From: Candidatus Gastranaerophilales bacterium
GTDB lineage: Bacteria; Cyanobacteriota; Vampirovibrionia; Gastranaerophilales; Gastranaerophilaceae
Assembly (NCBI GenBank): GCA_944323045.1
Contig: CALUQX010000006.1
Location: forward strand, 1 to 64,000
Length of the DNA: 64,000 bases
Direction of reading: 5' to 3'
Shown here: positions 1 to 64,000 of the stretch, piece by piece
Layout of the letters: each line of letters opens with the position of its first letter
How positions within the stretch are numbered: position 1 is the first letter of the stretch
Program-made: the position numbers and the translations under genes
Notes under the pieces: generated by a model
Told to the model about the DNA's origin: nothing
What the model saw: only the letters and a program-made list of their open reading frames with translations
Database searches by the model: none

Positions 1-14
1 TTTCCGTACTCTTA

Positions 15-42
15 TTGTCGGCATATCTATCGCTTTTCTTTA
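15..42 (-). promoter_or_regulatory. sigma-28 (FliA)-like promoter reading out of the window
   Basis: On the minus strand TAAAG is followed, 16 bases after TAAA, by GCCGACAA. This matches the flagellar sigma-28/SigD consensus (TAAA, 15-16 bases, GCCGATAA) and has the same spacing as the promoters at 8931-8958 and 35464-35491. The gene it would serve lies left of position 1. Confidence 0.55.
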
Positions 43-232
43 ATATTTTCTTACTTCTTCGTAATATTTCTTAATAAAAACACTTAAAAATCCCGTAAAA
101 TCAACATTTTTTATCTTTTAATTAAGAGTCTGTTTGTAACATTTTTTTATTAAAATCTTCACAATATATTTAACTTTAAGTGTGTTTAAGTTATATTCTA
201 CTGGTTAAAAAATCAGATTGGAGATATGATAA

Positions 233-1606
233 ATGTATAATGTAGCAATAGTTGGTGCAGGACCTGCAGGTATTTTTGCGGCTTTAGAGATAACTAAATT
301 AAGACCGGACTGGAAGATTGTCCTGATTGAGAAGGGACAAAAAATTGAAAATCGTAAATGTCTTTTGCGTGAAGGTTATGAAAAATGTCCTTCTTGCAAG
401 AAGTGTGGTCTTCTCTGCGGCTGGGGCGGTGCAGGTGCTTTTTCTGACGGCAAATTAACGCTTACTCCTGATGTTGGGGGGCATCTTGTTGATTATATGA
501 GCCGTAAAAAAGTTGAAGAACTTATTGATTATGCTGACCAATTATATCTTGATTTCGGGGCTACTGATGAAGTTTTCGGGACTGATATGAAGACCTTTCA
601 GGAGCTTGAAAGACAGGCTGCATTGGCTGAATTGAAACTTGTACATTCTCCGGTCAGACACTTAGGAACAGAAAGAAGTCTTGATGTTTTGAAGAATATG
701 CAGGACTATCTTGATGAAAGAATTACTATATTAAATAATGTATCAGCCAAGCATTTAATTGTTGAATGCGAACAGGTCAAAGGGCTTGTGCTGGACAACG
801 GTGAAACCATACAGGCTGAATATACTATTATTGCACCTGGCAGAGAAGGCGCTGACTGGTTAACCCATGAATTTGCAGAACATAAAATCGGCATGGTAAA
901 TAATGCAGTTGATGTGGGTGTTCGTGTTGAATTGCCGGCACCTGTATTCCAGCCTTTGACTGATAAGTTGTATGAATCTAAATTAGTCTACTATTCTCCG
1001 ACATTCGGCGATGAGGTCAGAACATTCTGTATGAATCCAAACGGGGAAGTTGTTCAGGAAAATTACAACGGTATTGCAACTGTTAATGGTCATAGTTATG
1101 CGGAAAAAACAACTAACAACACTAACTTTGCCCTTCTTGTAAGTAAAAAGTTTACAGAACCGTTTAAAGAACCTATTCAGTATGGACAGCACATTGCAAG
1201 TCTTGCAAATATGCTCGGTGGTGGAATATTAGTTCAGAGATTCGGTGATTTATTGGAAGGACGCCGTTCTACACCAGAAAGAATAAATTCCAGTATAATC
1301 AAACCGACTTTAACCTGTGCCACTCCGGGTGATTTGAGTCTTGTAATCCCTTACAGACAGATGTTAAGTATCATTGAAATGCTCTACGCGCTGGACAAAA
1401 TTGCTCCGGGAACAGCATCCAGATACACACTGCTTTACGGTATTGAGGTTAAATTCTATTCTGCAAGAGTTAAACTTACTGAAGAATTAGAAACTGAAAA
1501 TGTTAAAAATCTGTTTGCAATAGGTGATGGAGCAGGGGTTACAAGAGGCTTGATACAGGCTTCAGCATCAGGTGTACATGTTGCAAGAACTATTTGTTCA
1601 CGATAA
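233..1606 (+). CDS. NAD(P)/FAD-dependent dehydrogenase (COG2509-like)
   Basis: A 457-residue flavoprotein that starts with a Rossmann FAD-binding motif (GAGPAG, residues 8-13). A four-cysteine cluster (CPSCKKCGLLC, about residues 52-62) runs directly into GWGGAGAFSDGKL, a hallmark of the COG2509 family of soluble FAD dehydrogenases. The C-terminal GDGAGVTRGLIQASASG is the second FAD contact. The start has GGAGA upstream. Substrate is unknown; homologues are usually annotated only as FAD-dependent oxidoreductase. The cysteines could hold a metal or Fe-S cluster, but this is inference. It lies 43 bases before a sensor kinase on the same strand, so co-transcription is possible. Confidence 0.85.
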   Translation: MYNVAIVGAGPAGIFAALEITKLRPDWKIVLIEKGQKIENRKCLLREGYEKCPSCKKCGLLCGWGGAGAFSDGKLTLTPDVGGHLVDYMSRKKVEELIDYADQLYLDFGATDEVFGTDMKTFQELERQAALAELKLVHSPVRHLGTERSLDVLKNMQDYLDERITILNNVSAKHLIVECEQVKGLVLDNGETIQAEYTIIAPGREGADWLTHEFAEHKIGMVNNAVDVGVRVELPAPVFQPLTDKLYESKLVYYSPTFGDEVRTFCMNPNGEVVQENYNGIATVNGHSYAEKTTNNTNFALLVSKKFTEPFKEPIQYGQHIASLANMLGGGILVQRFGDLLEGRRSTPERINSSIIKPTLTCATPGDLSLVIPYRQMLSIIEMLYALDKIAPGTASRYTLLYGIEVKFYSARVKLTEELETENVKNLFAIGDGAGVTRGLIQASASGVHVARTICSR

Positions 1607-1649
1607 TTAATAATTTGAGCATCAGATTTTTAAGTAGTATAATTTAGTT

Positions 1650-3437
1650 ATGAGCAATAACAGAATAAGTTTAACAACTCAAAACAGGCTGATTATTTCC
1701 GGACTTATATTAAGTACGGTATTGATTGTTGCCATCGCTGTTTTTGCGATATTCAACATTCAGAAAAAGCTTAATGAGGGATATCAAAACTTCGGGCGCG
1801 TAATTTCTAAAACACTTGCTATTGAAAGTATAGATATCACTCAGGGGCTCCCTGAAGTTGAGGCAAAAAAGATTTTGCAGGCGCATTCAGAAAGTATTTT
1901 AAAAAGCCACAATGATATTGTTTACATTGAATTCCGTGATGCTGCAGGAAGAATTTTGTATTCCGGACACAATCCTAAGAATATTGAGGACACCTCTCCG
2001 AGTATTTCTGTAAGCTCTCCTATGATGATGCCGGATGGAACAAATATGGGCTCTGTAACTGTTGGGCTGTCAGGAAACGTTATAGAGGAAATTTCTTCAA
2101 CGACAAGGGCATCTTTGTTATTTGTATTTTCTGTTGCGTGGATTGTTTTTGCTTTTGTTATATTAATCAATACATATTTGATTACAAGGGAATTACGAAT
2201 TCTGCATGACGGTGTATCAAAAATTTCTCACGGAGCTTTTGGATTCAAAATTGAAGGAAAGGATGTGAGTTCTGAAGTTCAAGAGTTGTTTGATGCTTTC
2301 AATGATATGTCTAACAGACTTCACGTATATGAGGAACAGAACATTGAGCAGTTAACACTTGAACGCAATAAACTTGAGGCTGTATTAATGAGTATTGCAA
2401 ACGGGGTTGTTGTATGCGACAACTACGATAATGTTGTACTGGTTAACAACCATGCACAGAAACTTCTGGAAGTTAATGAACAGCAGCTTTTAGACACAAA
2501 AATACAGCAGTATATTGATACAGAAGGTAATTTCTGTTTCAAGGATAAAATTGAAGAATTTAAAGATACTCCGCTTGAGCAGATACAAAGTAAGCCTATT
2601 GCATTCAATATAGAAATTGACAAGCGGGTGATTAAATCCATTATTTCGCCAATGTTTACAAGAAATAATGATTATGTCGGCTATATTATTGTTCTTATTG
2701 ACATTACAAAAGAAACTGAAATGGATAAAATGCGTTCCAACTTTATCTCTAATGTTTCTCATGAACTCAGAACGCCTGTAACTGTTTTGAGAAGTTACAT
2801 TGATACATTATATAATTATGGTAATGAATTCGATTATAATACGCAAAAAGAATTTATCGGTATAATTAATCAGGAAATAATTCGGTTGAATAGAATGGTT
2901 AATGATATACTTGATTTTTCACGGCTGGAGGCAAATGATTCGGTTGAAAAATCGGCTAACAATATAGTGGAACTTGTTGAAAGTTGTGCAAATCAGGTTC
3001 AGGTGCTGTTACAGGAACATAATCTTAAAATTTCTATCTCAAAAGAAGGCGATATTCCAATTGCAACATTCAATTATGACAGCATAGAACGGGCTTTGAC
3101 AAATTATATTTCTAATGCGATTAAGTATTCGCCGGAAAACGGTGAAATTAAAATTACTATTAAAACTTTAAATGACAATAATGATATAGAAGTTACAGTG
3201 AGTGATCAGGGCTGTGGTATTGCTCCAGAATTTCAGAAGAAAGTTTTTGATAGATTTTTCCGTGTTGAAAATGATACTCATACTGTAAAAGGTACAGGTC
3301 TGGGGCTTCATCTGGTTAAAACAACAATTGAAAAACACCATGGCGGTAGAGTCTTTGTAGAATCTGAACCAGGTAAAGGTTCGACATTTGGATTTATTAT
3401 TCCTGTTGTGCCGGTAGAACGTAATATAACTTTATAA
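1650..3437 (+). CDS. Membrane sensor histidine kinase (HAMP-PAS-HisKA-HATPase)
   Basis: 595 residues in the order expected of a PhoR/WalK-type kinase. A transmembrane helix (about 14-36), an extracytoplasmic sensor segment, a second helix (about 150-175), HAMP, a PAS-like domain (about 240-350), HisKA with SHELRTP (phospho-acceptor His near residue 371), and HATPase_c with N box NYISNAIKYS, G1 DQGCGIAP and G2 GTGLGLHLV. All catalytic boxes are present, so it should be active. No response regulator gene is visible nearby, so it is an orphan kinase within this window. The signal is unknown. Confidence 0.93.
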   Translation: MSNNRISLTTQNRLIISGLILSTVLIVAIAVFAIFNIQKKLNEGYQNFGRVISKTLAIESIDITQGLPEVEAKKILQAHSESILKSHNDIVYIEFRDAAGRILYSGHNPKNIEDTSPSISVSSPMMMPDGTNMGSVTVGLSGNVIEEISSTTRASLLFVFSVAWIVFAFVILINTYLITRELRILHDGVSKISHGAFGFKIEGKDVSSEVQELFDAFNDMSNRLHVYEEQNIEQLTLERNKLEAVLMSIANGVVVCDNYDNVVLVNNHAQKLLEVNEQQLLDTKIQQYIDTEGNFCFKDKIEEFKDTPLEQIQSKPIAFNIEIDKRVIKSIISPMFTRNNDYVGYIIVLIDITKETEMDKMRSNFISNVSHELRTPVTVLRSYIDTLYNYGNEFDYNTQKEFIGIINQEIIRLNRMVNDILDFSRLEANDSVEKSANNIVELVESCANQVQVLLQEHNLKISISKEGDIPIATFNYDSIERALTNYISNAIKYSPENGEIKITIKTLNDNNDIEVTVSDQGCGIAPEFQKKVFDRFFRVENDTHTVKGTGLGLHLVKTTIEKHHGGRVFVESEPGKGSTFGFIIPVVPVERNITL

Positions 3438-3502
3438 ATAAGCAAATTTTTGCATGTTTGTTGTTTCATATTACTATCAATGTGTGTGAAATTGAGGCTG
3501 GT

Positions 3503-4444
3503 ATGACTATTTCGTTTTCGTCAAATTTATTACAGAAATATAATAATACGACTAACAGCAGAGTGAATAGTAGTATTTCAGTTAATAAAAAAACGTCGGC
3601 TCTGGATAATTCACCTAAAACTGACCGTTCTTCAATTAATAATAATACAGCAATGCTTGCTTCCTCACTTGCAGGGCTTGCAGTGCTGGGAACTGCGGCT
3701 GCATTCGGATACAGACCTTATAAGAATATGAGGATAGAAAACAATATTAAAAAGCTGATTAATAATTTCAAGGATTTATACCCGCGGTATGAAGTGGTTA
3801 ACCCGATAGTAACCAAATTAAAAAACGGCAAAACAAAAATAGAAATATTTAATGATGAAGATTTGCAGTTAGGATATAGATATGTCCTTCTTGCCGGAAA
3901 AAATGGTAAACTTGAGAAAAGAATTACTTTCTTTGATAGTGATGAACTTAGAATGCATTCTTATCTGTCTTTTAAGGATATCAATGGGGATATATCAGAC
4001 AAATTTGTAACTAAAATGAGCACAGACAGTGACGGTGAAACTTTTAACCTAACTTTCATATATCCAAAAGGAAAAAAGGATGATGATGCACCGGCGACAT
4101 TTTTATTTAGTCGAGTGAATGATGATGGATATAACAGAGTTATCGTGAATAAAGGTATTAATGAGTCACATGACAATATTGGCATGATCGATGCTGCATT
4201 TCCTGACGATAACAAAAAAATTAGTGTTTTAACCAGATTTGTGAAAGATAGAAATTCTAATTTAACATGCATAAAACTAGCACCAAATCATAAACCGGTT
4301 GCGTTTGCTATGGATGATATCGATAGATATTATGATAAAGAAACATCTGATAAATTATCGAAATTTATATCTGAAGATGTATCGAAATTTGTCGAAAAAA
4401 TAGGTGAGATTTCGGATAAATTGTCACTTGGAGTTAACTTATAG
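3503..4444 (+). CDS. Hypothetical protein with one central hydrophobic segment
   Basis: Family not recognised. I chose ATG 3503 (MTISFSS) over the upstream TTG at 3458 because GAGGC lies just before it. The protein has about 313 residues: an Asn/Ser-rich N-terminus, one hydrophobic stretch (MLASSLAGLAVLGTAAAFG, about residues 50-70), then a mixed alpha/beta domain rich in charged residues and ending in an amphipathic helix. It sits 2 bases before the next gene, so the two are probably co-expressed. The N-terminal composition resembles other lineage-specific proteins in this window. No function is assigned. Confidence 0.75.
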   Translation: MTISFSSNLLQKYNNTTNSRVNSSISVNKKTSALDNSPKTDRSSINNNTAMLASSLAGLAVLGTAAAFGYRPYKNMRIENNIKKLINNFKDLYPRYEVVNPIVTKLKNGKTKIEIFNDEDLQLGYRYVLLAGKNGKLEKRITFFDSDELRMHSYLSFKDINGDISDKFVTKMSTDSDGETFNLTFIYPKGKKDDDAPATFLFSRVNDDGYNRVIVNKGINESHDNIGMIDAAFPDDNKKISVLTRFVKDRNSNLTCIKLAPNHKPVAFAMDDIDRYYDKETSDKLSKFISEDVSKFVEKIGEISDKLSLGVNL

Positions 4445-4446
4445 CT

Positions 4447-5394
4447 ATGAATGTACAAAATATAAATAATTCTCAATATAAACAAAACGAATTATATCAT
4501 AATATAATTGCTCAAGGTGCAGGGGTTGCCGGCGGTTATGTTGCTAAATCAGCCATTACAGGAACTATTAAAACAGCTAGTTTTCCGCTGGGTTATAAGA
4601 TTGCGACAAACGCCCGTTCTGTTAACTATGCAGATAATGAAATATTACTGAGTGCTTTTGATGATATGCTCACCAAAAGCGGGCTTAAAGACAAAGGTAT
4701 TAAGGTACATTTATTCAATATATCAGCGCTAAACAATGCCGATATCAGAAAAAGATGTAAAAAGGCACTTGAATATGATGAACAATTAAAACCAACAATA
4801 AAAAACAAATTGCTGCGTGATATGTTTGTCGCTGATAGAGTGAAGGACCCGCTGTATTCGCATATCGTTGGTGTAAATGCCGGTTACGACCGTATTAATA
4901 ATATAATAAATTTTGCAGACAATTACATTACTCCTGCAGCACATGAGGCGGGGCATGCCATTATTAATAATGCTAAATCTATTGGAAAAGCAATAGATAA
5001 CCTGCGTACATTTGTCGCAGCCAAGAGAATTGTTCCTGCTGCAATTATTGTGGGGCTACTGACAAGACCTCATAAAGAAGAAAGCGGTAAGCCTCTGACA
5101 AAACTTCAAAGAGCTGAAAACACTATTCACAATAATTTAGGATTTATAGCCGGCAGTTTGACTCTGCCTTGTCTAATAAATGAGGCTCAGGCATCATTTA
5201 TTGCCGAAAAATATATGAAACCTGTGCTGCCGAAAAACTTATTTAAAAAAGTTGTTAAAAGCAACAGACTCGGGCTGGCAACATATTTAATCTCTGCAAT
5301 TGCAACCGGAGTCGGGGCTGCAGGTGCCGTAAAAGTTAAAGATAACATTAGCGCCAAAATAAAAAGTCATTTTAAAGACGCTAAAACAGCCTAG
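4447..5394 (+). CDS. Membrane protein with HEAGH zinc-protease-like motif
   Basis: 315 residues. HEAGHAII (His166, Glu167, His170) fits the HExxH zinc-metalloprotease signature, and the flanks hold hydrophobic segments (about 196-206, 235-250 and 285-300). A third zinc ligand cannot be assigned with confidence. N-terminal glycine-rich hydrophobic stretch GAGVAGGYVAKSAITGT. It follows the previous gene by 2 bases. Its stop overlaps the convergent TPR gene in the palindrome CTAG. The family is not recognised; a membrane-bound peptidase is possible, but HExxH alone can arise by chance. Confidence 0.75.
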   Translation: MNVQNINNSQYKQNELYHNIIAQGAGVAGGYVAKSAITGTIKTASFPLGYKIATNARSVNYADNEILLSAFDDMLTKSGLKDKGIKVHLFNISALNNADIRKRCKKALEYDEQLKPTIKNKLLRDMFVADRVKDPLYSHIVGVNAGYDRINNIINFADNYITPAAHEAGHAIINNAKSIGKAIDNLRTFVAAKRIVPAAIIVGLLTRPHKEESGKPLTKLQRAENTIHNNLGFIAGSLTLPCLINEAQASFIAEKYMKPVLPKNLFKKVVKSNRLGLATYLISAIATGVGAAGAVKVKDNISAKIKSHFKDAKTA

Positions 5395-6983
5395 CTGAAT
5401 AAATCATTGATTTTATCAATAATTTCCTGCGGATCTACTTCATTTGTGACTTTATTTATATCCTGTGCAATTTGATAGAGTTTAGCTGCCTCAATCTTAT
5501 CTCCGGTGATAGTTATTGCACGTGCCAGATTAAAATGTGCAAGTGCATAATTCGGATTGCACTCAATAGATTTTTTGAAAAGCTCCATTGCCTTTTGCAC
5601 TCTGCCAAGGTCATCCAGATATATTACGCCCAGATTGTTGTAGGCAATGTCATAATTGTTATCGTATTCAATCGCTAATTCGTACTCTTTTATTGCCTCA
5701 TCAATATCACCTTTACCCCAGTATAAAAATCCTAAATTACAGTGAATTTTGGCATTTTTAGGGTCTAAATCCAACGCATTGCGGTATACGGTTAAAGCAT
5801 TATCAACGTCTTCTTTGTCATAAAATGCACTGCCCAGATTAATATAAATATCAATATCTTCAGGGGTTAAAAGATAAGCGCTTTGATAAGAACTTATTGC
5901 CGCATCTAAATCTTTTTTAGCCTCCTGATAAACATACCCGAGAGTCTGGTTTATAACACTAGTCCACTGTTTGCGTGGATTCAGTGTAATTGCCGTTTGA
6001 TAATGTGATATTGCGCCTTGCAAATCCCCTTTAATATAAAGAATGTTTGCAAGATTTGAATGTACATCAGGCATGTTTGGCATAATTTTAATTAATTTTT
6101 CATAAACTTCTACAGCACTGTCATAATCCCCGAGTTCTTCATAAGCCTGACACAGGTGCCTGTAAGCCGGAATATTTAAACTATCCAGCCAGATAGCCAT
6201 TTTGTATTCGGTGATTGCATCATCAAATCTACCCATTGCACGGTATAAATCGCCTAAAAGATAGTATAAATTAACCATGCCAGGGGCTTTTTCAATCGCT
6301 TCGGTATAAGTTTCAATGGCTTCGTTAAATTGATTTAATTGTATCTGTACCAGTCCGCGCCAGAATACAGGAGCAAATTTCAGATAAGAAATTGCACGGA
6401 TAACATTTGTTATAGCTTGTTTGTCAAACGGTAATGTCAATAGTGACAAAATGTATTCATATTTTGACATAAACCAGTTTTTGAAACTTCTGAATGATGA
6501 TACGCGGTAAAGATTGGATAACAAAAAATGTGCGCATGAACTTGTTAAAGGTGCACAGTGAATTGCCTTTTTAGCATTCATTGCTGCTTCCAAAAATCTT
6601 GCGCGTTTTGTATAAGTTTCTGCCAGAAGATAATAGGCTTTTGCATACTTATTATCTTTTGAGACAGCCATATCAAGATAATTAACAGCTTTGTCTAAGT
6701 CACCTTTAAAATAGTGTGCCTGCCCTATTTTAAAATAAATTTCAGGTGAATCAATATAACTTTCCAGAGCACGCTGATATTCAGTAATTGCCTCGTCAAC
6801 ATACTGGCATGAATTGTAAATGTCAAGGTGCCATTCCATATACAAATCCCCTAATCGAATATGTAAATCGGGATTTGTAGGATCTTCCTGCAAGCCTATC
6901 TGGCACAATTCTATTGCATTTTTTACATTGCCCGTCTGGCGTTCTTTATTTATCTTTTTCTCTAATATTTTTGTATTATTCAT
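5391..6983 (-). CDS. Tetratricopeptide repeat protein
   Basis: 530 residues made almost entirely of TPR units of about 34 residues (patterns such as AYYLLAETYTKRARFLEAA, NLGFLYWGKGDIDEAIKEY and NLGVIYLDDLGRVQKAMEL). No signal peptide or catalytic domain is visible, so it is probably a cytoplasmic scaffold for protein-protein contacts. A basic segment around residues 165-185 (SFRSFKNWFMSKYEYIL) interrupts the repeats. The partner is unknown. It belongs to the same style as the TPR protein at 17270-18337. It is monocistronic here and convergent with the HEAGH gene. Confidence 0.9.
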   Translation of the reverse strand: MNNTKILEKKINKERQTGNVKNAIELCQIGLQEDPTNPDLHIRLGDLYMEWHLDIYNSCQYVDEAITEYQRALESYIDSPEIYFKIGQAHYFKGDLDKAVNYLDMAVSKDNKYAKAYYLLAETYTKRARFLEAAMNAKKAIHCAPLTSSCAHFLLSNLYRVSSFRSFKNWFMSKYEYILSLLTLPFDKQAITNVIRAISYLKFAPVFWRGLVQIQLNQFNEAIETYTEAIEKAPGMVNLYYLLGDLYRAMGRFDDAITEYKMAIWLDSLNIPAYRHLCQAYEELGDYDSAVEVYEKLIKIMPNMPDVHSNLANILYIKGDLQGAISHYQTAITLNPRKQWTSVINQTLGYVYQEAKKDLDAAISSYQSAYLLTPEDIDIYINLGSAFYDKEDVDNALTVYRNALDLDPKNAKIHCNLGFLYWGKGDIDEAIKEYELAIEYDNNYDIAYNNLGVIYLDDLGRVQKAMELFKKSIECNPNYALAHFNLARAITITGDKIEAAKLYQIAQDINKVTNEVDPQEIIDKINDLFS

Positions 6984-7110
6984 ACTCTTTTATTATAAAC
7001 TGCTTGACATGAAACTTAAAAAGTTTCATACTTATCATTGTAAATAATTTATACAAAAAATGCAAGTTGTATATAATAAATAGTATAATAAAATTTTCTA
7101 AGGAGTCAAA

Positions 7111-8415
7111 ATGAAAGAAAACAGAATTTATTTTGTGGATGTAACTAATAGGGATGGTGTTCAAACTTCGCGTCTTGGTCTGGCAAAACTTCAAAAGACA
7201 ATAATTAATGTTATGCTGGATGATATGGGAATAACACAGTCTGAATTCGGGTTCCCAACTACAAAACACGAGATAAATTATCTTAACGGCAACCTTGAAC
7301 TTGTAGAAAGAGGCGTTATAAGAAAAACAAAACTCTCTGGCTGGATGCGAAGTATAGCAGAAGATGTTGAACTTTCGTTTAAGAATGTACCTAAGTTGAA
7401 GAATATCAATTTGTCACAATCTACATCTCATCAGATGATTAATGGTAAATATCAGGGAAAAAAGACTCCGGAAGATATGATATCAATGACTTATGACGCT
7501 GTCCAGTGTGCACTTGATAAAGGGGCAGAACTTATCGGCATTAATGCTGAAGACGCATCAAGAAGTGATCTTGATTATCTTATCCGTTATGCAAACAGTG
7601 CAAAAAAAGCGGGCGCTCACAGATTTAGATATTGTGACACACTTGGTTATGAGGACCCGCAGACAACTTATCAAAGAATTTTTACAATAGCGCAAGAAAC
7701 AGGAATGCCGATAGAATTGCACTTTCATAATGACTTGGGCATGGCTGTTGCGTGTTCTGTTATGGGGGCTAGAGCAGCAGTAGATGCCGGAGTTGACGCA
7801 TATATTAATACCGCAATAAACGGAATGGGAGAACGCGCCGGAAACGCTGATCTTGTATCCTGTCTGCTTGCAGTTCTCAAATCCGCCGGATTTAAAGATA
7901 AATATCAAATTGATCCGAATATTGATTTAAGCAAGTCATGGCAGCTTGCAAAATACACATCATATGCATTTGGAGTGCCGATTCCAATAAATCAGCCTGC
8001 TGTAGGTGACAATGCATTTGCGCATGAATCTGGAATTCACGCCGATGGTGCCCTGAAAGACCGCCGCAACTATGAATTATATGATTTTGAAGAACTCGGT
8101 CGCGGTGAACCTGAAATTATTGAAACAGGCAGAATGATTACAACAGGTGAATACGGCGGAATTAAAGGGTTTAGAAACGTATATGACAATCTGGAAATAG
8201 AGTTTAAAGATGAACATGAAGCCAGAAATATTCTTGAACTGGCGCGTTATGCAAACGTTCACACGCAGAAACCTCTGACTTCAAGTGAATTGAAATTCAT
8301 ATACTATTATCCGGATATTGCGGCTAAAGTAATGACTGTTTCTCCGTACTATGAACCAATAGGTGCAATAAAAGAACGTGTAGAAGCAGATAAAACACCG
8401 CACAGGATTTTTTAA
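7111..8415 (+). CDS. Homocitrate synthase / 2-isopropylmalate synthase family enzyme
   Basis: 434 residues of the HMG-CoA-lyase-like (DRE-TIM) superfamily. VDVTNRDGVQTSR is the metal and substrate-binding N-terminal motif, ELHFHNDLGMAVA carries the HxH metal ligands, and NTAINGMGERAGNADL is the family signature. The NRDGVQ variant together with SEFGFPTTKHEINYL recalls the group usually annotated homocitrate synthase in anaerobes. It lacks the usual long regulatory domain of LeuA. Expected reaction: condensation of acetyl-CoA with a 2-oxo acid; 2-oxoglutarate versus 2-oxoisovalerate cannot be settled by eye. LeuC/LeuD-like genes at 10817 and 55975 could act downstream. AAGGAG precedes the ATG. 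Confidence 0.85.
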   Translation: MKENRIYFVDVTNRDGVQTSRLGLAKLQKTIINVMLDDMGITQSEFGFPTTKHEINYLNGNLELVERGVIRKTKLSGWMRSIAEDVELSFKNVPKLKNINLSQSTSHQMINGKYQGKKTPEDMISMTYDAVQCALDKGAELIGINAEDASRSDLDYLIRYANSAKKAGAHRFRYCDTLGYEDPQTTYQRIFTIAQETGMPIELHFHNDLGMAVACSVMGARAAVDAGVDAYINTAINGMGERAGNADLVSCLLAVLKSAGFKDKYQIDPNIDLSKSWQLAKYTSYAFGVPIPINQPAVGDNAFAHESGIHADGALKDRRNYELYDFEELGRGEPEIIETGRMITTGEYGGIKGFRNVYDNLEIEFKDEHEARNILELARYANVHTQKPLTSSELKFIYYYPDIAAKVMTVSPYYEPIGAIKERVEADKTPHRIF

Positions 8416-8417
8416 TT

Positions 8418-8888
8418 ATGTCTATAGAAAAGGTAAAGGAATACTTAAAACAGTTTGGACGTGACAGGGATGTAATTGAACTTGCTCAATCAAGTGCTAC
8501 AGTTGCTCTGGCTGCAGCAGCACTCGGTGTTGAAGAGGCTAGAATTGCAAAAACACTTTCTTTTAAATCTGAATCAGGTGCAATTCTGGTTGTAACAGCA
8601 GGTGATGCAAGAATTGATAATAAGAAGTTCAAAACCGTCTTTGGAATAAAAGCTAAAATGCTTTCTCCAGATGAAGTCGTTGAATACACAGGTCATGCAA
8701 TAGGCGGTGTTTGCCCGTTTGCTATAGACAATCTGGATGTAAAAGTTTATCTTGATAATTCCTTGAAACGTTTTGATACTGTTTATCCAGCCTGCGGCAG
8801 CGGCAATTCCGCAATAAAATTAACCTGCGGCGAGTTAGAAGAATTCTCAAACTCCTCCGGCTGGGTTGACGTGTGTAAGATTGTTTAA
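8418..8888 (+). CDS. YbaK/EbsC-family aminoacyl-tRNA deacylase
   Basis: 156 residues matching the YbaK/ProX editing domain across its whole length: a Lys in the IAKTLSFKS segment, VTAGDARIDNKKF, a VEYTGHAIGGVCPFAI loop containing the family's GxxxGGxxPF signature, and YPACGSGNSAIKLT. Such proteins hydrolyse mischarged Cys- or Ala-tRNA(Pro) in trans. The start lies 2 bases after the previous stop, so translational coupling is likely. No link to the upstream synthase is evident beyond the shared transcript. Confidence 0.88.
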   Translation: MSIEKVKEYLKQFGRDRDVIELAQSSATVALAAAALGVEEARIAKTLSFKSESGAILVVTAGDARIDNKKFKTVFGIKAKMLSPDEVVEYTGHAIGGVCPFAIDNLDVKVYLDNSLKRFDTVYPACGSGNSAIKLTCGELEEFSNSSGWVDVCKIV

Positions 8889-8930
8889 TGCGGATTTATC
8901 ACTAAATTATTAAGTTTTGTAACAATATTT

Positions 8931-8958
8931 TAAAGTTTTTTACCTAAAATGCCGTCAT
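8931..8958 (+). promoter_or_regulatory. sigma-28 (FliA)-like promoter
   Basis: TAAAGTTTT (from 8931) and GCCGTCAT (8951-8958) are separated by 16 bases after TAAA. The arrangement matches the promoter of the paralogous gene at 33413-35419, including the identical TAAAGTTTT box. It sits 35 bases before the ATG of the downstream gene. Assignment to a FliA-type sigma factor is by consensus only. Confidence 0.65.
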
Positions 8959-8992
8959 ACTATACAAAGGAACTAACAAAAGGGAAATTGCT

Positions 8993-10759
8993 ATGGGAAT
9001 GGCAGCATCACAAGCTCGTTTTTTGGGGCTTACAGCTCGAAAAACAAATCTTGAATATGAAGGGCAGCAGATAAACCAACAGCGCACTGCTCTCTCTAAT
9101 CAATCTGCTAATTACTATACTCAGCTTCTGGGTATGGAAGTTCCCGTTGTTCCTTCAATTGAAGACTATACAAAAACTGTTTATACATTTAATGACGGTT
9201 CTTTAGAAAATACTATTACATCATTAATGGCACAGGGAAATGGAAATTATAAAGTCAGTTACCTGTCAAAATGGAATGATGATTTTTCTATAATTGCAGC
9301 AGGTGCAACTTCATTGGTCAACGCTCAAAATGGTACTTACTTTGTTGGTAAAGATCAATTGAAACCTCTCGGTGAAGGTTTCTCTCAAGCTAAAAGAGCT
9401 ACCAATGCTCAAGGTGAAACATTTAGATTAACAGATTCACTTTCTTATACTGATAACGGCAAAACAGTTCAACTGGTCAAAGCTGATTACAACAAAATTT
9501 GTTCAGTTATTGGTAAAGAACCTCAGCTTGCTGATTACAGCATGGCAGGGCTTGCGGCAGATTACAAACAGACACAGTGTTATAGCGCAGTTTATAGTGA
9601 TAATCCTAATTTGCAACAGGGGCACCTTGAACACAACCTGTGTAAATTAATATGGGATAAAGATGTTGTTGGTGAATCAATCACTTCATCCAGCGGTGTA
9701 ACGTTGACAAGCAACAGACCGAAGGGTGTTACTTCATTGTGTACTGATTGGGGGACTTCAAGTAATGCTCCGGATGCTACAACATTGGCTATTAAGAATA
9801 AATTGCTGGATTATTATCCTGATGTATATCAAGAAATGATTGATTTATATGTAGATTTAGTTTTATATATGAGCGATCATCCGTGTGGTTCATCCGGTTA
9901 TGAAGTACACGATTATCAGCTTTCTACCACAACTTATGACCATAATGCAATTACTGCAGACAGTCTGCTTTCAAGATGGGAAGATTTCTGGCAGACAGTA
10001 GAAAACTTGAAACCGGAAAACCTGTATGATGAAGCACACGCTAAATGGCAGGAAGAATACGATAAATATACAAATAAATATATGAATGCAGCTGATTATA
10101 CAGATGTTTACGATATAGATCAGGCATTATTTTACGATGGTCAGGACGGATATTTATCAACTTTGACTAATGAACAGCTAGAACAGCTTTATGAAGGTGA
10201 AAGATATTACGCAACACAGTTAAACAAGTTATATGGTGAACCTGATAACGGCTGGTATGTAAGATATTTACAAGATTCTACAACCGGTGAATATTATCCT
10301 GTGTTCTACAACGGGGATGACATGGCAGAAGGTGTAAAAATTGAAAACGGCGATATATTCTCCTATGTAAAAACTTACAAAGTTGGCACACAAGAAAAAG
10401 TTAACGAAGTTAAACAACAGGATGCAAAAATCGAACAGGATTCAACCGGACGTTACATCAATATAACTCTGTACGATATGAACAACAATCCGACAACTTA
10501 TGCGCTCACAACAAATACAGTTACTGATCAGGCAGCATACGATGATGCTATGAATCAGTATGAATATGACAAGTACCGCTATGATCAGTCTATTCAAGAA
10601 ATTAATGCTAAAATTGAAATTACGCATAGCGAAGATAAAAACCTTGAATTACGCTTAAAACAGCTTGATACAGAACAGGATGCAATTTCTACAGAAATGG
10701 ATGCTGTACAAAAAGTTATTGAAAAGAACGTAGAATCAACATTCAAAATTTTTGGTTAA
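8993..10759 (+). CDS. MGMAASQAR-family protein, axial/flagellin-like architecture
   Basis: 588 residues, no signal peptide. The N-terminus (MGMAASQARFLGLTARK, then a Gln-rich helix to about residue 50) matches the gene at 33413-35419. The C-terminal 60 residues form a coiled coil ending in LDTEQDAIST...IEKNVESTFKIFG, again shared with that paralogue. The 450 residues between are Tyr/Asp/Asn-rich and do not visibly align. Conserved ends around a variable middle is the layout of flagellin, hook-associated and other exported axial proteins. The sigma-28-like promoter 35 bases upstream supports such a role by inference. Homology to a named flagellar protein is not evident. AAGGGA precedes the ATG. 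Confidence 0.75.
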   Translation: MGMAASQARFLGLTARKTNLEYEGQQINQQRTALSNQSANYYTQLLGMEVPVVPSIEDYTKTVYTFNDGSLENTITSLMAQGNGNYKVSYLSKWNDDFSIIAAGATSLVNAQNGTYFVGKDQLKPLGEGFSQAKRATNAQGETFRLTDSLSYTDNGKTVQLVKADYNKICSVIGKEPQLADYSMAGLAADYKQTQCYSAVYSDNPNLQQGHLEHNLCKLIWDKDVVGESITSSSGVTLTSNRPKGVTSLCTDWGTSSNAPDATTLAIKNKLLDYYPDVYQEMIDLYVDLVLYMSDHPCGSSGYEVHDYQLSTTTYDHNAITADSLLSRWEDFWQTVENLKPENLYDEAHAKWQEEYDKYTNKYMNAADYTDVYDIDQALFYDGQDGYLSTLTNEQLEQLYEGERYYATQLNKLYGEPDNGWYVRYLQDSTTGEYYPVFYNGDDMAEGVKIENGDIFSYVKTYKVGTQEKVNEVKQQDAKIEQDSTGRYINITLYDMNNNPTTYALTTNTVTDQAAYDDAMNQYEYDKYRYDQSIQEINAKIEITHSEDKNLELRLKQLDTEQDAISTEMDAVQKVIEKNVESTFKIFG

Positions 10760-10816
10760 TGCATAATTTTTTCCTTATTTATGCTAGAATAATTGTATAG
10801 AATAAGGAGAATGATT

Positions 10817-12058
10817 ATGGGATTGACTTTAGCGGAAAAAATTATCTCTAAACATGCCGGCAAAGAAGTTCATGCCGGTGAACTTGTTATTGCAAATGTA
10901 GATGTTTGCGCTGTGCAGGATGGAACCGGACCACTCACCGTACAGGAGTTTAAAAAACTTGGAAAAGAGAAATTAAACAACCCGCAGCGTACAATCCTTT
11001 TTATAGACCACGCATCTCCGAGTCCTAGAAAAGAGTTGTCAAATACTCATACAGTTCTCAGAGAATTTGCAAAGGAATACGGGGCTGTATTGTCAGATGT
11101 TGGTGCTGGCGTCTGCCACCAGAGACTTGTTGAAACATTTGTAAATCCGGGTGAAATTCTAGTAGGTGCGGATTCACACACCTGTACATCCGGTGCACTC
11201 GGTGCTTTTGCTACCGGCATGGGCTCAACTGATATCGCGGTTGCAATGGCGCTTGGAAAAACTTGGTTAAAAGTACCGGCGACTTTTAAAATTGAAGTAA
11301 CCGGTAAATTCAAAGAAGGCATATGTTCAAAAGATTTGATGCTTCATCTTATCGGGATGATAGGGGCTGACGGTGCTACTTATAAAGCCTTAGAATTTTG
11401 TGGAGACACAATTGACAATATGGAAATGTCAGAACGCTTTACTCTCGCAAATATGGCGGTTGAAGCAGGTGCTAAAGCCGGTCTGTTCGTTGCTGATGAA
11501 AAAACTAGAGCTTTCTTAAAATCACGCGGCAGGGAAGATAAATTTTCTACTCTTAAGCCTGACAGTGATGCTGTTTATGAACGCATCATAAAAATTAATG
11601 CAGAAGATGTTCCGCATACTGTTTCCTGCCCGCATACTGTTGATAATACAAAAACTGTTGAAGAATTAAAAGATATCAAGGTAGATCAGGTATTTGTCGG
11701 TACTTGTACTAACGGGCGTATTGAAGATTTACGGATTGTTGCAAAAATCTTAAAAGGCAAAAAAGTTTGTCCTGATGTTAGAATGCTTATTTGTCCGGCA
11801 TCAAAAGATGTTTATCTTCAAGCGCTGGATGAGGGATTAATTACAACATTTGTAGAAGCAAATGCTGCAATACTGCCGCCGGGCTGTGGACCTTGTGTCG
11901 GTGTTCATGCCGGTACGCTTGCTGACGGTGAAGTTTGTCTTGCAACCCAGAACAGAAACTTTCAGGGCAGAATGGGTAACACAAATGGATTTATCTATCT
12001 TTCATCCCCTTATGTTGCAGCCTACACTGCATTAACGGGTTACATCAACGCCGGTTAA
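10817..12058 (+). CDS. leuC: 3-isopropylmalate / homoaconitate dehydratase large subunit
   Basis: About 413 residues of the aconitase superfamily, two-subunit type. Substrate and cluster motifs are clear: DHASPSPRKE, GADSHTCTSGALGAFATGMGS, VGTCTNGRIEDL and PPGCGPCVG; the three cysteines of the last two motifs plus TCTSG bind the 4Fe-4S cluster. It isomerises 2-isopropylmalate (or homocitrate/citramalate) together with a small subunit, which is at 55975-56469 rather than adjacent. ATG 10817 was chosen because AAGGAG (10804-10809) is 7 bases upstream; ATG 10811 would be too close. Substrate choice is inferred from family only. Confidence 0.9.
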   Translation: MGLTLAEKIISKHAGKEVHAGELVIANVDVCAVQDGTGPLTVQEFKKLGKEKLNNPQRTILFIDHASPSPRKELSNTHTVLREFAKEYGAVLSDVGAGVCHQRLVETFVNPGEILVGADSHTCTSGALGAFATGMGSTDIAVAMALGKTWLKVPATFKIEVTGKFKEGICSKDLMLHLIGMIGADGATYKALEFCGDTIDNMEMSERFTLANMAVEAGAKAGLFVADEKTRAFLKSRGREDKFSTLKPDSDAVYERIIKINAEDVPHTVSCPHTVDNTKTVEELKDIKVDQVFVGTCTNGRIEDLRIVAKILKGKKVCPDVRMLICPASKDVYLQALDEGLITTFVEANAAILPPGCGPCVGVHAGTLADGEVCLATQNRNFQGRMGNTNGFIYLSSPYVAAYTALTGYINAG

Positions 12059-12158
12059 GTTATAATCTTTCAGAAAAAAAGATACTCCATAGAATCTATA
12101 GTAAAGTGTGAGTTAATAGCAGGCTGAATTTCTTACTATGTTATTGTAAGGAGTTCTT

Positions 12159-12755
12159 ATGCCTGATAAATTGCAGTACAAAAAAATGTCGACCGAAGAA
12201 CTTGTCATTCTGTCCCAGCAGAATGACTTAAAGGCTATGGAAGAATTAATCAGGCGCGAACAGAAAAATATATTTACAACATTCTCATATCTAAGCCAGA
12301 AGCGCGAAAATGTTGCGGATTTAACTCAAGAGGCTTTACTCAGACTTGCTAAAAATATTCAAAACCTTAAAAATCCAAAACTCTTCAAAAGCTGGCTGAA
12401 TCAGATTGTTACAAATTTATTTTATGATGAACTTCGTAAATCTCAGAGACGTCCTGATATAATTTCTATTGATGATGAAGACAATGACAATCCTGCACTG
12501 TCAATAAAATTTCAACTTCCGGATAAAAAGTGCAAACCGCCGGAAAAATGCATATCATCGGAACTTGAAAAAATAATTAAATCGGCAATACTGGAACTGC
12601 CGGAACCTTTTAGAGTTGCAATAATATTACGCGAACTTCAGGGACTCAGTTATGAAGAAATAGCAGAAGCCACAAATGCAAGTATCGGTACTGTAAAGTC
12701 CAGAATAGCCCGTGCACGCGGAAAACTTCAGGACGGACTCAAATCATATATATAG
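12159..12755 (+). CDS. ECF-type RNA polymerase sigma factor
   Basis: 198 residues with a region-2 helix set (DLTQEALLRLAKNIQNL, then FKSWLNQIVTNLFYDELRK) and a region-4 helix-turn-helix (LPEPFRVAIILRELQGLSY followed by EEIAEATNASIGTVKSRI). A 35-residue acidic linker lies between them. Region 3 is absent, as in group 4 (ECF) factors. AAGGAG precedes the ATG. The next gene, 9 bases downstream, encodes a zinc-finger membrane anti-sigma factor, so this is a classical sigma/anti-sigma pair responding to an envelope or redox cue. The regulon is unknown. Confidence 0.92.
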   Translation: MPDKLQYKKMSTEELVILSQQNDLKAMEELIRREQKNIFTTFSYLSQKRENVADLTQEALLRLAKNIQNLKNPKLFKSWLNQIVTNLFYDELRKSQRRPDIISIDDEDNDNPALSIKFQLPDKKCKPPEKCISSELEKIIKSAILELPEPFRVAIILRELQGLSYEEIAEATNASIGTVKSRIARARGKLQDGLKSYI

Positions 12756-12764
12756 GAGAAAATT

Positions 12765-13307
12765 ATGCAAAGAGAATTAACCTGTGAGCAGGTTGGCGCA
12801 ATTATAACTTTTTATATAGAAGGCAGACTTTCCGACCCATTACAAAAAGCTGTCCGGCATCATCTTGAGATATGTCCGGAATGTAATGCAAAATACGAAG
12901 AAATTAAACAGATGCTTATGCGTTATAAAAATAAGAAGTGCCCGAACAATATAGAAGATGATGTCCAGAACAATTTTAAACAGAAACAGTATGCTGAATT
13001 TAAGTCAAATCTTTCAGCATATTTAGATAATGAACTGGATGACAAAGAAAATATCAGGATAAAAAAAATTACCATATCAAATCCGATAGCAAGAAAAGAT
13101 CTTGAAGAAATGTATGCATTTAAACGTCTTCTGCACAATTCATTTGAAAAAACAAAAAGTGATATTAAATATGATTTTTCCAAACAGGTTTTAAGCCAGA
13201 TGAATTTGCCTGATAAAAGCAGCGAACCGAATTTCAGAAGACTGGTTGTGCTGTTCTGTCTTATGTTCGCTATAATTGTAATATTTGCATTAAATCTGTG
13301 GGGTTAA
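12765..13307 (+). CDS. Membrane-anchored zinc-finger anti-sigma factor
   Basis: 180 residues. N-terminal HC2-type zinc-finger domain: Cys at residue 5, then HHLEICPEC, which gives the HxxxCxxC ZAS motif. The central part is charged with a second partial domain (SAYLDNELDD), and a single C-terminal transmembrane helix (LVVLFCLMFAIIVIFALNL) ends the protein. This orientation puts the sigma-binding domain in the cytoplasm and leaves almost nothing outside. It follows the ECF gene by 9 bases. Its stop codon overlaps the convergent gene at TTAA. Confidence 0.88.
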   Translation: MQRELTCEQVGAIITFYIEGRLSDPLQKAVRHHLEICPECNAKYEEIKQMLMRYKNKKCPNNIEDDVQNNFKQKQYAEFKSNLSAYLDNELDDKENIRIKKITISNPIARKDLEEMYAFKRLLHNSFEKTKSDIKYDFSKQVLSQMNLPDKSSEPNFRRLVVLFCLMFAIIVIFALNLWG

Positions 13308-13972
13308 ACTCTTAGACCAGGATTTTTTGTTGAATATTTTAAAGCAGACAGTTTTTGGTAATCAGCAATAGAAATACCTTTCGGGTGCTGAATGTTTTTC
13401 ATCTGATATTCCTGCCTGTGTGCAAGCGCCTTCTTCTGTCTTTTAGATGCATATTCGTTACGAAGAATCGGGGTCAGAATATTACAGGAGATGATTGAGC
13501 CGACAGTGCTTGTTACAACGTCGACGCCATTTTTAAATGCTTTATAATGGTCAGCAAGTGAGCCAAGATTGTCCAATTCACCAATGTTAAAGTCGCGTTT
13601 GCCGACTCTTCCCATTAATTCATTTTTCTCAAGAAAATTTCGTATTCTTTTAGTTCTGAGTTTGCCTGTAGAAACGAGTTTAGCGCCGAAACTTTTCATA
13701 GAATTTGTAATCAAATAGAACGAAATTATGTTTACGGCTGCATCGGCAATTTCCTGCGGGATTAAGAAAGATTTTTGTTCAGAGGAAATTTTATCATTGA
13801 ATACAACTGCCCCGACCTGCGCAAGAGAGGACAATATCCAGCCGAGAGTGCCGGTATGAACAAGCATTTTACCCGGATTTTCGCCATAATTTTTCAGCAT
13901 GTGGACTTTGAATTTTGACCACTGATTTGCAATTTTTGAAGGTACTTTTTCCATAAAGGAGGCTAAACTCAT
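13304..13972 (-). CDS. Lineage-specific membrane protein
   Basis: 222 residues, family not recognised. Hydrophobic segments near residues 40-60 (LVHTGTLGWILSSLAQVGAVVF), 85-105 (AAVNIISFYLITN) and 150-170 (VVTSTVGSIISCNILTPIL), with a basic C-terminus. A strong Shine-Dalgarno (AGGAGGTGA) sits just before the ATG, inside the end of the upstream gene, which overlaps by 4 bases. The two genes clearly form one operon and encode proteins of similar style. Function unknown. Confidence 0.75.
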   Translation of the reverse strand: MSLASFMEKVPSKIANQWSKFKVHMLKNYGENPGKMLVHTGTLGWILSSLAQVGAVVFNDKISSEQKSFLIPQEIADAAVNIISFYLITNSMKSFGAKLVSTGKLRTKRIRNFLEKNELMGRVGKRDFNIGELDNLGSLADHYKAFKNGVDVVTSTVGSIISCNILTPILRNEYASKRQKKALAHRQEYQMKNIQHPKGISIADYQKLSALKYSTKNPGLRV

Positions 13973-14544
13973 TTCTTATCACCTCCTGAATTTTTTACCA
14001 TAAGGTTAGTCAGAAATTTGGTGAGCGGAGCATCAATTATGAAATTGGTGAACATCATAACGACCAGCGCGACGACTGTACCCATGGCATTTTGATATTG
14101 CTTGTAGGCTTCAGTATTTGTAGAACGTGCGCCTTTCGGGGTGAATAAAGTTCTATAACGCGATACACCGGGTGCCGGCAGCTGTGACCAGGCGCGAATT
14201 GCTTTAATGGCGCCTTTTCTGATAGCATAACCGGTTAGAGTACCTGCAATAATTTTGGCGATAGTACGGCAGACAGATACGCGTCGGGTTTCTTCATCAA
14301 CATTTTTATTTTTTGCATCAATAAAAGGCTGGGTCATCAATGCCGTAACCCCTAATATAAGTCTGTTTTCTGCTGAAGATATGTCGTGTCCGATATCGCT
14401 TATCATTTTTACAGTTTTAGGTTTGTTGAATGTCGCGTCAGGCAAAAGGTCTAAAGCTCCCTGCTCAAAACGGTGTGCCTGTTTTTGCACACCTTTGTAA
14501 AGCGAGGTATTTCTAAACGTATTAACTAAATTTTTGATAATCAC
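13969..14544 (-). CDS. Lineage-specific membrane protein
   Basis: About 191 residues, family not recognised. Hydrophobic segments at AENRLILGVTALM, AKIIAGTLTGYAI and GTVVALVVMMFTNFIID, with several basic loops. I prefer the GTG start at 14544, preceded by GGGTGA; the frame is open to a TTG at 14583 without a ribosome site, which would add 13 residues. The last four bases overlap the start of the following membrane-protein gene. The two may form a complex; no function can be given. Confidence 0.65.
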   Translation of the reverse strand: MIIKNLVNTFRNTSLYKGVQKQAHRFEQGALDLLPDATFNKPKTVKMISDIGHDISSAENRLILGVTALMTQPFIDAKNKNVDEETRRVSVCRTIAKIIAGTLTGYAIRKGAIKAIRAWSQLPAPGVSRYRTLFTPKGARSTNTEAYKQYQNAMGTVVALVVMMFTNFIIDAPLTKFLTNLMVKNSGGDKK

Positions 14545-14603
14545 GACACATTCACCCGAGTCTATAAAGTTTGTCAAGCTCAATAATTGCTAAAAAATTC
14601 GGA

Positions 14604-14625
14604 TTTGTAAAGGATTTTTTACAAA
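14604..14625. promoter_or_regulatory. Perfect 8-bp inverted repeat
   Basis: TTTGTAAA and TTTACAAA flank a 6-base spacer, between two minus-strand genes. It could be an operator for the 13.3-14.5 kb pair or a weak AT-rich terminator for the gene at 14682-15176. Neither is proven. Confidence 0.4.
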
Positions 14626-14681
14626 GCACATGGCGCACAGTATTACCCTATGCAAACCTTACAATGCTGTCATAAGAGATA

Positions 14682-15176
14682 TTATTTGGTTGTTTCTGCA
14701 CTGAATATTTTTAAATCTGGAGATTTTGCAACAGATTTTTGTACATCCTTTACGCATTTTGTAAATATTAATTTCCAGAATTCACCGGCAAATTCCGAAT
14801 CAAATGTTTTATCATTTTTTTCCATTTTATTTAGCAAATCGCGGGCGTATTCAATGTTTTTATTAGTATGTTTGTATATTCCCAGCAGTTTTGCCATAGA
14901 ATCTGCTATTTTCTCATCAGAATTTTTTAATAATGCGGTAACTTTATTTTTTGCCAGTTTACAGTAGCTAATGCCGCTGTTTTGAAGCATGTGACATATA
15001 TCTACTGACCCATTATCGTCTTTCATTAGTACAAATGTATCACTAGGTGCATCTGTTGTCTTTTTTTCAAAAATTCCGGCGATATTTTTCCAGCGTTTAA
15101 CATTTGTTGTCATACTGCTTACGTCTAATTTTGCTGTAAAATTAATCTGATTGTTATGCGGGGTAATTCCGTTCAT
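14682..15176 (-). CDS. Hypothetical protein with N-terminal NFTAK signature
   Basis: 164 residues, no transmembrane segment or signal peptide. The N-terminus reads MNGITPHNNQINFTAKLD, which shares the short N/A-F-x-[AGS]-K pattern with the proteins at 38305 and 41256. The remainder is predicted helical (KVTALLKNSDEKIADSMAKL; EFWKLIFTKCVKDVQKSV). AGGAG precedes the ATG. It stands alone between the membrane pair and the RNA-containing intergenic region. Function unknown. Confidence 0.7.
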   Translation of the reverse strand: MNGITPHNNQINFTAKLDVSSMTTNVKRWKNIAGIFEKKTTDAPSDTFVLMKDDNGSVDICHMLQNSGISYCKLAKNKVTALLKNSDEKIADSMAKLLGIYKHTNKNIEYARDLLNKMEKNDKTFDSEFAGEFWKLIFTKCVKDVQKSVAKSPDLKIFSAETTK

Positions 15177-15334
15177 TTCTGTAACTCCTGTATTTATAAG
15201 TTGACAGGTGTTTTAAAACTTGAACAAAAAGATATTTGCTGATATATAATTTTTTATATTGAATTGTTTTAATCAGGTCAAAACAAGTGTAAAAATGCCT
15301 CTATTTAGTTTTGTAACCCTTTTCCGGTAAGGGG

Positions 15335-15363
15335 TTGCGGTATTCTGCATTTTGTGCTATAAT
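15335..15363 (+). promoter_or_regulatory. Vegetative promoter upstream of structured RNA
   Basis: TTGCGG (15335-15340), 17-base spacer and a perfect TATAAT (15358-15363). Predicted transcription start is about 15370, directly at the 5' arm of the RNA stem. A short inverted repeat (AACCCTT / AAGGGGTT) precedes the -35 box. Confidence 0.7.
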
Positions 15364-15370
15364 TGTAGTA

Positions 15371-15514
15371 GAGGGGCGTATACCCTGAATGACTTAGAGG
15401 CTAAATCAATACAATGCGGCAATGGTCGCAGCGTTTATACCTAAAAGTCAAGGCAGATAGAACTTCTCCTACAACGCCCGCAAAAAGTGAATATCAGTTT
15501 TGGTGTACACCCCT
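15371..15514 (+). ncRNA. Unassigned structured RNA or mRNA leader
   Basis: Most of the 413-base gap at 15177-15590. A 13-base closing stem is visible: AGGGGCGTATACC (15372-15384) pairs with GGTGTACACCCCT (15502-15514), with one mismatch and one G-U. Inside, TGACTT..AGG pairs with CCT..AAGTCA, capped by a TGCG/CGCA hairpin. A good promoter starts right at the stem. The next gene (NAGPA protein) begins 76 bases after the stem, so this is either a leader/riboswitch or an independent RNA of about 150 bases (6S-like size). It does not match tmRNA, RNase P, SRP, TPP, SAM, c-di-GMP or c-di-AMP signatures that I know. 15177-15330 shows nothing else. Confidence 0.55.
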
Positions 15515-15590
15515 TGATGAGTGTTATTCCCCACACCACTCTTAAATCAAAAAGGTATCCGGTTACTTTTGAAATTCTATAGGTGACATT

Positions 15591-16856
15591 ATGGATACTA
15601 TGTTTTCTGTACGGCAAAACGACAATTTGAGTTTAATCGGGATATTTGCAGGTATTTCGATTATGACAACACTCATTTGCTTTCAAGGGTTCTCTATCTA
15701 TGCAAGCGATATCTATATCGCGAAAAAATCTGTACCTGCGTTAAATATTGATACCGGTCAGGTAAAAGAAAGGATATTTGAAAAATTCTCACCTGAATTA
15801 CGGCAGAAAGAGTTTGACGAATCTGTCCGGCAAAAGTATCCAAAAGCAGTAATTACAGATGTCACCGGCGGGGTAAAGCATATTAAACTTACAAAATACT
15901 ATGCGGGTAGACCGGTAAGAATTAATGTAGTAGAAATCGATAATCTTTTGACTGATAATCTGGTCTTGAAACCCGCGCTCTCTTCCTCCACAACATTAAG
16001 AAGCAGAAGAACTATTTCAAACATAGCAAAAAATTCAAATGCAATTGTTGCATTAAACGGTACATATTTTAAGCCACAGACAGGCGTTCCGCTCGGAACT
16101 TTGATGATTGATGAAACTATGTACACAGGACCTGTATATGACAGGGTTGCTCTCGGCATATTTGATGACGGATTTGACGTAGCAAGGGTTCAGTTGAATG
16201 CGTCAATAAAAGCACGCTCAGTTGAAATTAAAATTGATAATATTAATCAGCCGAGAATGCTTTCAACTCATGTTATAGCATATACAAAAGCCTGGGGAAA
16301 TAGTTCTCCGGCATCACCAAAATACGGTACTCAAATTGCAATAGACAGTACCGGTGCAATTGTCGGTGCATCAGCAAACTCTATGGCTATTCCTGATAAC
16401 GGTTATGTAATAGTTGGTCCTAAATCAAAATTACAGGCATTATGGGGCATTAAAAAAGCAAAAGTAGATATCTCAACAACTCCTGAATGGAAGAATGTCC
16501 GGCATATAATAAGCGGCGGACCATACTTAGTAAAAAATGGTGAAGTTTTTGTTGATATGACGGCACAAAAGCTCGGTTCAATAGGTGGTCGTAACCCGCG
16601 CAGTGCAATAGGTTATACTGCTGATAACAGATTGATTCTGGTTGCTGTTGACGGCAGAGAAGGAAGTTCTGTTGGTATGACATTAATGGAACTTGCTAAC
16701 TTTATGAAATCAGCCGGCTGTATCGGCGCAATTAACCTTGACGGCGGCGGGTCTACCGTAATGTATGTAAACGGACAAATCGTTAACAAACCGCAGGTTA
16801 GAGGCGGCATTCCACTGTCAAATGCTGTTGTCTTAACACGTCAGGATGAAGCATAA
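15591..16856 (+). CDS. Secreted/anchored phosphodiester glycosidase (NAGPA) domain protein
   Basis: 421 residues. An N-terminal hydrophobic helix (LIGIFAGISIMTTLICFQGF, residues 16-35) serves as signal or anchor. The rest matches the NAGPA domain (PF09992): ALNGTYFKPQTGVPLGTLMI, a GGPYLVKNG loop, NPRSAIGYT, DGREGSSVGMTLMELANFM and the diagnostic INLDGGGSTVMYVNG. Related proteins cleave sugar phosphodiesters or occur in exopolysaccharide and cell-wall metabolism. Expected location is the cell surface. The structured RNA directly upstream may control it. Exact substrate unknown. Confidence 0.88.
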   Translation: MDTMFSVRQNDNLSLIGIFAGISIMTTLICFQGFSIYASDIYIAKKSVPALNIDTGQVKERIFEKFSPELRQKEFDESVRQKYPKAVITDVTGGVKHIKLTKYYAGRPVRINVVEIDNLLTDNLVLKPALSSSTTLRSRRTISNIAKNSNAIVALNGTYFKPQTGVPLGTLMIDETMYTGPVYDRVALGIFDDGFDVARVQLNASIKARSVEIKIDNINQPRMLSTHVIAYTKAWGNSSPASPKYGTQIAIDSTGAIVGASANSMAIPDNGYVIVGPKSKLQALWGIKKAKVDISTTPEWKNVRHIISGGPYLVKNGEVFVDMTAQKLGSIGGRNPRSAIGYTADNRLILVAVDGREGSSVGMTLMELANFMKSAGCIGAINLDGGGSTVMYVNGQIVNKPQVRGGIPLSNAVVLTRQDEA

Positions 16857-16862
16857 GCTGTC

Positions 16863-17270
16863 TTAATGTCTTACATTCTGGTCAATAATTTCTGACACGT
16901 AAGGTATATATGTGTATTTGCCGCAGAATGCTGTAATTCCCATATATAACAGTGCCAGTGCCACAACAATCTGTATTATAGAATAATTCATAAATACAGG
17001 AGCATTCAAAAATACAACGATGTTAAGCACAACAACATTCAAAAACGGCACAACGCTGATAATATTAATCAAGAATGCAAGCAGCATATTAAGCAAAAAC
17101 AGCGCGATTGAAATGAATATAGACTGAAATATATGGTACTGCATAAAAGGTCGCAATTTTGCGTTTGTGAACAGCCCCAGAATTAACCATATGAAACCTA
17201 TCATGCCCATAGTAGGGTAAGTTAATGCTGCAACAATTCTTTCAATAAGGTAGGGTCTATTATTCTCCAT
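16863..17270 (-). CDS. Small polytopic membrane protein, Tic20-like
   Basis: 135 residues with four hydrophobic segments (MGMIGFIWLILGLF; IFISIALFLLNMLLAFLI; VVVLNIVVFLNAPVF; IQIVVALALLYMGI). The first loop, RPFMQYHIFQSIFISI, resembles the arginine/histidine-containing motif of cyanobacterial Tic20/Ycf60 proteins, which would fit a relative of Cyanobacteria. DUF4870-type proteins are the alternative. The ATG overlaps the upstream TPR stop as TAATG, so translation is coupled. Function in this lineage is unknown. Confidence 0.6.
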   Translation of the reverse strand: MENNRPYLIERIVAALTYPTMGMIGFIWLILGLFTNAKLRPFMQYHIFQSIFISIALFLLNMLLAFLINIISVVPFLNVVVLNIVVFLNAPVFMNYSIIQIVVALALLYMGITAFCGKYTYIPYVSEIIDQNVRH

Positions 17271-18337
17271 TATGCTGTTTTTAGTTCTCCGTTACGTTTT
17301 TTGTCTATATATTCATCAATAATCTGATAATAGATAAGCTTGAATTCATCATTTTCAGGTTCTATATTTATAGAAGCCCTGTAAGATGCAATCGCCTGTT
17401 CAATATCTCCCTGAAGATAGTGTGCATTTCCCAGAAGCATATATGTTTCTGCACTGTTAGGTTTAAGCATCAGGCAGTGCTTGTACAAATCCATAGCCAT
17501 ATCAAGGTGATTGAAGTTTGTATACAGGTTGGCAAGCAAAATTTGGGCATCGGTTTCTTTTGGTGAAACATTAATCGCGCGTTTGTACATTTCTACAGCC
17601 ATATCATATTCACTGAATTCAGAAAGAGAAATAGCATAGCAAATGTAAGCCTGATAATTGTCACCTTCCATTGTTAAAGCTTTTTCAAAATAATTGTATG
17701 CCTGCTGGCGTTCTCGCATAAGTGTCAGAGTGTTTCCTATACATATTGCAACAATTTTGTTGTCAGGGTTGAGCAGGAATACATGTTTATACAATTCTAA
17801 TGCAGTTGCATAGTCAAATAACTTAAAGCAGACATTTCCCATGTCAATTAATGCTGTTATGTTATCAGGATCAAGCGAAAGTGCTTTTTCATAATATGCC
17901 TTTGCCTCAACGTATTCTTCAATATCCTGATATAAAAGCGCTATGGCATTGTATATTTCAGGATTTGTTGAATTAAGATCAATTGCGCGGTTGTAGTAGA
18001 AAAGTGCTTTGTCAAAGTTTTTCCACTCTGCAAATACGTTGCCCATGTTGTAATAAATCAGATAATTTTTCGGATTAAGTTCCAGTGCGCGGTTGTAATA
18101 TGAGAGTGATTTTCTGAAATCTTTTTCATAAAACCACATAGTCCCCATTCCAATAAGTCCCTGAACATCATCCGGATGTATTGTCAAAAGACTTTCCAGA
18201 ACAGAAATTACTTTATCGTAATTTTGCTGTTGAATGTATAATTCTGAAAGTCTGTGGTAATGATCCGGATTTTGTGGATCTTTTGCCATTGCTAATATCG
18301 CTTCGTCAATCTTCTTATCTATTTCTGATTTACTCAT
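17270..18337 (-). CDS. Tetratricopeptide repeat protein
   Basis: 355 residues, about nine consecutive TPR units (for example LIGMGTMWFYEKDFRKSLSY, YYNMGNVFAEWKNFDKALFY and LLANLYTNFNHLDMAMDLY). No signal peptide or enzymatic domain. AGGATAA precedes the start. It is coupled to the downstream Tic20-like gene through a 1-base stop/start overlap, which suggests that this soluble scaffold works with the membrane protein. It lies 78 bases after rsfS. Confidence 0.9.
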   Translation of the reverse strand: MSKSEIDKKIDEAILAMAKDPQNPDHYHRLSELYIQQQNYDKVISVLESLLTIHPDDVQGLIGMGTMWFYEKDFRKSLSYYNRALELNPKNYLIYYNMGNVFAEWKNFDKALFYYNRAIDLNSTNPEIYNAIALLYQDIEEYVEAKAYYEKALSLDPDNITALIDMGNVCFKLFDYATALELYKHVFLLNPDNKIVAICIGNTLTLMRERQQAYNYFEKALTMEGDNYQAYICYAISLSEFSEYDMAVEMYKRAINVSPKETDAQILLANLYTNFNHLDMAMDLYKHCLMLKPNSAETYMLLGNAHYLQGDIEQAIASYRASINIEPENDEFKLIYYQIIDEYIDKKRNGELKTA

Positions 18338-18415
18338 AATAATTATCCTGTTAGTGCTCTCAATATTATTGTAACTGATATTTATTCTATTGCAAGATAT
18401 TTAGAAATTGTAACA

Positions 18416-18811
18416 TTACTTATACTGAGTGTAGTCTTTAGAAATTTCACGCCACTCATCTTCCGGAATACTGAATGCATTGCTCCAGAATTTTTCTATC
18501 GCATACGTCATTCTTTCGTCACGGTGCAGAATATGTACAACCACATCACCATAGTCAAGCAGATTCCATCTGTTTTTGGCGTCATTCTCCATTCTTATAG
18601 GAAGACGTGAAAAATGCTTTTTAATCTGGTCTTTAGTGTTTTCCATAAGCGCTTTGACGTGCGGAGTGGAATCACCGGTTACAATTACAAAATAATCAGC
18701 AAGTGAAGACACATTGCTTATATTCAAGATAGTAATGTCTTTTCCTAATTTGTCATCTAGCGTACCGGCAATAACGCATGCCAGCTTTTTTGAACTTAAT
18801 TCTTCTGTCAT
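18416..18811 (-). CDS. rsfS: Ribosomal silencing factor RsfS
   Basis: 131 residues, the usual length for RsfS/Iojap. Signature segments are ISNVSSLADYFVIVTGDS, the central helix, and RWNLLDYGDVVVHILH. RsfS binds L14 (uL14) on the 50S subunit and blocks subunit joining when nutrients are scarce. Situated 15 bases after rpiB in a minus-strand operon. Confidence 0.95.
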   Translation of the reverse strand: MTEELSSKKLACVIAGTLDDKLGKDITILNISNVSSLADYFVIVTGDSTPHVKALMENTKDQIKKHFSRLPIRMENDAKNRWNLLDYGDVVVHILHRDERMTYAIEKFWSNAFSIPEDEWREISKDYTQYK

Positions 18812-18826
18812 ATTTAAGTACCTATT

Positions 18827-19261
18827 TTATTCAATTAAATCAACTCTGCGTTTGTGGCGTCCGCCTTCAAAGCCGGTTTTAAGCCATATATCAACAATAT
18901 CCAGCGCAAGGTGTTCACCGATTACGCGTTCACCGAGGCAGAGAATGTTTGCATTGTTATGTGCTCTGGATACTCTTGCTGAATAAGTATCTCCGCATAA
19001 AGCAGCGCGTATTCCCTTAACCTTGTTAGCAGCAATTGACATGCCAATTCCTGTACCGCAGACGAGAATCCCTCTGTTTGCCTGTCCGGAAATAACTAAT
19101 TCTGCGACCTTTCTGGCGATAACCGGATAATCACAGGCTTCCGGCGTATGTGTGCCAACATCAAAGTATGGAATATTTCTGGATTTTAAATATTCTATAA
19201 TCTGCTCTTTGTAGCGGAACCCGCCGTGATCTGAACCTACTGCAACTTTTAAATCTTCCAT
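18827..19261 (-). CDS. rpiB: Ribose-5-phosphate isomerase B
   Basis: 144 residues, full length for the LacAB/RpiB family. GSDHGGFRYKE holds the substrate-binding DHGG, GTHTPEACDYP and GILVCGTGIGMSIAANK the catalytic Cys/Thr region, and GDTYSARVSRAHNNANIL the C-terminal signature. It interconverts ribulose 5-phosphate and ribose 5-phosphate in the pentose phosphate pathway. GAGGTTG precedes the ATG. It is first gene of the run rpiB-rsfS-TPR-Tic20-like. Confidence 0.96.
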   Translation of the reverse strand: MEDLKVAVGSDHGGFRYKEQIIEYLKSRNIPYFDVGTHTPEACDYPVIARKVAELVISGQANRGILVCGTGIGMSIAANKVKGIRAALCGDTYSARVSRAHNNANILCLGERVIGEHLALDIVDIWLKTGFEGGRHKRRVDLIE

Positions 19262-19341
19262 ATAAACAACCTCATAATTATGTGCATTATAATTATAGCG
19301 TCATTTTTGGAATATGGCAAATAGTTTTATAATTTAAACTA

Positions 19342-20073
19342 TTATTCCTCTTCAGTTGATGGTTTTGTCGCAAACGGATTGCTGTCACCGCCTGTATATA
19401 ATTGCCTCATTGCCTTATCCATTGCCGCATCTAATTCATTTGATGTTGTGATTGATGAGGCTGTTATGGCTGCTGCATCTCCGCCGTATTTTAATGTGTC
19501 AGGGAATAAAAATGTTGCCTTGTATGAACCATCACTTTGTTTTTCAAGTTTAATATCTTTAATTATACCCTTGTATAGTGATTTTAATTCAGCAGCAGCG
19601 TCATCGATATTTTCCGGCAAGTTGCTTTCAAACGGTTTAACTTCGACTCCTTCCGGTGCTTTGGCAGTTACCACTACTTGCTGTAGCATGCCGCCGAATA
19701 GTGTTTTTTCTGTACCTGTATCATCATTGGTAGGTGTTGTTGGATTGTTATCAGGATTTTCTGGTCCGCCCTGATCTCCTGTTTCTTCTACCTCATCTTT
19801 ACCGCCAAATAGACTTGCTACTAGTCCGCCAAGCCCAATCAATCCTGTTGCCACTGTCAACCCGCCGACAAGCTTATCTACCCAGCTTGATTTTTTACCC
19901 TCACAACAGCCCCCGCCGCTATCCACGTTGACGACGGTTGTTTTATTAATATGAGTATCGCCGCCTACAATAACGTTCACACCTTTAAATCCGGTGCTTC
20001 TGACGCCGTTGTAGGATTGTGGTTTAATTGTTTTGACCGGGGTGCTTGTATACCCGACGCCGCCAATACCCAT
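19342..20073 (-). CDS. Lineage-specific surface-type protein, shared-element family member 1
   Basis: 243 residues, not recognised. Order: a short N-terminus containing STGFKGVNVIVGG, a beta-strand motif HINKTTVVNVDSGGGCC, a hydrophobic glycine-rich segment (LVGGLTVATGLIGLGGLVASLFGG, about residues 68-91), an acidic Asp/Glu/Pro/Thr linker, and a small alpha/beta C-terminal domain. The next two genes upstream have the same plan: strand motif, Cys/Gly patch, hydrophobic segment, acidic linker, variable C-domain. All have the same upstream element (here 20093-20136). GAGGAACAC precedes the start. Probably membrane-associated or exported; function unknown. Confidence 0.72.
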   Translation of the reverse strand: MGIGGVGYTSTPVKTIKPQSYNGVRSTGFKGVNVIVGGDTHINKTTVVNVDSGGGCCEGKKSSWVDKLVGGLTVATGLIGLGGLVASLFGGKDEVEETGDQGGPENPDNNPTTPTNDDTGTEKTLFGGMLQQVVVTAKAPEGVEVKPFESNLPENIDDAAAELKSLYKGIIKDIKLEKQSDGSYKATFLFPDTLKYGGDAAAITASSITTSNELDAAMDKAMRQLYTGGDSNPFATKPSTEEE

Positions 20074-20092
20074 TGTCGTGTTCCTCTTATTC

Positions 20093-20136
20093 TATACTCT
20101 TATATATATAAAGTATATATCTTTTAAATAATTGCC
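20093..20136 (-). promoter_or_regulatory. Shared composite upstream element, copy 1
   Basis: Reading the minus strand: GGCAATTATTTA (20136-20125), 7 bases, then an imperfect palindrome whose outer arms are TATACT and AGTATA around a perfect 12-base TTATATATATAA. It lies about 20 bases before the ATG. Copies 2, 3 and 4 keep the 7-base spacing. It could be a noncanonical promoter plus operator. Confidence 0.7.
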
Positions 20137-20181
20137 TTTTTCTTGAATTTCCCCTTTACATTACTTAACATTTTAAAATGC

Positions 20182-20216
20182 AAAAAAATACCTCCTAAAA
20201 TCATCAGGAGGTATTT
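20182..20216 (-). terminator. Rho-independent terminator
   Basis: Perfect 11-bp stem AAATACCTCCT / AGGAGGTATTT with a 9-base loop, then a run of T on the minus strand. Its 5' arm overlaps the stop codon of the 20215-21066 gene. Confidence 0.85.
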
Positions 20217-21066
20217 ATTCATCTTCATTTTGTGATAGCCATTTGTCCCTTGCGGCGACGGCTGCATCTTTGTTATCAAATGTTGCGCTGTATGCATCCT
20301 CGCCATTTTTCGTACCATTAACATCATATGTTGTTGTTTGTGATGATGGGATTTTCGCGTTATACATTCCGCCTACTGTGAATTCTTTTACAGTACCTAT
20401 AACGCTGTTGTCGTTATTTAATTTATATACATTATCTCCGACTTTAATTTCATTTGGCAAATACATTTTTCTAGGCATATCCGCTGAATTGAAGTTCGTC
20501 ATACCGTTAGCCTTTTTCAGTTCACGCATTGCCGCTTTTCTATCGGCACCTGAGATACCAGGATACTTGGCATCAAGTACATCATACCAGCATTCTCCGT
20601 GTTTTACCGTATGTGTTGCACCTTCCTGTTCAATTGTTTTAGGAGTTATGGTTGCATCATATACATCTTTTGTATCTGCCTCAGGTTTAGGTTCTGTTGG
20701 AATTTCTTCTGTATGAACTTTTTCAGGTTCCGGTTTTGGCGTATCAGGTGGTTGTACACCGCCTTGACCGTCATCGTCCTCAACCGGTGCCGGATTATCT
20801 TTTTTGAACAAGCCCAACAGACTCATTAATCCTGTAAAGAGTGCCGGCATTGCATCCGTCCAGCTCGTCTGTGGCTGGACAAAACACGGTGCAGGTGTAG
20901 AACAGCAATTGCTCTGCTTGCTATTAATAATGATATTTTCATTTACGTAGGTGTTTTGCTGGATTTTAACGGCTGGTTTATAGCCTCTAAATTGTCCGGC
21001 TCTTAGTGCTACGCCTCCCGCACTCGTGCGGCTTGTGTTGCACCCGACCATGTTATACATAGCCAT
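20215..21066 (-). CDS. Lineage-specific surface-type protein with LysM-like C-terminus, member 2
   Basis: 283 residues. N-terminus has the FRGYKP and YVNENIIINSK strand motifs and a cysteine-bearing patch (CCSTPAPC). A hydrophobic segment (MPALFTGLMSLLGLF) follows, then a long Pro/Glu linker (about residues 95-135). The next part looks like a LysM domain: HTVKHGECWYDVLDAKYP, then MRELKKANGM and MYLPNEIKVG, the usual start, helix and end of that peptidoglycan-binding fold. This suggests cell-wall association. Same plan and upstream element as members 1 and 3. LysM assignment is by pattern only. Confidence 0.75.
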   Translation of the reverse strand: MAMYNMVGCNTSRTSAGGVALRAGQFRGYKPAVKIQQNTYVNENIIINSKQSNCCSTPAPCFVQPQTSWTDAMPALFTGLMSLLGLFKKDNPAPVEDDDGQGGVQPPDTPKPEPEKVHTEEIPTEPKPEADTKDVYDATITPKTIEQEGATHTVKHGECWYDVLDAKYPGISGADRKAAMRELKKANGMTNFNSADMPRKMYLPNEIKVGDNVYKLNNDNSVIGTVKEFTVGGMYNAKIPSSQTTTYDVNGTKNGEDAYSATFDNKDAAVAARDKWLSQNEDE

Positions 21067-21085
21067 AGCGTGTTCCTCTTATTTG

Positions 21086-21129
21086 TATACTCTTATATAT
21101 ATAAAGTATATAAATAGTAAATAATTGCC
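21086..21129 (-). promoter_or_regulatory. Shared composite upstream element, copy 2
   Basis: Core 21086-21110 is identical to copy 1 over all 25 bases; the GGCAATTATTTA box (21129-21118) is again 7 bases away. The 7-base spacer itself differs from copy 1. Confidence 0.7.
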
Positions 21130-21160
21130 TTTTTTTGCCCTTATGTTAAGTTTTGTTAAC

Positions 21161-21196
21161 AAAAAAATATGACTTCCTTATTTGAAAGTCATATTT
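21161..21196 (-). terminator. Rho-independent terminator
   Basis: Stem AAATATGACTT / AAGTCATATTT followed on the minus strand by T7. It lies 30 bases after the stop of the 21226-22857 gene. Confidence 0.82.
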
Positions 21197-21225
21197 GTAA
21201 ATTAGCTGGATAATTATGCGTCTAT

Positions 21226-22857
21226 TTAGTCTTTTTTGTTGAGCCAGCTTACACAGAAGTCGTCTAACTGTGCTCTGGTGAGTTTGCCGCTGTTTTGAGC
21301 AAACAGATCTGTCATAAACTGTACGTACTGTTGTTTTGTGACTTTGCCTGTACCTTTAGACATTGCATAGAAGAGATTTTTCAAATGTGCTTCGTCTGCT
21401 GCTGTCATATCAACAGTGTTATATTTTTGTCTTTCGGTATCACGTTTTAGGAACCCGTCTTTTGCATTGAGTTCATAATCTTTATGATATTTGATGAATT
21501 CTTGTTCTGTTATGTGTTGTTTTGCATCTTTGACATTGTCTTCAAACATATTTTCGAATGTCTTTTCAAAATCAGCTGCACTGTGTTTTCCTAATTCAAC
21601 AAATGTATTTTTGTTGTTTCTTAACAAGAATGCACCATATGTTTCTGTGTTAGAGATTTGCTGTTTAGTAAGACTCAGTTGACCGTCAGTGTACATTCTG
21701 TCTTTGTCATTATTCAGGAAGTTGTTATATGATACTTGGCTTTCTGGACTTGAACTATAATTTTTTTCAGCATTTACAGCATATTTTAATGCATTAATGC
21801 TCAAGTTGGTATACTTGCCGTAATCATATGTACCGTCCGGATTCAGAATAACGTCAGAAGGGACATTACCGAATGTATCTTTCAATTCAGCCATCATGGC
21901 TTCAGTTTGTTCTCTAGTCATTCCTTCCGTTCTGGAGCCGCGTCCGTCCGGACGTTGAGCGCCTGCGTCGTCATCGACTTCTGTTGTACCTGAATGTGTA
22001 GGGGAAGTTTCTGTGTCATCATCAACTTCTGTAGTATCAGAAGGCGGTGGTGTAACAACTGTTTCATCTACATCAGTGTCATCTTCTAATTCTTCATGAT
22101 GAACTGTGCTTGTATCATCAGTTACATCCGTATCCACGGTTTCATCTGTGTCGTCAGCATCATCAGTTTCATCAGCGTCATCTGTTCGGCGTGCCTGAAC
22201 AAGCCCTTCCTGTAACTCAATAAAGTTTCTTAAATCAGTTACTGTATTAAATGTTTTACCTTTATATGTATATTGTTGACCATTTGCGCTCATTTGCGGA
22301 ACTTCTTCGTTCTGACCAAAAGTGAACCCGTAGTCATTATTCAAATCTTTTACCATAGCGGTAAGTTCATTGCTTCTTGAGGCTAACTGTGCTTGCTGCT
22401 GTCCATATATGCCCTGCATAGCGCCTAACTGACCTAAATTGCCCTGCCCGTATAAGCCGGCATTGAACCCTGTATTATATCCGTTGTTATAGCCACCCTG
22501 CATACCACCGCCATATAATCCGGCGTTAAATCCCATATTATAACCGCCCGGTGTATATAGCCCTGCATTGAATCCCATATTGTAGCCGTTATACCCCGGC
22601 ATATACATTGTTGGCTGCTGCATAACCGTAGTCTGTGAGCCTCTGCCGAGCAATCCGCCGAGCAGAGTTGTAAACATACCAATTCCCCATGCCCATGCAC
22701 CGGTTCTGCTCATTCCAAATCCGCCGCCGCAATGATGAACATGTCCGCCGCAACCGTGACTGCCGCCGACATTAATGTTAATAATATCTGTGTGGTTTAT
22801 GGTGCGTCCGCCATAAATTGGTCTGTGTCTAAAAAATGCAGGAATATGTGGTGACAT
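21226..22857 (-). CDS. Lineage-specific surface-type protein with Gly-Tyr-Asn repeats and EF-hand-like C-terminus, member 3
   Basis: 543 residues from the ATG at 22857 (MSPHIPAFF), chosen because GAGGT precedes it; the longer frame begins inside the shared upstream element. N-terminal strand motif HTDIININVGG and a Gly/His/Cys patch match members 1 and 2, followed by a hydrophobic segment (GAWAWGIGMFTTLLGGLLG). Then at least three repeats of G-Y-N-x-G-F-N-A-G-L-Y, a Thr/Asp linker (TDETDDADDTDE...), and a C-terminal domain with EF-hand-like loops (NNDKDRMYTDGQLSLTKQ; SKGTGKVTKQQYVQFM; NSGKLTRAQLDDF). The loops are degenerate, so calcium binding is only possible. Likely an adhesive or surface protein. 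Confidence 0.72.
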   Translation of the reverse strand: MSPHIPAFFRHRPIYGGRTINHTDIININVGGSHGCGGHVHHCGGGFGMSRTGAWAWGIGMFTTLLGGLLGRGSQTTVMQQPTMYMPGYNGYNMGFNAGLYTPGGYNMGFNAGLYGGGMQGGYNNGYNTGFNAGLYGQGNLGQLGAMQGIYGQQQAQLASRSNELTAMVKDLNNDYGFTFGQNEEVPQMSANGQQYTYKGKTFNTVTDLRNFIELQEGLVQARRTDDADETDDADDTDETVDTDVTDDTSTVHHEELEDDTDVDETVVTPPPSDTTEVDDDTETSPTHSGTTEVDDDAGAQRPDGRGSRTEGMTREQTEAMMAELKDTFGNVPSDVILNPDGTYDYGKYTNLSINALKYAVNAEKNYSSSPESQVSYNNFLNNDKDRMYTDGQLSLTKQQISNTETYGAFLLRNNKNTFVELGKHSAADFEKTFENMFEDNVKDAKQHITEQEFIKYHKDYELNAKDGFLKRDTERQKYNTVDMTAADEAHLKNLFYAMSKGTGKVTKQQYVQFMTDLFAQNSGKLTRAQLDDFCVSWLNKKD

Positions 22858-22880
22858 AATATATACCTCATGTTTTTCTC

Positions 22881-22918
22881 TATACATATATAAAGTATAT
22901 ACTATTTAAATAATTGCT
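22881..22918 (-). promoter_or_regulatory. Shared composite upstream element, copy 3
   Basis: Shorter core (TATACATATATAAAGTATA on the plus strand, 22881-22899) with the same arms, and the AGCAATTATTTA box 7 bases away (22907-22918). It is the most diverged copy in the core but keeps the spacing. Confidence 0.65.
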
Positions 22919-22959
22919 ATATATTCAAAAAATTGCTTAACATTTGTTTACAATAAAAG

Positions 22960-25341
22960 CTAAATATCAAGACTGCTGTACATTTGCAGGCTTGTCACTT
23001 TATCCAGCAGAGGGTATTGAGTCAGGTCATGAGTTTTGACAAATTGAATTGTTTCATTGCGGGCAAGTTCTAAAATCTTTGCATCTCTTACTATATCAGA
23101 GATAATTAAATCAGGCAGACCGCTCTGTCTTGTGCCCAAAAATTCACCTGGACCGCGCAATTGGAGGTCTTTTTCTGCAATTACAAACCCGTCATTAGTT
23201 TCTGTCATGATATTTAAACGTGCACGGGTTTCCTGTGATTTGGAAGACGAATGAAGAACGCAGTATGATTGCAAATTGTTTCTTCCTACACGACCTCTCA
23301 ATTGATGCAATTGTGAGAGTCCGAAACGCTCGGCATTTTCAATAAGCATTACTGTTGCATTAGGAACATCAACCCCGACTTCAACAACTGTTGTTGAGAC
23401 AAGAATATCATATTTATGATTTTTAAAATCTGCCATGATTTGTTCTTTTTCGTCATTTTTCAGTTTTCCATGCAAAAGCCCGATTCTAAATTGCGGGAAT
23501 ACTTCGTTTTGTAATTTTTCGGCTTCGATTGTAGCGGCTTTAGCGGAGAGTGTTTCACTTTCTTCAATCAGCGGATAAACTACATATGCCTGACGTCCTG
23601 CTTCTACTTCTTTTTTAATCAATTGATAAACGCTTTTATGAGAAGTTACAAGTGATGTTTTGATAGGCAGCCTGCCTTTTGGAAGTTCATCAATAATTGT
23701 CAGGTCTAAATCACCATGAAGAGTGAGCGCAAGTGTACGTGGTATAGGGGTTGCGGTCATTGTGAGCATCTGTGGATTTTGTGATTTTTTCTTCAGGACA
23801 TTGCGCTGCTTTACGCCAAATCTATGTTGTTCGTCAACGACAATTGCTCCGAGATTATTGAATTCAACACCTTCTTGAATAAGTGCGTGCGTGCCGACAG
23901 CAATATTCATTTGACCGTTAAGCAAATCCGTGCGGAATTTTTCGCGGACTTTTTTCCCCTGACTTCCTAAAAACAGTCCCACACTAATCCCGAGCGGAGT
24001 GAGCCACTGCTGCAGGTTGTTGTAATGCTGCTGGGCAAGAATTTCCGTAGGAGCCATAAATGCCCCCTGATAATTGTTTTCAACGCCGGCAAGCAGCATT
24101 ACTGTTGCAACGACAGTTTTTCCGCTGCCGACATCTCCCTGCAGAAGTCTGCCCATAGGCTTGTCAGAGTTTAAATCGTTTAAAATTTCATTTATTGCTT
24201 TCTTTTGTGCACCGGTCAATTCAAATGGCAGACTCTTGATGAATTTTTGCACTAAACCATCTTGATGAACCTGTAGTGCCAGTGAAGAGTGATTTTTAGC
24301 GGCTTCTTCACGAAGTCGCACCATTTTCAATTGTATGAGAAATAATTCTTCAAAAATAAGCGAAAATCGTGCTTGTTCAAGCAGTTCCATTGTCTCAGGA
24401 AAATGAATTTGTTCAACGGCAATATTTTTATCAAGAATCCCGTGTTTTTTACGTATTTCATCAGGGAGAACATTAATTATTTCACTTTTGTACAGTTGAA
24501 TAGCGTTATATATTGCGCGTCTCAGGACTTTTATACTTAAGTCTTCACATAACGGATAAATAGGCACAATTCTTGCAATATTCAGGTTTGAAGAGCTGCT
24601 TTCTAAAAATTCGCCGGTCATTATGGAGTAAGTAGGTTTGTCAAAAGTTAATTGATGATTGTAGTTGTTGCGTTTGACAGTACCTGAAAGCATAATACCG
24701 GCGTTAAGCGGAAATTGTGCTTTTGTACGCTCAAGTGCAAAACGGTTTGATTTTGCCTGAAAAAAACTTAACTCAAGTACGCCGCTTTCATCAGAAACTT
24801 TTACTTTTACAACTGATAAATTATTTTTTGTATTAAATGCGCCTACAGATTTGATATACCCGAAAACAGTTGTATTTTCACCTTCTTTAAGATTACGGAT
24901 GAGGGTTCTTGAAGAGTAATCTATATGTTTTCGAGGAAAATACGTTATTAAATCTTGAGCAGTATATATACCTAGTTTGTTTAGTTTATAGGCAATTTTA
25001 GGTCCTACGCCTTTTATATACATTACATCCAGTTTGTCTGCCGGCTTTTTCGCCATTCCTTCTTTTGCAGCAGGTTCTTTTGCGCTGTCAACTTCTGATT
25101 TAATAACTTTAATCAGTCTGTCAATTGCCTGACGCCTGCCTGTAATATTATCGAACGGATAATGTTCAAATATTTCGATAATTACAGCCCATTTCGGGTT
25201 TTTATGCGAAAGTTTGTAGTATTTTTCAGCTTCTTTGCGAATAAAAGTTGAAAACGCCTGAGTTTTACCGTGAATATCAATATATTTATGTTTTATTTCG
25301 ACATCAATTGCCTTTTTAAGCTGTTCAAGGTTGTCAATCAT
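22960..25341 (-). CDS. recG: ATP-dependent DNA helicase RecG
   Basis: 793 residues. An N-terminal extension of about 110 residues precedes the usual start (helix-hairpin-helix VMYIKGVGPKIAYKLNKLGI); such extensions occur in cyanobacterial RecG. The OB-type wedge domain follows (TTVFGYIKSVGAF), then Walker A GDVGSGKT (about residue 400), DEQH (about 500), TMTATPIPRTLALT, and helicase motifs VVEVGVDVPNA and QLRGRVGR. RecG remodels stalled replication forks and Holliday junctions. Its start overlaps the cyclase gene by 8 bases. Confidence 0.97.
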   Translation of the reverse strand: MIDNLEQLKKAIDVEIKHKYIDIHGKTQAFSTFIRKEAEKYYKLSHKNPKWAVIIEIFEHYPFDNITGRRQAIDRLIKVIKSEVDSAKEPAAKEGMAKKPADKLDVMYIKGVGPKIAYKLNKLGIYTAQDLITYFPRKHIDYSSRTLIRNLKEGENTTVFGYIKSVGAFNTKNNLSVVKVKVSDESGVLELSFFQAKSNRFALERTKAQFPLNAGIMLSGTVKRNNYNHQLTFDKPTYSIMTGEFLESSSSNLNIARIVPIYPLCEDLSIKVLRRAIYNAIQLYKSEIINVLPDEIRKKHGILDKNIAVEQIHFPETMELLEQARFSLIFEELFLIQLKMVRLREEAAKNHSSLALQVHQDGLVQKFIKSLPFELTGAQKKAINEILNDLNSDKPMGRLLQGDVGSGKTVVATVMLLAGVENNYQGAFMAPTEILAQQHYNNLQQWLTPLGISVGLFLGSQGKKVREKFRTDLLNGQMNIAVGTHALIQEGVEFNNLGAIVVDEQHRFGVKQRNVLKKKSQNPQMLTMTATPIPRTLALTLHGDLDLTIIDELPKGRLPIKTSLVTSHKSVYQLIKKEVEAGRQAYVVYPLIEESETLSAKAATIEAEKLQNEVFPQFRIGLLHGKLKNDEKEQIMADFKNHKYDILVSTTVVEVGVDVPNATVMLIENAERFGLSQLHQLRGRVGRNNLQSYCVLHSSSKSQETRARLNIMTETNDGFVIAEKDLQLRGPGEFLGTRQSGLPDLIISDIVRDAKILELARNETIQFVKTHDLTQYPLLDKVTSLQMYSSLDI

Positions 25342-27295
25342 TGCTGCTTACTCTCAAAACTTCATAAATATCCATTTTTTTAGATTTGCCGCGGATTGTA
25401 ACCTCGCTGATTTTGATTACATCGACAATTGAACTAACCTGTGAATAGGTAGATGAACTAATCAAAAAGTTAGTTTTATAAACTTTATTATAGCTTTCAA
25501 TACGGCTGGCAAGATTTACCATATCACCTATTACAGTGTATTCAAGACGTTTTTCGGAGCCGATATTGCCGACAAAAGCTTCACCTGTATTAATGCCGAT
25601 ACCGATTTCTATTTTGGGTTTACCTTCATTAAGCCATTTGTCTTGCAGCCAATCTACTTTTTTAAGCATTGCGTAGGCGCATTTTACGGCGTTTGTCGGG
25701 TGATTAATATCTTGAATAGGTTCACCAAAAATCGCCATTACAGCATCACCGATAAATTTATTTATTACCCCGTTATACTTTGTTATTATAGGTTCAATTT
25801 CGCTGAAGTATTCATTAAGAATCATTGAAACTTCCTCTGCTGTCATTTTTTCGCTCATACTTGTAAACCCGCGGATGTCTGCAAACAATACGGTTACATT
25901 CGCTTTTTTCCCTCCTAATTTTATATCATCTATGTTTTTAACAACATTCTGCATGATATCCTGAGAGAGGTATTTGCCCATTGCCTGTTTGATTTTCTCT
26001 TTGTTTTTGCCTTCCAGAATAAATCTGAATGAATAGGCAAAAATCATTGTTATAAGCTGAACAAGCAGCGGAGTTATGACATCAAATGCCATATCATTTA
26101 TATAGCCGAATATACAAAAAATAAAGTAGGCGATACCCATTGCAATGAGTACGGTGAGTGAACGGAAAAATGATAATCTGCTTATCAGCACAAATGTTAA
26201 TATAGAAAGCAGGATTATAATTGCAAGTTCCCAGCTAAAAGGCGGTAATGTTATGAATTCGTCATTCAATATGTTATCAAGAATTGTTGCCTGAATATCA
26301 ACGCCCGGGTGTTTTTGCAGCATCGGAGTCGGTACCGTGTCTTCCAGCCCCAGTGCCGATGCTCTTGCATTAGCCCCGACAAGAACTATTTTATCTTTGA
26401 ATTCTGCAGGATCAATAACCGGTTTTTTGCCGGTCTTTAAGGCATCATATGATTCTATTATATCGATCGCGGAATATTTTGGATGTGAGTATTCAGAATT
26501 GTTAAATCTTTTGTAAAAATGTATATGAGACTGCATTCCGTTAGCAGTTGAAAATGCAGGAATTTCCAGATTAGTTGAATTTGCAATTATACTATCGTCT
26601 GTGAGTGTAAGAGTGTCAATTTTGTTTAGCAGCATATACATCCGCAGTGCAAGCGATGGATATACCGCATTATTTACACTGACGATTTGATCTGCCTGAA
26701 CAAGATAACCGTTGATGTTCTGGGTATTATTTACAGAACCTGAGTACTTCACAGAATTAAAATACGCATCCGGATAATAGGATATGCTTCTGTATTTTGA
26801 GATTGGGATATAACTACGTTTATCCTGAGCATTAATAGCAAATTTTGATTTAAATTTGTTGTCATAGGTTAAATTGTTATTTTCGTACGGAGCTGTTGAC
26901 GGCGAAAATCCTACGACAAAATTATCAATACGTTTTATTGAATCAAAAAATTTCCTATCAGATTCAGGATTTTCATAATCAGGTGCCGAAGGAATTGAAT
27001 CAAATCCTATAATTTGCGGCTGCGCATAGTCATGCAGGTAATCAAAGATTTTTGCATACAATTCTCGTTTCCATGGCCAGCGCTGTTTATCAACAGACTT
27101 GTCATCAATTACGATAAGAACGATATTATCGCTGCCTAAATTTCTGGCAGAAAAATTGCTTACCATAAAATTGTAAACATTTGGTACAAAAAATAAATAT
27201 GATGTTATAATAACAATTATTGATAAAAATATGTGTATTAACGTTGAATATACAAAGAAACTTTTTGATTTTAATTTGTTTTTAAAGTGCCCCAT
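25334..27295 (-). CDS. CHASE2-domain adenylate/guanylate cyclase
   Basis: 653 residues. One N-terminal transmembrane helix, an extracytoplasmic CHASE2 sensor domain (about residues 45-330, with DIIESYDALKTGKKP and DKIVLVGANARA), three further helices (about 345-430), then a class III nucleotide cyclase domain. The two metal aspartates are in VLFADIRGFTS and GDAVMAIFGEP, and EYTVIGDMVNLASRIE closes the active site. It should make cAMP (or cGMP) in response to an outside signal. CHASE2 cyclases are common in Cyanobacteria. It overlaps recG by 8 bases. Confidence 0.93.
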   Translation of the reverse strand: MGHFKNKLKSKSFFVYSTLIHIFLSIIVIITSYLFFVPNVYNFMVSNFSARNLGSDNIVLIVIDDKSVDKQRWPWKRELYAKIFDYLHDYAQPQIIGFDSIPSAPDYENPESDRKFFDSIKRIDNFVVGFSPSTAPYENNNLTYDNKFKSKFAINAQDKRSYIPISKYRSISYYPDAYFNSVKYSGSVNNTQNINGYLVQADQIVSVNNAVYPSLALRMYMLLNKIDTLTLTDDSIIANSTNLEIPAFSTANGMQSHIHFYKRFNNSEYSHPKYSAIDIIESYDALKTGKKPVIDPAEFKDKIVLVGANARASALGLEDTVPTPMLQKHPGVDIQATILDNILNDEFITLPPFSWELAIIILLSILTFVLISRLSFFRSLTVLIAMGIAYFIFCIFGYINDMAFDVITPLLVQLITMIFAYSFRFILEGKNKEKIKQAMGKYLSQDIMQNVVKNIDDIKLGGKKANVTVLFADIRGFTSMSEKMTAEEVSMILNEYFSEIEPIITKYNGVINKFIGDAVMAIFGEPIQDINHPTNAVKCAYAMLKKVDWLQDKWLNEGKPKIEIGIGINTGEAFVGNIGSEKRLEYTVIGDMVNLASRIESYNKVYKTNFLISSSTYSQVSSIVDVIKISEVTIRGKSKKMDIYEVLRVSSND

Positions 27296-27356
27296 CTTGA
27301 CATTATTCCTCTAATCTTTATTTTATGATATAATAACTTAAGTAAAAGGACAAATT

Positions 27357-27965
27357 ATGAACAAAAACTTAATAGAATTACTTTCAGAAGAAAAAATTAT
27401 GCCTGTGTTAAGAGGCAAAGATGCAAAGAATATCCGCGATAAAGCCATGGCATTGATTGACGGCGGAATTAAGATTCTTGAGATAAATATTGAAAATACG
27501 GATATGTTTCATGTAATAAAAGAGATTTCTCAGCATGCAAATGTGTGTGCAGGCGGTATAATTACGTCGCTGCAGGCAAAAACAGCTATTGAATACGGTG
27601 CGCAGATTCTGTCTTCACCTATATTTCAGATGAATATTGTAAAAATTTCAAAAGACAGATTAGTGCCGTATATTGCCGGAACTTCAACAGCAAATGAGGC
27701 TTACAGCGCATGGAAGGCTCGCATTCCGCTTATTAAAATCTACCCGATTACGGCAATGGGCGGGGCATTATATATTGAAGACCTTTTAAGACCTATGCCA
27801 TTTTTAAAAGTAATGCCGACAGGTAATGTGAAACTTTCTGAGGTTAAAGATTATATAAATGCAGGTGCGCACTCTGTTGGAGTAGGCAGAGATTTCTATG
27901 AGGGGTATTCGCTTTCTGAAATAACTTCAAGAGCGCGAAAAATTGTTTCGGAATTAAAAGGATAG
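27357..27965 (+). CDS. KDPG/KHG aldolase family protein
   Basis: 202 residues. The Schiff-base lysine is in LIKIYPITAMGG (Lys127) and the proton-handling Glu in ILEINIENT (Glu42). The usual Arg of the EVTLRT motif is replaced (INIENT), so substrate range may differ from Entner-Doudoroff KDPG. Expected reaction: cleavage of 2-keto-3-deoxy-6-phosphogluconate or 4-hydroxy-2-oxoglutarate to pyruvate/glyoxylate products. A sugar kinase of KDG type follows 3 bases later, which supports a keto-deoxy-sugar pathway. Confidence 0.85.
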   Translation: MNKNLIELLSEEKIMPVLRGKDAKNIRDKAMALIDGGIKILEINIENTDMFHVIKEISQHANVCAGGIITSLQAKTAIEYGAQILSSPIFQMNIVKISKDRLVPYIAGTSTANEAYSAWKARIPLIKIYPITAMGGALYIEDLLRPMPFLKVMPTGNVKLSEVKDYINAGAHSVGVGRDFYEGYSLSEITSRARKIVSELKG

Positions 27966-27968
27966 TGT

Positions 27969-28916
27969 ATGGAACAGAAACTGGATATTATTACTATCGG
28001 CGAAAGTTTAGTCGAATTTTCTACGGATTTGAAATTAAGCTGTGCTGAATGCCTATACAAATATTACGGCGGTGATGCGCTGGCGGCGGCAATTGCGGCA
28101 CTCAGAGCCGGCTCACGGGTAGGATTTATCACTAAAGTCGGAGATGACGCATTTAAGGAATATCTTCTGGATAGCTGGAATGCTGAAGGACTTGATATTT
28201 CTCAGGTAAAACTTACTCAAGAACGTAATGGCGTCTATTTTATCGCACGTCCGGCGGCTAATGAAAAAGAATTTGCTTATTACAGAAAAAAAATAGCGCC
28301 GTCAAAACTTTCAATTGATGATATTTCAGAAGACTATATAAAATCATCTAAACTTGTGTATGCCTCAGGACTCACCCAGACACTTTCTATGTCTGCCGGC
28401 GAAGCTGTTGGAAAAGCTTTTAAAATTGCACGTGATAATGGTGTGCTTACGGCTTATGATCCTAATTATTCTGTACAGAACACTTCTGCCGATGAGGCAA
28501 AGGAATATTTTAACAGTGTAATTGATGATGTTGATATTTTATTTATGAGTTCAAAATATGATACAATAAATATTCTGGAACTCGATTCTGTTGAAAATAT
28601 CATAAAAAAACTGTGGGATATGGGGGTTGGCACTGTTGTAATTAAATCAAGTGAAAAACACGGATATTTCACAGGTGCAAACGGCAATATTGTATTTACA
28701 GAATTTTTTGCAAAGCATGTTGTAGATACGACATGTTCCGGTGATGCATTCAACGGCGGTTTTATGCATGCTATAACACATGGCTATTCTCCTGCAGAGT
28801 CAACCAGAATAGGCTCTATTGTAGCAGGTCTTCAAGCAGGAAGAATTGGTGCTATAAAACCTATCCCTTATGCTGATGAAATATTTAAACTCTATAATGG
28901 AGGCTGTTGTGACTAA
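27969..28916 (+). CDS. PfkB-family kinase, probable 2-keto-3-deoxygluconate kinase
   Basis: 315 residues of the ribokinase (PfkB) family: IGESLVEF start, YYGGDALAAAIAALRAGSRVGFITKVGDDAF, and DTTCSGDAFNGGFMHAI with the catalytic Asp and anion hole. It is adjacent to the KDPG aldolase, giving the kinase/aldolase pair of the lower keto-deoxygluconate route (phosphorylation then cleavage). Substrate is inferred from this context. AAAGGA precedes the ATG. The stop overlaps the next gene by 8 bases. Confidence 0.88.
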   Translation: MEQKLDIITIGESLVEFSTDLKLSCAECLYKYYGGDALAAAIAALRAGSRVGFITKVGDDAFKEYLLDSWNAEGLDISQVKLTQERNGVYFIARPAANEKEFAYYRKKIAPSKLSIDDISEDYIKSSKLVYASGLTQTLSMSAGEAVGKAFKIARDNGVLTAYDPNYSVQNTSADEAKEYFNSVIDDVDILFMSSKYDTINILELDSVENIIKKLWDMGVGTVVIKSSEKHGYFTGANGNIVFTEFFAKHVVDTTCSGDAFNGGFMHAITHGYSPAESTRIGSIVAGLQAGRIGAIKPIPYADEIFKLYNGGCCD

Positions 28917-29928
28917 AAAAGTCATTATCTCCGGATATTACGGATTTAATAACTTTGGCGATGAAGAAATTTTATCCATTCTTGTCTGCAAACTCAAAGA
29001 ATGGGGGGCTGATATCACTGTATTTTCTTCCAATCCGGACTGGAGCAGTAACGTTCATTCTGTAAATACCATAAATAGTTTTTGCCTGCCTTCAATTATT
29101 AAAGAAATTAAAAATTCCGATATTCTTATATCTGGCGGCGGCAGTCTATTACAGGATGTGACAAGTCTAAAGAGCCTTATTTATTATACTTTGATTATAT
29201 TTCTGGCATTGTTTTTTAGGAAAAAAGTGATAATCTTCGCTCAAGGTATTGGTCCTATTAACAACCCTGTTGCCAGATTTTTAGTTTTAAATATTCTAAA
29301 ATTCTGTACTTATATTACTGTTAGAGACGAAAAAAGTTATAATTTGTTAAAAAGATACGGTGTTGACTCAAAAATTGTGCCGGATCCTGTGTACTCGCTT
29401 AAAACTGCGGTTACTGAGCATTCAGGCGTAGGAATTCAGCTTCGTAGATTTAAGTCTATGAATGAGGATTTTTTATCTGCGCTTGCAAAGAAAGTTGCAG
29501 AAACTTTTAACGGAAAATCAATAAAAATTATTTCTTTGCAGGATGCTTTAGATTTTGAGGTTTGCAAGACTTTTGAAAGTAAGTTAAAAGAATTTTCACC
29601 GGATATTGATACTGAATTAGTGACAAATACTTCATTAAACGATATTATTAACCGTTTATCCTCACTGGAATATCTTATTGCTATGCGTTTTCATGCGCTG
29701 TTGATAGGTATTAAATCGGGTGTAAAATCACTTGGTATCAATTATGATATTAAAGTCGAACAGCTTGCTGCAGATGTTTCTGTTCCGTTGATTTCGCTTA
29801 CTGATTTTTCTGATTTTGATGATAAATTTGACGCCCTGCTTGCAGAAGACACTGCTAATTTACATAAATTTGCAGAATCTAGACAATTCGATTGGGCTAG
29901 TTTTAAACAATATTTTGAAGAGAATTAA
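28909..29928 (+). CDS. Polysaccharide pyruvyl transferase (CsaB-like)
   Basis: About 339 residues from GTG 28909, chosen because GGAGG (28899-28903) is 5 bases upstream; an in-frame ATG at 28897 is the alternative. GYYGFNNFGDEEIL and ISGGGSLLQDVTS at the N-terminus, AQGIGPI in the middle, and AMRFHALLIGIKSGV near the C-terminus are diagnostic of PF04230. CsaB adds ketal pyruvate to cell-wall polysaccharides, the anchor for S-layer (SLH) proteins. Overlaps the sugar kinase gene, so it forms one operon with the two upstream genes. Confidence 0.9.
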   Translation: MTKKVIISGYYGFNNFGDEEILSILVCKLKEWGADITVFSSNPDWSSNVHSVNTINSFCLPSIIKEIKNSDILISGGGSLLQDVTSLKSLIYYTLIIFLALFFRKKVIIFAQGIGPINNPVARFLVLNILKFCTYITVRDEKSYNLLKRYGVDSKIVPDPVYSLKTAVTEHSGVGIQLRRFKSMNEDFLSALAKKVAETFNGKSIKIISLQDALDFEVCKTFESKLKEFSPDIDTELVTNTSLNDIINRLSSLEYLIAMRFHALLIGIKSGVKSLGINYDIKVEQLAADVSVPLISLTDFSDFDDKFDALLAEDTANLHKFAESRQFDWASFKQYFEEN

Positions 29929-29936
29929 GTATTAAA

Positions 29937-29965
29937 AAAGAGACTTAAATATTATAAGTCTCTTT
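29937..29965. terminator. Bidirectional terminator hairpin
   Basis: AAAGAGACTTA and TAAGTCTCTTT form a perfect 11-bp stem, flanked by A-rich and T-rich runs. It ends the 27-30 kb operon on the plus strand and could also end the tRNA transcript on the minus strand. Confidence 0.85.
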
Positions 29966-29969
29966 AAAA

Positions 29970-30056
29970 TGCCCTGGGCCAGACTTGAACTGGCACTGAG
30001 TGATTAACCCAATTGGATTTTAAGTCCAACGCGTCTACCGATTCCGCCACCAGGGC
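29970..30056 (-). tRNA. tRNA-Leu (anticodon UAA)
   Basis: Long-variable-arm tRNA of about 87 bases. Acceptor stem GCCCTGG / CCAGGGC, D-arm with GGTAGACGC, anticodon loop CTTAAAA giving UAA, variable arm, T-loop GTTCAAGTC. The discriminator is A, and CCA is not encoded. The variable arm and position fit tRNA-Leu. Confidence 0.96.
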
Positions 30057-30107
30057 AAATATTCACTTTTCAATTTGACTACGTTTATTATTGTAGTCAA
30101 AACAATC

Positions 30108-31322
30108 TTAATTGTCAATATTATTTAATAATATATGGTAGTTTTTCAAATCAAATAATTTGTCTTTAATGCGGTCAATTATATTCTCAATCCGGGAAAT
30201 AATTTCTTTGGGATTTTTAAGTCCGGTACGACCGAATAAAGCCGGATATTTAATATTATCCAAAAAATAATCTTTAAATTCACATATCGCGGCAAAATCA
30301 TCATTATCCATATATTTGGCATGATCGGCAAAATATATAAACATCTCACCGAGAATCATTTTAGCTTTGGATATATTTCTACGGCAGACAGCTTTATAAA
30401 AGCTGTTGAACATAGAATATATTCTGTCATAAATTTCAAACAGGTGTTCTTTTTTCTTTGGCAGATATTCTCTGAAATACTTTACTGTTTGTTTATAACC
30501 CAGCTCCATGAGATGTTCACGCTTATCTTTTGGCTGGTTAAAGTCAAGAATAACCATATCACCGGTATTTATCACTATAAAATCGTATTTGTCGTTATCC
30601 AGATATCTATCTAAAACAAAATTAGTTGCAATGGAAGTTATACAGCTATATACAGTGTTTGCGTAATTAATTGCATTCATCTCGTTGCCGCTGCAATCAC
30701 CCTCTAGTCTAATTTCAAGCAGGCGCCCCTTTTGATTGTTTAGTGTATCGGTAAGCTGCCACATAGGCCATGATTTTTGCAAATCACCGTCTACAAGCAC
30801 AATATCATCATATTCTAACGGCTTCATCAGCCCCGGCATACTGGAGGATATTCTGACTGAATATGCAATTTCAGCCTCAGGTGTCTTTTCTTTAGAAAAC
30901 TCTTTACACTTGAAATTTGTTAAATCTGTTGTAATTATTACTAAATTCATATCTAAATCTTTGAATTTAACAGGGGGATTTTCTCCCTTTGAGTAATTAT
31001 CGCCATAGTATTTTTTTTCAATGAGTTCTCTTATCCATTCGAGAAACACTTCACCTTTGCTAATTGCAAATTTTTCACCAAACCCGAAATGAATATCACG
31101 AAAAAGCTCAAAATTGACTTTCAAAAAGGTTTCACGAAGTTCTTCAGAGGTATATCCGACAGCGAGCAGCGTCGCTACAATTGCCCCTACAGAAGAACCT
31201 GCAATTGCCTCAACTTCTATTCCCAATTCTTCAAACGCCTTTACAACTCCGACATGTGCTGTCCCGCGCATTGCGCCGCCGCCAAAAAAGCATGTATATT
31301 TTATTTTGTTATTTGACTCCAT
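30108..31322 (-). CDS. Patatin-like phospholipase
   Basis: 404 residues. The oxyanion loop GGGAMRG (residues 14-20), the nucleophile elbow GSSVG (Ser44), and the catalytic Asp in VLVDGDLQKSW are all present, so it should be an active lipid acyl hydrolase. The C-terminal 150 residues are helical and lack a recognised domain. No signal peptide. AGGTAAAAA lies before the ATG. It starts 5 bases after the polytopic membrane gene and is probably co-transcribed with it. Confidence 0.92.
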   Translation of the reverse strand: MESNNKIKYTCFFGGGAMRGTAHVGVVKAFEELGIEVEAIAGSSVGAIVATLLAVGYTSEELRETFLKVNFELFRDIHFGFGEKFAISKGEVFLEWIRELIEKKYYGDNYSKGENPPVKFKDLDMNLVIITTDLTNFKCKEFSKEKTPEAEIAYSVRISSSMPGLMKPLEYDDIVLVDGDLQKSWPMWQLTDTLNNQKGRLLEIRLEGDCSGNEMNAINYANTVYSCITSIATNFVLDRYLDNDKYDFIVINTGDMVILDFNQPKDKREHLMELGYKQTVKYFREYLPKKKEHLFEIYDRIYSMFNSFYKAVCRRNISKAKMILGEMFIYFADHAKYMDNDDFAAICEFKDYFLDNIKYPALFGRTGLKNPKEIISRIENIIDRIKDKLFDLKNYHILLNNIDN

Positions 31323-31327
31323 AATTT

Positions 31328-32839
31328 TTACCTTGTAAATTTTATGTCTGTATCAAACAAAGTATCTTTGTAATAACTGCGTTCAAGCGATGGCAGTTTA
31401 TAATTTCCTGTGTATTGGTTGGATTTTATAAATACCCCGAAGGCATTGCCGTTGAAAATCATGCGCCAGTCTTTTTCTTTCAGCATTTGTTTATATACCG
31501 GTAAATTGCTTTGTATAATTATAATATCCGGCGGATACTGCTTTAAAACATCATCCCAGCCAGCTTTTGATGCGTAAAATTTATCGTTCAGCACCACAAG
31601 ATTGTCAGGATAAACTTCCTCATATCTGCCATCCATAAAAATTTTGCAATTTGGGTATAATTTATAAGATGTGTAACTGCCAAGCCCGAAATCCACCAGA
31701 ATATTGCCCTTTAAGTTATTTATTCTTATAAATTCAATTTCAGTCACCGGATATATAGAAAAGTTAAGCGGTGCTTCAAACTCTTTACTCAGTATTGTAA
31801 AAAGAGAAACAAAAATTAAAAGTATATAAATAAATTTTTGATTGACCTTTTGGAATATCGGAACTATATCGTCATAACAATAGCAGGCGACAGAAATGGC
31901 AAAGAATGGCAGCATTTTTACATGCTCAATTGCCAGTGAAAGAGTTGCAATAAGTACAATCCATTTTACCTTATCAGCTTTCATATACAAATCCGCAAGC
32001 TTTGAATTCTTTAAACATTTAAGGAAGTTATATAGTTCTATAAATATGACACCAAACATAAATGTTTTAAAAGTCATTTGATACTTGCTGTGTAATTGTG
32101 AAAATAATCCCTGCCATTCGCCTATTGTAGGTCGCTGCATTGTTGTGGCATGCAGCAAAAATTTAACATATTCAGCCCCCCACGGATTAATGACCAGTGC
32201 AAGCGTGGACACAACCAGAGTAATTAAATAAGGCATGTATTCTCTTGCGGGCTTTCTGTTTAAAATCTCACCTGCAAAATACATTGCAATTAGTCCAAGT
32301 CCGGCGACAACACCGCCATGGACATTGTTCCAGAATATTGTCAAAAATGGCAGCAGTATTAACAATTTGTTGTTTGCGCCATGTCGTACTTTTTCCAGTA
32401 TGTATATAAATACTGCAAAAAGCAGGAAACTGAACATATGGCAGCGAATTGGATGATTTAAAGTATCAAGTGCTGCCAGAACGCAAAAAGCATAAAAAAT
32501 TATATTATAAGGCTCTAATTTTGACCTTAGTTTTACGACCTTTAAAGCCACAAAAAATATTAAGAACAGCAGGATATCCTGTAAAAGCATCAGCCCGTTT
32601 GCGCCAAAATATTTTAACACAAGATAAAAGATGACACCTGAGCCCCATTCGTGGTCATACCATGTATGTACCGGTGTGTAAGATAGAAAATCCTGTGTTA
32701 GAACATGCCCGCCGTCAACGACTCCCATGCCTGCGATTAATCTTGCCCACAGGTCAAAGTCCAGATATGGCGCGGTTAAAGTAAATGCCGCGATAAGCAT
32801 GAACAATGTTAAATAAAATATAATAATCTTTTTCCCCAT
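31328..32839 (-). CDS. Polytopic membrane protein, GT-C glycosyltransferase-like
   Basis: About 503 residues from ATG 32839 (MGKKIIIFYL); the longer frame would begin inside the terminator of the upstream gene. Eleven or so transmembrane helices, with acidic first-loop motif YLDFDLWARLIAGMGVVDGG and YDHEWGSGVIFY, typical of GT-C or oligosaccharyl-transferase-like proteins that use lipid-linked sugars. The C-terminal 130 residues form a soluble domain (KGNILVDFGLGSYTSYKLYP, FMDGRYEEVYP). Substrate unknown. Confidence 0.8.
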   Translation of the reverse strand: MGKKIIIFYLTLFMLIAAFTLTAPYLDFDLWARLIAGMGVVDGGHVLTQDFLSYTPVHTWYDHEWGSGVIFYLVLKYFGANGLMLLQDILLFLIFFVALKVVKLRSKLEPYNIIFYAFCVLAALDTLNHPIRCHMFSFLLFAVFIYILEKVRHGANNKLLILLPFLTIFWNNVHGGVVAGLGLIAMYFAGEILNRKPAREYMPYLITLVVSTLALVINPWGAEYVKFLLHATTMQRPTIGEWQGLFSQLHSKYQMTFKTFMFGVIFIELYNFLKCLKNSKLADLYMKADKVKWIVLIATLSLAIEHVKMLPFFAISVACYCYDDIVPIFQKVNQKFIYILLIFVSLFTILSKEFEAPLNFSIYPVTEIEFIRINNLKGNILVDFGLGSYTSYKLYPNCKIFMDGRYEEVYPDNLVVLNDKFYASKAGWDDVLKQYPPDIIIIQSNLPVYKQMLKEKDWRMIFNGNAFGVFIKSNQYTGNYKLPSLERSYYKDTLFDTDIKFTR

Positions 32840-32854
32840 AGAATAATTATTGCA

Positions 32855-32881
32855 CAAAAAAAGCCGGAAATTAACCGGCTT
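32855..32881 (-). terminator. Rho-independent terminator
   Basis: AAGCCGG and CCGGCTT form a GC-rich 7-bp stem followed on the minus strand by T7. It ends the small gene at 32909-33193 and separates it from the membrane-protein gene. Confidence 0.88.
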
Positions 32882-32908
32882 CAAAGAAAAATATTATAGG
32901 ATAAAAAA

Positions 32909-33193
32909 TTAAGCTGCAACAGAGCCTTTAATTTCTCTGATAAGATATTCTGCAACCCATTCAAAATCTTTGTTCATCTGTGCTGCTTTTTCAAGATATT
33001 TAACAGAAGCATCACCGATTCTGATTAAAGTCATGGCAACAACTCCGCGTTTTACCCCTCTTACAACCTGCAATTTGTTAACAAGTTCCGGTAAAACAGA
33101 AGTACCGATATTTACTAATTCATTTTCCAACTCATTTTTTGTAGAATTGTCTGCGTTTTCCAATTTTGAAAGAATGTCGTTTACTGATTCCAT
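32909..33193 (-). CDS. Small HEAT-like helical repeat protein
   Basis: 94 residues from ATG 33193, chosen over the longer frame because GGAGAT precedes it. Two or three amphipathic helices in HEAT-like order (NELENELVNIGTSVLPELVNKL; RGVVAMTLIRIGDASVKYLEKA). No catalytic motif. It has its own terminator and is probably monocistronic. Function unknown; HEAT-like modules usually mediate protein binding. Confidence 0.75.
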   Translation of the reverse strand: MESVNDILSKLENADNSTKNELENELVNIGTSVLPELVNKLQVVRGVKRGVVAMTLIRIGDASVKYLEKAAQMNKDFEWVAEYLIREIKGSVAA

Positions 33194-33412
33194 GATTATC
33201 TCCATATAATTATTCTTAACTATGTTATTATTATAAGTCAAAATTTAGCCGTACCCGATTTTCCTTACATAATCTTTATATCTTTATAAAGATACAGAGT
33301 AGATGCTCAAAAAGTAGAGTACAAGTGGCTGAATATATTAAGGATACAGAACTGCATCTCATGAGTATGAGAAAGCAAAAGACGCTTAGATTCACTGTTA
33401 ACAGTTCACTGA

Positions 33413-35419
33413 TTATGAATATAATTTAAAGTTTCTTTCGATGTTTTTGTCTAAGGCTGATTTAATGGAATCATATTCTGTTTGCAGTGCTGTGTGTTCA
33501 GTATCGATATTTTTCAATTCCATATCATAAGCTTTATCTTTATTTTCAATCTTATTCATTGCTTTTTGATATTCAGCTTCTGCAATTGTTACGGCAACAT
33601 CATTTGTCTGCTCTGTAATATCACTACAGCTTGTGAATGTAATAGAATTCCATGTCTGGTTGTCATCAACCTGTTCCATTACAATAAGTCCGCTTTCTAA
33701 AGCATAGCGCATCCATTCAGCACTTGAGGCTAGTCCGTTTTCAAGTACCTTATAACCATCCAGCATACGGTTGAATAAATTTGTATACCATTTTGCTTCA
33801 GCATCACCGTTGCTGTCATAATCGCCGTCTTTTATGTATGCATATTTAGGCTCACCATATATTGCCAGAACTTCTTCTACAGCAAGTACATCGGCTACAG
33901 GGCTGTAATCTGTGGTTGTAGCTTTGCCTGAATCTGCAACCCATTTATAATCCGCAAGATTTTGATATTCGTCAAATGTCACTGTAGCTCCGGGACCGAA
34001 TATAAACTCTGCAAGTTCTTGTGATGCAGCTACATATGCATCATATTTAGCACTATAGTTTGCATTTGCTGCTGCAGTATCATTGAATTGACTGGCGTCA
34101 AACCCGTTTACATAAGCATCATTGAAGTATGTTACCAGTGATTGTAAGTTTGCAAAATAAACCATATAACGGTAATCACCCAGCAATGTTTCAGTATAGC
34201 TTACTTCACTTTTAGTTTTATCCCAGGTGAAGCTAATTGCAAATTTATCAGCTTCAGCACCATCTTCATATAATGTAAGTGTTGAACCATTCCATGCATA
34301 TTCTGTTTGTCCATCTTCATCTGCAGCATCGGCAACAACAAGTTCGCCTGTTTCATCGTCATATTCTAATAATTCATATGTCAAGTTTGTCGCAGTTGCA
34401 CCTTTGGTGACGCGTACAACATAGTCATTATCAAGTGTAAATTGTGCAACTTCTTTACCATCAATTGTGTCATATTCTACATTTGTTTTAAAGCTTTTGG
34501 TTGTATCGTTAGTATACTTGCATTCATCTAACAATTCCAGCATGTAATCAGCCAGATTCATTCTCTGATCAACGCCGTTTTCATCTGTGTAGACATAATT
34601 AAGTTCTTTGCTGAATTTGCCGTCAGCTTCCATTTGTTTGATTACATTTTCAAATGCATAGAAGTAATTAATCGCATTACTATCGTGGCTGCCGCCTTGA
34701 ACGTATTTTACTATGTCCCCGTAAGTTTTCTCACCAACGCCGTTAACATTTACTTTAACACCATTAGCATAGTCTTTCATTACGTTTTCAATAACAGCAA
34801 AATATGCTTCTTTTGCATCTAAATATTTGGTTTCAAGTTTTAAATAATCATTGAATGCAGTAGATTGCATAGCATTAGCATAACCTACGTGGGTTCCGCC
34901 ATCTTCAACATCACCATTATATATTGTTTCAATCTGTTCAGCATTATATTTAGAATAATAAGTCGTTGTAGTGCCGTCAATATTTGTTTCCGTGCCCAAT
35001 TGAACCTTACCGTTAACTTCATGTTTGGCAAGTTCTTCAAAGTATGTTGTTCTGTTTTCAAGTCCGTATGATTTGAGGAATGTTTCCAGATCGCCGTCAG
35101 CCTGCTCAAATATCTTTCCGTCTCTTTCAGAGACTAATATTTGACCGGCAGCATTAGAAACACCATACTGGTTGTTGTATTCGTTGTACGCAGTCATTGA
35201 ATTGAATGTCAATTGCTGATATGATGCATTGTTATCCGCATCATAATTAGTAAACATATACTGCGCTTCATTAAGTGCATTAATATAATTTTCACTTACC
35301 TGTGAGCTTTCTGTAGCAAGGCGCATCTTTGAGTTGTTAATAAGCTGAGAACGCAGCTCATTATCCGACAATCTTGTCGTTATTGAGAGAAGTCTAGCTT
35401 GTGATGCTGCCATACCCAT
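33413..35419 (-). CDS. MGMAASQAR-family protein, axial/flagellin-like architecture (second copy)
   Basis: 668 residues starting MGMAASQARLLSITTRLSDNE, aligning end to end with the N-terminus of the protein at 8993; the C-terminus LKNIDTEHTALQTEYDS...DKNIERNFKLYS aligns with that protein too. The centre is Asp/Tyr/Thr-rich (many DGDYDSNGDAE-like segments) and unrelated in sequence. A sigma-28-like promoter lies 45 bases upstream. The in-frame ATG at 35431 has AAAGGA only 1 base before it; I prefer ATG 35419 because it restores the conserved start. Likely exported axial or surface protein, by inference. Confidence 0.75.
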   Translation of the reverse strand: MGMAASQARLLSITTRLSDNELRSQLINNSKMRLATESSQVSENYINALNEAQYMFTNYDADNNASYQQLTFNSMTAYNEYNNQYGVSNAAGQILVSERDGKIFEQADGDLETFLKSYGLENRTTYFEELAKHEVNGKVQLGTETNIDGTTTTYYSKYNAEQIETIYNGDVEDGGTHVGYANAMQSTAFNDYLKLETKYLDAKEAYFAVIENVMKDYANGVKVNVNGVGEKTYGDIVKYVQGGSHDSNAINYFYAFENVIKQMEADGKFSKELNYVYTDENGVDQRMNLADYMLELLDECKYTNDTTKSFKTNVEYDTIDGKEVAQFTLDNDYVVRVTKGATATNLTYELLEYDDETGELVVADAADEDGQTEYAWNGSTLTLYEDGAEADKFAISFTWDKTKSEVSYTETLLGDYRYMVYFANLQSLVTYFNDAYVNGFDASQFNDTAAANANYSAKYDAYVAASQELAEFIFGPGATVTFDEYQNLADYKWVADSGKATTTDYSPVADVLAVEEVLAIYGEPKYAYIKDGDYDSNGDAEAKWYTNLFNRMLDGYKVLENGLASSAEWMRYALESGLIVMEQVDDNQTWNSITFTSCSDITEQTNDVAVTIAEAEYQKAMNKIENKDKAYDMELKNIDTEHTALQTEYDSIKSALDKNIERNFKLYS

Positions 35420-35463
35420 AGTAAGTAACATGTCCTTTCTGATTATAGATTTTCTTACTTACG

Positions 35464-35491
35464 GTATCGGCATATTTATTACAAAACTTTA
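35464..35491 (-). promoter_or_regulatory. sigma-28 (FliA)-like promoter
   Basis: Minus strand TAAAGTTTT (from 35491) and GCCGATAC (35471-35464), 16 bases after TAAA. This is the closest of the three to the FliA consensus, and the -35 box is identical to that at 8931. Confidence 0.7.
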
Positions 35492-35519
35492 AATATACAG
35501 GGAATATGTAACAAAATAT

Positions 35520-36551
35520 TTACAATTTATTAAGTGCTTTTAACAGCCTGTCTAATTTATCTTTTCCTGTGCCAATCCCGCACAAAAGCATGGTTGAAAT
35601 ATCGTTTGTTTTTTCATCTTCAATCCTGAATTCTTCAAAAAGCTTTTCTGATAAATCAAAGCCGCTCATATCAGGCGATTTTATATTAATCTTTGTAATA
35701 TCATCGCCAAAAATCTTGCAGCCCGTATTTGAGCGCAAATATTCAAGATTATCTAGCAGTCTATTTAGAACATTTTTACCGCGTTTAGAGTTTAAAAAAT
35801 TAATATTTGCCTCGATGCTTGCAAGAAGCGGATATGAAGGCGAAGTAGTATTAATCATTTTCAGTGCATCAGTGGGATCAATTCCATTGCTGTGTAAAAG
35901 TGCCGTTGGATTCAGACCGCCTGCTGTTTTGTGCAGAGATTGAATACAAAAATCAGCAATATTTACAGCAGATTGCGGTAGTCTGTCGCTAAATGGATAC
36001 AAAGCACCGTGTGCTTCATCAACAATTAAATATGCACCAAATTTGGTACAGAGTTCTTTAATCGTCTTAATATCAGAAACCATGCCTTCATATGTTGGTG
36101 AAGTTATTATTACTGCTTTTATATCACCCTGTTTTAGATAATTTTCAATTAAATCAGGTGATGTTCTGTCAGCAATTCCCCATTCTTCTATTACAGGAAT
36201 ATCATAGAATACCGGAACAGCCCCTGCAAGTGTTACTGCATTCAGATGACATGGATGAGCATTTGAAGCAATTAAGACTTTTTCATTTCTATTTATACAT
36301 GCCAGTACAGACGCTATAACACCGCTTGTAGAGCCGTTTGTTAAGAATTTCGTATATTTAGTCCCATAAATCTTTGCCGCCTGTTTTTCTGCATTATCAA
36401 GCGCAGATACAGGATCATGAGTTTCTGTTTCAGAAATATCATACTTATAAAACTGCATAAATTTATGGAATATGAAAAATCTCTGTCCGTGTGAAGGGGT
36501 TGTAAAAAGTGTATTTCTACTTTTTTTTCTTAACAGATTGATTAAACTCAT
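35520..36551 (-). CDS. Orn/Lys/Arg decarboxylase-family PLP enzyme (short form)
   Basis: 343 residues of fold-type I. TPSHGQ, LTNGSTSGVIASVLA (phosphate cup), IVDEAHGALYPF (cofactor Asp) and SLHKTAGGL (PLP-lysine) identify the large decarboxylase family found in Gram-positives and Cyanobacteria. It stops soon after the large domain; the C-terminal domain of typical arginine/lysine decarboxylases (about 450-490 residues) is short. It could decarboxylate a basic amino acid or be repurposed. It is one base after the PilZ gene's stop, so an operon is likely. Confidence 0.85.
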   Translation of the reverse strand: MSLINLLRKKSRNTLFTTPSHGQRFFIFHKFMQFYKYDISETETHDPVSALDNAEKQAAKIYGTKYTKFLTNGSTSGVIASVLACINRNEKVLIASNAHPCHLNAVTLAGAVPVFYDIPVIEEWGIADRTSPDLIENYLKQGDIKAVIITSPTYEGMVSDIKTIKELCTKFGAYLIVDEAHGALYPFSDRLPQSAVNIADFCIQSLHKTAGGLNPTALLHSNGIDPTDALKMINTTSPSYPLLASIEANINFLNSKRGKNVLNRLLDNLEYLRSNTGCKIFGDDITKINIKSPDMSGFDLSEKLFEEFRIEDEKTNDISTMLLCGIGTGKDKLDRLLKALNKL

Positions 36552-36552
36552 A

Positions 36553-37143
36553 CTATTTATTTCTGATTTCTATACTTCTTTTGGCACAATATTGAATCAA
36601 AACCATTTTATCATTGTTGTTGTGGTAGTTAAATCTGCCTGACAGTGTGTAAGAACCTTCGTTATTTTTTTCAATTCTTATTGGCGAGAATATACACTCT
36701 ACTGACTGAATTTCTGAAAGCGGCAGAGTGATTGTATATTCATGTTCAATATTGATGTTGGATTTAGTTTTGAATTTCATACCGCCGGCAGAGATATCTA
36801 ATGTTTTAATCGGGAATACTTCGTCGCCGTGCTTCAGATCTAAATCATAAATGTATTTGATACGGGTATACTGACGTCTTTGCAAGAACTTGTGTTTTGC
36901 AGGACTGGCAACACGGATTGTACGGTCTTTAATTTCTTTTGGATATGAAGTAAAGAACAATGTACCGTATTGTGTCTGCGTATAGAATTCACAATAATTA
37001 TGTTTCAGCATTCCAATCGCATCATAGTCCAGTTCTACTGTAAATCCTTCTGGAGTTACTTCTGTAATTGTGCCTTTATTGGCATTTCTAAAGTCATGCG
37101 GAATTACAGTTATGCGTCGTTCTTTTTCTAAAAGTTCTCTCAT
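36553..37143 (-). CDS. PilZ-domain c-di-GMP receptor
   Basis: 196 residues. An N-terminal YcgR-like beta domain (about 1-85) is followed by PilZ with RRQYTR (RxxxR) and DISAGGMKF, the D-x-S-x-x-G ligand motif, so c-di-GMP binding is expected. GAGGTATCTG precedes the ATG. Such proteins commonly regulate motility or exopolysaccharide. Adjacent decarboxylase gene follows with one base between. Confidence 0.9.
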   Translation of the reverse strand: MRELLEKERRITVIPHDFRNANKGTITEVTPEGFTVELDYDAIGMLKHNYCEFYTQTQYGTLFFTSYPKEIKDRTIRVASPAKHKFLQRRQYTRIKYIYDLDLKHGDEVFPIKTLDISAGGMKFKTKSNINIEHEYTITLPLSEIQSVECIFSPIRIEKNNEGSYTLSGRFNYHNNNDKMVLIQYCAKRSIEIRNK

Positions 37144-37247
37144 CAGATACCTCGTATATTTAATGTTTTCTACATTATAGCTGATATCAATGCTGTTGTC
37201 AAAATGTTTAATAAATATTAAAACTTACATAACGGGTCGGCTGGCTT

Positions 37248-37979
37248 TTAGAACTTTATAGGATAGTCATCCGGAATTTTCCAGCCGTTCATCTCAATGA
37301 GTGCAGTACAGTATGCACCATTATGCAGCCCTTCCTGATGTTTACAACCATAATTCTTTTGATTTATTAGAATATTTCTAAATTCTTCCTTATCTTCTGG
37401 AACATCTATCTGTGAGCAGCCTCGCTCATCATCATAGTGCCTCTGTTCCCAATATAAATACGGCACCCAGCCTTTATCATATGAATTTAGGATAGGATTT
37501 TCACAAAATCCACTCAACTCTGTCTGAGCAGGTCCCCAATAGAAGTTAAATGAATTTTTGCCAGCATACTCATTATTCACAGCTTTTCCGTTAATTAAGA
37601 GTGCTCCCTGCGCAGCGACTGTAGTATCGCCATTTGCATACATTCTAAAAATTGTGCCATCTGCAAAATATACATATACCATATTATCTATAACTTCATA
37701 TTTAAGAGTCTTTAAATATGGAGCAAAATATTTCAGATAAAACTCTTCTACAGAGCCGTTATTCTGAATAGTCCAGTTCTTTTTATCCCCGTTTTCTATT
37801 TCGGATAATTTAACAGCATTTTGCATGTTCACGTAGAATTTAAGAAGTTTTGTTTCAACGACTTTCTTTTTATATGACTGTACAAGATTTGGTATTGTCA
37901 GCGCCGCGACCGCACCAATAATTGCCAGAGTGATTAAAACTTCTGCTAAAGTAAATGCTTTCCCTAATCTTGTATTCAT
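37248..37979 (-). CDS. Pseudopilin / type IV prepilin-like protein
   Basis: 243 residues from ATG 37979, which has AAGGAGGT upstream. Starts MNTRLGKAFTLAEVLITLAI, the prepilin peptidase site with Glu+5 and a hydrophobic helix. The first 60 residues and the C-terminus (NGWKIPDDYPIKF) are close to those of the gene at 59099, so the two are paralogues with diverged centres. The mature part is Tyr/Trp/Asn-rich with four Cys. Probably a minor pilin or pseudopilin. The divergent XRE gene (38080) begins 100 bases away. Confidence 0.88.
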   Translation of the reverse strand: MNTRLGKAFTLAEVLITLAIIGAVAALTIPNLVQSYKKKVVETKLLKFYVNMQNAVKLSEIENGDKKNWTIQNNGSVEEFYLKYFAPYLKTLKYEVIDNMVYVYFADGTIFRMYANGDTTVAAQGALLINGKAVNNEYAGKNSFNFYWGPAQTELSGFCENPILNSYDKGWVPYLYWEQRHYDDERGCSQIDVPEDKEEFRNILINQKNYGCKHQEGLHNGAYCTALIEMNGWKIPDDYPIKF

Positions 37980-38079
37980 AAAAAATACCTCCTTAAAATC
38001 CTTACTACATGCCTTATTATGACATATAATCTCCAAAATAGCAATACTTTTGTCAATATTATTTGATATATCTTAGTTT

Positions 38080-38304
38080 ATGGCTAAAAAAATGAGTAAA
38101 GTATTCCATAAAAAGTTCGGACAACGAATAAGACAATTACGCAAAGAACGCGGCATGACTCAGGAACAATTGAGTTTTGAAATCGATGCTGACAATTCTT
38201 ATATTGCCAATATTGAAAATGCGCATAGAGATATTCCACTCTCGCGCATTTACAAAATTTCAAAAGTTCTTAACATTCCGCTTAAGGATTTGTTCGATTT
38301 TTAA
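38080..38304 (+). CDS. XRE-family HTH regulator
   Basis: 74 residues, a single Cro/cI-like domain: FGQRIRQLRKERGMTQEQLS, helix-turn-helix, then NSYIANIENAHRDIPLSRIYK. Likely a repressor of its own divergent intergenic region, which holds the pseudopilin gene (37248). No Shine-Dalgarno is clear. It meets the convergent gene at 38305 without overlap. Confidence 0.88.
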   Translation: MAKKMSKVFHKKFGQRIRQLRKERGMTQEQLSFEIDADNSYIANIENAHRDIPLSRIYKISKVLNIPLKDLFDF

Positions 38305-38865
38305 CTACTTGTAGTTGTCTTTCGCCATATTTACCAGCAAATCCTGCATGTTGTTAACCTTCTTACAGTCTTTTGAGGCAAATTTATAGAATTTGTTTTG
38401 TTCTTTTTCTATATACTTATTGAGAAACTTGAGATTAGTAATATGTTTTGGTGTTTCAGCAAAAGTCAAACTCAAAGCATTTTTAAATATTTCAAATTGA
38501 GTTTTGATTTGTCCGGCAAGTGTTTGGCGCTGCCTCATAAATTTTCCTAATTTAAGCGTATCTTTACCGGTGAAAACAAATATATCATTATTGTCTTTGA
38601 GGTTAACCTTCACACCGTAATTTCGTTCAGCGTTTTGCACAAGCCATTCAGCACCGCCTTCGCCTGTTTGTTTTGCAATTTCCGCAACGGATTTTCGCAT
38701 CGGCACTTTAAAATATTCGTCAGTACTAATAGGGAATACAGGGGATTTGGTGACGAGCTTGAATGTAGGAATTATTTCATTTCTTAATTGGTTTATCTCT
38801 TTTAGTCCGCCTTTTAATAAATATTTTGAGCCAAAATTCGGGCTGGTGTTTGTTATCTTATCCAT
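38305..38865 (-). CDS. Hypothetical protein with NFGSK signature
   Basis: 186 residues, no hydrophobic segment. N-terminus TNTSPNFGSKYLLKGGL shares the F-x-[AGS]-K pattern with other lineage proteins here. The remainder is helical and basic, ending KDCKKVNNMQDLLVNMAKD. It is 12 bases after the phosphomannomutase gene and likely co-transcribed. AAAGGAT precedes the start. Function unknown. Confidence 0.7.
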   Translation of the reverse strand: MDKITNTSPNFGSKYLLKGGLKEINQLRNEIIPTFKLVTKSPVFPISTDEYFKVPMRKSVAEIAKQTGEGGAEWLVQNAERNYGVKVNLKDNNDIFVFTGKDTLKLGKFMRQRQTLAGQIKTQFEIFKNALSLTFAETPKHITNLKFLNKYIEKEQNKFYKFASKDCKKVNNMQDLLVNMAKDNYK

Positions 38866-38877
38866 AAAATTATCCTT

Positions 38878-40299
38878 TTACTTTAAACATTCCTCAAGCG
38901 AGTTAATCATACATTTTTGAAAGCGCTCGCATTCTTCTTTTGTTTTGCCTTCAAAACGCAGCGTAAACACTGGTTCTGTATTGCTCTGGCGAATCAGTGC
39001 AAAACCGCCGTCAAAAACAATCCGCATACCGTCCAGCGTAACAATTTCTTTAATGCTTGAGCCAAACATATTTTTATTTGCCTCAACACAGTGCTTGAAT
39101 CTTTCAAGGGTCTGTTTTTTCTTATCATTCGGACAAGGAAAACGAACTTCCTGAGAGGTGCATACTGCATCAAATGGCTTTAGCATATCTTGAATTTTAA
39201 ATTCAGGATTGAGCTTTTTGTGCTTAGCTATAATCTCTATTATACGGCAGCCTGCGTAAATTGCGTCATCAAAGCCAAAGTATCTGTCTTTGAAGAAGGT
39301 ATGACCGCTCATTTCACCGGCAAGTACAGCTCCTGTTTCCTTCATTTTTTCTTTTATATAACCGTGACCAGTTTTGCACATAACAGCGTGACCGCCAAGA
39401 CTATTTATAGTATCAAACAAAACTTGAGAACACTTTACTTCAGATACGACTGTAGGTTTCTCTGCACCGCTGTCAATTAAATCTTCTGCATAAATAAGTA
39501 AAAGTTTGTCACCGGTCAATGCTGTTCCGTCAGAAGTTATGACACCGATTCGGTCGCTGTCGCCGTCAAAAGCAATGCCTAAATCTGCTTTCTCCTCAAC
39601 TACAACCTTTTTTATAGTATCAAGTGTCTTTAAATCACTAGGATTCGGGTGGTGATTAGGGAAATTTCCGTCCGGCTCTGTGAATAATTCAACAACTTCA
39701 CATCCAAGTTCACGGTACAATTTTGGGGCGACAACGCCGCCTGTTGCATTTGCGCTGTCCACAACTACTTTTATTCCTTTTCCAATAGTGCCAAAGCGCC
39801 TTTTCATATCGTCGATATACACAGGGATAATATCTAATTTTTCTGCCAAACCGCACATATCAACTTTATCAGTCCAGTTTTTGAGTGTAATTTCTTTAAC
39901 TTCTCTAATTTGAGTTTCATTCAGCGTCTGCTTATTATAAGTCATTTTTAGCCCGTTGTATTCTTTAGGGTTGTGGCTTGCTGTTATGATAAGTGCACCT
40001 GTAACTTCAGGCATTGTAGCTTCTGAATAATATCCGATTGGAGTTGGCGCAAGCCCTAAATCAATAACTTTTGCGCCGGCAGATGCAACACCAGATATTA
40101 ATGCTTTAGCAAGTGACGGTGAATGAGTTCTGGCATCACGGGTTACTGTAACCGTAATTTTATCCGGCGTTTTAAGCGAATATTTATGTAAATACTCTAT
40201 AAATGCACGCCCTACATTGTAAAACAATTCTTCCGTGATATCCTGACAGTAAATGCCGCGTATATCGTTTTTGCCAAATGCCTGTTCATATTTATTCAT
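38878..40299 (-). CDS. manB: Phosphomannomutase/phosphoglucomutase
   Basis: 473 residues of the alpha-D-phosphohexomutase family. Phosphoserine loop TASHNPKEYNG (Ser108), Mg loop DGDSDR (Asp245/247/249), sugar-specificity loop GEMSGHTFF, and C-terminal phosphate loop RQSNTEP are complete. It makes mannose-1-phosphate or glucose-1-phosphate for nucleotide-sugar, capsule or LPS synthesis. The GEMSGHTFF variant fits the PMM/PGM (AlgC) subgroup. GGGAG lies before the ATG. Confidence 0.93.
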   Translation of the reverse strand: MNKYEQAFGKNDIRGIYCQDITEELFYNVGRAFIEYLHKYSLKTPDKITVTVTRDARTHSPSLAKALISGVASAGAKVIDLGLAPTPIGYYSEATMPEVTGALIITASHNPKEYNGLKMTYNKQTLNETQIREVKEITLKNWTDKVDMCGLAEKLDIIPVYIDDMKRRFGTIGKGIKVVVDSANATGGVVAPKLYRELGCEVVELFTEPDGNFPNHHPNPSDLKTLDTIKKVVVEEKADLGIAFDGDSDRIGVITSDGTALTGDKLLLIYAEDLIDSGAEKPTVVSEVKCSQVLFDTINSLGGHAVMCKTGHGYIKEKMKETGAVLAGEMSGHTFFKDRYFGFDDAIYAGCRIIEIIAKHKKLNPEFKIQDMLKPFDAVCTSQEVRFPCPNDKKKQTLERFKHCVEANKNMFGSSIKEIVTLDGMRIVFDGGFALIRQSNTEPVFTLRFEGKTKEECERFQKCMINSLEECLK

Positions 40300-40374
40300 T
40301 AATATTTCTCCCTAATCATTAACTTATGGTATGATAGTAACACGAACGTAAATCAGTTACAACCGGCGGCTATA

Positions 40375-41259
40375 ATGAAAAAATTTATAACTAAAATTCT
40401 TAATAATCAGGCATTTGCAGCGGCACTATTTATAGCGCCTGCACTTGCTGGAACTCTTATATTTATCATTATACCTGTCATTTGTTCATTCGGACTCAGT
40501 TTTGTAAAATGGGATTTGCTGAATCCTGTTGAATTTGTCGGATGGAATAATTATATTCAGATTTTTAATGAGCCGCTGTTTTATAAAATACTGATTAATA
40601 CCATTGTTTTTGCTGTTTCAACGTCTGTATTCGGGGTGATTATTCCGCTAATACTTGCTGCAATATTGAATTCAAAGATTCGCGGTGCAGAATTCTATAA
40701 AACTGCGTATTTTCTGCCGTTTATTACACCTATGATAGTTATCGGAGTAATCTGGGAGTGGATTTTTGATCCGAATATAGGACTGTTAAACCAGATTCTG
40801 CATCTGCACATCAACTGGCTTTACGATGCTAATTTTGCCATGCCTGCACTAATTATTGTTTCAGTATGGAAACTCATCGGATACAACATGGTTATATTTT
40901 TGTCAGCATTAAGCGGTATTTCACAGAGTCTTTTTGAAGCAGCAAGAATTGACGGTGCCAATCATTTTCAGGTATTTAAAAACATTACAGTGCCGTTGCT
41001 TGCACCTACAACATTTTTTGTTGTAATTATCACCACAATAAGTTCATTCCAGATATTTGATTTAATATACTTGATGACTGAGGGCGGACCTCTGGACAGC
41101 ACAAACGTACTGGTTTATGCAATTTATAAAAATGCATTTGAATACTTTAATATCGGCAAAGCATCCGCACTAGCCTATGTGCTTTTTGTAATAATTCTTG
41201 TTCTTACACTGATACAGTGGAATTTACGCAAAAAACTCGTCTACAACGAAATTGACTAA
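40375..41259 (+). CDS. Sugar ABC transporter permease (MalF/UgpA type)
   Basis: 294 residues with six transmembrane helices. The EAA loop (SLFEAARIDGANHFQVFKNIT) that couples to the ATPase is intact. Homologous to carbohydrate permeases of the MalF/UgpA/AraP class. No binding protein, second permease or ATPase gene is adjacent, so partners must lie elsewhere. The 4-base stop overlap (CTAA) with the convergent gene is tight. Confidence 0.92.
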   Translation: MKKFITKILNNQAFAAALFIAPALAGTLIFIIIPVICSFGLSFVKWDLLNPVEFVGWNNYIQIFNEPLFYKILINTIVFAVSTSVFGVIIPLILAAILNSKIRGAEFYKTAYFLPFITPMIVIGVIWEWIFDPNIGLLNQILHLHINWLYDANFAMPALIIVSVWKLIGYNMVIFLSALSGISQSLFEAARIDGANHFQVFKNITVPLLAPTTFFVVIITTISSFQIFDLIYLMTEGGPLDSTNVLVYAIYKNAFEYFNIGKASALAYVLFVIILVLTLIQWNLRKKLVYNEID

Positions 41260-41654
41260 TCTTTTACCACTGTTTTAAACATGTTATTTTTCGGCGCGCC
41301 GTTGCCCAGTTTAATTATTTTTTCCAACGCGAATTTCAGTGGATTCATCTTTTGAGAGGCTGTGAATGAGGTTGTTTTTGATTCTGCAAAATCATCCATT
41401 GAATAGGCAATATTCACATTTTTCTTTGGCACATACCTTGTAAAACTAACAACAGGATATCCGTCGGAATTTTGTGATATATTCAGTTTTAATCGTGTTA
41501 ATAAAAATGCACTGTCAATGTTTTTGCGTGCCTGATTGAGTTTTGCGAATTTGTTATGCTCTACTGCATAGTCTGCAACTCTTTTTAAGTCATTGCTATG
41601 CAAAAATTTTGCCTGAAATGCGGTCTGATAATTATTTGTATTTTGAATTTGCAT
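41256..41654 (-). CDS. Hypothetical protein with AFQAK signature
   Basis: 132 residues. N-terminus MQIQNTNNYQTAFQAKFLHS has the F-x-[AGS]-K signature of other lineage-specific proteins in this window. No transmembrane segment; mixed alpha/beta. The ribosome-binding site (AAAGGA, about 41690-41695) is the 5' arm of the hairpin that ends thiC, so expression may depend on that structure. Function unknown. Confidence 0.7.
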   Translation of the reverse strand: MQIQNTNNYQTAFQAKFLHSNDLKRVADYAVEHNKFAKLNQARKNIDSAFLLTRLKLNISQNSDGYPVVSFTRYVPKKNVNIAYSMDDFAESKTTSFTASQKMNPLKFALEKIIKLGNGAPKNNMFKTVVKD

Positions 41655-41657
41655 GCT

Positions 41658-41701
41658 AAAAAGTCCTTTCTTGAGTAATAAAACTCTTGAAAGGACTTTT
41701 T
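41658..41701 (-). terminator. thiC terminator overlapping the next gene's ribosome site
   Basis: Outer arms AAAAAGTCCTTTC (41658-41670) and GAAAGGACTTTTT (41689-41701) are perfectly complementary for 13 bp, with a GAGT/ACTC inner extension. On the minus strand the hairpin ends in T5, directly followed by AGC and the ATG of 41654. Confidence 0.78.
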
Positions 41702-41718
41702 GCTATATATACAGTTAA

Positions 41719-42993
41719 TTATTTACAATCATTAAAATATTCTTTGAAAATTTTAACACTGCAATACTTGCCGCACATTGTACAAGGTTCACCATTATCG
41801 ATGTCTTCAAGCGTGCATTTGTCAATTGCTGCTGCGCGCTGAGCATTCCAGTCGAGATTTTTACGCGCAATTGCCATATCTAAATCCATTTGATAAGCTG
41901 CCTTATTGCCTCTTGCAAGATCAGCCGAATGCGCTGCTATTTTGCTTGCGATAATTCCCTCTCTAACCTGTTTAGCATCAGGCAGTCCTATATGCTCAGC
42001 AGGGGTAACATAGCATAAAAAGTCAGCACCGTGCATAGCGGCAAGTGTTCCGCCGATAGCAGAAGTTATATGGTCATACCCCGGTGCAATATCAGTTACC
42101 AGAGGTCCAAGTACATAAAGCGGCGCATAATCAGTAAGCACTTTTATTGTTTCAATCATTGCAGGAATTTTATTAAGCGGAACATGCCCCGGACCTTCGA
42201 CCATTGTCTGAACACCGGCTTCTCTGGCGCGTTTAACCAGTTCACCAAGAACAAGAGTTTCTGCAACCTGTCCGCGATCACCTGCATCGGCAATACAGCC
42301 AGGTCTTAAACCGTCGCCAAGTGAAAGTGTGCAGTCGTATTCGCGTGCAATTTCAAGTAACTCATCATAATATTCGTACAAAGGATTTTCTTTGCCGGTT
42401 GCCTTAATCCAGCTTGCAAGCATTGAACCGCCGCGGGAAACAATATCCATTACACGTCCCTGTTTTTCAAGCTGGTCTACAACAAACTTTGTAACGCCGC
42501 AGTGTACTGTTATGAAATCAATTCCATCCTGACACTGTTTTTCTATATCAGAAAATAGTTTGTCTTTTGAAAGTTTTGCTATATCTTTAAATTCATCAAG
42601 TGCCTCTTTGCCTGCCTGATACATAGGTACTGTACCAATCGGAAGTTTAGTTGCTGCAATAATCTGTTTTCTTGTTCCGTCAATGTCTGAACCGGTTGAC
42701 AAATCCATCAGGACATCTGCCCCTGTTGCCTCGATAATTCTAACCTTTTCAAGTTCTTGTTCAACATTAGAACGCTCCATTGATGTGCCGATATTAGCGT
42801 TAATCTTAACAGTCATTCCTTCACCAACTGCTGTCGGAATAACATCATCGCGTCTATTATTCTTAAGTATTGCAACACGTCCCTGTGCAACCTTTTCACG
42901 CACAAATTCAGGCGTTACGCCTTCCTTCTTCGCTATATACTCCATTTGTTCGGTAATCTTGCCCTTTTGTGCTTCCAAAATTTGTGTTGTCAT
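41719..42993 (-). CDS. thiC: Phosphomethylpyrimidine synthase ThiC
   Basis: 424 residues, the short anaerobe-type ThiC without the long N-terminal domain. The C-terminal PCTMCGKYCSVKIF provides the Fe-S cysteines with C-x2-C-x3-C spacing. It converts AIR to HMP-phosphate (radical SAM) in thiamine synthesis. No TPP riboswitch could be recognised in the 200 bases upstream. GGGGAG lies before the ATG. Confidence 0.96.
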   Translation of the reverse strand: MTTQILEAQKGKITEQMEYIAKKEGVTPEFVREKVAQGRVAILKNNRRDDVIPTAVGEGMTVKINANIGTSMERSNVEQELEKVRIIEATGADVLMDLSTGSDIDGTRKQIIAATKLPIGTVPMYQAGKEALDEFKDIAKLSKDKLFSDIEKQCQDGIDFITVHCGVTKFVVDQLEKQGRVMDIVSRGGSMLASWIKATGKENPLYEYYDELLEIAREYDCTLSLGDGLRPGCIADAGDRGQVAETLVLGELVKRAREAGVQTMVEGPGHVPLNKIPAMIETIKVLTDYAPLYVLGPLVTDIAPGYDHITSAIGGTLAAMHGADFLCYVTPAEHIGLPDAKQVREGIIASKIAAHSADLARGNKAAYQMDLDMAIARKNLDWNAQRAAAIDKCTLEDIDNGEPCTMCGKYCSVKIFKEYFNDCK

Positions 42994-43113
42994 ATTATTC
43001 TCCCCTTTATCTAAACTATTTGAATAAATTATAGCGGAAAAATAAACATTTGTAAAAATATGATGAAATTTCTTAAAGATTAATTTGCATGAGGTCGATA
43101 TATAGAGAGTGAA

Positions 43114-43209
43114 GTGTGAATGGTGAACAGTGAACTGTATTATCAGATTCGGGGAGACAGTTTCACAAAACTTCCAATATGAAACTACAGTTCACAGATA
43201 ACCGTTCAC
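43114..43209. repeat. Palindromic repeat, MITE/REP-like
   Basis: GTGAACTGTA (43130-43139) pairs perfectly with TACAGTTCAC (43186-43195); the outer GTGAATGGTGAAC pairs partly with the downstream CCGTTCAC, and an AGTTTCA/TGAAACT stem is nested inside. A related TCACTGTTAACAGTTCACTG occurs at 33393-33412. Confidence 0.5.
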
Positions 43210-43236
43210 AGGTCACGGAATAAGGAGTGTGCTATC

Positions 43237-43377
43237 ATGTATAATGAGTTAAAAAACGAAGAAATTATTGTTGAAATTGTAAATCTGGTTGAAAAAATCG
43301 AAGATTATAAAGCAGATGTAGATGCATACTGTGAATTTATGAAAGGGGTAATTTTATCAACCTCAGGCTTAAATTAG
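43237..43377 (+). CDS. Small hypothetical protein (46 aa)
   Basis: AAGGAG lies 10 bases before the ATG, and the peptide MYNELKNEEIIVEIVNLVEK continues as an acidic amphipathic helix, ending CEFMKGVILSTSGLN. Composition is unlike random translation of AT-rich DNA (few stop-prone or low-complexity stretches). It sits just after the 43114-43209 palindrome and 42 bases before the flavoprotein gene. Function unknown. Confidence 0.5.
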   Translation: MYNELKNEEIIVEIVNLVEKIEDYKADVDAYCEFMKGVILSTSGLN

Positions 43378-43419
43378 TCAGGTATTGCATAATTTTGAAA
43401 AAATTGTTATATTACCTTT

Positions 43420-44790
43420 ATGATGAAAATTGTTATACTCGGAGGCGTTGCAGCAGGCGCCAAAGCAGCAGCAAAAGCTAGCAGATTAATGCCTGATGCT
43501 GAAATTAATTTATACACAGATGACACGCATGTTTCTTATTCAGCATGCGGAATGCCATATTATATAGAAGGTAATTTTGATGATTACAAAATGCTTTTAG
43601 TGCGTTCTCCTGAGGAATTCGAACAGCAAGGAGTCCATGTTCATTTGAAATGCCGTGCGGCAAAAATCATGCCTTACTGCAAGCAGGTCTTGATTGAAGA
43701 TTTGGACAACAAGAAAGCATTTCTTGTTGATTATGACAAACTTATTATTGCAACAGGTGCCAGACCATTTATTCCACCTATAAAAAATGTTAATCTGCCA
43801 AATGTCTTTACACTACGTAAAATTGAAGATGCTATAGCAATTAAAGAAAAGGCTTTAAAATCAAAACATGCAACAATAATCGGCGGCGGATACATCGGCA
43901 TGGAAATGCTGGAAGCTCTTGTAAAACAGAATGTAAAAGTTACCCTGCTTGAATTTTCATCTACAATAATGTCTCTATTTGATGAATGCATGTCAAAGTT
44001 AATACTTGAACAGCTAAATTCAATTAATGACGGCAATTTTGAGATATTAACATCTGAACTTGCAACTGAATTTTCCGGTGATACAAATGGTGTCAATGGG
44101 GTACGAACAGGTTCAGGCAAATCCTTTGACACTGATATGGTAGTAATTTGTGCAGGAGTTGTTCCAAACGTTGATATTGCACGCGAAGCCGGTATTGAAT
44201 TGAGCGAAACAGGCGCAATACGGGTTAATGAGAAAATGGAAACTAATATAGAGGATATCTACGCCTGCGGCGACTGTGTCGACGAAAATCTTCTTATTTC
44301 CGATACGAGAATTTGGCTGCCATTAGGTTCTAATGCCAACAAAGAAGGTCGATGTGCGGCAATGAACGCCTGCGGAGTTGAAGATAAATTTCCGGGTGTA
44401 CTAGGTTCAGCCGTCACGCGCTGCCTTAGATTTACAATGTCTATGACCGGATTGAGCGAGAAAAAAGCTGTTCAGCTCGGTTTTGATCCTGTATCTGTAA
44501 CTGTCACTAAAAACGATAAAGTCGGTTATATGCCAGATGTAAACAATATTACATTGAAACTTGTGGCTGACCGTAAAACAAGACGTCTTATCGGCGGACA
44601 GGCTGTAGGTGCCGGAGATGCAGACAAACGGATTAATACACTTGCGACAGCATTGCTTGCAAAGCTTACTGTGGATGATTTTATTAATAACGATTTGACA
44701 TACGCCCCGCCGTATTCACCTACAATTGATCCGCTGTTGAACGCTGCACAATCACTTCAGGCTAAATTAAATTCAGAAACTAATGCTTAA
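43420..44790 (+). CDS. CoA-disulfide reductase / NADH oxidase family flavoprotein
   Basis: 456 residues. GGVAAGAKAAAKASR binds FAD; SYSACGMPYY carries the single redox cysteine (Cys43) of the CoA-disulfide reductase, NADH oxidase and NADH peroxidase group; IIGGGYIGMEMLEAL binds NAD(P)H; and YACGDCVDEN is the second FAD site. The C-terminal dimerisation domain is present. Expected roles are reduction of CoA disulfide or peroxide/oxygen detoxification. Start could be either of two adjacent ATG codons. Its end overlaps the convergent gene by 11 bases. Confidence 0.9.
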   Translation: MMKIVILGGVAAGAKAAAKASRLMPDAEINLYTDDTHVSYSACGMPYYIEGNFDDYKMLLVRSPEEFEQQGVHVHLKCRAAKIMPYCKQVLIEDLDNKKAFLVDYDKLIIATGARPFIPPIKNVNLPNVFTLRKIEDAIAIKEKALKSKHATIIGGGYIGMEMLEALVKQNVKVTLLEFSSTIMSLFDECMSKLILEQLNSINDGNFEILTSELATEFSGDTNGVNGVRTGSGKSFDTDMVVICAGVVPNVDIAREAGIELSETGAIRVNEKMETNIEDIYACGDCVDENLLISDTRIWLPLGSNANKEGRCAAMNACGVEDKFPGVLGSAVTRCLRFTMSMTGLSEKKAVQLGFDPVSVTVTKNDKVGYMPDVNNITLKLVADRKTRRLIGGQAVGAGDADKRINTLATALLAKLTVDDFINNDLTYAPPYSPTIDPLLNAAQSLQAKLNSETNA

Positions 44791-46081
44791 GTATTGCTGC
44801 AATGTATTTGGCAACGCCTTCTCCCATTGAAAAACAACTTGACTGCACTCTAAGCGCGCCCTGCGCCATAAAATCAGCAGAAAGGCATCTGCCCGCAACA
44901 AAAAGATTATCAATATCAGCAGACATTAAAGATTCAATAGGAAGCTGATAATCACTATATGCTTTGAGTGTTGAACAGTTTTTCTTGTTAGAATGGACAT
45001 CAACAGGATAATTTGAAATAACAACAGGATGTTCAAACTTTTTGCCGCTTTTCAAATCTTCAACAGTATAAATGTATTTACCTTTGATTCTGCGCGAAAC
45101 CCTTACCCCGAGCATATCTGCGATGTTTGAAATATAGGCGTTTTCAAACCCCGGAAAGTATTTGCGGCAGAAAATCAGATACCTGTATATGTTCTGACGC
45201 GCCAGCAGCAGGGCTTTTGAGATACTTTTAACCTCTAGTGAGTTGTTATAATCAATTACCCGCGGGCAGTTAAACGCCACGGTGTCAGGCATTCCGGGCA
45301 CTGTAAATATTTGGAAATAGTTGGTATCATAGCGTTTTAATACCTTGTTTTTCACTGCATCATCAAATAGCGGCTTAAGCGCCCAGTTCTTGTCCTTGTC
45401 CCATGTGTAGGCAGTAGAAAGATGAATGTAGCCGTCTATATTTTCAACAACCGAGACATTTCTATCTTTATCGTAGTCTGCAAGCCATTTTGCAAAAGTT
45501 TCTAAATCAACTCCGCCCATCATAAAACGAAGAGTAACCGGCTGAAATTCTTTATCCTTTTCAAGAAAATTACAATTTGCTATTTTTCCGATTTCACAAT
45601 TTCCTGTTGCATCAATTATATATTTCGCTCCGATAGATACCGATAACTTTTTTTGTTCCATATCTATCTCATCGGTAGATACCGATAATATTTCTTTGGA
45701 TATTTTGACGCGGGTGATGTTTCTGTCCTCTATTTTGACACTTATAATGTGGGTATCAAAAAAGACCTCAACATTTGCTTTTCGCATCAGGTTATCGAGC
45801 GCAATTTTTGTAAGTTCTGGATTAAACCAGCCGGAATTGTCCTGAAATGTCGTCTGACCGCCAAGTTCACGCAACTCAGCCGTCAGCGCCTCACGAAATT
45901 CCGTATTAATCTGATTATTACCTGATTTCATAATCGGAATAACAAGTGCTGAAGTAATTGTTCCGCCTAAATGAACCTTGCGTTCGATTAATAAAGTTTT
46001 AAGTCCGAGTTTGCCGGCAGTGTAGGCAGCCGCGCAGCCTGCAGTCCCGCCGCCAACCACTATTACATCATATTTTTGCAT
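44780..46081 (-). CDS. FAD-dependent oxidoreductase (PF12831-like)
   Basis: 433 residues beginning MQKYDVIVVGGGTAGCAAAYTAG, a Rossmann FAD site. GGTITSALVIPIM, AKYIIDATGNCEIGK and the C-terminal LFVAGRCLSADFMAQGALRV match the FAD_oxidored family, whose members often carry annotations such as xanthan lyase or dehydrogenase without known substrate. The coding sequence contains two copies of the 16-bp interspersed repeat (45631-45688). It overlaps the upstream flavoprotein gene tail to tail. Confidence 0.87.
   Translation of the reverse strand: MQKYDVIVVGGGTAGCAAAYTAGKLGLKTLLIERKVHLGGTITSALVIPIMKSGNNQINTEFREALTAELRELGGQTTFQDNSGWFNPELTKIALDNLMRKANVEVFFDTHIISVKIEDRNITRVKISKEILSVSTDEIDMEQKKLSVSIGAKYIIDATGNCEIGKIANCNFLEKDKEFQPVTLRFMMGGVDLETFAKWLADYDKDRNVSVVENIDGYIHLSTAYTWDKDKNWALKPLFDDAVKNKVLKRYDTNYFQIFTVPGMPDTVAFNCPRVIDYNNSLEVKSISKALLLARQNIYRYLIFCRKYFPGFENAYISNIADMLGVRVSRRIKGKYIYTVEDLKSGKKFEHPVVISNYPVDVHSNKKNCSTLKAYSDYQLPIESLMSADIDNLFVAGRCLSADFMAQGALRVQSSCFSMGEGVAKYIAAILKH
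45631..45688. repeat. Two copies of 16-bp interspersed repeat inside a gene
   Basis: CGATAGATACCGATAA (45631-45646) and CGGTAGATACCGATAA (45673-45688), separated by 26 bases and in the same orientation, inside the FAD oxidoreductase gene (encoding LSVSI and ILSVST). Further copies: 48429, 49176, 49687 and 49720. Confidence 0.7.
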
Positions 46082-46142
46082 GTTATATATTTTAGTATTT
46101 TTGCGCGCTCACGGCAATAGTTTAATAAATGTTTATAAAATA

Positions 46143-46898
46143 GGTGCGTCAAAACGACGCACCCTACGAGTTCTATCGCTTTGCACACCAAATATATAAA
46201 TATGCAATGATATATGAATGTCAAATTACAAACGATTCTATAATATTATTAGTTCACTACATGTAGGGTGCGTCGTTTCGACGCACCGAAATATTTGTAC
46301 CCAAATTGTTTGACGTAGCAATTTTTCTCATGATATAACTTAATTATGCCTAATTATAGAAGATATTATTTACAATATGATTATGTATTTATAACAGTTG
46401 TTACATATAATAGACAATATATTTTATTAAAAAATATCAACTTATTCAAACAATCATTAAAAAGGGCAATTGACCGATACGGGTTTGAAATTTATGCAAT
46501 TGTTGTGTTAGACGACCATTTTCATATTATATTGCAGTTGAATGAATATAGAAATTATTCAAATATTATAGGTAGTATTAAAAAATATTTTTCACACAAT
46601 TTTGAATCTCAAATTGAAACAACGACAAGTCGAATTAAACGCAAAGAAAGAAACATTTGGCAAAGAAGATTTTATGATCATATAATACGAGATGAAGAAG
46701 ATTTACATAAGCATATGGATTATATACATTATAATCCGATAAAACATAATTATGTTAAGCGGGCAAAAGATTGGCAATATTCATCATTTTATAAGTTTGT
46801 GAAATTAAAATTTTATGATGAAGATTGGTGTGATTTTAGAAACATTAAAGATTTAGAATTTGAATAATAATGCGGTGCGTCGAAACGACGCACCCTAC
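46143..46898. mobile_element. RAYT transposase with flanking REP palindromes
   Basis: Three copies of a palindrome GGTGCGTC-(4)-GACGCACC plus a CTAC tail (46143-46167, 46263-46287 inverted, 46874-46898) bracket a Y1-type transposase gene. This is the layout of a REP/RAYT system, in which a single-copy tyrosine transposase spreads REP hairpins. Degenerate relatives occur at 50650-50708 and 51807-51832. Confidence 0.8.
46346..46867 (+). CDS. REP-associated tyrosine transposase (Y1_Tnp, IS200-like)
   Basis: 173 residues. HUH motif in VLDDHFHIILQL, with conserved RRYYLQYDYVFITVVTYNR start and WQRRFYDHIIRDEEDLHKH-MDYIHYNPIKH at the end, which holds the catalytic Tyr of the RAYT/TnpA-REP family. 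Intact reading frame. It is bracketed by REP-type palindromes, which it probably acts on. Very AT-rich, unlike the neighbouring gene, consistent with transfer. Confidence 0.9.
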   Translation: MPNYRRYYLQYDYVFITVVTYNRQYILLKNINLFKQSLKRAIDRYGFEIYAIVVLDDHFHIILQLNEYRNYSNIIGSIKKYFSHNFESQIETTTSRIKRKERNIWQRRFYDHIIRDEEDLHKHMDYIHYNPIKHNYVKRAKDWQYSSFYKFVKLKFYDEDWCDFRNIKDLEFE

Positions 46899-46927
46899 AG
46901 GTCTACTGGTCTACGAGTTCTACGTGT

Positions 46928-48043
46928 CTATTTACTCAAACACACAGCGAAATATGTACTCCATCTTGAAGTTGTTGTTCCTCCAGATGGTCCATCATTA
47001 AAGAATCCTAGGACTTTTGAGGCATTGGCATTTCGTTCTTCCTTAGTCCACATTGCAAATACTGGAGAGGCAGGTAGCCCCATTGAAAGTGCGATATCAG
47101 AATAATATTCATTATTAGCGTTACTATAATTGTATTTATATACTAAAGAAGAAATTTGATATAATTGGCTTTGAGTTGGCATATTATTTACACCACCACA
47201 TTGTTTTACTGCACCTGCCCAATAGTCGGTATATGGTCTACCTGATTGGGCACAATGACTTTCTGGACAACAATCTTTTATACCAAGTTCATCTTTAATT
47301 CCTTCACATTCGGCAATAGAAGTAACAGGCACAGGTACGAAAGGAGTAGTATAACAAGTACCATTTGTGGTTTTTATTGCACAGTCTGACCCGTCTAAAG
47401 ATTGAACATTTAATGTACGTAAATCTTTTAATTGTGTATTTGGTTTTTTATATCCTGAAGTATCATACAGCATAGCCAAACAATCTGTTCCAATTCCTTC
47501 TTTTGAAGTAGTTATTATGGTGTTATTATATGGATCTTGAGAACATTCCGGGTTGTAAGCTATAATACCGGAAACCCCATCAGCAAATTGGACACCTATA
47601 GTCTCAGTCCCCCAATCCTCTTTACCAAAATTTCTTGCTCTCTTTACTCCTTCCATTTCAATTTCTTCTTTATCTGCGCCCCAGTAAACCTTATCTTCAA
47701 AACAAGAAGTTATATCATCATTTTTACAAATTTTTGTTATTCGAATATGCTTCTTTAATTCATTAACAAAATCTTCGGTTGTCGAATAACCTGCAAGAGT
47801 TTGTTGGGTGTTCATTACTTTTAACGCTTCACCAAGTTTTCTCTGGAACACCATGGAAGCTGTACTCCATGCGCGCTCCTGATAGTTTCTTACAATTGCA
47901 GGTATAGTCAATGCTGCAACAACACCGATTATCGCGAGGGTGATTAGTACCTCGGCGAGTGTGAACGCTGCTTTAGCGGGAACCTGATTGTTGGTGCTGG
48001 CTAGCCTGCACTCCGCAAGTGTGAATGCATTTAGTTTGTTCAT
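46928..48043 (-). CDS. Pseudopilin with duplicated prepilin-processing motif
   Basis: 371 residues. AFTLAE occurs twice: at residues 6-11 and again at 26-31, the second continuing as AFTLAEVLITLAIIGVVAAL. The DNA encoding these motifs is a direct repeat with 60-base periodicity. The mature protein has many cysteines (ITSCFEDKVYWG; KDCCPESHCAQSG) and a Ser/Thr/Asn-rich C-terminus. Starts opposite a small HTH-type gene. The second motif is likely the functional one; the first 25 residues would then be an extended leader. Ends 30 bases after a REP palindrome. Confidence 0.83.
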   Translation of the reverse strand: MNKLNAFTLAECRLASTNNQVPAKAAFTLAEVLITLAIIGVVAALTIPAIVRNYQERAWSTASMVFQRKLGEALKVMNTQQTLAGYSTTEDFVNELKKHIRITKICKNDDITSCFEDKVYWGADKEEIEMEGVKRARNFGKEDWGTETIGVQFADGVSGIIAYNPECSQDPYNNTIITTSKEGIGTDCLAMLYDTSGYKKPNTQLKDLRTLNVQSLDGSDCAIKTTNGTCYTTPFVPVPVTSIAECEGIKDELGIKDCCPESHCAQSGRPYTDYWAGAVKQCGGVNNMPTQSQLYQISSLVYKYNYSNANNEYYSDIALSMGLPASPVFAMWTKEERNANASKVLGFFNDGPSGGTTTSRWSTYFAVCLSK

Positions 48044-48184
48044 AATAATTCCTCCATATTAAGTTTTACGACTAATAAAGTGATACATAAATCTCATTTT
48101 TGAGTAATATATCATTAATAGTAATGTATTATCAAAAAATTGTCAATACGCTCAATAATTTGTAAAATAACTCAAGAGGTAAGT

Positions 48185-48403
48185 ATGACTGCAAGAGAAT
48201 TTGTAAAAATATTACTGGCAAAAGAGTGTATGACATTAAAAGAACTGGCACAAATTGCATCAGAAAAAGGTACTAAAAAGTTCTCACCCGACGGGCTTTC
48301 GCACAAGATGCGTTTAGGCACCTTGCGTTTTGATGACGCGGAATTCTTTGCCAAACTTCTCGGCTACGAAATCGTCCTCAAAAAAATCACAGAAGAAAAT
48401 TGA
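48185..48403 (+). CDS. Small HTH-type protein (DUF6471-like)
   Basis: 72 residues from ATG 48185, with AAGAGG upstream. MTAREFVKILLAKECMTLKE then LAQIASEKGTKKFSPDGLSH and RFDDAEFFAKLLGYEIVLK have the layout of a short helix-turn-helix domain; I recall similar small proteins filed as DUF6471. It diverges from the pseudopilin gene, as the XRE genes do at 38080 and 58648. Possibly a regulator of it. Confidence 0.7.
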   Translation: MTAREFVKILLAKECMTLKELAQIASEKGTKKFSPDGLSHKMRLGTLRFDDAEFFAKLLGYEIVLKKITEEN

Positions 48404-48428
48404 TTTTTATTTAATTCGTATATCGCTT

Positions 48429-48444
48429 AGATAGATACTGATAA
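48429..48444 (+). repeat. 16-bp interspersed repeat, intergenic copy
   Basis: AGATAGATACTGATAA, followed by TATT as in most copies. The only intergenic copy; it lies upstream of the 48519 small ORF. Confidence 0.6.
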
Positions 48445-48518
48445 TATTTTATGATAAATATATATTATCATACTTTGTTTGTATTAAAATATATATTAAA
48501 GAGTATTTGAGGTACGCA

Positions 48519-48656
48519 ATGTCAAAACAAATAATAGTTATACCTGATATAGGTCTTGCTGAAATATTTGATTATGAACCAACAGTGGATGAAGAACAAT
48601 TGATAGCTAATGCAGAAATCCAAGCAGAAAAAGATGTTTTAGATAAAATTATCTAA
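48519..48656 (+). CDS. Small hypothetical acidic protein (45 aa)
   Basis: Starts MSKQIIVIPDIGLAEIFDYE, then an acidic helix ending EKDVLDKII. GAGGT precedes the ATG by 6 bases. No match recognised. Its last 18 bases overlap the end of the MnmD-like gene on the other strand. Composition supports coding, but no homologue can be checked here. Confidence 0.5.
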   Translation: MSKQIIVIPDIGLAEIFDYEPTVDEEQLIANAEIQAEKDVLDKII

Positions 48657-50021
48657 TTTTTCAACCTTCTTCCACTGTTTTATGAATTTTGAGCTCGACA
48701 TTCTTGTACTGTTTTCTACCTCACGATTATGAGCCGCGATAATCGCCTCATTTTGCCCTGTTAAATTTTCATCACGATAAAATATACCTGCTTTAGTTTT
48801 TAAAAGCCCTAAATCGTATTCTGAAAGCTCATGTTTAATAAGCGATTTATTTTTCACAGCAATTGTGCCGGTAAATTTGCCCGCTGTTTCATTATAAATT
48901 TTACCAACATAAAATCCTGCCTCGAGAAATGCGCTTCTGATATTCGCAGCGTTTGAATACGTCAAAATCATTCCGTCACCCTCAAGATGCGAATAAAGCA
49001 GTCTGAAAAAATCAACCGTCCAAAGACATGGACACTTAGCCGGCGTAAAGGCATCTAAAAATACAAAATTATATGTGTTATTATCATCCTTTAAAATTTT
49101 ACGTGCATCATCAATTTTTAGGTCGAAATTAAAATCAAGCATTTTCAGGGCATTCAGTGCCTTTTTATGACGCCTTGATATATACCGATAATATATATTA
49201 TGTAAATAGGCGCCTAAATGCCTTAAAAGGGTATATTTACACCCCTGCCATCTGTAACTTTCGAAAAAACGCCTCATATAAGCTGAAAAATATCGGGAGT
49301 ATTTTTTGCAGGTCAGCAAGGACAAAAATTCATCATCTTGCAAAATTTCAGGGTGATTTTCAAGGATTTTGTAGAGCAAAATTATGTTAACTTCATCTTT
49401 TATAGATATTTGGGGCAGATTTGCTGTTTTTGCCAATTTTATCATTTTTTCGATTTTCTCTTGATGAAAATTCATATCCTTGTTGTTAAACCGTTTTTTG
49501 CCAGTCACGAAAAATGGTGATAGAAATGCAAGATTTTTATCAGTGTCAATTGCCTTTATAAAAATTTTAAATTTCTGGCTTGTTTGAAAATTGCGAAATT
49601 CTGTTGAAGATTTTTCATTATTCAAATCTTCAGATAATTTATTTCTCTTCGCAGACATGTCATGCTTTGAATTTTCGCATGATACGTTATCGGTACCTAT
49701 CGTTTCGTTATATTTAATATTATCAGTATCTATCGGCGCGATAGATGAATTTTCTATAATATTTTTCTCAGAATTTTTTGGTAAAATATTTTCTAAAAAA
49801 TAATTTAAAAAACTTTTTGTATTGTAACCGATTCCAAAACAGATATCAAGAATTTTTACATCACGATGCGTTGAAAAATATTCTTCCAAATCTGCGGGCA
49901 AAATAAATTTTTCATATGCCTCAGTTAATGCGCCATAACTAGAGTGGTATATGTCATCAGCCTCCGGACTAAACAGCCCTACTGATCCGTCATTTGTAAA
50001 ATATGGATATAGTTCGTACAT
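48639..50021 (-). CDS. MnmD/MnmC-like tRNA U34 methyltransferase with large insertion
   Basis: 460 residues. N-terminal LFSPEADDIYHSSYGALTEA and ILDICFGIGYNTKSFL (SAM site), and C-terminal FVFLDAFTPAKCPCLWTVDFF match the Methyltransf_30 (MnmD) domain that finishes mnm5U/mnm5s2U34 in tRNA. The usual domain is about 230-250 residues; here some 200 residues are inserted after the SAM motif, first Asn/Asp/Ser-rich and low-complexity, then helical (about 150-280). The insertion contains three copies of the 16-bp repeat. The oxidase domain of MnmC is absent. Confidence 0.8.
   Translation of the reverse strand: MYELYPYFTNDGSVGLFSPEADDIYHSSYGALTEAYEKFILPADLEEYFSTHRDVKILDICFGIGYNTKSFLNYFLENILPKNSEKNIIENSSIAPIDTDNIKYNETIGTDNVSCENSKHDMSAKRNKLSEDLNNEKSSTEFRNFQTSQKFKIFIKAIDTDKNLAFLSPFFVTGKKRFNNKDMNFHQEKIEKMIKLAKTANLPQISIKDEVNIILLYKILENHPEILQDDEFLSLLTCKKYSRYFSAYMRRFFESYRWQGCKYTLLRHLGAYLHNIYYRYISRRHKKALNALKMLDFNFDLKIDDARKILKDDNNTYNFVFLDAFTPAKCPCLWTVDFFRLLYSHLEGDGMILTYSNAANIRSAFLEAGFYVGKIYNETAGKFTGTIAVKNKSLIKHELSEYDLGLLKTKAGIFYRDENLTGQNEAIIAAHNREVENSTRMSSSKFIKQWKKVEKLDNFI
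49176..49191 (+). repeat. 16-bp interspersed repeat inside the MnmD-like gene
   Basis: TGATATATACCGATAA, followed by TAT; encodes the YRYIS segment on the minus strand. Confidence 0.55.
49687..49735 (-). repeat. Two further 16-bp interspersed repeats in the MnmD-like gene
   Basis: TTATCGGTACCTATCG (49687-49702) and TTATCAGTATCTATCG (49720-49735), reverse orientation relative to the others. They encode ETIGTDN and APIDTDN inside the low-complexity insertion. Confidence 0.65.
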
Positions 50022-50094
50022 AATATTAATATTATATCATAAATTCTGATGTGTGGCAAATATTTTACATTTATAATATAATGCAATAATTGAG

Positions 50095-50440
50095 TCATTG
50101 CGAGCGAATGCGAAGGTAAAAAATGAGTGGATATGTCTATATTCTTTTTAATAAACGAAATGGAACTCTCTATGTAGGTGTTACCTCTAATTTACTTCAA
50201 AGAGTCTATCAGCACAAGAGTAAAATGATCGGAGGATTTACTAAAAAATATAATATTGACAAATTAGGATATTATGAAATTTTTGATGATATAGAACAGG
50301 CAATAATACGAGAGAAGAAATTAAAAGGCGCCTCAAGACGGAAAAAATTAGATTTGATAGAAATAAATAATCCCGAATGGCTTGATTTGTATTATGAAAT
50401 AATGGAATAAGCTGGATTGCTTCGCGTTCGCTCGCAATGA
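50095..50440. mobile_element. GIY-YIG gene flanked by 21-bp inverted repeats
   Basis: TCATTGCGAGCGAATGCGAAG (50095-50115, split here as TCATTGCGAGCG and AATGCGAAG) is matched by its reverse complement at 50420-50440 with one mismatch. Between them lies only a GIY-YIG endonuclease gene whose ribosome site begins right after the left repeat. The unit looks like a small mobile or repeat-associated element. Confidence 0.6.
50123..50410 (+). CDS. GIY-YIG nuclease domain protein (YhbQ-like)
   Basis: 95 residues, a lone GIY-YIG domain: YVYILFNKRNGTLYVGVTSN with the two motif tyrosines, LLQRVYQHK and a C-terminal KKLKGASRRKKLDLIE helix. Related to UPF0213/YhbQ proteins and to homing or repeat-associated nucleases. 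GAAGGT precedes the ATG. Its flanking inverted repeats suggest it acts on, or moves with, those sequences. Confidence 0.88.
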   Translation: MSGYVYILFNKRNGTLYVGVTSNLLQRVYQHKSKMIGGFTKKYNIDKLGYYEIFDDIEQAIIREKKLKGASRRKKLDLIEINNPEWLDLYYEIME

Positions 50441-50453
50441 CGTGCGCGCAATC

Positions 50454-50490
50454 ATGTTTCATATTTTGTCAAGTGTTTGGCGAATATATT
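50454..50490 (+). repeat. Left direct repeat with promoter
   Basis: 37 bases starting ATGTTTCATATTTTGTCAAG, repeated with one inserted G at 50725-50762. Followed by a TATAAT at about 50499-50504, so it brings a promoter to the 50511-50708 element. Confidence 0.65.
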
Positions 50491-50530
50491 ATTTATTGTA
50501 TAATAACAATGTAGGGCAAGCACACAGCTT

Positions 50531-50573
50531 CTCCGTCACACGCAATTTACGTAGAAATTGGACGGAAAGGAGG
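50531..50573 (+). promoter_or_regulatory. Hairpin that can occlude the ribosome site of the tiny ORF
   Basis: CCGTC pairs with GACGG and CAATTT with AAATTG around a 6-base loop; the outer CTCC (50531-50534) faces GGAG of AAAGGAGG. Folding would hide the Shine-Dalgarno, as in type I toxin mRNAs. Confidence 0.5.
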
Positions 50574-50581
50574 TTGTCACT

Positions 50582-50653
50582 ATGGTTGATAAAATAATAA
50601 TGCTATTACTTGCATTTTCACTAACAGTAATAGCACTAAAATTAAAACCGTAG
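50582..50653 (+). CDS. Tiny hydrophobic membrane peptide (23 aa), type I toxin-like
   Basis: MVDKIIMLLLAFSLTVIALK plus LKP: one transmembrane helix with basic ends, the size and shape of type I toxin or holin-like peptides. AAGGAGG is 7-8 bases before the ATG. It lies in the 198-bp element, downstream of a promoter, with a hairpin over its ribosome site. No antisense RNA gene can be proven by eye. The stop is part of the GTAGGG repeat. Confidence 0.5.
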   Translation: MVDKIIMLLLAFSLTVIALKLKP

Positions 50654-50724
50654 GGTGCGTAGCAAGCCGTTAAGATAATTGGACAAAGTCTTAATGGCTT
50701 CGCCCTACATTTATATTATTTACG

Positions 50725-50762
50725 ATGTTTCATATTTTGTCAAGTGTTTGGCGGAATATATT
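50725..50762 (+). repeat. Right direct repeat with thrB promoter
   Basis: Second copy of the 37-bp repeat (one extra G in GGCGG), immediately followed by TTATAATATA, the likely -10 of thrB. The promoter region was therefore duplicated around the 198-bp element. Confidence 0.65.
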
Positions 50763-50813
50763 TTATAAAATTTTTTTCTGTTATAATATATATGGAAAGT
50801 AAAGAGGAAAAAG

Positions 50814-51776
50814 ATGAAAGTAAGCGTGAAAGTGCCGGCAACATCGGCGAATTTAGGACCCGGATTTGATTGTATGGGGCTTGCGATACCTATATATAAT
50901 ACAATTACTATTGAAGAAACCGTTTTGCCGGGAACAGGGATTGAGATTAACGTATTGGCTGCGGAAAGTTCTGAGAATGAATTGTTGATGGAACATATTC
51001 CAATGGACGAAAACAGTATTGTATACAAGGCTGTAGAACTTTTGTATAATTCTATCGGACAGACACCGAGTGAACTGAAAATAACTATACAATCTGAAAT
51101 TCCTATAGCCAGAGGACTTGGCAGCAGCGCATCAGTAATCGTAGGGGGTCTTATTGCAGCTAACGAACTTCTTGGCAGACCCGCTGATGAAACGGCACTA
51201 TTATCAATTGCGACAGAAGTTGAAGGACATCCGGATAATGTAACTCCGGCGATTGTCGGCGGACTTGTTATCACATCTCAAGAAGATGACGGCAGTATTG
51301 TTTACAGAAAACTGGATTGGCCTGAAGAGTGGCATTTGACTGTTTGTGTGCCTGATTATGAACTCGCTACAGATATTTCGCGTTCTGTTCTGCCTAAGGA
51401 AGTGCCTATGGCTGACGCTGTTTTCAATGCAAAACGCATGGGGATGTTTGTCCATGCCGTTCACACAAAAGATATTGAACTTATGAAACTTGCTTTAAAA
51501 GACAGATTACATCAGCCTTATCGGACAAAACTTGTACCGGGGCTTGAAAAAATTGTTGCAAATTTAAAGCACGATGAAAATGTAATAGGTACTGTTTTGA
51601 GCGGTGCCGGACCTTCTATTTTAGTAGTTTCAAACGGTAAAGGACTGGATAAAATCAAGTCAATTGTGCGAGATACGTGGGCTGATTTGAATGTAAAAGC
51701 ACAAATTTTTGATACAGTAATTGAAAAACAAGGCGCAACAATTGTCTCAAATGTGAACGGAGAACAGACGGACTAG
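50814..51776 (+). CDS. thrB: Homoserine kinase
   Basis: 320 residues of the GHMP family, normal length. KVPATSANLGPGFDCMG is the homoserine kinase N-terminal signature and PIARGLGSSASVIVGGL the ATP phosphate loop; SGAGPSILVVSNG closes the site. It phosphorylates L-homoserine in threonine synthesis. AGAGGA precedes the ATG. No thrC or hom gene adjoins it; it is transcribed alone from the duplicated promoter. Confidence 0.96.
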   Translation: MKVSVKVPATSANLGPGFDCMGLAIPIYNTITIEETVLPGTGIEINVLAAESSENELLMEHIPMDENSIVYKAVELLYNSIGQTPSELKITIQSEIPIARGLGSSASVIVGGLIAANELLGRPADETALLSIATEVEGHPDNVTPAIVGGLVITSQEDDGSIVYRKLDWPEEWHLTVCVPDYELATDISRSVLPKEVPMADAVFNAKRMGMFVHAVHTKDIELMKLALKDRLHQPYRTKLVPGLEKIVANLKHDENVIGTVLSGAGPSILVVSNGKGLDKIKSIVRDTWADLNVKAQIFDTVIEKQGATIVSNVNGEQTD

Positions 51777-51806
51777 TACGCTTTTATATATTGGTCACAG
51801 TGAGCC

Positions 51807-51832
51807 TGTGCGTCGAAACAACGGCACCCTAC
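51807..51832 (+). repeat. Degenerate REP palindrome
   Basis: TGTGCGTCGAAACAACGGCA followed by CCCTAC, clearly a decayed copy of the RAYT-associated REP at 46874-46898. Confidence 0.65.
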
Positions 51833-51881
51833 CGTTCTTAATCACTACGGCAACCCACTTTCTTTAATCACCTAATAATAT

Positions 51882-51908
51882 AAAAAAGCTCCCGTTTGGG
51901 AGCCTTTT
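51882..51908 (-). terminator. Rho-independent terminator
   Basis: GGCTCCC-AAAC-GGGAGC followed by T6 on the minus strand, directly after the 51921 gene. The GC-rich stem and T-run are typical. Confidence 0.88.
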
Positions 51909-51920
51909 ATGTTATTTATA

Positions 51921-52493
51921 TTATCCTCCGCTGCCGTAGTTAGGTTTAAGATTTTCGGCGCCGCTCTTAATATTTTCTTTTGCACCATCTTTCCATTGTT
52001 TGTTGAGTTCAAGTTCTGCCTCAATGTTAGCTTTTTCAACTTCAAGATCAGATTCTAAATCCTTCAGCGGTTCTAATTGCATTTCTTTCATCAATTCTGC
52101 TTCTTGTTCTATGCTTGCAAGATATGTCTGTAAGCTTGACTGAGTTAGCATATTCTGCTGCTGAATAGTATTGTTGATACTTTGCTGCTGTGTAGCATTA
52201 AGTGATGATAAAGCAGAAGAAAATGCACCAGGATTATTCATAAGTGATGCTGCATCAACAGTGAACCCTGCACCTCTAAGTGCATTGGCCTGATTAGTAA
52301 ATATACTTTGATTCATAGTCGCACGTGCCATATTCTGTTGCGTACGCATCCAGTTGTTAATATTTTTTTCAACAGCTTGAGACTGCTTCTGTGCGGTCCT
52401 CATTTGAGACATAACAGAGGTGAGACGGCGTTGCAGTCTGTTCTGCTCACGCGTCAGTATTAAGTTTAAAAAATTACTGGTTAAAAAACCCAT
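51921..52493 (-). CDS. Gln-rich coiled-coil protein under the shared element (member 4)
   Basis: 190 residues, not recognised. MGFLTSNFLNLILTREQNRL followed by long Gln/Asn/Ser-rich helices (SVMSQMRTAQKQSQAVEKNI; SSLNATQQQSINNTIQQQNM), then an acidic helix (LEPLKDLESDLEVEKANIEA) and a GSGG tail. No signal peptide. Its upstream element (52510-52553) is the same as for the three surface-type genes at 19-23 kb, so it probably belongs to the same regulon. GAGGTC precedes the ATG. It could be a secreted or structural helical protein. Confidence 0.72.
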   Translation of the reverse strand: MGFLTSNFLNLILTREQNRLQRRLTSVMSQMRTAQKQSQAVEKNINNWMRTQQNMARATMNQSIFTNQANALRGAGFTVDAASLMNNPGAFSSALSSLNATQQQSINNTIQQQNMLTQSSLQTYLASIEQEAELMKEMQLEPLKDLESDLEVEKANIEAELELNKQWKDGAKENIKSGAENLKPNYGSGG

Positions 52494-52509
52494 GTCTCGA
52501 CCTCGTCTT

Positions 52510-52553
52510 TATACTCTTAAATATATAAAGTATATACTCTTTATTAAATTGCC
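52510..52553 (-). promoter_or_regulatory. Shared composite upstream element, copy 4
   Basis: Core 52510-52534 has arms TATACT and AGTATA (inner part TTAAATATATAA), with GGCAATTTAATA (52553-52542) again 7 bases away. It lies about 15 bases before the ATG at 52493, 30 kb from the other copies. Confidence 0.68.
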
Positions 52554-52669
52554 TAATATATAATATATGTTAACAATTTGTTACAATTGTGTTAACATAT
52601 CAGATTAATTGCATTTTGGAGATATTTAATCTAAAATATGTTGTGTAAAATTGTAAAGGAGCAAATGCA

Positions 52670-53716
52670 ATGATTAAGAATTATTTCACAAGTAAGTATA
52701 TAATTTTCGCAGTACTTGTTATTGCACTACTATTTATTATTCCCAAAATTTCCGGAATTCTAATGTTGTTTTTCGGGGCATATGTAATGGCATGTGCACT
52801 TGTTCCTTATATAAACAAGCTGGAAAAGCATATGAAACGAAAGTGGGCAGTTGCTATTGCTGTATTTGGTGGAATTGCAGCAGTTATTGCGGTATTTATC
52901 CCGATATTTTTTGTTGCATACAAAGAAATACGTACGTTCTTAACTTATTTCCCGCAAAAGTTACAATTTGTAACAAATTATTTAATGAATTTCCAATTCC
53001 ACGGCAAAAGGCTTGCGGATTTGTTTGACCTCAGTTCTATTGTAGGCTCATCATCAACATCACAGTTTGCGCACGGCGTTTTCAGTCAGAGCTGGAATAT
53101 AACGGTTGGGGTATTTCAGTTTCTCGTTGTTGCAATTGCTTTAACAATGATTGTATATTACATTTTAATGGATAAAACTTACCTCAGGAACAAATTTCTG
53201 GAATTTTTCCCTTCTACACTACGGGAAAAAGCAAATCATATTTTGACATCAATAAGCAGTAAAGTCGGCGGATACGTGAGAGCACAGATACTTTCAATGA
53301 TAGCTGTCGGTATTATGACAAGTATTGTACTGATGGTTTTAGGTGTCGAATATTCTGTGTTATTGGGATTAATATCCGGTGTTCTTGACATTATTCCGCT
53401 TTTAGGACCTACAATTGCGCTGGCTGTGATTTTACTAGTTGCATACCCGCTCGGTGCAGTAAAAATTATACTTGCTATCCTCGGGTTCTTTCTTGTTCAA
53501 CAGTTATCAAATTATGTTGTCAGACCGGTTTTATTCGGCAAATTTATGGCATTACATCCGTTGATGATATTTCTGGCGCTGTTTGTTGCTGAGCAGTTTT
53601 TAGGATTCTGGGGGGTAATCTTATCACCAGCTATTGCCGCAACAATTTGTGTGTTAATAGATGAACTGTACATAATGCCGATTAACAATAATAATGAAGT
53701 GACAGCCGATGAATAA
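52670..53716 (+). CDS. AI-2E family transporter
   Basis: 348 residues with about eight transmembrane helices. The conserved C-terminal core (GVLDIIPLLGPTIALAVILL; LHPLMIFLALFVAEQFLGFW) identifies the PerM/AI-2E exporter family (PF01594), which includes autoinducer-2 and Na+/H+ related transporters. Substrate unknown. AAAGGAG lies before the ATG. Overlaps the following radical SAM gene by 8 bases. Confidence 0.92.
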   Translation: MIKNYFTSKYIIFAVLVIALLFIIPKISGILMLFFGAYVMACALVPYINKLEKHMKRKWAVAIAVFGGIAAVIAVFIPIFFVAYKEIRTFLTYFPQKLQFVTNYLMNFQFHGKRLADLFDLSSIVGSSSTSQFAHGVFSQSWNITVGVFQFLVVAIALTMIVYYILMDKTYLRNKFLEFFPSTLREKANHILTSISSKVGGYVRAQILSMIAVGIMTSIVLMVLGVEYSVLLGLISGVLDIIPLLGPTIALAVILLVAYPLGAVKIILAILGFFLVQQLSNYVVRPVLFGKFMALHPLMIFLALFVAEQFLGFWGVILSPAIAATICVLIDELYIMPINNNNEVTADE

Positions 53717-55247
53717 AGAAACTTTTTTATATCCTGCAATACATACAAAGAATGCTGATTTTAATATGTGGCTGGCGTTTCCAGGTCCATACTCATTTGC
53801 CATGTCATCTCTCGGATTTTTGTGGATGTTTAAAAGTATTGATGAACTTGAAGATGTTAATGTTGAACGAATTTATTCTGATACCAAAACTACAGTATTG
53901 CATAAAGAGAGCATCAACCTGTTTGGATTTTCTTTTTCGTTTGACACTGATTTTTTGACGATATTTTCAATGCTTGAACGATTTGACATACCGCTAAAAT
54001 CCAGTGAACGCAGTGAAGAGCATCCTTTTGTATTTGCCGGCGGTCCTGTTGTCAGCGCGAATCCTGAGCCTTACAAAGATTTTTTTGATTTTGTCATAAT
54101 CGGTGATGGTGAAGACGTAAATTTAAAGGTTGTGGAAATATGCCGCTGTAATAAAGGCAAACCGCGGGATTATGTCCTGACAGAGCTATCAAAGCTTGAA
54201 GGGGTATATGTCCCTAAATTCGGCAGTCGGACGATAAATAAATTAACTAAAAAACTTTCTGAGTGTATTTATACTCCTATTTTGAGTGACGGCGCCTTTT
54301 TTAAGAATACATTTATTCTGGAAGTTTCCCGTGGATGCGCCAACCGATGCGGTTTTTGTCTGGCGTCATATTTGAATCTTCCATTAAGATTTATGCCTTA
54401 TGAAGAATTAATCAATGTTGTTAATCTGGGACTTGGCAAGACCAACAAAATTGCGCTTTTAGGAGCACAAATCAGCGCTCATCCGCATTTTAAAGATATT
54501 TGTAAATATATTTATGACAGGATTTCAAAAGGCGAAAAAATTGAGATGAGTGTTTCATCTTTACGAGTAGACGCTATTACGCCGGATGTAGTAAAAACAC
54601 TTGTTGCAGCGGGGCAGAAAAATTCTACGCTTGCAATTGAGGCGGGCAGTGAACGCTTACGTAAGGTAATAAATAAAAATGTTTCAGAAGAACAGATTTT
54701 TAACGCTGTTCGAATTGCACGTGATAATGGACTAAAGGGTCTGAAATTCTACGGAATGCTCGGGCTGCCAACTGAAACACAAGAAGATTTAGACGAAATA
54801 ATCAAACTCGCTGAAAAATTAAAAACAGAATTTAAAGGATTTGATATATCTTTCGGATTTTCGAGTTTTGTGCCTAAGCCGCATACGCCTTTTCAATGGT
54901 GCGGCAGAGAAAAAACAAAATCACTTGAGGACAAGTCTAATTTTATAAAAAAAGAATTGCACAAACTCGGAGTTTCTTCATCTGTTTCCAGCATAAAATG
55001 GGATTACTGGCAGGCTGTGCTTTCGCGCGGGGATGGCAGTTTTACGGATTTTCTTATTGATGTATACAAAAAAGGCGGGAAAATTGGTGCTTTTAAATCC
55101 GCCGCAAAATTGCATAACATTAACACAGATTATTACGCTTATAATGACTTTAACCTTGAAGACAGATTGCCATGGGACTTTATAGAATTACGTCCGGGCA
55201 AAGATTTTCTAATCAAGGAACATAATCGTCTGCTTTATAATAATTAA
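53709..55247 (+). CDS. Radical SAM protein (TIGR03960-like)
   Basis: 512 residues. An N-terminal cobalamin-binding-like region (AFPGPYSFAMSSLGFLWMF; FAGGPVVSANPEPYKDFFDF) precedes radical SAM motif SRGCANRCGFC (C-x3-C-x2-C), with IEAGSERLRKVINKN and YGMLGLPTETQEDL in the barrel. This fits the TIGR03960 group. It lacks the extra C-terminal TIGR03936 domain present in some homologues. Reaction unknown. It overlaps the AI-2E gene (8 bases) and has a 4-base TTAA stop overlap with the convergent phosphatase. Confidence 0.88.
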   Translation: MNKETFLYPAIHTKNADFNMWLAFPGPYSFAMSSLGFLWMFKSIDELEDVNVERIYSDTKTTVLHKESINLFGFSFSFDTDFLTIFSMLERFDIPLKSSERSEEHPFVFAGGPVVSANPEPYKDFFDFVIIGDGEDVNLKVVEICRCNKGKPRDYVLTELSKLEGVYVPKFGSRTINKLTKKLSECIYTPILSDGAFFKNTFILEVSRGCANRCGFCLASYLNLPLRFMPYEELINVVNLGLGKTNKIALLGAQISAHPHFKDICKYIYDRISKGEKIEMSVSSLRVDAITPDVVKTLVAAGQKNSTLAIEAGSERLRKVINKNVSEEQIFNAVRIARDNGLKGLKFYGMLGLPTETQEDLDEIIKLAEKLKTEFKGFDISFGFSSFVPKPHTPFQWCGREKTKSLEDKSNFIKKELHKLGVSSSVSSIKWDYWQAVLSRGDGSFTDFLIDVYKKGGKIGAFKSAAKLHNINTDYYAYNDFNLEDRLPWDFIELRPGKDFLIKEHNRLLYNN

Positions 55248-55867
55248 ACAGGAACACAGCCGGAATATTTAAGACTTGCCCATGTGTCATAATAGCTTAT
55301 CTGTGTAGCAGAACCAGTTCTAACATATATTCTGCCAACCATAGCATGAGAAAGCCCTATTGCACTGCAAACAGCAGCCTGAATAACCTCCGGGTGTGTA
55401 ACAATAATTATTCTGTTGCCAATATTGTCTGCAACTATTTTATCAATAGATTTTTCCACGCGCGTGATAAAATCAGACCATGATTCTTTTTCTCCGTAAA
55501 GTTTTTTATCAGGATTCAAGAAAGATTCTTCGACAGAAGCGTGATTTTTTTCTTCTATCTGGTCAAAAGTTAACCCGTTCCAGACACCGCAAGATTTCGG
55601 GTGCAAATCTTCTATAATTTCGAACTCCTTTTTATAGAGTTTGGCTACCAATTCGGCACTTTGAACAGTTCTTAAAGAAGGCGATGCATAGATTCTATCA
55701 TTATTGACTCCGCGCTGTTTCAAAAACTCACATATTTTTTCCATTTCTTCATAACCTGCCTCGTTTAGCGGCGGATAATGTTCCGCATCAGAGAATCTGT
55801 ATTCGTCTGAATAAATAGTTGCCCCGTGGCATATATATGTAATTTTACATTTTCTATCAAATAGCAT
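55244..55867 (-). CDS. Histidine phosphatase family protein with altered RHG motif
   Basis: 207 residues of the phosphoglycerate mutase-like fold: ITYICHGATIY, YASPSLRTVQSAEL and IIIVTHPEVIQAAV supply the phospho-His region, second Arg and second His. The arginine of the canonical RHG is Cys13 (CHG), which would remove a phosphate ligand. It may be catalytically weak or repurposed, or this may be a lineage feature. AAGGAG precedes the ATG. Confidence 0.87.
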   Translation of the reverse strand: MLFDRKCKITYICHGATIYSDEYRFSDAEHYPPLNEAGYEEMEKICEFLKQRGVNNDRIYASPSLRTVQSAELVAKLYKKEFEIIEDLHPKSCGVWNGLTFDQIEEKNHASVEESFLNPDKKLYGEKESWSDFITRVEKSIDKIVADNIGNRIIIVTHPEVIQAAVCSAIGLSHAMVGRIYVRTGSATQISYYDTWASLKYSGCVPV

Positions 55868-55974
55868 TATTAAAACTCCTTAATAATATTAAGCCTGTTT
55901 TTTATAATTATAGCATATTTTCTTGTTTTGTTGTATAGTATAATCAGAAATACACTATTTGATGGAGATTGGTT

Positions 55975-56469
55975 ATGCGCGGTAAGGCTTTTAAATTCGG
56001 AGACAACATTTCTACAGATCATATTGCACCGGGAAGATTATTCCATTTGCGTTCTAATTTGCAGGAATTTGCAAAACATGTTCTGGAAGATGCTGACCCG
56101 ACTTTTGCAAGCAGAATGCAAAAAGGTGATTTTGTTGTCGGCGGCAAAAATTTTGGTTTAGGGTCTTCGCGCGAACATGCTCCGCAAATTATTAAAATTG
56201 CCGGTGTTGGAGCTGTTATCGCAAAATCATTTGCCAGAATTTTCTACAGAAATGCAATAAATATCGGACTTTTGGCTATTGAATGTGATACTGATGCAAT
56301 TGATGCCGGTGACGAATTGGATTTGGATATTGAAAAAGGCATCCTGAATGATTTGACAAACGGCGCAATCATTCCTATTGAGCCGCTGCCGCCTGTTATG
56401 ATTAAAATGCTTAATGACGGCGGACTGGTCGAACATATTAAAAAGAACGGCGATTTTAAATTAACTTAA
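55975..56469 (+). CDS. leuD: 3-isopropylmalate / homoaconitate dehydratase small subunit
   Basis: 164 residues from ATG 55975 (MRGKAFKFGDNISTDHIAPG). NISTDHIAPG, FVVGGKNFGLGSSREHAPQI and AKSFARIFYRNAINIGL are the swivel-domain signatures of LeuD. It completes the LeuC-type large subunit, which is 44 kb away at 10817. GGAG lies before the ATG; no adjacent leucine gene is present. Confidence 0.93.
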   Translation: MRGKAFKFGDNISTDHIAPGRLFHLRSNLQEFAKHVLEDADPTFASRMQKGDFVVGGKNFGLGSSREHAPQIIKIAGVGAVIAKSFARIFYRNAINIGLLAIECDTDAIDAGDELDLDIEKGILNDLTNGAIIPIEPLPPVMIKMLNDGGLVEHIKKNGDFKLT

Positions 56470-56551
56470 TAACTTAATTTTCTGCGCAAAATATTTTTTG
56501 TTCGTTTTTTACATTATTTATGATGTACTAATAAATAATAGTTGAGGTCTC

Positions 56552-57514
56552 ATGAAAATACACAACATATCATTTAACAGTGCGTACAAACCGCACCAGC
56601 AATTACGTTTCACCGGCAATAAACCGGTCAACCAGTCTGATTCTGAACTTGTTTATACACAAAATTACAGCAAACCAAGAACATTTACACTTTCTGACAG
56701 ATTATACGAATCTGATATTGAAAAAGAAGATGAAATAAGTATTCCGGATATAATTTTTCGCAATGATGAACTTTTTGACAAAAGACGCGATGAAGTAACT
56801 GACGATTACTCCAGTTACGACGAAGACGACATAAAACCGGTAAGAGAACAGTTCTATTATCCGTTTAATCCTGATTATCTTATTAATAAAGATGAATATT
56901 TTGATACAAATGAGTGCTTTAATACAGATATTTTGCAGCCAAATGCATATGAGCTAATGATGAAACATTATGCCATAGTTAATAATATAGAGCTGCATGG
57001 TAACAACGATATATATATGGATGCAATTAAGTTAACGCGCTATGGAAAAAGAACTATAAACGGAAAATTACGAAAAGAACTGGAGAAAAAACTTGACCAT
57101 TATGATATAAAAACCGCCGCTACAGTCGCAAATACCGCAAAATTACAGGATAGAAATTTCAATGAATCAGTCAATTATGATTTGTTTGAAGACGGGTTCA
57201 AACTTGCAAAAAGATACCCTGCAGAGGATGTAGAGCAAATGATGAATTCCTGCGTGCTAGAAGATAGATTCTGCAATGAATACTATTCACCTGCGACAAT
57301 GAATTTCATCGGAAGACTTCTGACTGATTTATCAGCAGAAGAAGCGTCAACCTGCGCTGAACACGTTGTTACCCGCACAGAATATGACGGGGTTCGCTAT
57401 GATCACGACAAAGCCTACAATATATTTAAACTCCTCAAAATATATCCAAAGGAAGAAGCTCTGGCAAGAATTGAAAAAATAAATCCGGATACCCCTATTG
57501 ACAATGAGTCATGA
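56552..57514 (+). CDS. Hypothetical acidic lineage-specific protein
   Basis: 320 residues, not recognised. N-terminus MKIHNISFNSAYKPHQQL then RFTGNKPV resembles the F-x-[AGS]-K pattern. Residues 45-115 are very acidic and Tyr/Asp-rich (DYSSYDEDDIKP), the rest is helical (LRKELEKKLDHYDIKTAATV). No transmembrane segment. TGAGGT precedes the ATG. Function unknown. Confidence 0.7.
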   Translation: MKIHNISFNSAYKPHQQLRFTGNKPVNQSDSELVYTQNYSKPRTFTLSDRLYESDIEKEDEISIPDIIFRNDELFDKRRDEVTDDYSSYDEDDIKPVREQFYYPFNPDYLINKDEYFDTNECFNTDILQPNAYELMMKHYAIVNNIELHGNNDIYMDAIKLTRYGKRTINGKLRKELEKKLDHYDIKTAATVANTAKLQDRNFNESVNYDLFEDGFKLAKRYPAEDVEQMMNSCVLEDRFCNEYYSPATMNFIGRLLTDLSAEEASTCAEHVVTRTEYDGVRYDHDKAYNIFKLLKIYPKEEALARIEKINPDTPIDNES

Positions 57515-57716
57515 AGGTAGTTTAATTATATTACACTTGGCTGAAATATTCGTGCTGGATTTTTGGCTCTGTGAGGCAAAAATAGGACGTAGGGACATAA
57601 CAAACAGTGTTTGTGAATGAGTTGTAAATGTCCGGCAGTCCCGTCATAACCGGAATGCGTAAGGGTTTCAGGATTATGATTTTGCCGATTATGTTACTAA
57701 TAATAAGGAGAAAAAA
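57515..57716 (+). promoter_or_regulatory. rpsL leader region
   Basis: Gap before the str genes. It contains a perfect hairpin ACAAAC-AGT-GTTTGT (57600-57614) and further self-complementary stretches (GTCCGGCAGTCC region), and ends with AATAAGGAG before rpsL. It may be a ribosomal-protein autoregulatory leader, but I could not match a known S7 or S12 site. Confidence 0.4.
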
Positions 57717-58109
57717 ATGCCTACAATTAACCAGCTTGTTCGTAAAGAACGCAAAAAGCTAACTGACAAAACAAAATCTCCGGCTTTGATGGATTGCCCG
57801 CAAAGACGCGGAGTTTGCACAAGGGTTTACACAACTACCCCTAAAAAACCTAACTCAGCTTTAAGAAAAGTTGCAAGGGTTAGATTAACTAACGGTTATG
57901 AAGTTACTTCATATATTCCAGGTATCGGTCACAATCTGCAGGAACACAGTGTTGTTCTTATCAGAGGCGGCAGGGTTAAAGACCTTCCGGGTGTTCGTTA
58001 TCACATCATCAGAGGTACTTTAGATACTGCAGGTGTTGCTAACAGAGCACAAAGCAGATCTAAATACGGTGCTAAGAAAAATGCTAAGGCTAAAGGAGGT
58101 AAGAAGTAA
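57717..58109 (+). CDS. rpsL: 30S ribosomal protein S12
   Basis: 130 residues with the universal [20 protein letters not shown] and [21 protein letters not shown] motifs. The lysine positions associated with streptomycin resistance are wild type. AAGGAG sits ahead of the ATG. The stop and the rpsG start share TAATG. Confidence 0.98.
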
Positions 58110-58579
58110 TGTCTAGACGTTCTAAACCAGCTAAACGTGTTCCTTTAGCTGATCCGGTATACAACAGCGTTGATATCTCAAAATTCATTAACAGAATTAT
58201 GAGACGCGGTAAAAAGTCATTGGCTGAAAAAATCTTTTACTCAACAATGACAAGAATTGAAGAAAAAACTAATGAAAAAGCGCTGGATTTATTCCAGAAA
58301 GCACTTTCTAACGCAACTCCACTGTTAGAAGTTAAAGCAAGACGTATCGGTGGATCTACTTATCAAGTTCCTATCGAAGTTAAAGCTGACAGAGGTTTTG
58401 CACTCGCTTCTTCATGGATTATTGAAGCTGCTAAGAAAAGAAACGGCAAATCTTTCATTGATAAATTAACAAATGAATTGATTGATGCATCAAACGGTTC
58501 AGGTGCAGCATGCAAAAAACGTGAAGATACTCATAAAATGGCTGAAGCGAATAAAGCTTTCGCTCATTATAGATACTAA
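58109..58579 (+). CDS. rpsG: 30S ribosomal protein S7
   Basis: 156 residues. RRSKPAKRVPLADPVYNSVD, RIMRRGKKSLAEKI and the C-terminal KREDTHKMAEANKAFAHYRY are diagnostic. Coupled to rpsL by 1-base overlap. The genes fusA and tuf, which usually follow in the str operon, are not present; a strong terminator ends the unit instead. Confidence 0.98.
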   Translation: MSRRSKPAKRVPLADPVYNSVDISKFINRIMRRGKKSLAEKIFYSTMTRIEEKTNEKALDLFQKALSNATPLLEVKARRIGGSTYQVPIEVKADRGFALASSWIIEAAKKRNGKSFIDKLTNELIDASNGSGAACKKREDTHKMAEANKAFAHYRY

Positions 58580-58599
58580 TTTTCGTGTTATACGTTCAC

Positions 58600-58632
58600 G
58601 CCGCGTGTTTTATAAATCACGCGGCTTTTTTT
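58600..58632 (+). terminator. Rho-independent terminator after rpsG
   Basis: GCCGCGTG / CACGCGGC perfect 8-bp GC-rich stem followed by T7. Confidence 0.93.
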
Positions 58633-58647
58633 GTGAACATAATAAAA

Positions 58648-58974
58648 CTAGAGTATGCTTTTTATTGCAAGGTTTATTGTTTCAAGTTTATCTGCATTAT
58701 TTTTTATTAGTTCAAGATTTGAGAGGATACTGTTGTATATTTTTTCAGGTTCTTTGTTGTCGTCAGTATCAAATAGTTCTGCGGCAGTGACATTAAGCAC
58801 ATCTGTAAGTTTTTCAAGGGTTCTTGCGGATACAAACCCTCTGCCTGTTTCAATCAAACTCAACGATTTGATTTCTACTCCAAGTAATTCCGCTAAACGG
58901 TCTTGAGTCAGTCCTTTAGCTTTTCTAATCCGCTTAATATTATTGCCAAGTGTTTTACAAATACGATTTTGCAT
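58648..58974 (-). CDS. XRE-family HTH regulator
   Basis: 108 residues. N-terminal Cro/cI domain (LGNNIKRIRKAKGLTQDRLA, then LLGVEIKSLSLIETGRGFVS) and a C-terminal helical tail that may dimerise. AGGAGT precedes the ATG. It faces the pseudopilin gene at 59099 across 124 bases that contain repeated GTTAAC-type sites, and probably binds there. Its end converges on rpsG. Confidence 0.9.
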   Translation of the reverse strand: MQNRICKTLGNNIKRIRKAKGLTQDRLAELLGVEIKSLSLIETGRGFVSARTLEKLTDVLNVTAAELFDTDDNKEPEKIYNSILSNLELIKNNADKLETINLAIKSIL

Positions 58975-59013
58975 ATTTACTCCTATTATTAATAGTATTT
59001 ATAAGAAATAATA

Positions 59014-59084
59014 AGTTAACCCCATTAAAATACTTGCAATAAGTAGTTAAATACCTTATAATAAAAGAGTAGTTTAACACCATT
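59014..59084 (+). promoter_or_regulatory. Pseudopilin promoter with repeated operator-like sites
   Basis: -35 TTGCAA (59034-59039), 17 bases, -10 TATAAT (59057-59062). Flanking direct repeats AGTTAACCCCATT (59014-59026) and AGTTTAACACCATT (59071-59084), plus AGTAGTTAAATACC between, could be operators for the divergent XRE protein. Confidence 0.65.
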
Positions 59085-59098
59085 CATGGAGGCATTAT

Positions 59099-59791
59099 AT
59101 GTCAAGAAAATTTAACGCTTTTACACTTGCTGAAGTACTTATAACCCTTGCAATTATAGGGATTGTAGCAGCATTGACCATCCCAAATCTCATCCACTCC
59201 TACAAGAAAAAAGTCGTAGAAACTAAATTGCTGAAATTTTACACAGTTATGAATGAGGCTATACGCCGCTCTGAAATTGACAACGGCGATAAAAAGAACT
59301 GGAATTTTCCTACAAATCAGTGGGCAGACAGCAAAGAAGAATTTTATAATAAATATTTCAATAATTATATAAAAAGTGATAAAAGAATAAAGGACGAAGA
59401 CGAATACAATGTCTATTTTACTGACGGCTCAGCAATGCTAATTAGACACAGAGCGACAGACTATATCTACTGTATAGATGCTAAATATTTGAAAGAACAT
59501 GAAAAATATACCGCAAGTAAATGTTTTAGATTCGGTTTTTATCCAACTGGCACCGATCCTGATATTGAATATTCACACAAAAATTACCTGGATAAGGGAC
59601 TTGAACCATATGTGTCAAATTTGCATTACGTTGCTGACGGCGATTCTCTAACCGCCGAATGTGTCAAAGATGATAATGATGAATGCGTGTATCTTGAAGA
59701 AAAGGATTTATATACCAATAAACTCTACGCAACTAAAATAATCCAGCTAAATAACTGGAAAATTCCTGATGACTATCCGTGGAAACTTTAA
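59099..59791 (+). CDS. Pseudopilin / type IV prepilin-like protein
   Basis: 230 residues. MSRKFNAFTLAEVLITLAII is a prepilin N-terminus (cleavage before F, Glu+5), followed by SYKKKVVETKLLKFY and NGDKKNWNF, which are nearly the same as in the gene at 37248. The C-terminus LNNWKIPDDYPWKL is also shared. Middle is Asp/Tyr/Lys-rich. GGAGG precedes the ATG. Probably a minor pilin or pseudopilin. Stop overlap TTAA with the convergent gene. Confidence 0.88.
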   Translation: MSRKFNAFTLAEVLITLAIIGIVAALTIPNLIHSYKKKVVETKLLKFYTVMNEAIRRSEIDNGDKKNWNFPTNQWADSKEEFYNKYFNNYIKSDKRIKDEDEYNVYFTDGSAMLIRHRATDYIYCIDAKYLKEHEKYTASKCFRFGFYPTGTDPDIEYSHKNYLDKGLEPYVSNLHYVADGDSLTAECVKDDNDECVYLEEKDLYTNKLYATKIIQLNNWKIPDDYPWKL

Positions 59792-61389
59792 CCCAATATT
59801 CTATCAAGATCCTCGCGGGCAGAAGTCATATTATTTATGCTGTACAACTTTTTGAATGCATCAAGCGTTGTCGGATTCATTATTGTCGGAAGACAGTTTG
59901 ACATATAAATATTTTTTGCCCCGCGCCTGTGAAGTCTTATCATGCCTGCAAAAGCTGCATTGTCACAACGCGTTAAAAAGAATGTTACATTCGGGCTGTC
60001 AACAGGTATAATGTCAAATAGGCGTGTTAAAAGCATAGTGACAAGTGTATAATCATTAGCGACATTCAATGTAAATATATTTTCTCCTGCTCTTGAATAT
60101 GAAAATGTCAAGACAACAGAGTCCGGTGGCAATGCTCTGTAAAACTCACCAAAATATGATTCCAGAGAATTTGTAGGATTAGAGAGTCCGACTATAAACA
60201 AATGCTTATATTTTCCATCCGTCAGACCTGTTGATATATCGTTAAATAGTTTTTCAATTTTATCCCAACTGAACCCGATTATTGCAGACTTTCGGCTCTG
60301 ACCGCGCGTAAACCCTTTTGTAGTAAGTGCTCCTTCTATAAGCGGTTCCAGATTGCGGGCATCCAGTTTTGCTATACCTTTTGGCGGAATATCATCAGTC
60401 GTAAATATTCTGCCGCGATAGAGATATTCAACATTGTGTGCTTCATTTTTAGTAAGCAGTATTGCGCCCGGAAATGTTGCAAAATCGAGAACAGAAGTTT
60501 CTACCCCATTGCCAAAGTGCCCTTTAAGATTCTTATAATCTGAGAATACAGAATAAGCATGCGCAATGAGAAGATTTCCATTGGTATAGACATCAATTTC
60601 TTTATCATTAACAGTCTCCAGAACATCTTTTAACTCAGAAAGATTATTTCCTGAAACAAGAATGGCTTTTCCGGGTGTCGTTGACTGCGAAACCTCTTTT
60701 TCTATAATCTCACCGAATTTTTCTACCTTGACTTCATTTAATCGTTTCATAAGTTCTGCACACAGGTCTGATATTTCATATATTGAAGATTTAATTTTTT
60801 CTTCATCAAGTTTTTGTTGATTATATAGATTTAATGCACGTATAATTTCATTATTGGCGCTATCAATACAAATTCCGTTATCGTTAAGTTCCTGTATAAG
60901 CATGGCAAGTGATTTTAGTACAGAGAACAAAATTTCTGCATAATTTTTCACCTGCTTATTTTGCCCCTTATATTTGTTCTTAAATGCTTTATCACCTTCT
61001 CTTATAAGTTTATTTAATTCAGTATTATTTGAAAACTTAATTGGCGGGTTGAATTTGTCAAAATTCATGCCGCGTTCATCGCATATTGATTTATAAAGGC
61101 GCTCAGTGTTAATAAAATTTGAGAATATGTTATTAATAATTTTTAGCATCTGCTCATCGTTATACTCTTGAAGTGAGGACAAATATACAAGATTATACGC
61201 CATATCCAATTTAATCCTGTCATTTTTAGCCCCGAGAAGCTCCAGTTTAACCACATAATAAGCAAGCGCCCTGAGCATCACAAACATAACTTCCTGTAAT
61301 GCTGTAATATCCGGTGAAATTGAACAGACGCCTCTGGATACACATGTGTTGTAATCATTTTGACTTTGCTTAAAATTATTATAAAACAT
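59788..61389 (-). CDS. Hcp (hybrid cluster protein)-like pseudoenzyme
   Basis: 533 residues aligning by eye with hydroxylamine reductase/Hcp along the whole length: CVSRGVCSISPDITALQEVM (start domain), ILVSGNNLSELKDVLE, DVYTNGNLLIAHAYSVF, FATFPGAILLTKNEAH, RIFTTDD, FIVGLSNPTNSLESYFGEFY and GAKNIYMSNCLP. The residues that hold the hybrid Fe-S-O cluster are replaced: His (SGHD) by Asn248, Glu (GEML) by Asn272, Cys (TNC) by Glu316, Cys (GGCDG) by Ser403, Cys (ACGK) by Tyr431. Only two Cys of the first cluster site remain. So it cannot have normal Hcp activity. Glutaredoxin gene is 6 bases upstream. Confidence 0.75.
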   Translation of the reverse strand: MFYNNFKQSQNDYNTCVSRGVCSISPDITALQEVMFVMLRALAYYVVKLELLGAKNDRIKLDMAYNLVYLSSLQEYNDEQMLKIINNIFSNFINTERLYKSICDERGMNFDKFNPPIKFSNNTELNKLIREGDKAFKNKYKGQNKQVKNYAEILFSVLKSLAMLIQELNDNGICIDSANNEIIRALNLYNQQKLDEEKIKSSIYEISDLCAELMKRLNEVKVEKFGEIIEKEVSQSTTPGKAILVSGNNLSELKDVLETVNDKEIDVYTNGNLLIAHAYSVFSDYKNLKGHFGNGVETSVLDFATFPGAILLTKNEAHNVEYLYRGRIFTTDDIPPKGIAKLDARNLEPLIEGALTTKGFTRGQSRKSAIIGFSWDKIEKLFNDISTGLTDGKYKHLFIVGLSNPTNSLESYFGEFYRALPPDSVVLTFSYSRAGENIFTLNVANDYTLVTMLLTRLFDIIPVDSPNVTFFLTRCDNAAFAGMIRLHRRGAKNIYMSNCLPTIMNPTTLDAFKKLYSINNMTSAREDLDRILG

Positions 61390-61395
61390 TTCTAC

Positions 61396-61626
61396 CTACT
61401 TTTCTTTACTAACATAATTAATAATTTCGTCAGACTCATACATTGAAATATTGTTATCCGTATCATACAAAAACGGCACCTGTTCCCTGCCTCCTAGCTC
61501 TATTAATTTATCAAGATTACTACCTTCGCGTATATTTTTCTTTGTATACGGAATATTGTTTTCATCCATATAGTGCATAACTTTTAGTGAATATGGACAT
61601 GTCTCCAAAATATATAATTCATACAT
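61396..61626 (-). CDS. Glutaredoxin-like protein (monothiol CPYS)
   Basis: 76 residues from ATG 61626, chosen because AGGAG precedes it. MYELYILETCPYSLKVMHYM has a CPYS active site, REQVPFLYD supplies the cis-proline, and YESDEIINYV the C-terminal helix. The second active-site Cys is Ser, as in monothiol glutaredoxins. Directly precedes the Hcp-like gene, so the two likely function together. Confidence 0.88.
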   Translation of the reverse strand: MYELYILETCPYSLKVMHYMDENNIPYTKKNIREGSNLDKLIELGGREQVPFLYDTDNNISMYESDEIINYVSKEK

Positions 61627-61746
61627 TGTTAGCGCTCCTTTCATACCTGTATTATAGATATTCATTGAAGAATTTAATTGCCCGACATGTCAATTTTATA
61701 AGGTATATAATTGCATCTTAAATATTTTTATATTAAAGTTAAAGCT

Positions 61747-62877
61747 ATGAACAAACGTAATATATTATTTGTTTTTGGAACACGTCCGGAGGTAATAAAA
61801 CTTGCCCCTGTTATTCTGGAACTTAAAAAACATCAAGAGAAATATAACGTAATTATATGCAATACAGAACAGCAAAAGGAACTTTCAAATCAGACATTGC
61901 AGTATTTTGGTCTGAAGGCAGACATAAACCTCGATGTAATGAGACCTGACCAAACGCTTTCAGAAGTTCAAGCGCGTATATTAACTGCACTGGATAGGGT
62001 GTATAATGAAAATAAAATTGATGCCACAATAGTGCAGGGCGATACAATGACTGTTCTTTGCGGGGCATTATCTAGTTTTTATAGAAAAATTCCTGTGTTC
62101 CATGTTGAAGCCGGTCTGCGCTCATATGATATTTATGAGCCGTTTCCTGAAGAGGTTATGCGTCAGATGACCTCCCGTGTGGCGGAACTTAATTTTGCGC
62201 CTACTGAAAAAAATCGTCAGGCTTTGCTGAAAGAAAATATTGACGGCGATAAAATTTTTGTAGTGGGAAACACTGTAATAGATGCGCTTTTCTGCCTTTC
62301 TGACGCAACTATGCAGGCGGCAGGGAGATTCTTTGAAGAAAATGGTATTTCCGTAAATGATAAACTTGTATTGATAACCGTTCACCGCCGCGAAAATCAC
62401 GGGGAAAGGATTAACAGAATACTTGATGCAATAGAACATCTGGTTATGGAATATTCTGACCATACTTTTGTTATACCTGTTCATCCAAATCCAAATGTAA
62501 AAGATAAAATATACACAAGACTTAACAAATACGAGAATATTAAGCTGCTTGCCCCGCTTGATTATCCAAATCTTGTATATCTGATGAAACACGCAAAGTT
62601 GATACTGACAGATTCCGGCGGAATACAGGAAGAAGCCCCGTCATTCGGCTGCCCGACTCTTGTAATGCGTTATGAAACTGAACGTCAGGAAGGCATTGAC
62701 GCAGGTGTCTCCAAACTTGTCGGGGCAGATTACGAAAAAATCATATCAGAATCAGAAGAAGTTCTTGCTAAACAATTTACGCAAACCAGATTAAAAGCCC
62801 AAAATCCTTACGGAAATGGGACTTCCGCAAAAGCAATTGAGCATATTATAACAGAATATTTTAAAAATATTGTATAG
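61747..62877 (+). CDS. wecB: UDP-N-acetylglucosamine 2-epimerase (non-hydrolysing)
   Basis: 376 residues from ATG 61747. FGTRPEVIKLAPVI, VQGDTMTVLCGALSSF, FHVEAGLRSYDIYEPFPEE, VITVHRREN-like segment (LITVHRRENHGERINRI) and DSGGIQEEAPSFGCPTLVMR are full WecB signatures. It interconverts UDP-GlcNAc and UDP-ManNAc for teichoic-acid or surface polysaccharide synthesis. Confidence 0.95.
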   Translation: MNKRNILFVFGTRPEVIKLAPVILELKKHQEKYNVIICNTEQQKELSNQTLQYFGLKADINLDVMRPDQTLSEVQARILTALDRVYNENKIDATIVQGDTMTVLCGALSSFYRKIPVFHVEAGLRSYDIYEPFPEEVMRQMTSRVAELNFAPTEKNRQALLKENIDGDKIFVVGNTVIDALFCLSDATMQAAGRFFEENGISVNDKLVLITVHRRENHGERINRILDAIEHLVMEYSDHTFVIPVHPNPNVKDKIYTRLNKYENIKLLAPLDYPNLVYLMKHAKLILTDSGGIQEEAPSFGCPTLVMRYETERQEGIDAGVSKLVGADYEKIISESEEVLAKQFTQTRLKAQNPYGNGTSAKAIEHIITEYFKNIV

Positions 62878-62916
62878 TTACAGACGGTACTTTTATTTTT
62901 TACTTGCTGACCCAAG

Positions 62917-63534
62917 CTAGACTTTTGTCAAATTCTGGTACTCACGTAGAGTTTTGACATCACTTCTAAATGGCAGACTTACATAGTTGCGCTGGAGTTT
63001 GTAGTTAAGACTTGGCATTCCCGCTTTGTAAAACTCAATTTCTCTGTCGCGCATATTAAGTTTTTTAACAATTCTTCTGTTCTTTGATTTGAGATGATGA
63101 ATCATCAATGCAGAAAAAGCAAATAAACACAACGCCCATGTTAATTTTTCTTTTGCAAACCTGTCGCCAACCTGTATTGGGGCAGAATTAGGCGTGTTAA
63201 ATATTACATTGGCATCAGCTATATTTTTTGCATTGATATATACTTTAACTTCGCCGTTAGAAGCCTTTTCAACAATAATACCGTTTGCATTAGTTGTATT
63301 TTTATAAAGAGTGTTAACATTTCCTGCTGCAGAAACCCCTTTCAAAGTAAGTTCCATAGAATCGGCTGATTTAACGGATTTTTTAACTTTAGCCGGTGCA
63401 TCTGAGCGCAATACTACATTATAAGTGTTATCAACGCCTTCCAGCACAACCGAATTCAAATAATTTTCCGCCGAAAATGCCGGTATCGATGTGTTAAGTA
63501 TAACTATTAAAAATATCAAAAATAATCTTTTCAA
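62917..63534 (-). CDS. Secreted/membrane protein with AMIN-like beta domain
   Basis: 205 residues from a TTG start with AGGGG upstream. Signal peptide (MKRLFLIFLIVILNTSIPAFSA), a beta-rich domain (LNSVVLEGVDNTYNVVLRSD; SMELTLKGVS; EVKVYINAKN), reminiscent of AMIN domains that bind envelope glycans, then a hydrophobic helix (LTWALCLFAFSALMIHH) and a basic cytoplasmic tail. Likely inner-membrane anchored with its domain outside. Not a firm match. Confidence 0.65.
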   Translation of the reverse strand: MKRLFLIFLIVILNTSIPAFSAENYLNSVVLEGVDNTYNVVLRSDAPAKVKKSVKSADSMELTLKGVSAAGNVNTLYKNTTNANGIIVEKASNGEVKVYINAKNIADANVIFNTPNSAPIQVGDRFAKEKLTWALCLFAFSALMIHHLKSKNRRIVKKLNMRDREIEFYKAGMPSLNYKLQRNYVSLPFRSDVKTLREYQNLTKV

Positions 63535-63783
63535 CTTATTTTTCCCCTAATCTTCTTACATACTAATCATAATTATTTGAGATGTTTTGGACATCAATCT
63601 ATCGGATTATAATAATATAATTCTATAGGTTGAATTTATGCAGAAAATAAGCGAATTGACATCTGTAGTTCAGTATTGAAGAATATGTAAACAAATGTTA
63701 CAAATCCAGCCATGCTTGAAATTAGAAAAGAGAGGAAGTTTTTATATAAATGTAAGCACGAGATGATTAAGGAGCAAGAGATA

Positions 63784-64000
63784 ATGAACGGAATTACAAG
63801 TAAATCTTCAAGCAGAGCTAATCAAACAGAAAGCACAAGACCTGCAAAAACAGTAGAAACAGCGGGTTCACTTGCGATGAATTCAGCTTTTGATTACTTT
63901 TCAGTAAACACATATGATTCATTTTCTTCAAGCAATCCATTTTCAGTAAATTACGCACAGTATGCAGACTGTACAGAGGGAACAACAGTTGCATATAGCG
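63784..64000 (+). CDS. Unknown protein, 5' end only (runs off the window)
   Basis: Starts MNGITSKSSSRANQTESTRP with AAGGAG 9 bases before the ATG; the frame stays open to position 64000 (72 residues seen). Ser/Thr/Asn-rich, no signal peptide yet visible. The MNGIT start resembles that of the 14682-15176 gene. The frame is also open upstream to an ATG at 63712, which lacks a ribosome site. A TTGACA box (63656-63661) may be the promoter. Function unknown. Confidence 0.55.
   Translation, partial: MNGITSKSSSRANQTESTRPAKTVETAGSLAMNSAFDYFSVNTYDSFSSSNPFSVNYAQYADCTEGTTVAYS

Follow-up and report, generated by a model that had tools for sequence, protein, structure and literature searches.

The closest described counterpart of the control DNA considered here is the HLR1 element of photosynthetic cyanobacteria, a direct repeat of the form TTACA-N5-TTACA recognized by the response regulator RpaB, for which an 18-bp consensus, (G/T)TTACA(T/A)(T/A)NN(G/T)TTACA(T/A)(T/A), has been published (PMC11633204) and which lies upstream at the genes that RpaB activates (PMC6331805, PMC11633204). 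The RpaB–HLR1 circuit is known as a light and redox master switch, yet RpaA, RpaB and NblS have been known since 2013 in the non-photosynthetic Melainabacteria, with the remark that they "may have another function" (PMC3787301), and orthologs of RpaB have been reported in all three Melainabacteria orders (PMC4040986). In a literature search that examined only part of the papers it retrieved, no paper naming a target for these regulators in that lineage was found, and none of those examined dealt with HLR1. On the protein side, the nearest described elements are the LysM domain (PF01476) and the glycine-zipper proteins (PF13441, PF13488), whereas the partial flagellar gene sets of Melainabacteria, described as flagellar genes in all genomes and incomplete sets in most (PMC3787301, PMC4040986), bear on one of the alternative explanations discussed below.

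The locus compared here with these systems lies in a stretch of 64,000 nucleotides (the window) from Candidatus Gastranaerophilales bacterium, a gut-dwelling, non-photosynthetic relative of cyanobacteria (assembly GCA_944323045.1, contig CALUQX010000006.1, positions 1 to 64,000). Between recG and rpiB, three neighboring genes, A, B and C (Table 1), encode proteins that an earlier note, made from the sequence alone, had described as sharing a strand motif, a Cys/Gly/His patch, a hydrophobic segment and an acidic Pro/Thr linker, followed by different ends (unknown alpha/beta, LysM-like and EF-hand-like). This observation was confirmed. The motifs are INKTTVVNV in C, VNENIIINS in B and HTDIININV in A, each followed by a Cys/Gly/His patch, a Gly-rich hydrophobic segment and, either directly (B and C) or after about 170 further residues with YNMGFNAGL repeats (A), an acidic Pro/Thr stretch. 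The start of A is better placed at 22857 than at 22887, since an RBS-like GAGG precedes it.

Table 1. Features of the A–B–C locus and of a fourth gene of the window with the same promoter (promoters and repeats recognized from sequence alone)
Feature	Position	Strand	Description
Gene A	21226..22857	-	543 aa: N-module, Gly-rich hydrophobic segment, Tyr/Asn/Gly repeats, acidic linker, helical C-terminal part ("EF-hand-like" in the earlier note); found in 6 of 6 same-genus genomes among 146 family genomes
Gene B	20215..21066	-	283 aa: N-module, hydrophobic segment, acidic Pro linker, LysM-like domain (predicted)
Gene C	19342..20073	-	243 aa: N-module, TM-like Gly-rich segment, acidic linker, C-terminal domain without known family
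N-module of A	22633..22857	-	residues 1-75
N-module of B	20797..21066	-	residues 1-90
N-module of C	19798..20073	-	residues 1-92
LysM-like part of B	20425..20625	-	residues 148-214; model pLDDT 82.9; LysM chains at rmsd 1.5-2.9
Promoter of A	22883..22917	-	GCAATTATTTA...TATATACTTTATATATGTA
Promoter of B	21094..21128	-	GCAATTATTTA...TATATACTTTATATATATA
Promoter of C	20101..20135	-	GCAATTATTTA...TATATACTTTATATATATA
HLR1-like direct repeat before A	22938..22952	-	1 mismatch to the published 18-bp consensus
HLR1-like direct repeat before B	21144..21158	+	opposite orientation; 2 mismatches
HLR1-like direct repeat before C	20156..20170	-	1 mismatch
Terminator-like hairpin and T run after A	21165..21196	-	
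Terminator-like hairpin and T run after B	20186..20216	-	
Fourth gene under the same promoter	51921..52493	-	190 aa, leaderless, no family (helical by inspection)
Promoter core of the fourth gene	52518..52536	-	
HLR1-like repeat of the fourth gene	52571..52585	-	

Whether the shared N-terminal module exceeds chance was examined by comparing gap-trimmed profiles with column-shuffled ones. B versus C scored 30.0, a value reached by 0 of 300 shuffles, while A versus C alone scored 13.2 and was not significant (18 of 150 shuffles as high). A joined the family only through its relatives: the A-type set (12 sequences, with relatives from other genera) compared with the N-module family (25 sequences) scored 45.2, with 0 of 300 shuffles as high, although in a first, untrimmed version of this comparison 2 of 100 shuffles did as well. 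Of 60 Gastranaerophilales genomes, 12 carry module genes beside rpiB by HMM (14 when two A-type cases are included); HMM hits were found only beside rpiB, and the same recG–module–rpiB arrangement was seen in other genera. Although a pattern search alone missed rpiB in 11 of 40 loci, the gene was placed in all the loci given; several contigs, however, end within 3 kb of rpiB, so that an absence of module genes is not shown there. The C-terminal parts of 38 proteins fell into 13 BLAST clusters, and in one genome two neighboring proteins have N-modules 82% identical over 96 aa (E 1e-47) and C-terminal parts without any hit to each other. One sequence, L045_A, is absent from the module comparisons, the C-terminal clustering, the hydrophobicity and charge survey, the promoter alignment, the repeat and consensus counts and the examination of the flagellar-type loci, but it is included in the gene A set and in the whole-ORF and whole-DNA scans.

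The earlier interpretation, namely a lineage-specific, domain-shuffling surface module with LysM-like and EF-hand-like ends, was only partly supported. A lineage-restricted family with exchanged C-terminal ends is real. The LysM-like end of B is supported by a predicted structure with a beta-alpha-alpha-beta fold, to which LysM chains could be aligned (for example 4uz3_C, 44 of 47 residues, 30% identity), albeit at middling Z (up to 4.8 for LysM chains). This reading rests on a second structural aligner, in which the non-LysM entries 6d7k and 2kvt ranked first at Z 5.9, as Foldseek gave nothing at E<=0.001. By sequence the case is weak: B had no Pfam LysM hit at E<=1, and only 1 of 33 family members had one, at E 0.03. 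B departs from described LysM proteins in its weak sequence match, in having no known ligand and in lacking a signal peptide, and binding to peptidoglycan or chitin would be an inference from fold alone. In contrast, the EF-hand end of A was rejected on sequence evidence only: no Pfam EF-hand hit was obtained at E<=1, and a profile of 6 orthologs found no EF-hand chain in the PDB, while the structural model (pLDDT 41) was too poor to judge a helix-loop-helix pair. Pfam and NCBIfam searches with A, B and C gave no result, so that the end of C has no known family, and PDB profile searches with A and with B returned at best 6ysl (E 0.03) and designed mini-proteins, taken as chance matches. A related LysM-like protein (L015) has weak glycine-zipper hits below cut-off, but A, B and C themselves have none, in spite of their Gly-rich hydrophobic segments.

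The surface location proposed in the earlier note is not shown. A hydrophobicity test (KD15>=1.9 in residues 1-40), which is not a signal-peptide predictor, found a signal-like N-terminus in 0 of 63 proteins downstream of the shared promoter, compared with 180 of 1057 in the background; cleaved signal peptides were rejected. The hydrophobic segment is TM-like only in C (KD19 1.8-2.3) and weak for a membrane span in B (1.2-1.65) and A (0.96-1.3). The N-side of this segment is more positive in 23 of 38 proteins, less so in 6 and tied in 9.

The stronger signal of the locus, which the earlier note had missed, is in the DNA. Each of the three genes is preceded by its own predicted promoter, consisting of a direct repeat situated 47-52 bp upstream of TATATACTTTATATATATAA, which itself lies about 44 bp before the start codon, and the terminator-like hairpins indicate separate units. 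The composite occurs 3 times in the genome, before A, B and C. The exact 20-mer core was found 40 times in 21 of 40 genomes and 0 times in the reversed control, and a promoter matrix found 71 sites in Gastranaerophilales DNA against none over 10 bits in 965 kb of control. This matrix was trained on 35 sites from 38 module proteins (two second genes, L061_X2 and L141_X2, have no site of their own, and L066 is cut off by its contig), so that the module hits are circular and the independent part is the non-module sites and the control. A perfect TGTWA-N5-TGTWA repeat was present, at fixed distance, in 27 of 59 sites against 0.12 expected, and the published HLR1 consensus was matched without mismatch in 11 of 58 sites, with up to 1 mismatch in 22 and with up to 2 in 46, against 0.58 expected in shuffles for the last class. 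These 58 or 59 sites include loci that were retrieved because they hold the core, but the repeat itself was not a criterion. An RpaB gene was detected in one genome of the family, G057, a sister genome of another genus (NF045944, 361 bits over the curated cut-off of 330); this search did not extend to the window's own genome.

All these observations could be integrated by assuming that A, B and C are three members of a family-wide, RpaB-type regulon of leaderless, modular and probably envelope-associated proteins, a reading to which a probability of about 0.5 may be given. In this model, each gene is its own transcription unit, and the OmpR-family response regulator RpaB binds the HLR1-type repeat and, from a position about 50 bp upstream of the core, activates transcription. 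The N-module would dock on or cross the inner membrane through the Gly-rich hydrophobic segment, with the N-terminus inside; the acidic linker and the exchangeable C-terminal domain (LysM-like in B) would face the cell wall, and the strand motif and Gly/His/Cys patch would mediate assembly. What the analysis demonstrates is the shared module, the exchanged ends, the shared promoter, the fit to HLR1, the absence of leader sequences and the existence of an RpaB gene in a sister genome, while RpaB binding, activation, membrane insertion, orientation, wall binding and assembly are inferred without binding or expression data. HLR1-like repeats could serve RpaA or another OmpR-type regulator, and a dedicated sigma factor reading the core element was considered and not excluded. 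Compared with the circuit of photosynthetic cyanobacteria, the putative targets are not photosynthesis or high-light genes, and a second, stereotyped core element follows the repeat at fixed distance. A defined site at defined genes turns the question of what these regulators do in Melainabacteria into one that a gel shift could address, offers a way to find the regulon in other genomes of the order, and gives a first handle on proteins without Pfam families in a common gut lineage.

Among the alternatives, the one that survives best, although it is considered doubtful, is that the proteins stay in the cytoplasm or on the inner face of the membrane as a scaffold, the LysM-like fold having been repurposed as in the cytoplasmic potassium-binding protein Kbp. 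The lack of signal-like N-termini, the weak hydrophobic segments of A and B, the presence of Kbp constructs among the fold and profile matches, and the existence in other genera of stand-alone, leaderless LysM-like proteins of 99-101 aa are in agreement with this view. However, acidic low-complexity linkers and LysM-like ends are more usual outside the cytoplasm, and a CHAP protein appears among the genes with the same promoter.

Somewhat less likely is the possibility that the family and regulon are as proposed, but that the proteins are substrates of a type III-like export apparatus rather than membrane-anchored. FHIPEP was detected in 39 of 40 genomes, with a copy of 708-736 bits in 37 of 40, apart from a flagellar-looking copy of 851-885 bits found in 17. 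The window's own genome has FliE, FliF-, FliH- and FlhA-like genes at one locus and FlgB-, FlgC- and two FlgF/G-like rod genes (named by inspection) at another; Flg_bbr_C proteins number 2 in this genome, 3-8 in the 17 genomes with the flagellar-looking copy and 0-3 in the rest. This near-universal FlhA-like gene of one score group, coexisting with a second FlhA in 17 of 40 genomes, fits a retained export device, apparently a hook-less flagellar-type set, better than decay, in a survey that did not include FliI, FliP, FliQ, FliR or FlhB. The regulon is leaderless throughout and includes a leaderless CHAP protein, which would act outside the cytoplasm. However, no promoter site was found at the flagellar-type loci, no chaperone or export signal was identified, the hydrophobic segment fits a membrane anchor as well, and a link of this apparatus to A, B and C is unproven. 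A bolder view, also unlikely on present evidence, is that the RpaB–HLR1 circuit is older than or independent of photosynthesis, and that in this non-photosynthetic sister lineage it commands a regulon of leaderless modular envelope or secreted proteins, delivered in part by such an apparatus, which the whole family would have kept.

The version of the earlier note, surface proteins specific to the lineage with LysM and EF-hand ends, is less likely still, since, although the module, the exchange of ends and a plausible LysM fold speak for it, the EF-hand end is not supported, no leader was found and a surface location would be conjecture. A phage origin was rejected, as the promoter had 0 matches in viral contigs and the locus is syntenic with housekeeping genes. 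Finally, that the shared promoter is merely a relic of tandem duplication, as the adjacency of A, B and C and their common module might suggest, is very improbable, because the same promoter precedes unrelated genes elsewhere in the same genome and in other genera, with the repeat at the same distance.

The genes under study lie in a 1.98-Mb, 97%-complete genome, whose closest named rpiB relatives with the same neighbourhood (loci L061 and L065) are likewise assigned to the Gastranaerophilales. Between recG and rpiB, on the minus strand, this genome carries genes A (543 aa), B (283 aa) and C (243 aa). A and B were found in all 6 same-genus genomes among the 146 family genomes drawn, and the order A-B-C was seen in the loci that were read. 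A showed no relative in other genera at E<=0.001 (6 of 146 genomes).

The N-terminal module proposed in the earlier note is real, although with a qualification. B and C are related through their N-parts, since none of 300 shuffles scored as high and a B query also retrieved a C orthologue (E 1.1e-5). However, A compared with C alone could not be distinguished from chance (18 of 150 shuffles as high), and it was only with relatives from other genera that the A-type set matched the family (0 of 300; an earlier, untrimmed version of this test had given 2 of 100). An HMM seeded with 15 sequences (B, C, and those of loci L048 and L061) ended with 25 proteins at E<1e-4 among the 2897 ORFs of all loci collected at that stage, all of them at the rpiB locus, while A and its counterparts L158_X1 and L049 followed at E 2.5e-3 to 0.09. 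Of 60 genomes in which rpiB was located, 12 have HMM-positive genes beside it, and two further loci (L146 and L149), recognised by their place, A-type motif and promoter, raise this number to 14, in 8 of 41 genera.

The exchange of C-terminal ends was also observed. The 38 module proteins collected fall into 13 C-terminal clusters at E<1e-4, the clearest case being locus L148, where two neighbours have N-parts 82% identical over 96 residues and C-parts without any match. One of these ends resembles the LysM-like class (weakly, E 0.004 to B), whereas the other resembles the class of L144_X2 and L048 (E 2e-23 and 2e-12). The LysM-like ends reach beyond this locus, as an iterated profile found 37 distinct domains at E<1e-3, many in larger leaderless proteins with Gly-rich hydrophobic segments and strand repeats. 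Among the leaderless LysM-like proteins, those at L037, L022 and L003 bear long runs of short strand-like repeats (NYSGTINYGG, GNDATYGKNVVVE, DYSGKADYSG) next to Gly-rich hydrophobic segments, and those at L032 and L033 combine an EF-hand, a LysM-like domain, a Gly/Ala-rich hydrophobic region and a DnaJ-like C-terminus in one leaderless protein, although their Pfam matches are below cut-off. The predicted structure of the B end (33 sequences, pLDDT 82.9) aligns with many LysM chains at 1.5-2.9 A, but the scores are middling, two non-LysM rows rank first, and the LysM assignment is not reached by sequence, so that the domain is designated here as LysM-like.

Upstream of nearly all module genes, in every genus that has them, stands the same DNA. 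In the own genome the composite GCAATTWTTTA-N4-8-TATACTTTATATATRTA occurs three times, before A, B and C. The 20-base core occurs exactly 40 times in 21 of 40 family genomes and never in the reversed control and, when up to two mismatches are allowed, 17 times in the own genome against 1 in the control. A weight matrix derived from 35 module sites finds 71 distinct sites in the Gastranaerophilales loci examined (many of which were retrieved because they contain the core, so that 71 is not a genome-wide rate) and none above 10 bits in 965 kb from 59 other loci, where the best score was -2.8. The promoter is shared by unrelated genes: that of a 190-aa leaderless protein of no known family within the window, those of small proteins of 75-111 aa and of coiled-coil-like proteins, and that of a leaderless protein combining an EF-hand-like part with a CHAP domain (PF05257, 46 bits over a cut-off of 26), which is encoded by a 271-aa ORF starting 42 bases after the core at locus L221 of genome G036. 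In addition, two adjacent genes of the proposed regulon at locus L234 of genome G007 show strand and Gly patch motifs like those of the module, in a genome whose rpiB has flagellar-type neighbours instead, suggesting that the family may have moved. Since A and B end in terminator-like hairpins, the genes look like separate units.

At 47-52 bp before the core stands a direct repeat, TGTWA-N5-TGTWA, which is perfect in 27 of 59 sites (0.12 expected by dinucleotide shuffling) and has at most one mismatch in 46 of 59 (2.6 expected). Read on the other strand, this is the HLR1 element of RpaB: 11 of 58 sites match the published 18-bp consensus (PMC11633204) without mismatch, and 46 with at most two, where 0.58 would be expected. 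Before B the element has the opposite orientation. One genome of the family (G057) shows an RpaB equivalog, with 361 bits over a cut-off of 330, and rpaB has been reported in the Melainabacteria (PMC4040986, PMC5877343). Di Rienzi et al. wrote that these regulators may have another function there (PMC3787301), and the sites described here are a candidate for that function. While the repeat and its fit to the HLR1 consensus are observed, binding by RpaB is inferred from sequence alone.

Taken together, what the earlier note observed, a shared module with exchanged ends, stands. Its interpretation is only partly supported: the LysM-like end is likely, the EF-hand end is not supported, and a surface location remains, on present evidence, no more than a possibility. 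It is the shared HLR1-type promoter that raises the interest of the locus.

Features observed in addition to genes A, B and C (L numbers denote loci examined; G000 is the own genome, C its contigs)
Feature	Locus	Coordinates	Strand
Hook-less flagellar-type set: FliE, FliF-, FliH-, FlhA-like	L252 (G000:C5)	11931-17981	
Hook-less flagellar-type set: FlgB-, FlgC-, two FlgF/G-like rod genes	L266 (G000:C9)	9304-11632	
Protein with only the cytosolic C-part of FlhA	L254 (G000:C7)	10484-11959	
190-aa protein under the promoter of A, B and C	window	51921-52493	-
LysM-like protein with strand-like repeats	L037	112-1773	
LysM-like protein with strand-like repeats	L022	154-2022	
LysM-like protein with strand-like repeats	L003	1285-2631	
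EF-hand, LysM-like and DnaJ-like protein	L032	47-1945	
EF-hand, LysM-like and DnaJ-like protein	L033	1219-3411	

With respect to location, none of 63 proteins of the proposed regulon has a signal-like hydrophobic N-terminus, against 180 of 1057 background ORFs. The internal hydrophobic segment is TM-like in C but weak in A and B, and its N-side is the more positive in 23 of 38 proteins and the less positive in 6. On this basis, anchoring with the N-terminus inside and the C-part outside is inferred to be most likely, with type III export and a cytoplasmic role considered as serious rivals. Export is favoured by the fact that the family keeps an FlhA-like gene of 708-736 bits in 37 of 40 genomes, apart from a second, flagellar-looking copy present in 17, and that the own genome has a hook-less flagellar-type set, albeit with only two Flg_bbr_C proteins. 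This set looks like a retained second export device rather than the product of decay. Against its involvement, no promoter site was found at these loci. Finally, the own genome also encodes a 491-aa protein corresponding only to the cytosolic C-part of FlhA, and such a truncated FHIPEP match recurs in most family genomes.

What the first reader, a model, noticed from the sequence alone, without database searches (positions are those of the whole stretch)
50454..50762. 198-bp element with a tiny membrane peptide, inserted between duplicated thrB promoters
A 23-residue hydrophobic ORF with a strong AAGGAGG site lies under a hairpin that can hide the site (50531-50573). The element has GTAGGGC/GCCCTAC ends, a palindromic right half, and 37/38-bp direct repeats on both sides that each supply a promoter. 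This has the features of a type I toxin gene in a MITE-like element.
Basis: partly seen in the sequence, partly recalled or inferred. Interest (0 to 1): 0.72.

Follow-up and report, generated by a model that had tools for sequence, protein, structure and literature searches.

The report
Tiny membrane-peptide toxin module with antisense RNA
A 200-base genetic module that makes a 23-residue membrane peptide, most likely a self-toxin held in check by an antisense RNA, belongs to a large and apparently undescribed family in gut bacteria related to cyanobacteria.

Summary
In detail: 50511-50708 is a 198-bp unit with a 23-codon hydrophobic ORF, a hairpin over its ribosome site, and 29-bp perfect direct repeats on both sides. 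It is one member of a family, not a lone MITE. A promoter pattern plus an ORF filter gave 97 modules (93 non-redundant); a leader model finds modules in 42 of 117 genomes of the family (Gastranaerophilales), and one prophage-like locus carries seven in tandem. Conserved anatomy: sense promoter; SD-hiding leader hairpin; 21-32-codon membrane peptide; an antisense terminator written into the peptide's codons; a 3' hairpin; a strong antisense promoter facing back into the module. In 34 modules not used to build the leader model, 26 have the exact antisense promoter at the expected place (2 of 777 control windows). Leader loop and antisense start region carry direct repeats that change together between modules. 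This is the logic of type I toxin-antitoxin loci (par/Fst, hok, AapA/IsoA), with no detectable peptide homology to named families. Toxicity and transcription are untested. The MITE reading is not supported: the terminal repeats can close the toxin RNA and the right direct repeat overlaps the antisense promoter.

The parts
50454..50482 (+). left direct repeat; its right end supplies the -35 (TTGGCG 50477-50482) of the sense promoter; probably the remnant antisense promoter of a lost tandem copy
   Evidence: 29/29 identity with 50725-50753; same arrangement between units of the tandem array L010/L066; the remnant idea is inference
50499..50504 (+). -10 TATAAT of the toxin promoter; start of transcription about 50511 (inferred)
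   Evidence: 10 of 12, spacer 16; sense promoters with <=3 of 12 mismatches in 73 of 92 modules against 279 of 1551 control windows
50511..50516 (+). 5' end GTAGGG of the toxin RNA; pairs with the CCCTAC at the right end in the full-length fold
   Evidence: swap test significant in group S1 (0 of 300), not in S2 or S3
50524..50577 (+). leader hairpin that sequesters the SD
   Evidence: SD x anti-SD swap test significant in S1 and S3, not S2
50550..50554 (+). leader-loop direct repeat CGTAG, predicted contact site for the antisense RNA
   Evidence: co-varying direct repeat in the family; only 5 nt in this copy
50567..50573 (+). Shine-Dalgarno AAGGAGG
   Evidence: sequence; conserved in the family
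50582..50653 (+). 23-aa hydrophobic peptide MVDKIIMLLLAFSLTVIALKLKP, predicted toxin
50590..50637 (-). intrinsic terminator of the antisense RNA, written inside the toxin ORF (stem 50602-50634, U-tract complementary to AAAATAATAAT)
   Evidence: minus-strand terminator in 90 of 93 modules; synonymous recoding reaches the real value in 0 of 420 (S1), 24 of 360 (S2), 2 of 324 (S3)
50650..50708 (+). 3' hairpin GTAGGGTGCG...GCCCTAC (5' hairpin of the antisense RNA on the other strand)
   Evidence: z -5.5; arms covary in S1 and S3 (0 of 300 swaps each), not S2
50658..50662 (+). second copy of the direct repeat CGTAG, in the antisense start region
50590..50708 (-). predicted antisense RNA (antitoxin), about 118 nt
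   Evidence: promoter and terminator rows of this list; fold of the stretch z -3.8, 0 of 200 shuffles
50715..50743 (-). antisense promoter TTGACA-17-AATAAT
   Evidence: exact in 26 of 34 modules not used in the leader model
50725..50753 (+). right direct repeat; overlaps the antisense promoter

Best explanation
A type I toxin-antitoxin module of a new family. Sense transcription from about 50511 makes a mRNA that folds closed: the 5' end pairs with the 3' end and a leader hairpin hides the ribosome site. It encodes a 23-residue single-pass membrane peptide that, if translated freely, harms the cell that makes it (inferred). A strong promoter at the right end makes an antisense RNA of about 118 nt that is complementary to the 3' hairpin and most of the ORF and stops at a terminator formed by the toxin's own codons. 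Besides this overlap, a short direct repeat lets the antisense RNA touch the leader loop next to the ribosome site, as in par of pAD1. Loss of an unstable antisense RNA would release the toxin (inferred). Shown here by sequence: architecture, conservation, co-variation. Inferred: transcription, toxicity, repression, and an addiction or stress role.
For: Family: 97 modules among 150 unique pattern matches, start codon 118-155 nt before the promoter pattern. The leader-only model, blind to the promoter, finds modules in 42 of 117 family genomes; of 34 modules not used to build it, 26 have the exact antisense promoter and 29 have <=2 mismatches, against 2 and 16 of 777 control windows. Antisense terminator inside the ORF in 90 of 93, mostly lost on synonymous recoding. 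Direct repeats: own longest match 7.29 nt against 5.54 for swapped modules, 0 of 5000; leader loop x antisense energy 0 of 300 swaps in each of three groups. Closed mRNA fold z -6.0. Second codon position least variable in all three groups; dN/dS 0.30 in S2 and 0.49 in S3. Tandem array of seven beside baseplate-like genes.
Against: No transcript or toxicity data. In group S1, to which the window copy belongs, dN/dS is 0.67 and one shifted frame gives as strong a contrast, so the codon test alone does not prove coding there. The 5'-3' pairing swap test fails in S3 (281 of 300 swaps as good) and S2 (57 of 300); SD and 3'-hairpin tests also fail in S2. The own antisense RNA is the best partner within a genome for only 9 of 32 modules. 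The global covariation ranking put few canonical pairs on top (4, 10 and 3 of the top 45) and the consensus leader structure kept only 4 pairs. A generic terminator scan with a G+C requirement found none here. The copy at the same place in G002 has no start codon at the expected position and an altered SD.
Confidence: 0.8

Rival explanations
1. A non-autonomous mobile element (MITE or REP-like) whose ORF is incidental; the repeats are transposase sites.
For: Terminal inverted repeat, direct repeats, copies at many loci, empty sites in the genus.
Against: SD, start, hydrophobic frame, both promoters and the antisense terminator are conserved at near-fixed spacing; the ends vary between modules while the arms of the 3' hairpin covary; no target duplication definable.
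Confidence: 0.05
2. A leader-peptide attenuator or other cis-regulator of thrB.
For: It lies just upstream of thrB (50814).
Against: Relatives with thrB lack it (G001, G003, G004, G005), and family members lie in a prophage-like array and beside unrelated genes.
Confidence: 0.03
3. An antisense-regulated small membrane protein with a non-toxic role (for example a phage lysis helper or a membrane signalling peptide), not a toxin.
For: No toxicity data; an array lies beside phage baseplate-like genes; the same modules recur in two genomes of one genus (G074 and G126).
Against: SD sequestration, a closed mRNA and an antisense RNA together are the control used for the toxic peptides of par and aapA (PMC7472228 and PMC6733600, passages read).
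Confidence: 0.12

Closest known systems
par of pAD1 (RNA I-Fst / RNA II), Fst/Ldr family
   Same: Convergent promoters, leader stem that hides the SD, a helix that takes up the 5' end, and direct repeats transcribed in opposite directions that give a second contact near the ribosome site and vary between loci (PMC7472228, passages read)
   Different: Peptides match no Fst/Ldr model among the Pfam hits; here the antitoxin terminator lies inside the toxin ORF and is mainly one-sided (minus strand), not a shared terminator; antisense RNA predicted about 118 nt against about 40 nt
aapA/IsoA of Helicobacter (and hok/Sok)
   Same: Tiny peptide, full-length mRNA predicted closed by 5'-3' pairing with hidden SD, cis antisense RNA (PMC6733600, passages read)
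   Different: No RNA-family or peptide-family match; 3' processing not shown; 5'-3' pairing supported by the swap test in one of three groups only
Ldr/Rdl and Ibs/Sib repeats of E. coli (recalled, not read here)
   Same: Small toxic peptides in repeated DNA units, some in tandem
   Different: No match to their Pfam models among the hits; other phylum
msoT1/msoA1 of Microcystis aeruginosa
   Same: Candidate type I pair in the wider Cyanobacteriota/Melainabacteria group (PMC12390103: abstract, outline and passages read)
   Different: Candidate toxins there are 39-81 residues from one genome; this family has 21-32 residues and many copies; sequence relation not tested

Membership tests
type I toxin-antitoxin systems | small hydrophobic toxin ORF with SD | tested here: met
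   (92 of 93 with a strongly hydrophobic 17-residue stretch; this set had been filtered for hydrophobic ORFs, the leader-model sets less so)
type I toxin-antitoxin systems | antisense RNA gene overlapping the toxin mRNA | tested here: met
   by sequence only: promoter and terminator; no transcript data
type I toxin-antitoxin systems | peptide toxic when expressed alone | not testable with these tools
   needs an experiment
type I toxin-antitoxin systems | antisense RNA blocks toxin translation | not testable with these tools
   needs an experiment; pairing potential shown
par/Fst (Fst/Ldr family) | Fst/Ldr-like peptide | tested here: not met
   no Fst/Ldr model among the Pfam or NCBIfam hits of 37 members at E<=1
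par/Fst (Fst/Ldr family) | direct repeats shared by toxin leader and antisense gene | tested here: met
par/Fst (Fst/Ldr family) | bidirectional terminator shared by both RNAs | tested here: not met
   minus-strand terminator in 90 of 93, plus-strand in 25 of 93
aapA/IsoA, hok/Sok | mRNA closed by 5'-3' pairing | tested here: inconclusive
   fold; swap test positive in S1, negative in S2 and S3
MITE | target-site duplication at terminal inverted repeats | tested here: not met
   none definable against the sites in G001-G005 (by eye)

The most novel reading that the evidence does not exclude
A large, self-standing class of type I toxin-antitoxin modules confined to one family of Gastranaerophilales, in which the antitoxin's transcription terminator is written into the toxin's codons, so that the peptide sequence itself (IIM/IIK followed by palindromic codons) is dictated by the antitoxin RNA; prophages collect different members in tandem arrays.
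Probability: 0.6. Interest if true: 0.8.

Novelty: new variant of a known kind. Interest (0 to 1): 0.7.

Why it matters
The 2025 Microcystis paper (PMC12390103, abstract) states that type I pairs had so far been found only in Proteobacteria, Firmicutes and Tenericutes before its own cyanobacterial candidate. Three library searches gave no paper on such pairs in Melainabacteria or Gastranaerophilales (0, 2 and 1 papers, none on this by title and abstract). A family with about a hundred natural variants is a ready data set for how an antisense RNA and a peptide share the same DNA, and the tandem arrays raise the question why a prophage would carry seven.

Tried and rejected
Transposon reading: rejected (see rivals). 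Integron cassette array: considered from memory of attC sites; no such ends seen by eye, not tested formally. thrB attenuation: rejected by empty sites. Rfam: no RNA family other than tRNA at gathering score in the window or in eight module loci; five chance-level hits at E up to 10 on the element. Phage and plasmid collections: no match by blastn for the window module. Private pairing of each antisense RNA within a genome: not supported, 9 of 32. Global covariation analysis did not single out helices but showed the direct-repeat covariation. The antisense promoter pattern alone is not specific: 53 of 150 unique matches had no accepted ORF, among them what look like pilin-gene promoters, although some (for example L018, L046, L107, L122) look like modules missed by the filter. 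Class-wide search: 28 of 146 genomes, all in the same family.

Full report
What is there. The unit at 50511-50708 is real and at the stated place. It lies between a GIY-YIG ORF (50123-50410) and thrB (50814-51776; GHMP kinase domains). Full-length folding gives -64.6 kcal/mol, z -6.0, with the 5' UAGGGC paired to the 3' GCCCUA, the SD in a stem and the start codon paired to the end of the ORF.

It is a family. A search with the 331-bp region found matches in 16 of 59 genomes (own genome included), all in the same family, and a second place in the own genome. Reading these showed the same order of parts with different peptides, and an array of seven units in G003 (seven promoter matches in the same contig). 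The record titles of most matches name Candidatus Gastranaerophilales or Melainabacteria; the former is an order of the latter. The array lies between genes that follow baseplate-like genes and, on the other side, small ORFs and a 425-aa ORF. The own genome holds at least four modules: this one, two on contig 29, one on contig 19.

Collection of modules. The conserved right end, read on the minus strand, is TTGACA-N17-AATAAT. Over loci L001-L158, 150 unique matches were examined; 97 have an ORF of 21-30 codons with an SD-like site, start codon 118-155 nt before the pattern (filter: hydrophobic fraction at least 0.5, SD score at least 5 of 7). After removal of near-identical ones, 93 remain. 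By a simple rule of my own I divide them into S1 (M-DKIIMLLLAF..VIALKL, 35), S2 (MDNFNLSLLLIFLILYILKNGSYLNR-like, 31) and a mixed S3 (27). A further form with 32 residues ending in EKVPxLExLELFLKS or similar turned up with the leader model.

Independent test of the antisense promoter. The pattern was used to collect the modules, so its conservation there is circular. I therefore built a model of the leader alone and searched 117 family genomes: 42 have a match at E<=0.001. Of the 30 loci returned, 26 were long enough to read (4 truncated ones dropped); 22 have the promoter without mismatch (23 with at most 2), against 2 (16) of 777 control windows. Counting only modules not used before (34 among the loci), 26 are exact and 29 have at most 2 mismatches. 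In a class-wide sample, 28 of 146 genomes match, all in this family. With at most one mismatch the promoter pattern itself occurs in 133 of 191 family genomes, reversed-pattern controls 0 in all, but that count includes other promoters.

Antisense terminator inside the ORF. On the minus strand 90 of 93 modules have a hairpin followed by a U-rich tract within the ORF region (mean -17.7, -16.9 and -15.1 kcal/mol in S1, S2, S3). Recoding the ORF at random with synonymous codons of the family gives -3.9, -6.2 and -4.4; the real value is reached in 0 of 420, 24 of 360 and 2 of 324 recodings. The plus strand shows less (4, 10 and 11 modules at or below -5). So codon choice keeps an antisense terminator, and the constant A-rich codons (AATAATAAT/AATAATAAA) are its U-tract.

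Direct repeats. The strongest co-variation between columns was not complementary but identical: leader loop and the stretch after the stop codon. The longest shared word within a module is 7.29 nt on average against 5.54 when modules are swapped within a group, 0 of 5000 permutations. Since the stretch after the stop is copied into the antisense RNA as its complement, the antisense RNA can pair with the leader loop; own pairs are better than swapped in all three groups, 0 of 300 each. In the window copy the repeat is short (CGTAG). It is not a private code: within six genomes the own antisense RNA is the best partner for 9 of 32 modules.

Coding. Substitutions at codon positions 1/2/3 are 1043/526/954 (S1), 2668/1338/3825 (S2), 478/359/622 (S3); dN/dS 0.67, 0.30, 0.49. 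S2 and S3 support a coding frame; S1 is equivocal, presumably because the hairpin constrains the third positions, and one shifted frame gives a similar contrast.

Locus history. In the genus, G002 has a degenerate copy at the same place (no start codon at the expected position, altered SD), G001 and G003 have only the GIY-YIG element, G004 and G005 have neither. The left repeat sits where, in arrays, the antisense promoter of the preceding unit sits; I infer that it is the remnant of a lost tandem copy.

Comparison. Mechanistically the nearest is par of pAD1: convergent promoters, SD-hiding leader stem, direct repeats that vary between loci (PMC7472228, passages); the closed mRNA is like aapA/IsoA (PMC6733600, passages). 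It is not a member of Fst/Ldr by family models, and PHROGs gives only weak hits to families without a name (best E 0.016). A cyanobacterial candidate pair was published in 2025 (PMC12390103). Searches for type I pairs in Melainabacteria or Gastranaerophilales found none by title and abstract.

Noticed in passing
window 50100-50435: A GIY-YIG ORF (PF01541) flanked by a 16-bp inverted repeat; present before thrB in G000, G001 and G003 and absent in G002, G004 and G005, so it behaves like a small mobile unit.
   Followed up: partly
window 46143-46167, 46263-46287, 46874-46898, 51808-51832: Four REP-like palindromes of the type GTAGGGTGCGTCGAAACGACGCACC; they share GTAGGGTGC with the right half of the module.
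   Followed up: no
L036, L142, L153: The same antisense-type promoter directly after a hairpin downstream of ORFs that look Abi-like (by eye, not searched); perhaps other antisense-controlled genes.
   Followed up: no
many family genomes, e.g. L164-L166, L178, L179: A near-constant promoter of the form ACATTATTTATTGTACA..TTTGTCAA (minus strand), usually once per genome in several genera; the gene it drives was not identified.
   Followed up: no
L057, L069, L104, L109, L110, L114, L150: The same promoter type precedes what look like type IV pilin genes (by eye), whose start region holds a run of about ten G (C on the coding strand): a possible phase-variable or assembly feature.
   Followed up: no

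Follow-up and report, generated by a model that had tools for sequence, protein, structure and literature searches.

A putatively cluster-free homologue of the hybrid cluster protein, encoded next to a glutaredoxin gene in Candidatus Gastranaerophilales

Can a protein keep the fold of the hybrid cluster protein (Hcp) after giving up the metal clusters of that family, and what might it then do? The question is raised by two adjacent genes in the window that we analyzed, a stretch of 64,000 nucleotides at the start of contig CALUQX010000006.1 from a Candidatus Gastranaerophilales bacterium. Its family consists of gut bacteria with kinship to the cyanobacteria, and canonical Hcp is a protein that handles nitric oxide. 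A preliminary description of this DNA had seen in one of them an Hcp homologue with its cluster ligands lost and in the other a monothiol glutaredoxin, and had suggested that the pair serves a changed redox or sensing role. The two open reading frames are as follows:

59788 to 61389, minus strand: full-length Hcp-like open reading frame of 533 amino acids, here named dHcp (cluster-less Hcp homologue)
61396 to 61626, minus strand: glutaredoxin-like open reading frame of 76 amino acids, Grx2-N/GST_N type, active site CPYS

The glutaredoxin-like frame lies upstream, separated from dHcp by a gap of 6 nucleotides, and is presumed to be the first gene of a two-gene operon. Its 76-amino-acid form is preceded by a good ribosome-binding site (AAAGGAG), and an alternative in-frame start is possible upstream, at 61665. 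dHcp is the sole Prismane protein in the genome from which the window comes, which has no canonical Hcp. On the other side of the locus, a type IV pilin-like protein (FTLAEVLITLAIIGIVAALTIPNLI) is encoded at window positions 59099-59791 on the plus strand, convergent to the dHcp gene. The pilin-like gene occurs at the dHcp locus in some relatives only and was thus apparently inserted between rpsG and the dHcp gene. It is adjoined by a gene for a small HTH/XRE regulator (58648-58974, minus strand), and a similar XRE gene sits directly upstream of dHcp at locus L064.

The Hcp fold signatures that had been noticed throughout the protein were confirmed by profile searches and by structure prediction. 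dHcp matches the Pfam Prismane family with an E value of 3e-29, and its residues 1-532 align to positions 1-522 of the TIGR01703 hydroxylamine reductase model with 214.9 bits, below the curated equivalog cut-off of 360.8 bits. The Hcps of known structure 8cnr, 7de4, and 1gn9 match its sequence with E values of 1e-24 to 1e-29, and a profile-profile comparison of 33 dHcp relatives with ten canonical Hcps gave an E value of 4.9e-80. Judged by these alignments, the homology between dHcp and Hcp is beyond chance. An AlphaFold model, built from five sequences and with a mean pLDDT of 69.9 (domain 2 being poor), had Hcp structures as its best Foldseek matches, and VIA-align gave it a Z score of 22.9 to 1e1d, with Hcps at ∼20 to 23 versus ∼16 for carbon monoxide dehydrogenases (CODHs).

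The hybrid cluster of Hcp has seven ligands (one His, two Glu, and four Cys), and the [4Fe-4S] cluster is bound by four N-terminal Cys. We aligned dHcp with the E. coli Hcp of the K-12 genome, using its numbering for what we take, from established knowledge of Hcp structures, to be the canonical ligand residues. All seven hybrid-cluster ligands are replaced in dHcp. The five substitutions reported in the preliminary description fall exactly on ligand columns, with Asn248 at H249, Asn272 at E273, Glu316 at C317, Ser403 at C405, and Tyr431 at C433, and two more are added by A444 at C458 and by the conservative D476 at E492; A478 stands at the K494 column. The two first-cluster cysteines said to remain are indeed there, C16 and C22 matching cluster-1 Cys18 and Cys25, and Cys3 and Cys6 are absent, which leaves two of the four [4Fe-4S] cysteines missing. 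Profile-profile alignment assigned the hybrid-cluster ligands to the same residues of dHcp and showed that the loop from ligand C433 to ligand C458 is shortened. Misalignment as a source of the apparent loss was ruled out, since the two independent alignments agree and this ligand loop is shortened.

The same columns were read across the clade, and the canonical ligand set is retained in none of the 94 dHcps. Former ligand positions vary among members (S/N/T/Q at 248, S/E/F/A at 316, and S/L/D at 403), and core residues of domain 2, such as G247, Y268, H277, D302, F306, R325, and G338, are conserved. Loss of the cluster ligands in dHcp is thus well supported by the alignments. As a description of the protein, however, it holds for the hybrid cluster, whose ligands are all replaced, and not for every cysteine, as C16 and C22 were kept and C103, C475, and C499 were gained. 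dHcp could still have a redox or metal role through cysteines other than the canonical ligands.

In the tree, a branch supported at 100/100 separates the dHcp clade from the rest, and the ligand columns divide canonical proteins, which have all ligands, from this clade, in which none retains the set. A scan of genome contigs gave only four close relatives, all from Candidatus Gastranaerophilales, and an Hcp-type match was found in 53 of 59 related genomes. In a phylum-wide draw, 64 of the 65 genomes that belong to the window's family had dHcp, and outside the family it occurred nowhere at family-level scores, matches elsewhere scoring like canonical Hcp. An order-wide draw was concordant, with dHcp in most genomes and only more divergent members in some genera. 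Canonical Hcp, judged by score, occurs in about a third of the same 65 family genomes. Viral copies of dHcp were looked for and none were found.

The dHcp reading frames are open throughout. The closest gene pair has a dN of 0.016 and a dS of 0.14, and it is on this pair that the dN/dS reading rests, the remaining pairs being saturated at synonymous sites; purifying selection on dHcp is well supported by sequence. A pseudogene or an assembly error was ruled out by the presence of the gene in many genomes together with dN/dS. dHcp nevertheless evolves fast, with long branches in the tree. Two genera carry tandem copies, two and three in number (L051:429-3688 and L053:6620-11485), with diverging cysteine patterns. 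At L094:5142-6713 a canonical hcp is split by a stop codon and the genome, G013, has an intact dHcp elsewhere; the canonical gene is apparently being lost there while the paralogue stays.

Five cysteines stand out among the 94 dHcps, and their codons in the window are as follows:

61324 to 61344, minus strand: segment (CVSRGVC) with the retained cluster-1 cysteines C16 and C22, kept in 84 and 86 of 94
61081 to 61083, minus strand: C103, new in dHcps, present in 87 of 94; the position is not conserved in canonical Hcp
59965 to 59967, minus strand: C475, new, adjacent to the column of the former ligand Glu492, present in 90 of 94
59893 to 59895, minus strand: C499, new in dHcps, present in 90 of 94

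C475 and C499, which stand where canonical Hcp has Tyr/Phe and Thr, are jointly present or jointly absent in all 94 proteins (phi = 1.0). The four proteins without them form two lineages, L054/L062 and L065/L192, and the joint loss is therefore counted on two events only. C16 and C22 were lost together in six dHcps that keep C475/C499 and C103, and singly in others; one dHcp has lost C475/C499 with C16/C22 kept, and five have lost C103 alone. Three deeper-branching members also carry C16, C22, C475, and C499, and the ancestral conserved set appears to have consisted of these four. The C-terminal domain of the dHcp model contains a β-α-β unit (strand 468-472, helix 477-488, and strand 494-496), with C475 and C499 each three residues past one of its strands. 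This topology, taken from DSSP on a model with a mean pLDDT of 69.9, would place C475 near C499 and beside the former Glu492 ligand position.

The pairing with a glutaredoxin gene is a real feature of the clade, as such a gene lies directly upstream of dHcp at 64 of 94 loci, the other 30 having no adjacent one. A search of the surrounding 1.5 kb with the same profiles detected no glutaredoxin at any of 22 canonical, 5 semi-degenerate, and 3 divergent hcp loci. The window's protein matches GST_N_3 (PF13417) with an E value of 1.6e-12 and Glutaredoxin (PF00462) with an E value of 2.2e-7, the latter at 31.4 bits versus a curated cut-off of 22.9, and the Grx4 family TIGR00365 is absent from its matches at E values up to 0.1. 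At most linked loci the partner is of the same type as in the window, with a Grx2-N/GST_N-like domain standing alone, and at six (L060, L065, L189, L190, L192, and L193) it is of another subfamily, Grx3-like. The two types are found at the same position relative to dHcp in separate branches of its clade, which suggests a functional link between dHcp and glutaredoxin that arose twice. The Grx2-N-like gene is also found unlinked in some genomes.

The term monothiol did not survive as a property of the system. Dithiol active sites, mostly CPYC, are found in 53 of the 64 partners, CPYS in 11, including the window's type, and the CGFS class of monothiol glutaredoxins in none, and the CPYS form of the window thus reads as a local, lineage-specific change. 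The sublineage L065/L192 keeps the upstream glutaredoxin and has lost C16, C103, C475, and C499, so that the partner does not strictly require those four cysteines; C16 and C22 are also absent in most dHcps with Grx3-like neighbors. The genome of the window further encodes a thioredoxin reductase, a GCS2 (glutamate-cysteine ligase family) protein, and a second, Grx3-like glutaredoxin. Given the reductase and the ligase-family protein, a glutathione/glutaredoxin system can plausibly run in this organism.

dHcp can be set against several known systems. Class I/II Hcp/prismane proteins (D. vulgaris 1e1d, M. thermolithotrophicus 8cnr, and E. coli 7de4) are like it in full-length homology and in the three-domain fold; dHcp differs from them in having neither the hybrid-cluster ligands nor two of the four [4Fe-4S] cysteines, in the new C103, C475, and C499, and in the neighboring gene, a glutaredoxin where E. 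coli hcp has that for an NADH reductase (hcr). CODH-V of Carboxydothermus hydrogenoformans and other altered-motif Ni-CODHs belong to the same superfamily and have changed active-site residues or function (PMC10502027, PMC6344411). CODH-V, however, retains a hybrid-type cluster (PMC10502027), and Ni-CODHs, rare exceptions apart, conserve the cysteines of the B-cluster as well as three C-terminal cysteines of the C-cluster (PMC6344411), whereas dHcp has no comparable set left. Glutaredoxin 2 resembles the window's partner in its N-terminal domain, the partner matching PF13417 and the N-terminal third of GrxB/PRK10387, but the partner is a stand-alone protein of 76 amino acids without the GST-like C-terminal domain and with the site CPYS. 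A survey of 1,476 hcp genes lists FeS proteins, regulators, and oxidoreductases as neighbors, and the word glutaredoxin occurs nowhere in its text (PMC13056359). In the open-access papers searched, we found no description of a cluster-free Hcp; we also found no literature joining Gastranaerophilales with Hcp.

Forms with only some of the ligands replaced occur elsewhere in the order, at these loci:

L068:800-2446, L076:5145-6800, L077:5721-7376, L081:4951-6600, and L087:5072-6712: partly degenerate Hcp paralogues from sister families, with differing ligand subsets left

All five have some ligands replaced and, unlike dHcp, have neither C475/C499 nor a glutaredoxin neighbor. Of the hybrid-cluster ligands, the His, two Cys, and one Glu are missing from the L068 protein, which retains others and all four cysteines of cluster 1. 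Two genomes, G046 and G049, have canonical Hcp alongside a partly degenerate one. With canonical Hcps as the root, the tree has the look of a duplication followed by ligand loss in steps, with a branch order that is weakly supported (81/56).

The reading that we tentatively favor, at a little under an even chance, is that dHcp is a cluster-free paralogue with the Hcp fold that works through its cysteines with the glutaredoxin as partner. It would have kept the three-domain fold and given up both metal clusters. C475 and C499, on the former hybrid-cluster ligand side, would form a reversible dithiol/disulfide or, alternatively, become modified with an adduct (glutathionyl, nitrosyl, or persulfide), and the neighboring glutaredoxin would reduce or exchange the disulfide or adduct, with C16/C22 as a possible second redox pair. 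The most likely role, as far as the sequences suggest, would be to relay or sense redox state through thiols in a gut bacterium that lives anaerobically. A role in NO, hydroxylamine, or S-nitrosylation is possible, with ancestry and the name of the ancestral family as its sole basis. We infer the thiol mechanism from sequence, and the L065/L192 sublineage speaks against it.

The main chemical rival is that dHcp holds a new metal site, in which C16, C22, C475, and C499 (and C103 in most members) would bind either an Fe-S cluster or some other metal in the region between the places where the two clusters used to be; the glutaredoxin might deliver or mend this cofactor. The apparent ancestral set numbers four, as is usual for Fe-S, and is common to the deepest branch, and the Hcp fold already has two clusters within electron-transfer distance (PMC10502027). 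We nevertheless consider such a site quite unlikely, because the two pairs are lost independently of each other, 16/22 in six proteins and 475/499 in one, which would be incompatible with one site built from four cysteines, and because C103 is dispensed with alone in five. The other serious rival, rather unlikely in our estimate, makes dHcp a pseudoenzyme, a non-catalytic scaffold or regulator whose Hcp surface binds a partner or ligand and whose structural cysteines are maintained by the glutaredoxin. It would account for the varied cavity residues at 248, 316, and 403, which leave no new conserved active site there, for the conserved domain-2 core, and for L065/L192, which do without most of the conserved cysteines; the strict coupling of C475 with C499 and the repeated glutaredoxin neighbor point instead to redox chemistry. 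Lost ligands and fast evolution are also what a functionless, decaying hcp remnant would display, but the gene is present in nearly every genome of the family, its frames are open over their full length, selection on it is purifying, and it has new cysteines that are conserved, all of which make that reading very improbable. That the role of the protein has changed, as had been proposed, is implied by the conservation of the clade.

If the thiol-based reading is followed to its end, an ancient metal-cluster enzyme may have been rebuilt here into a cluster-free, cysteine-based one, with glutaredoxin replacing the clusters and the flavin reductase and with a distribution more universal than that of the original; we regard this as possible, though doubtful. 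It is by their metal clusters that Hcp and CODH are defined, and the literature we found describes altered ligands and no member with all of them lost. New in the dHcp clade are its own conserved cysteines, C103 and the coupled C475/C499, and the recurrent glutaredoxin adjacency. For annotation, dHcp genes should not be called hydroxylamine reductases. A clade-wide, selected, cluster-free Hcp would be a natural experiment in which a metal cofactor is replaced by thiol chemistry. It would separate the role of the scaffold from that of the cluster and may help to resolve the debate over what Hcp does physiologically.
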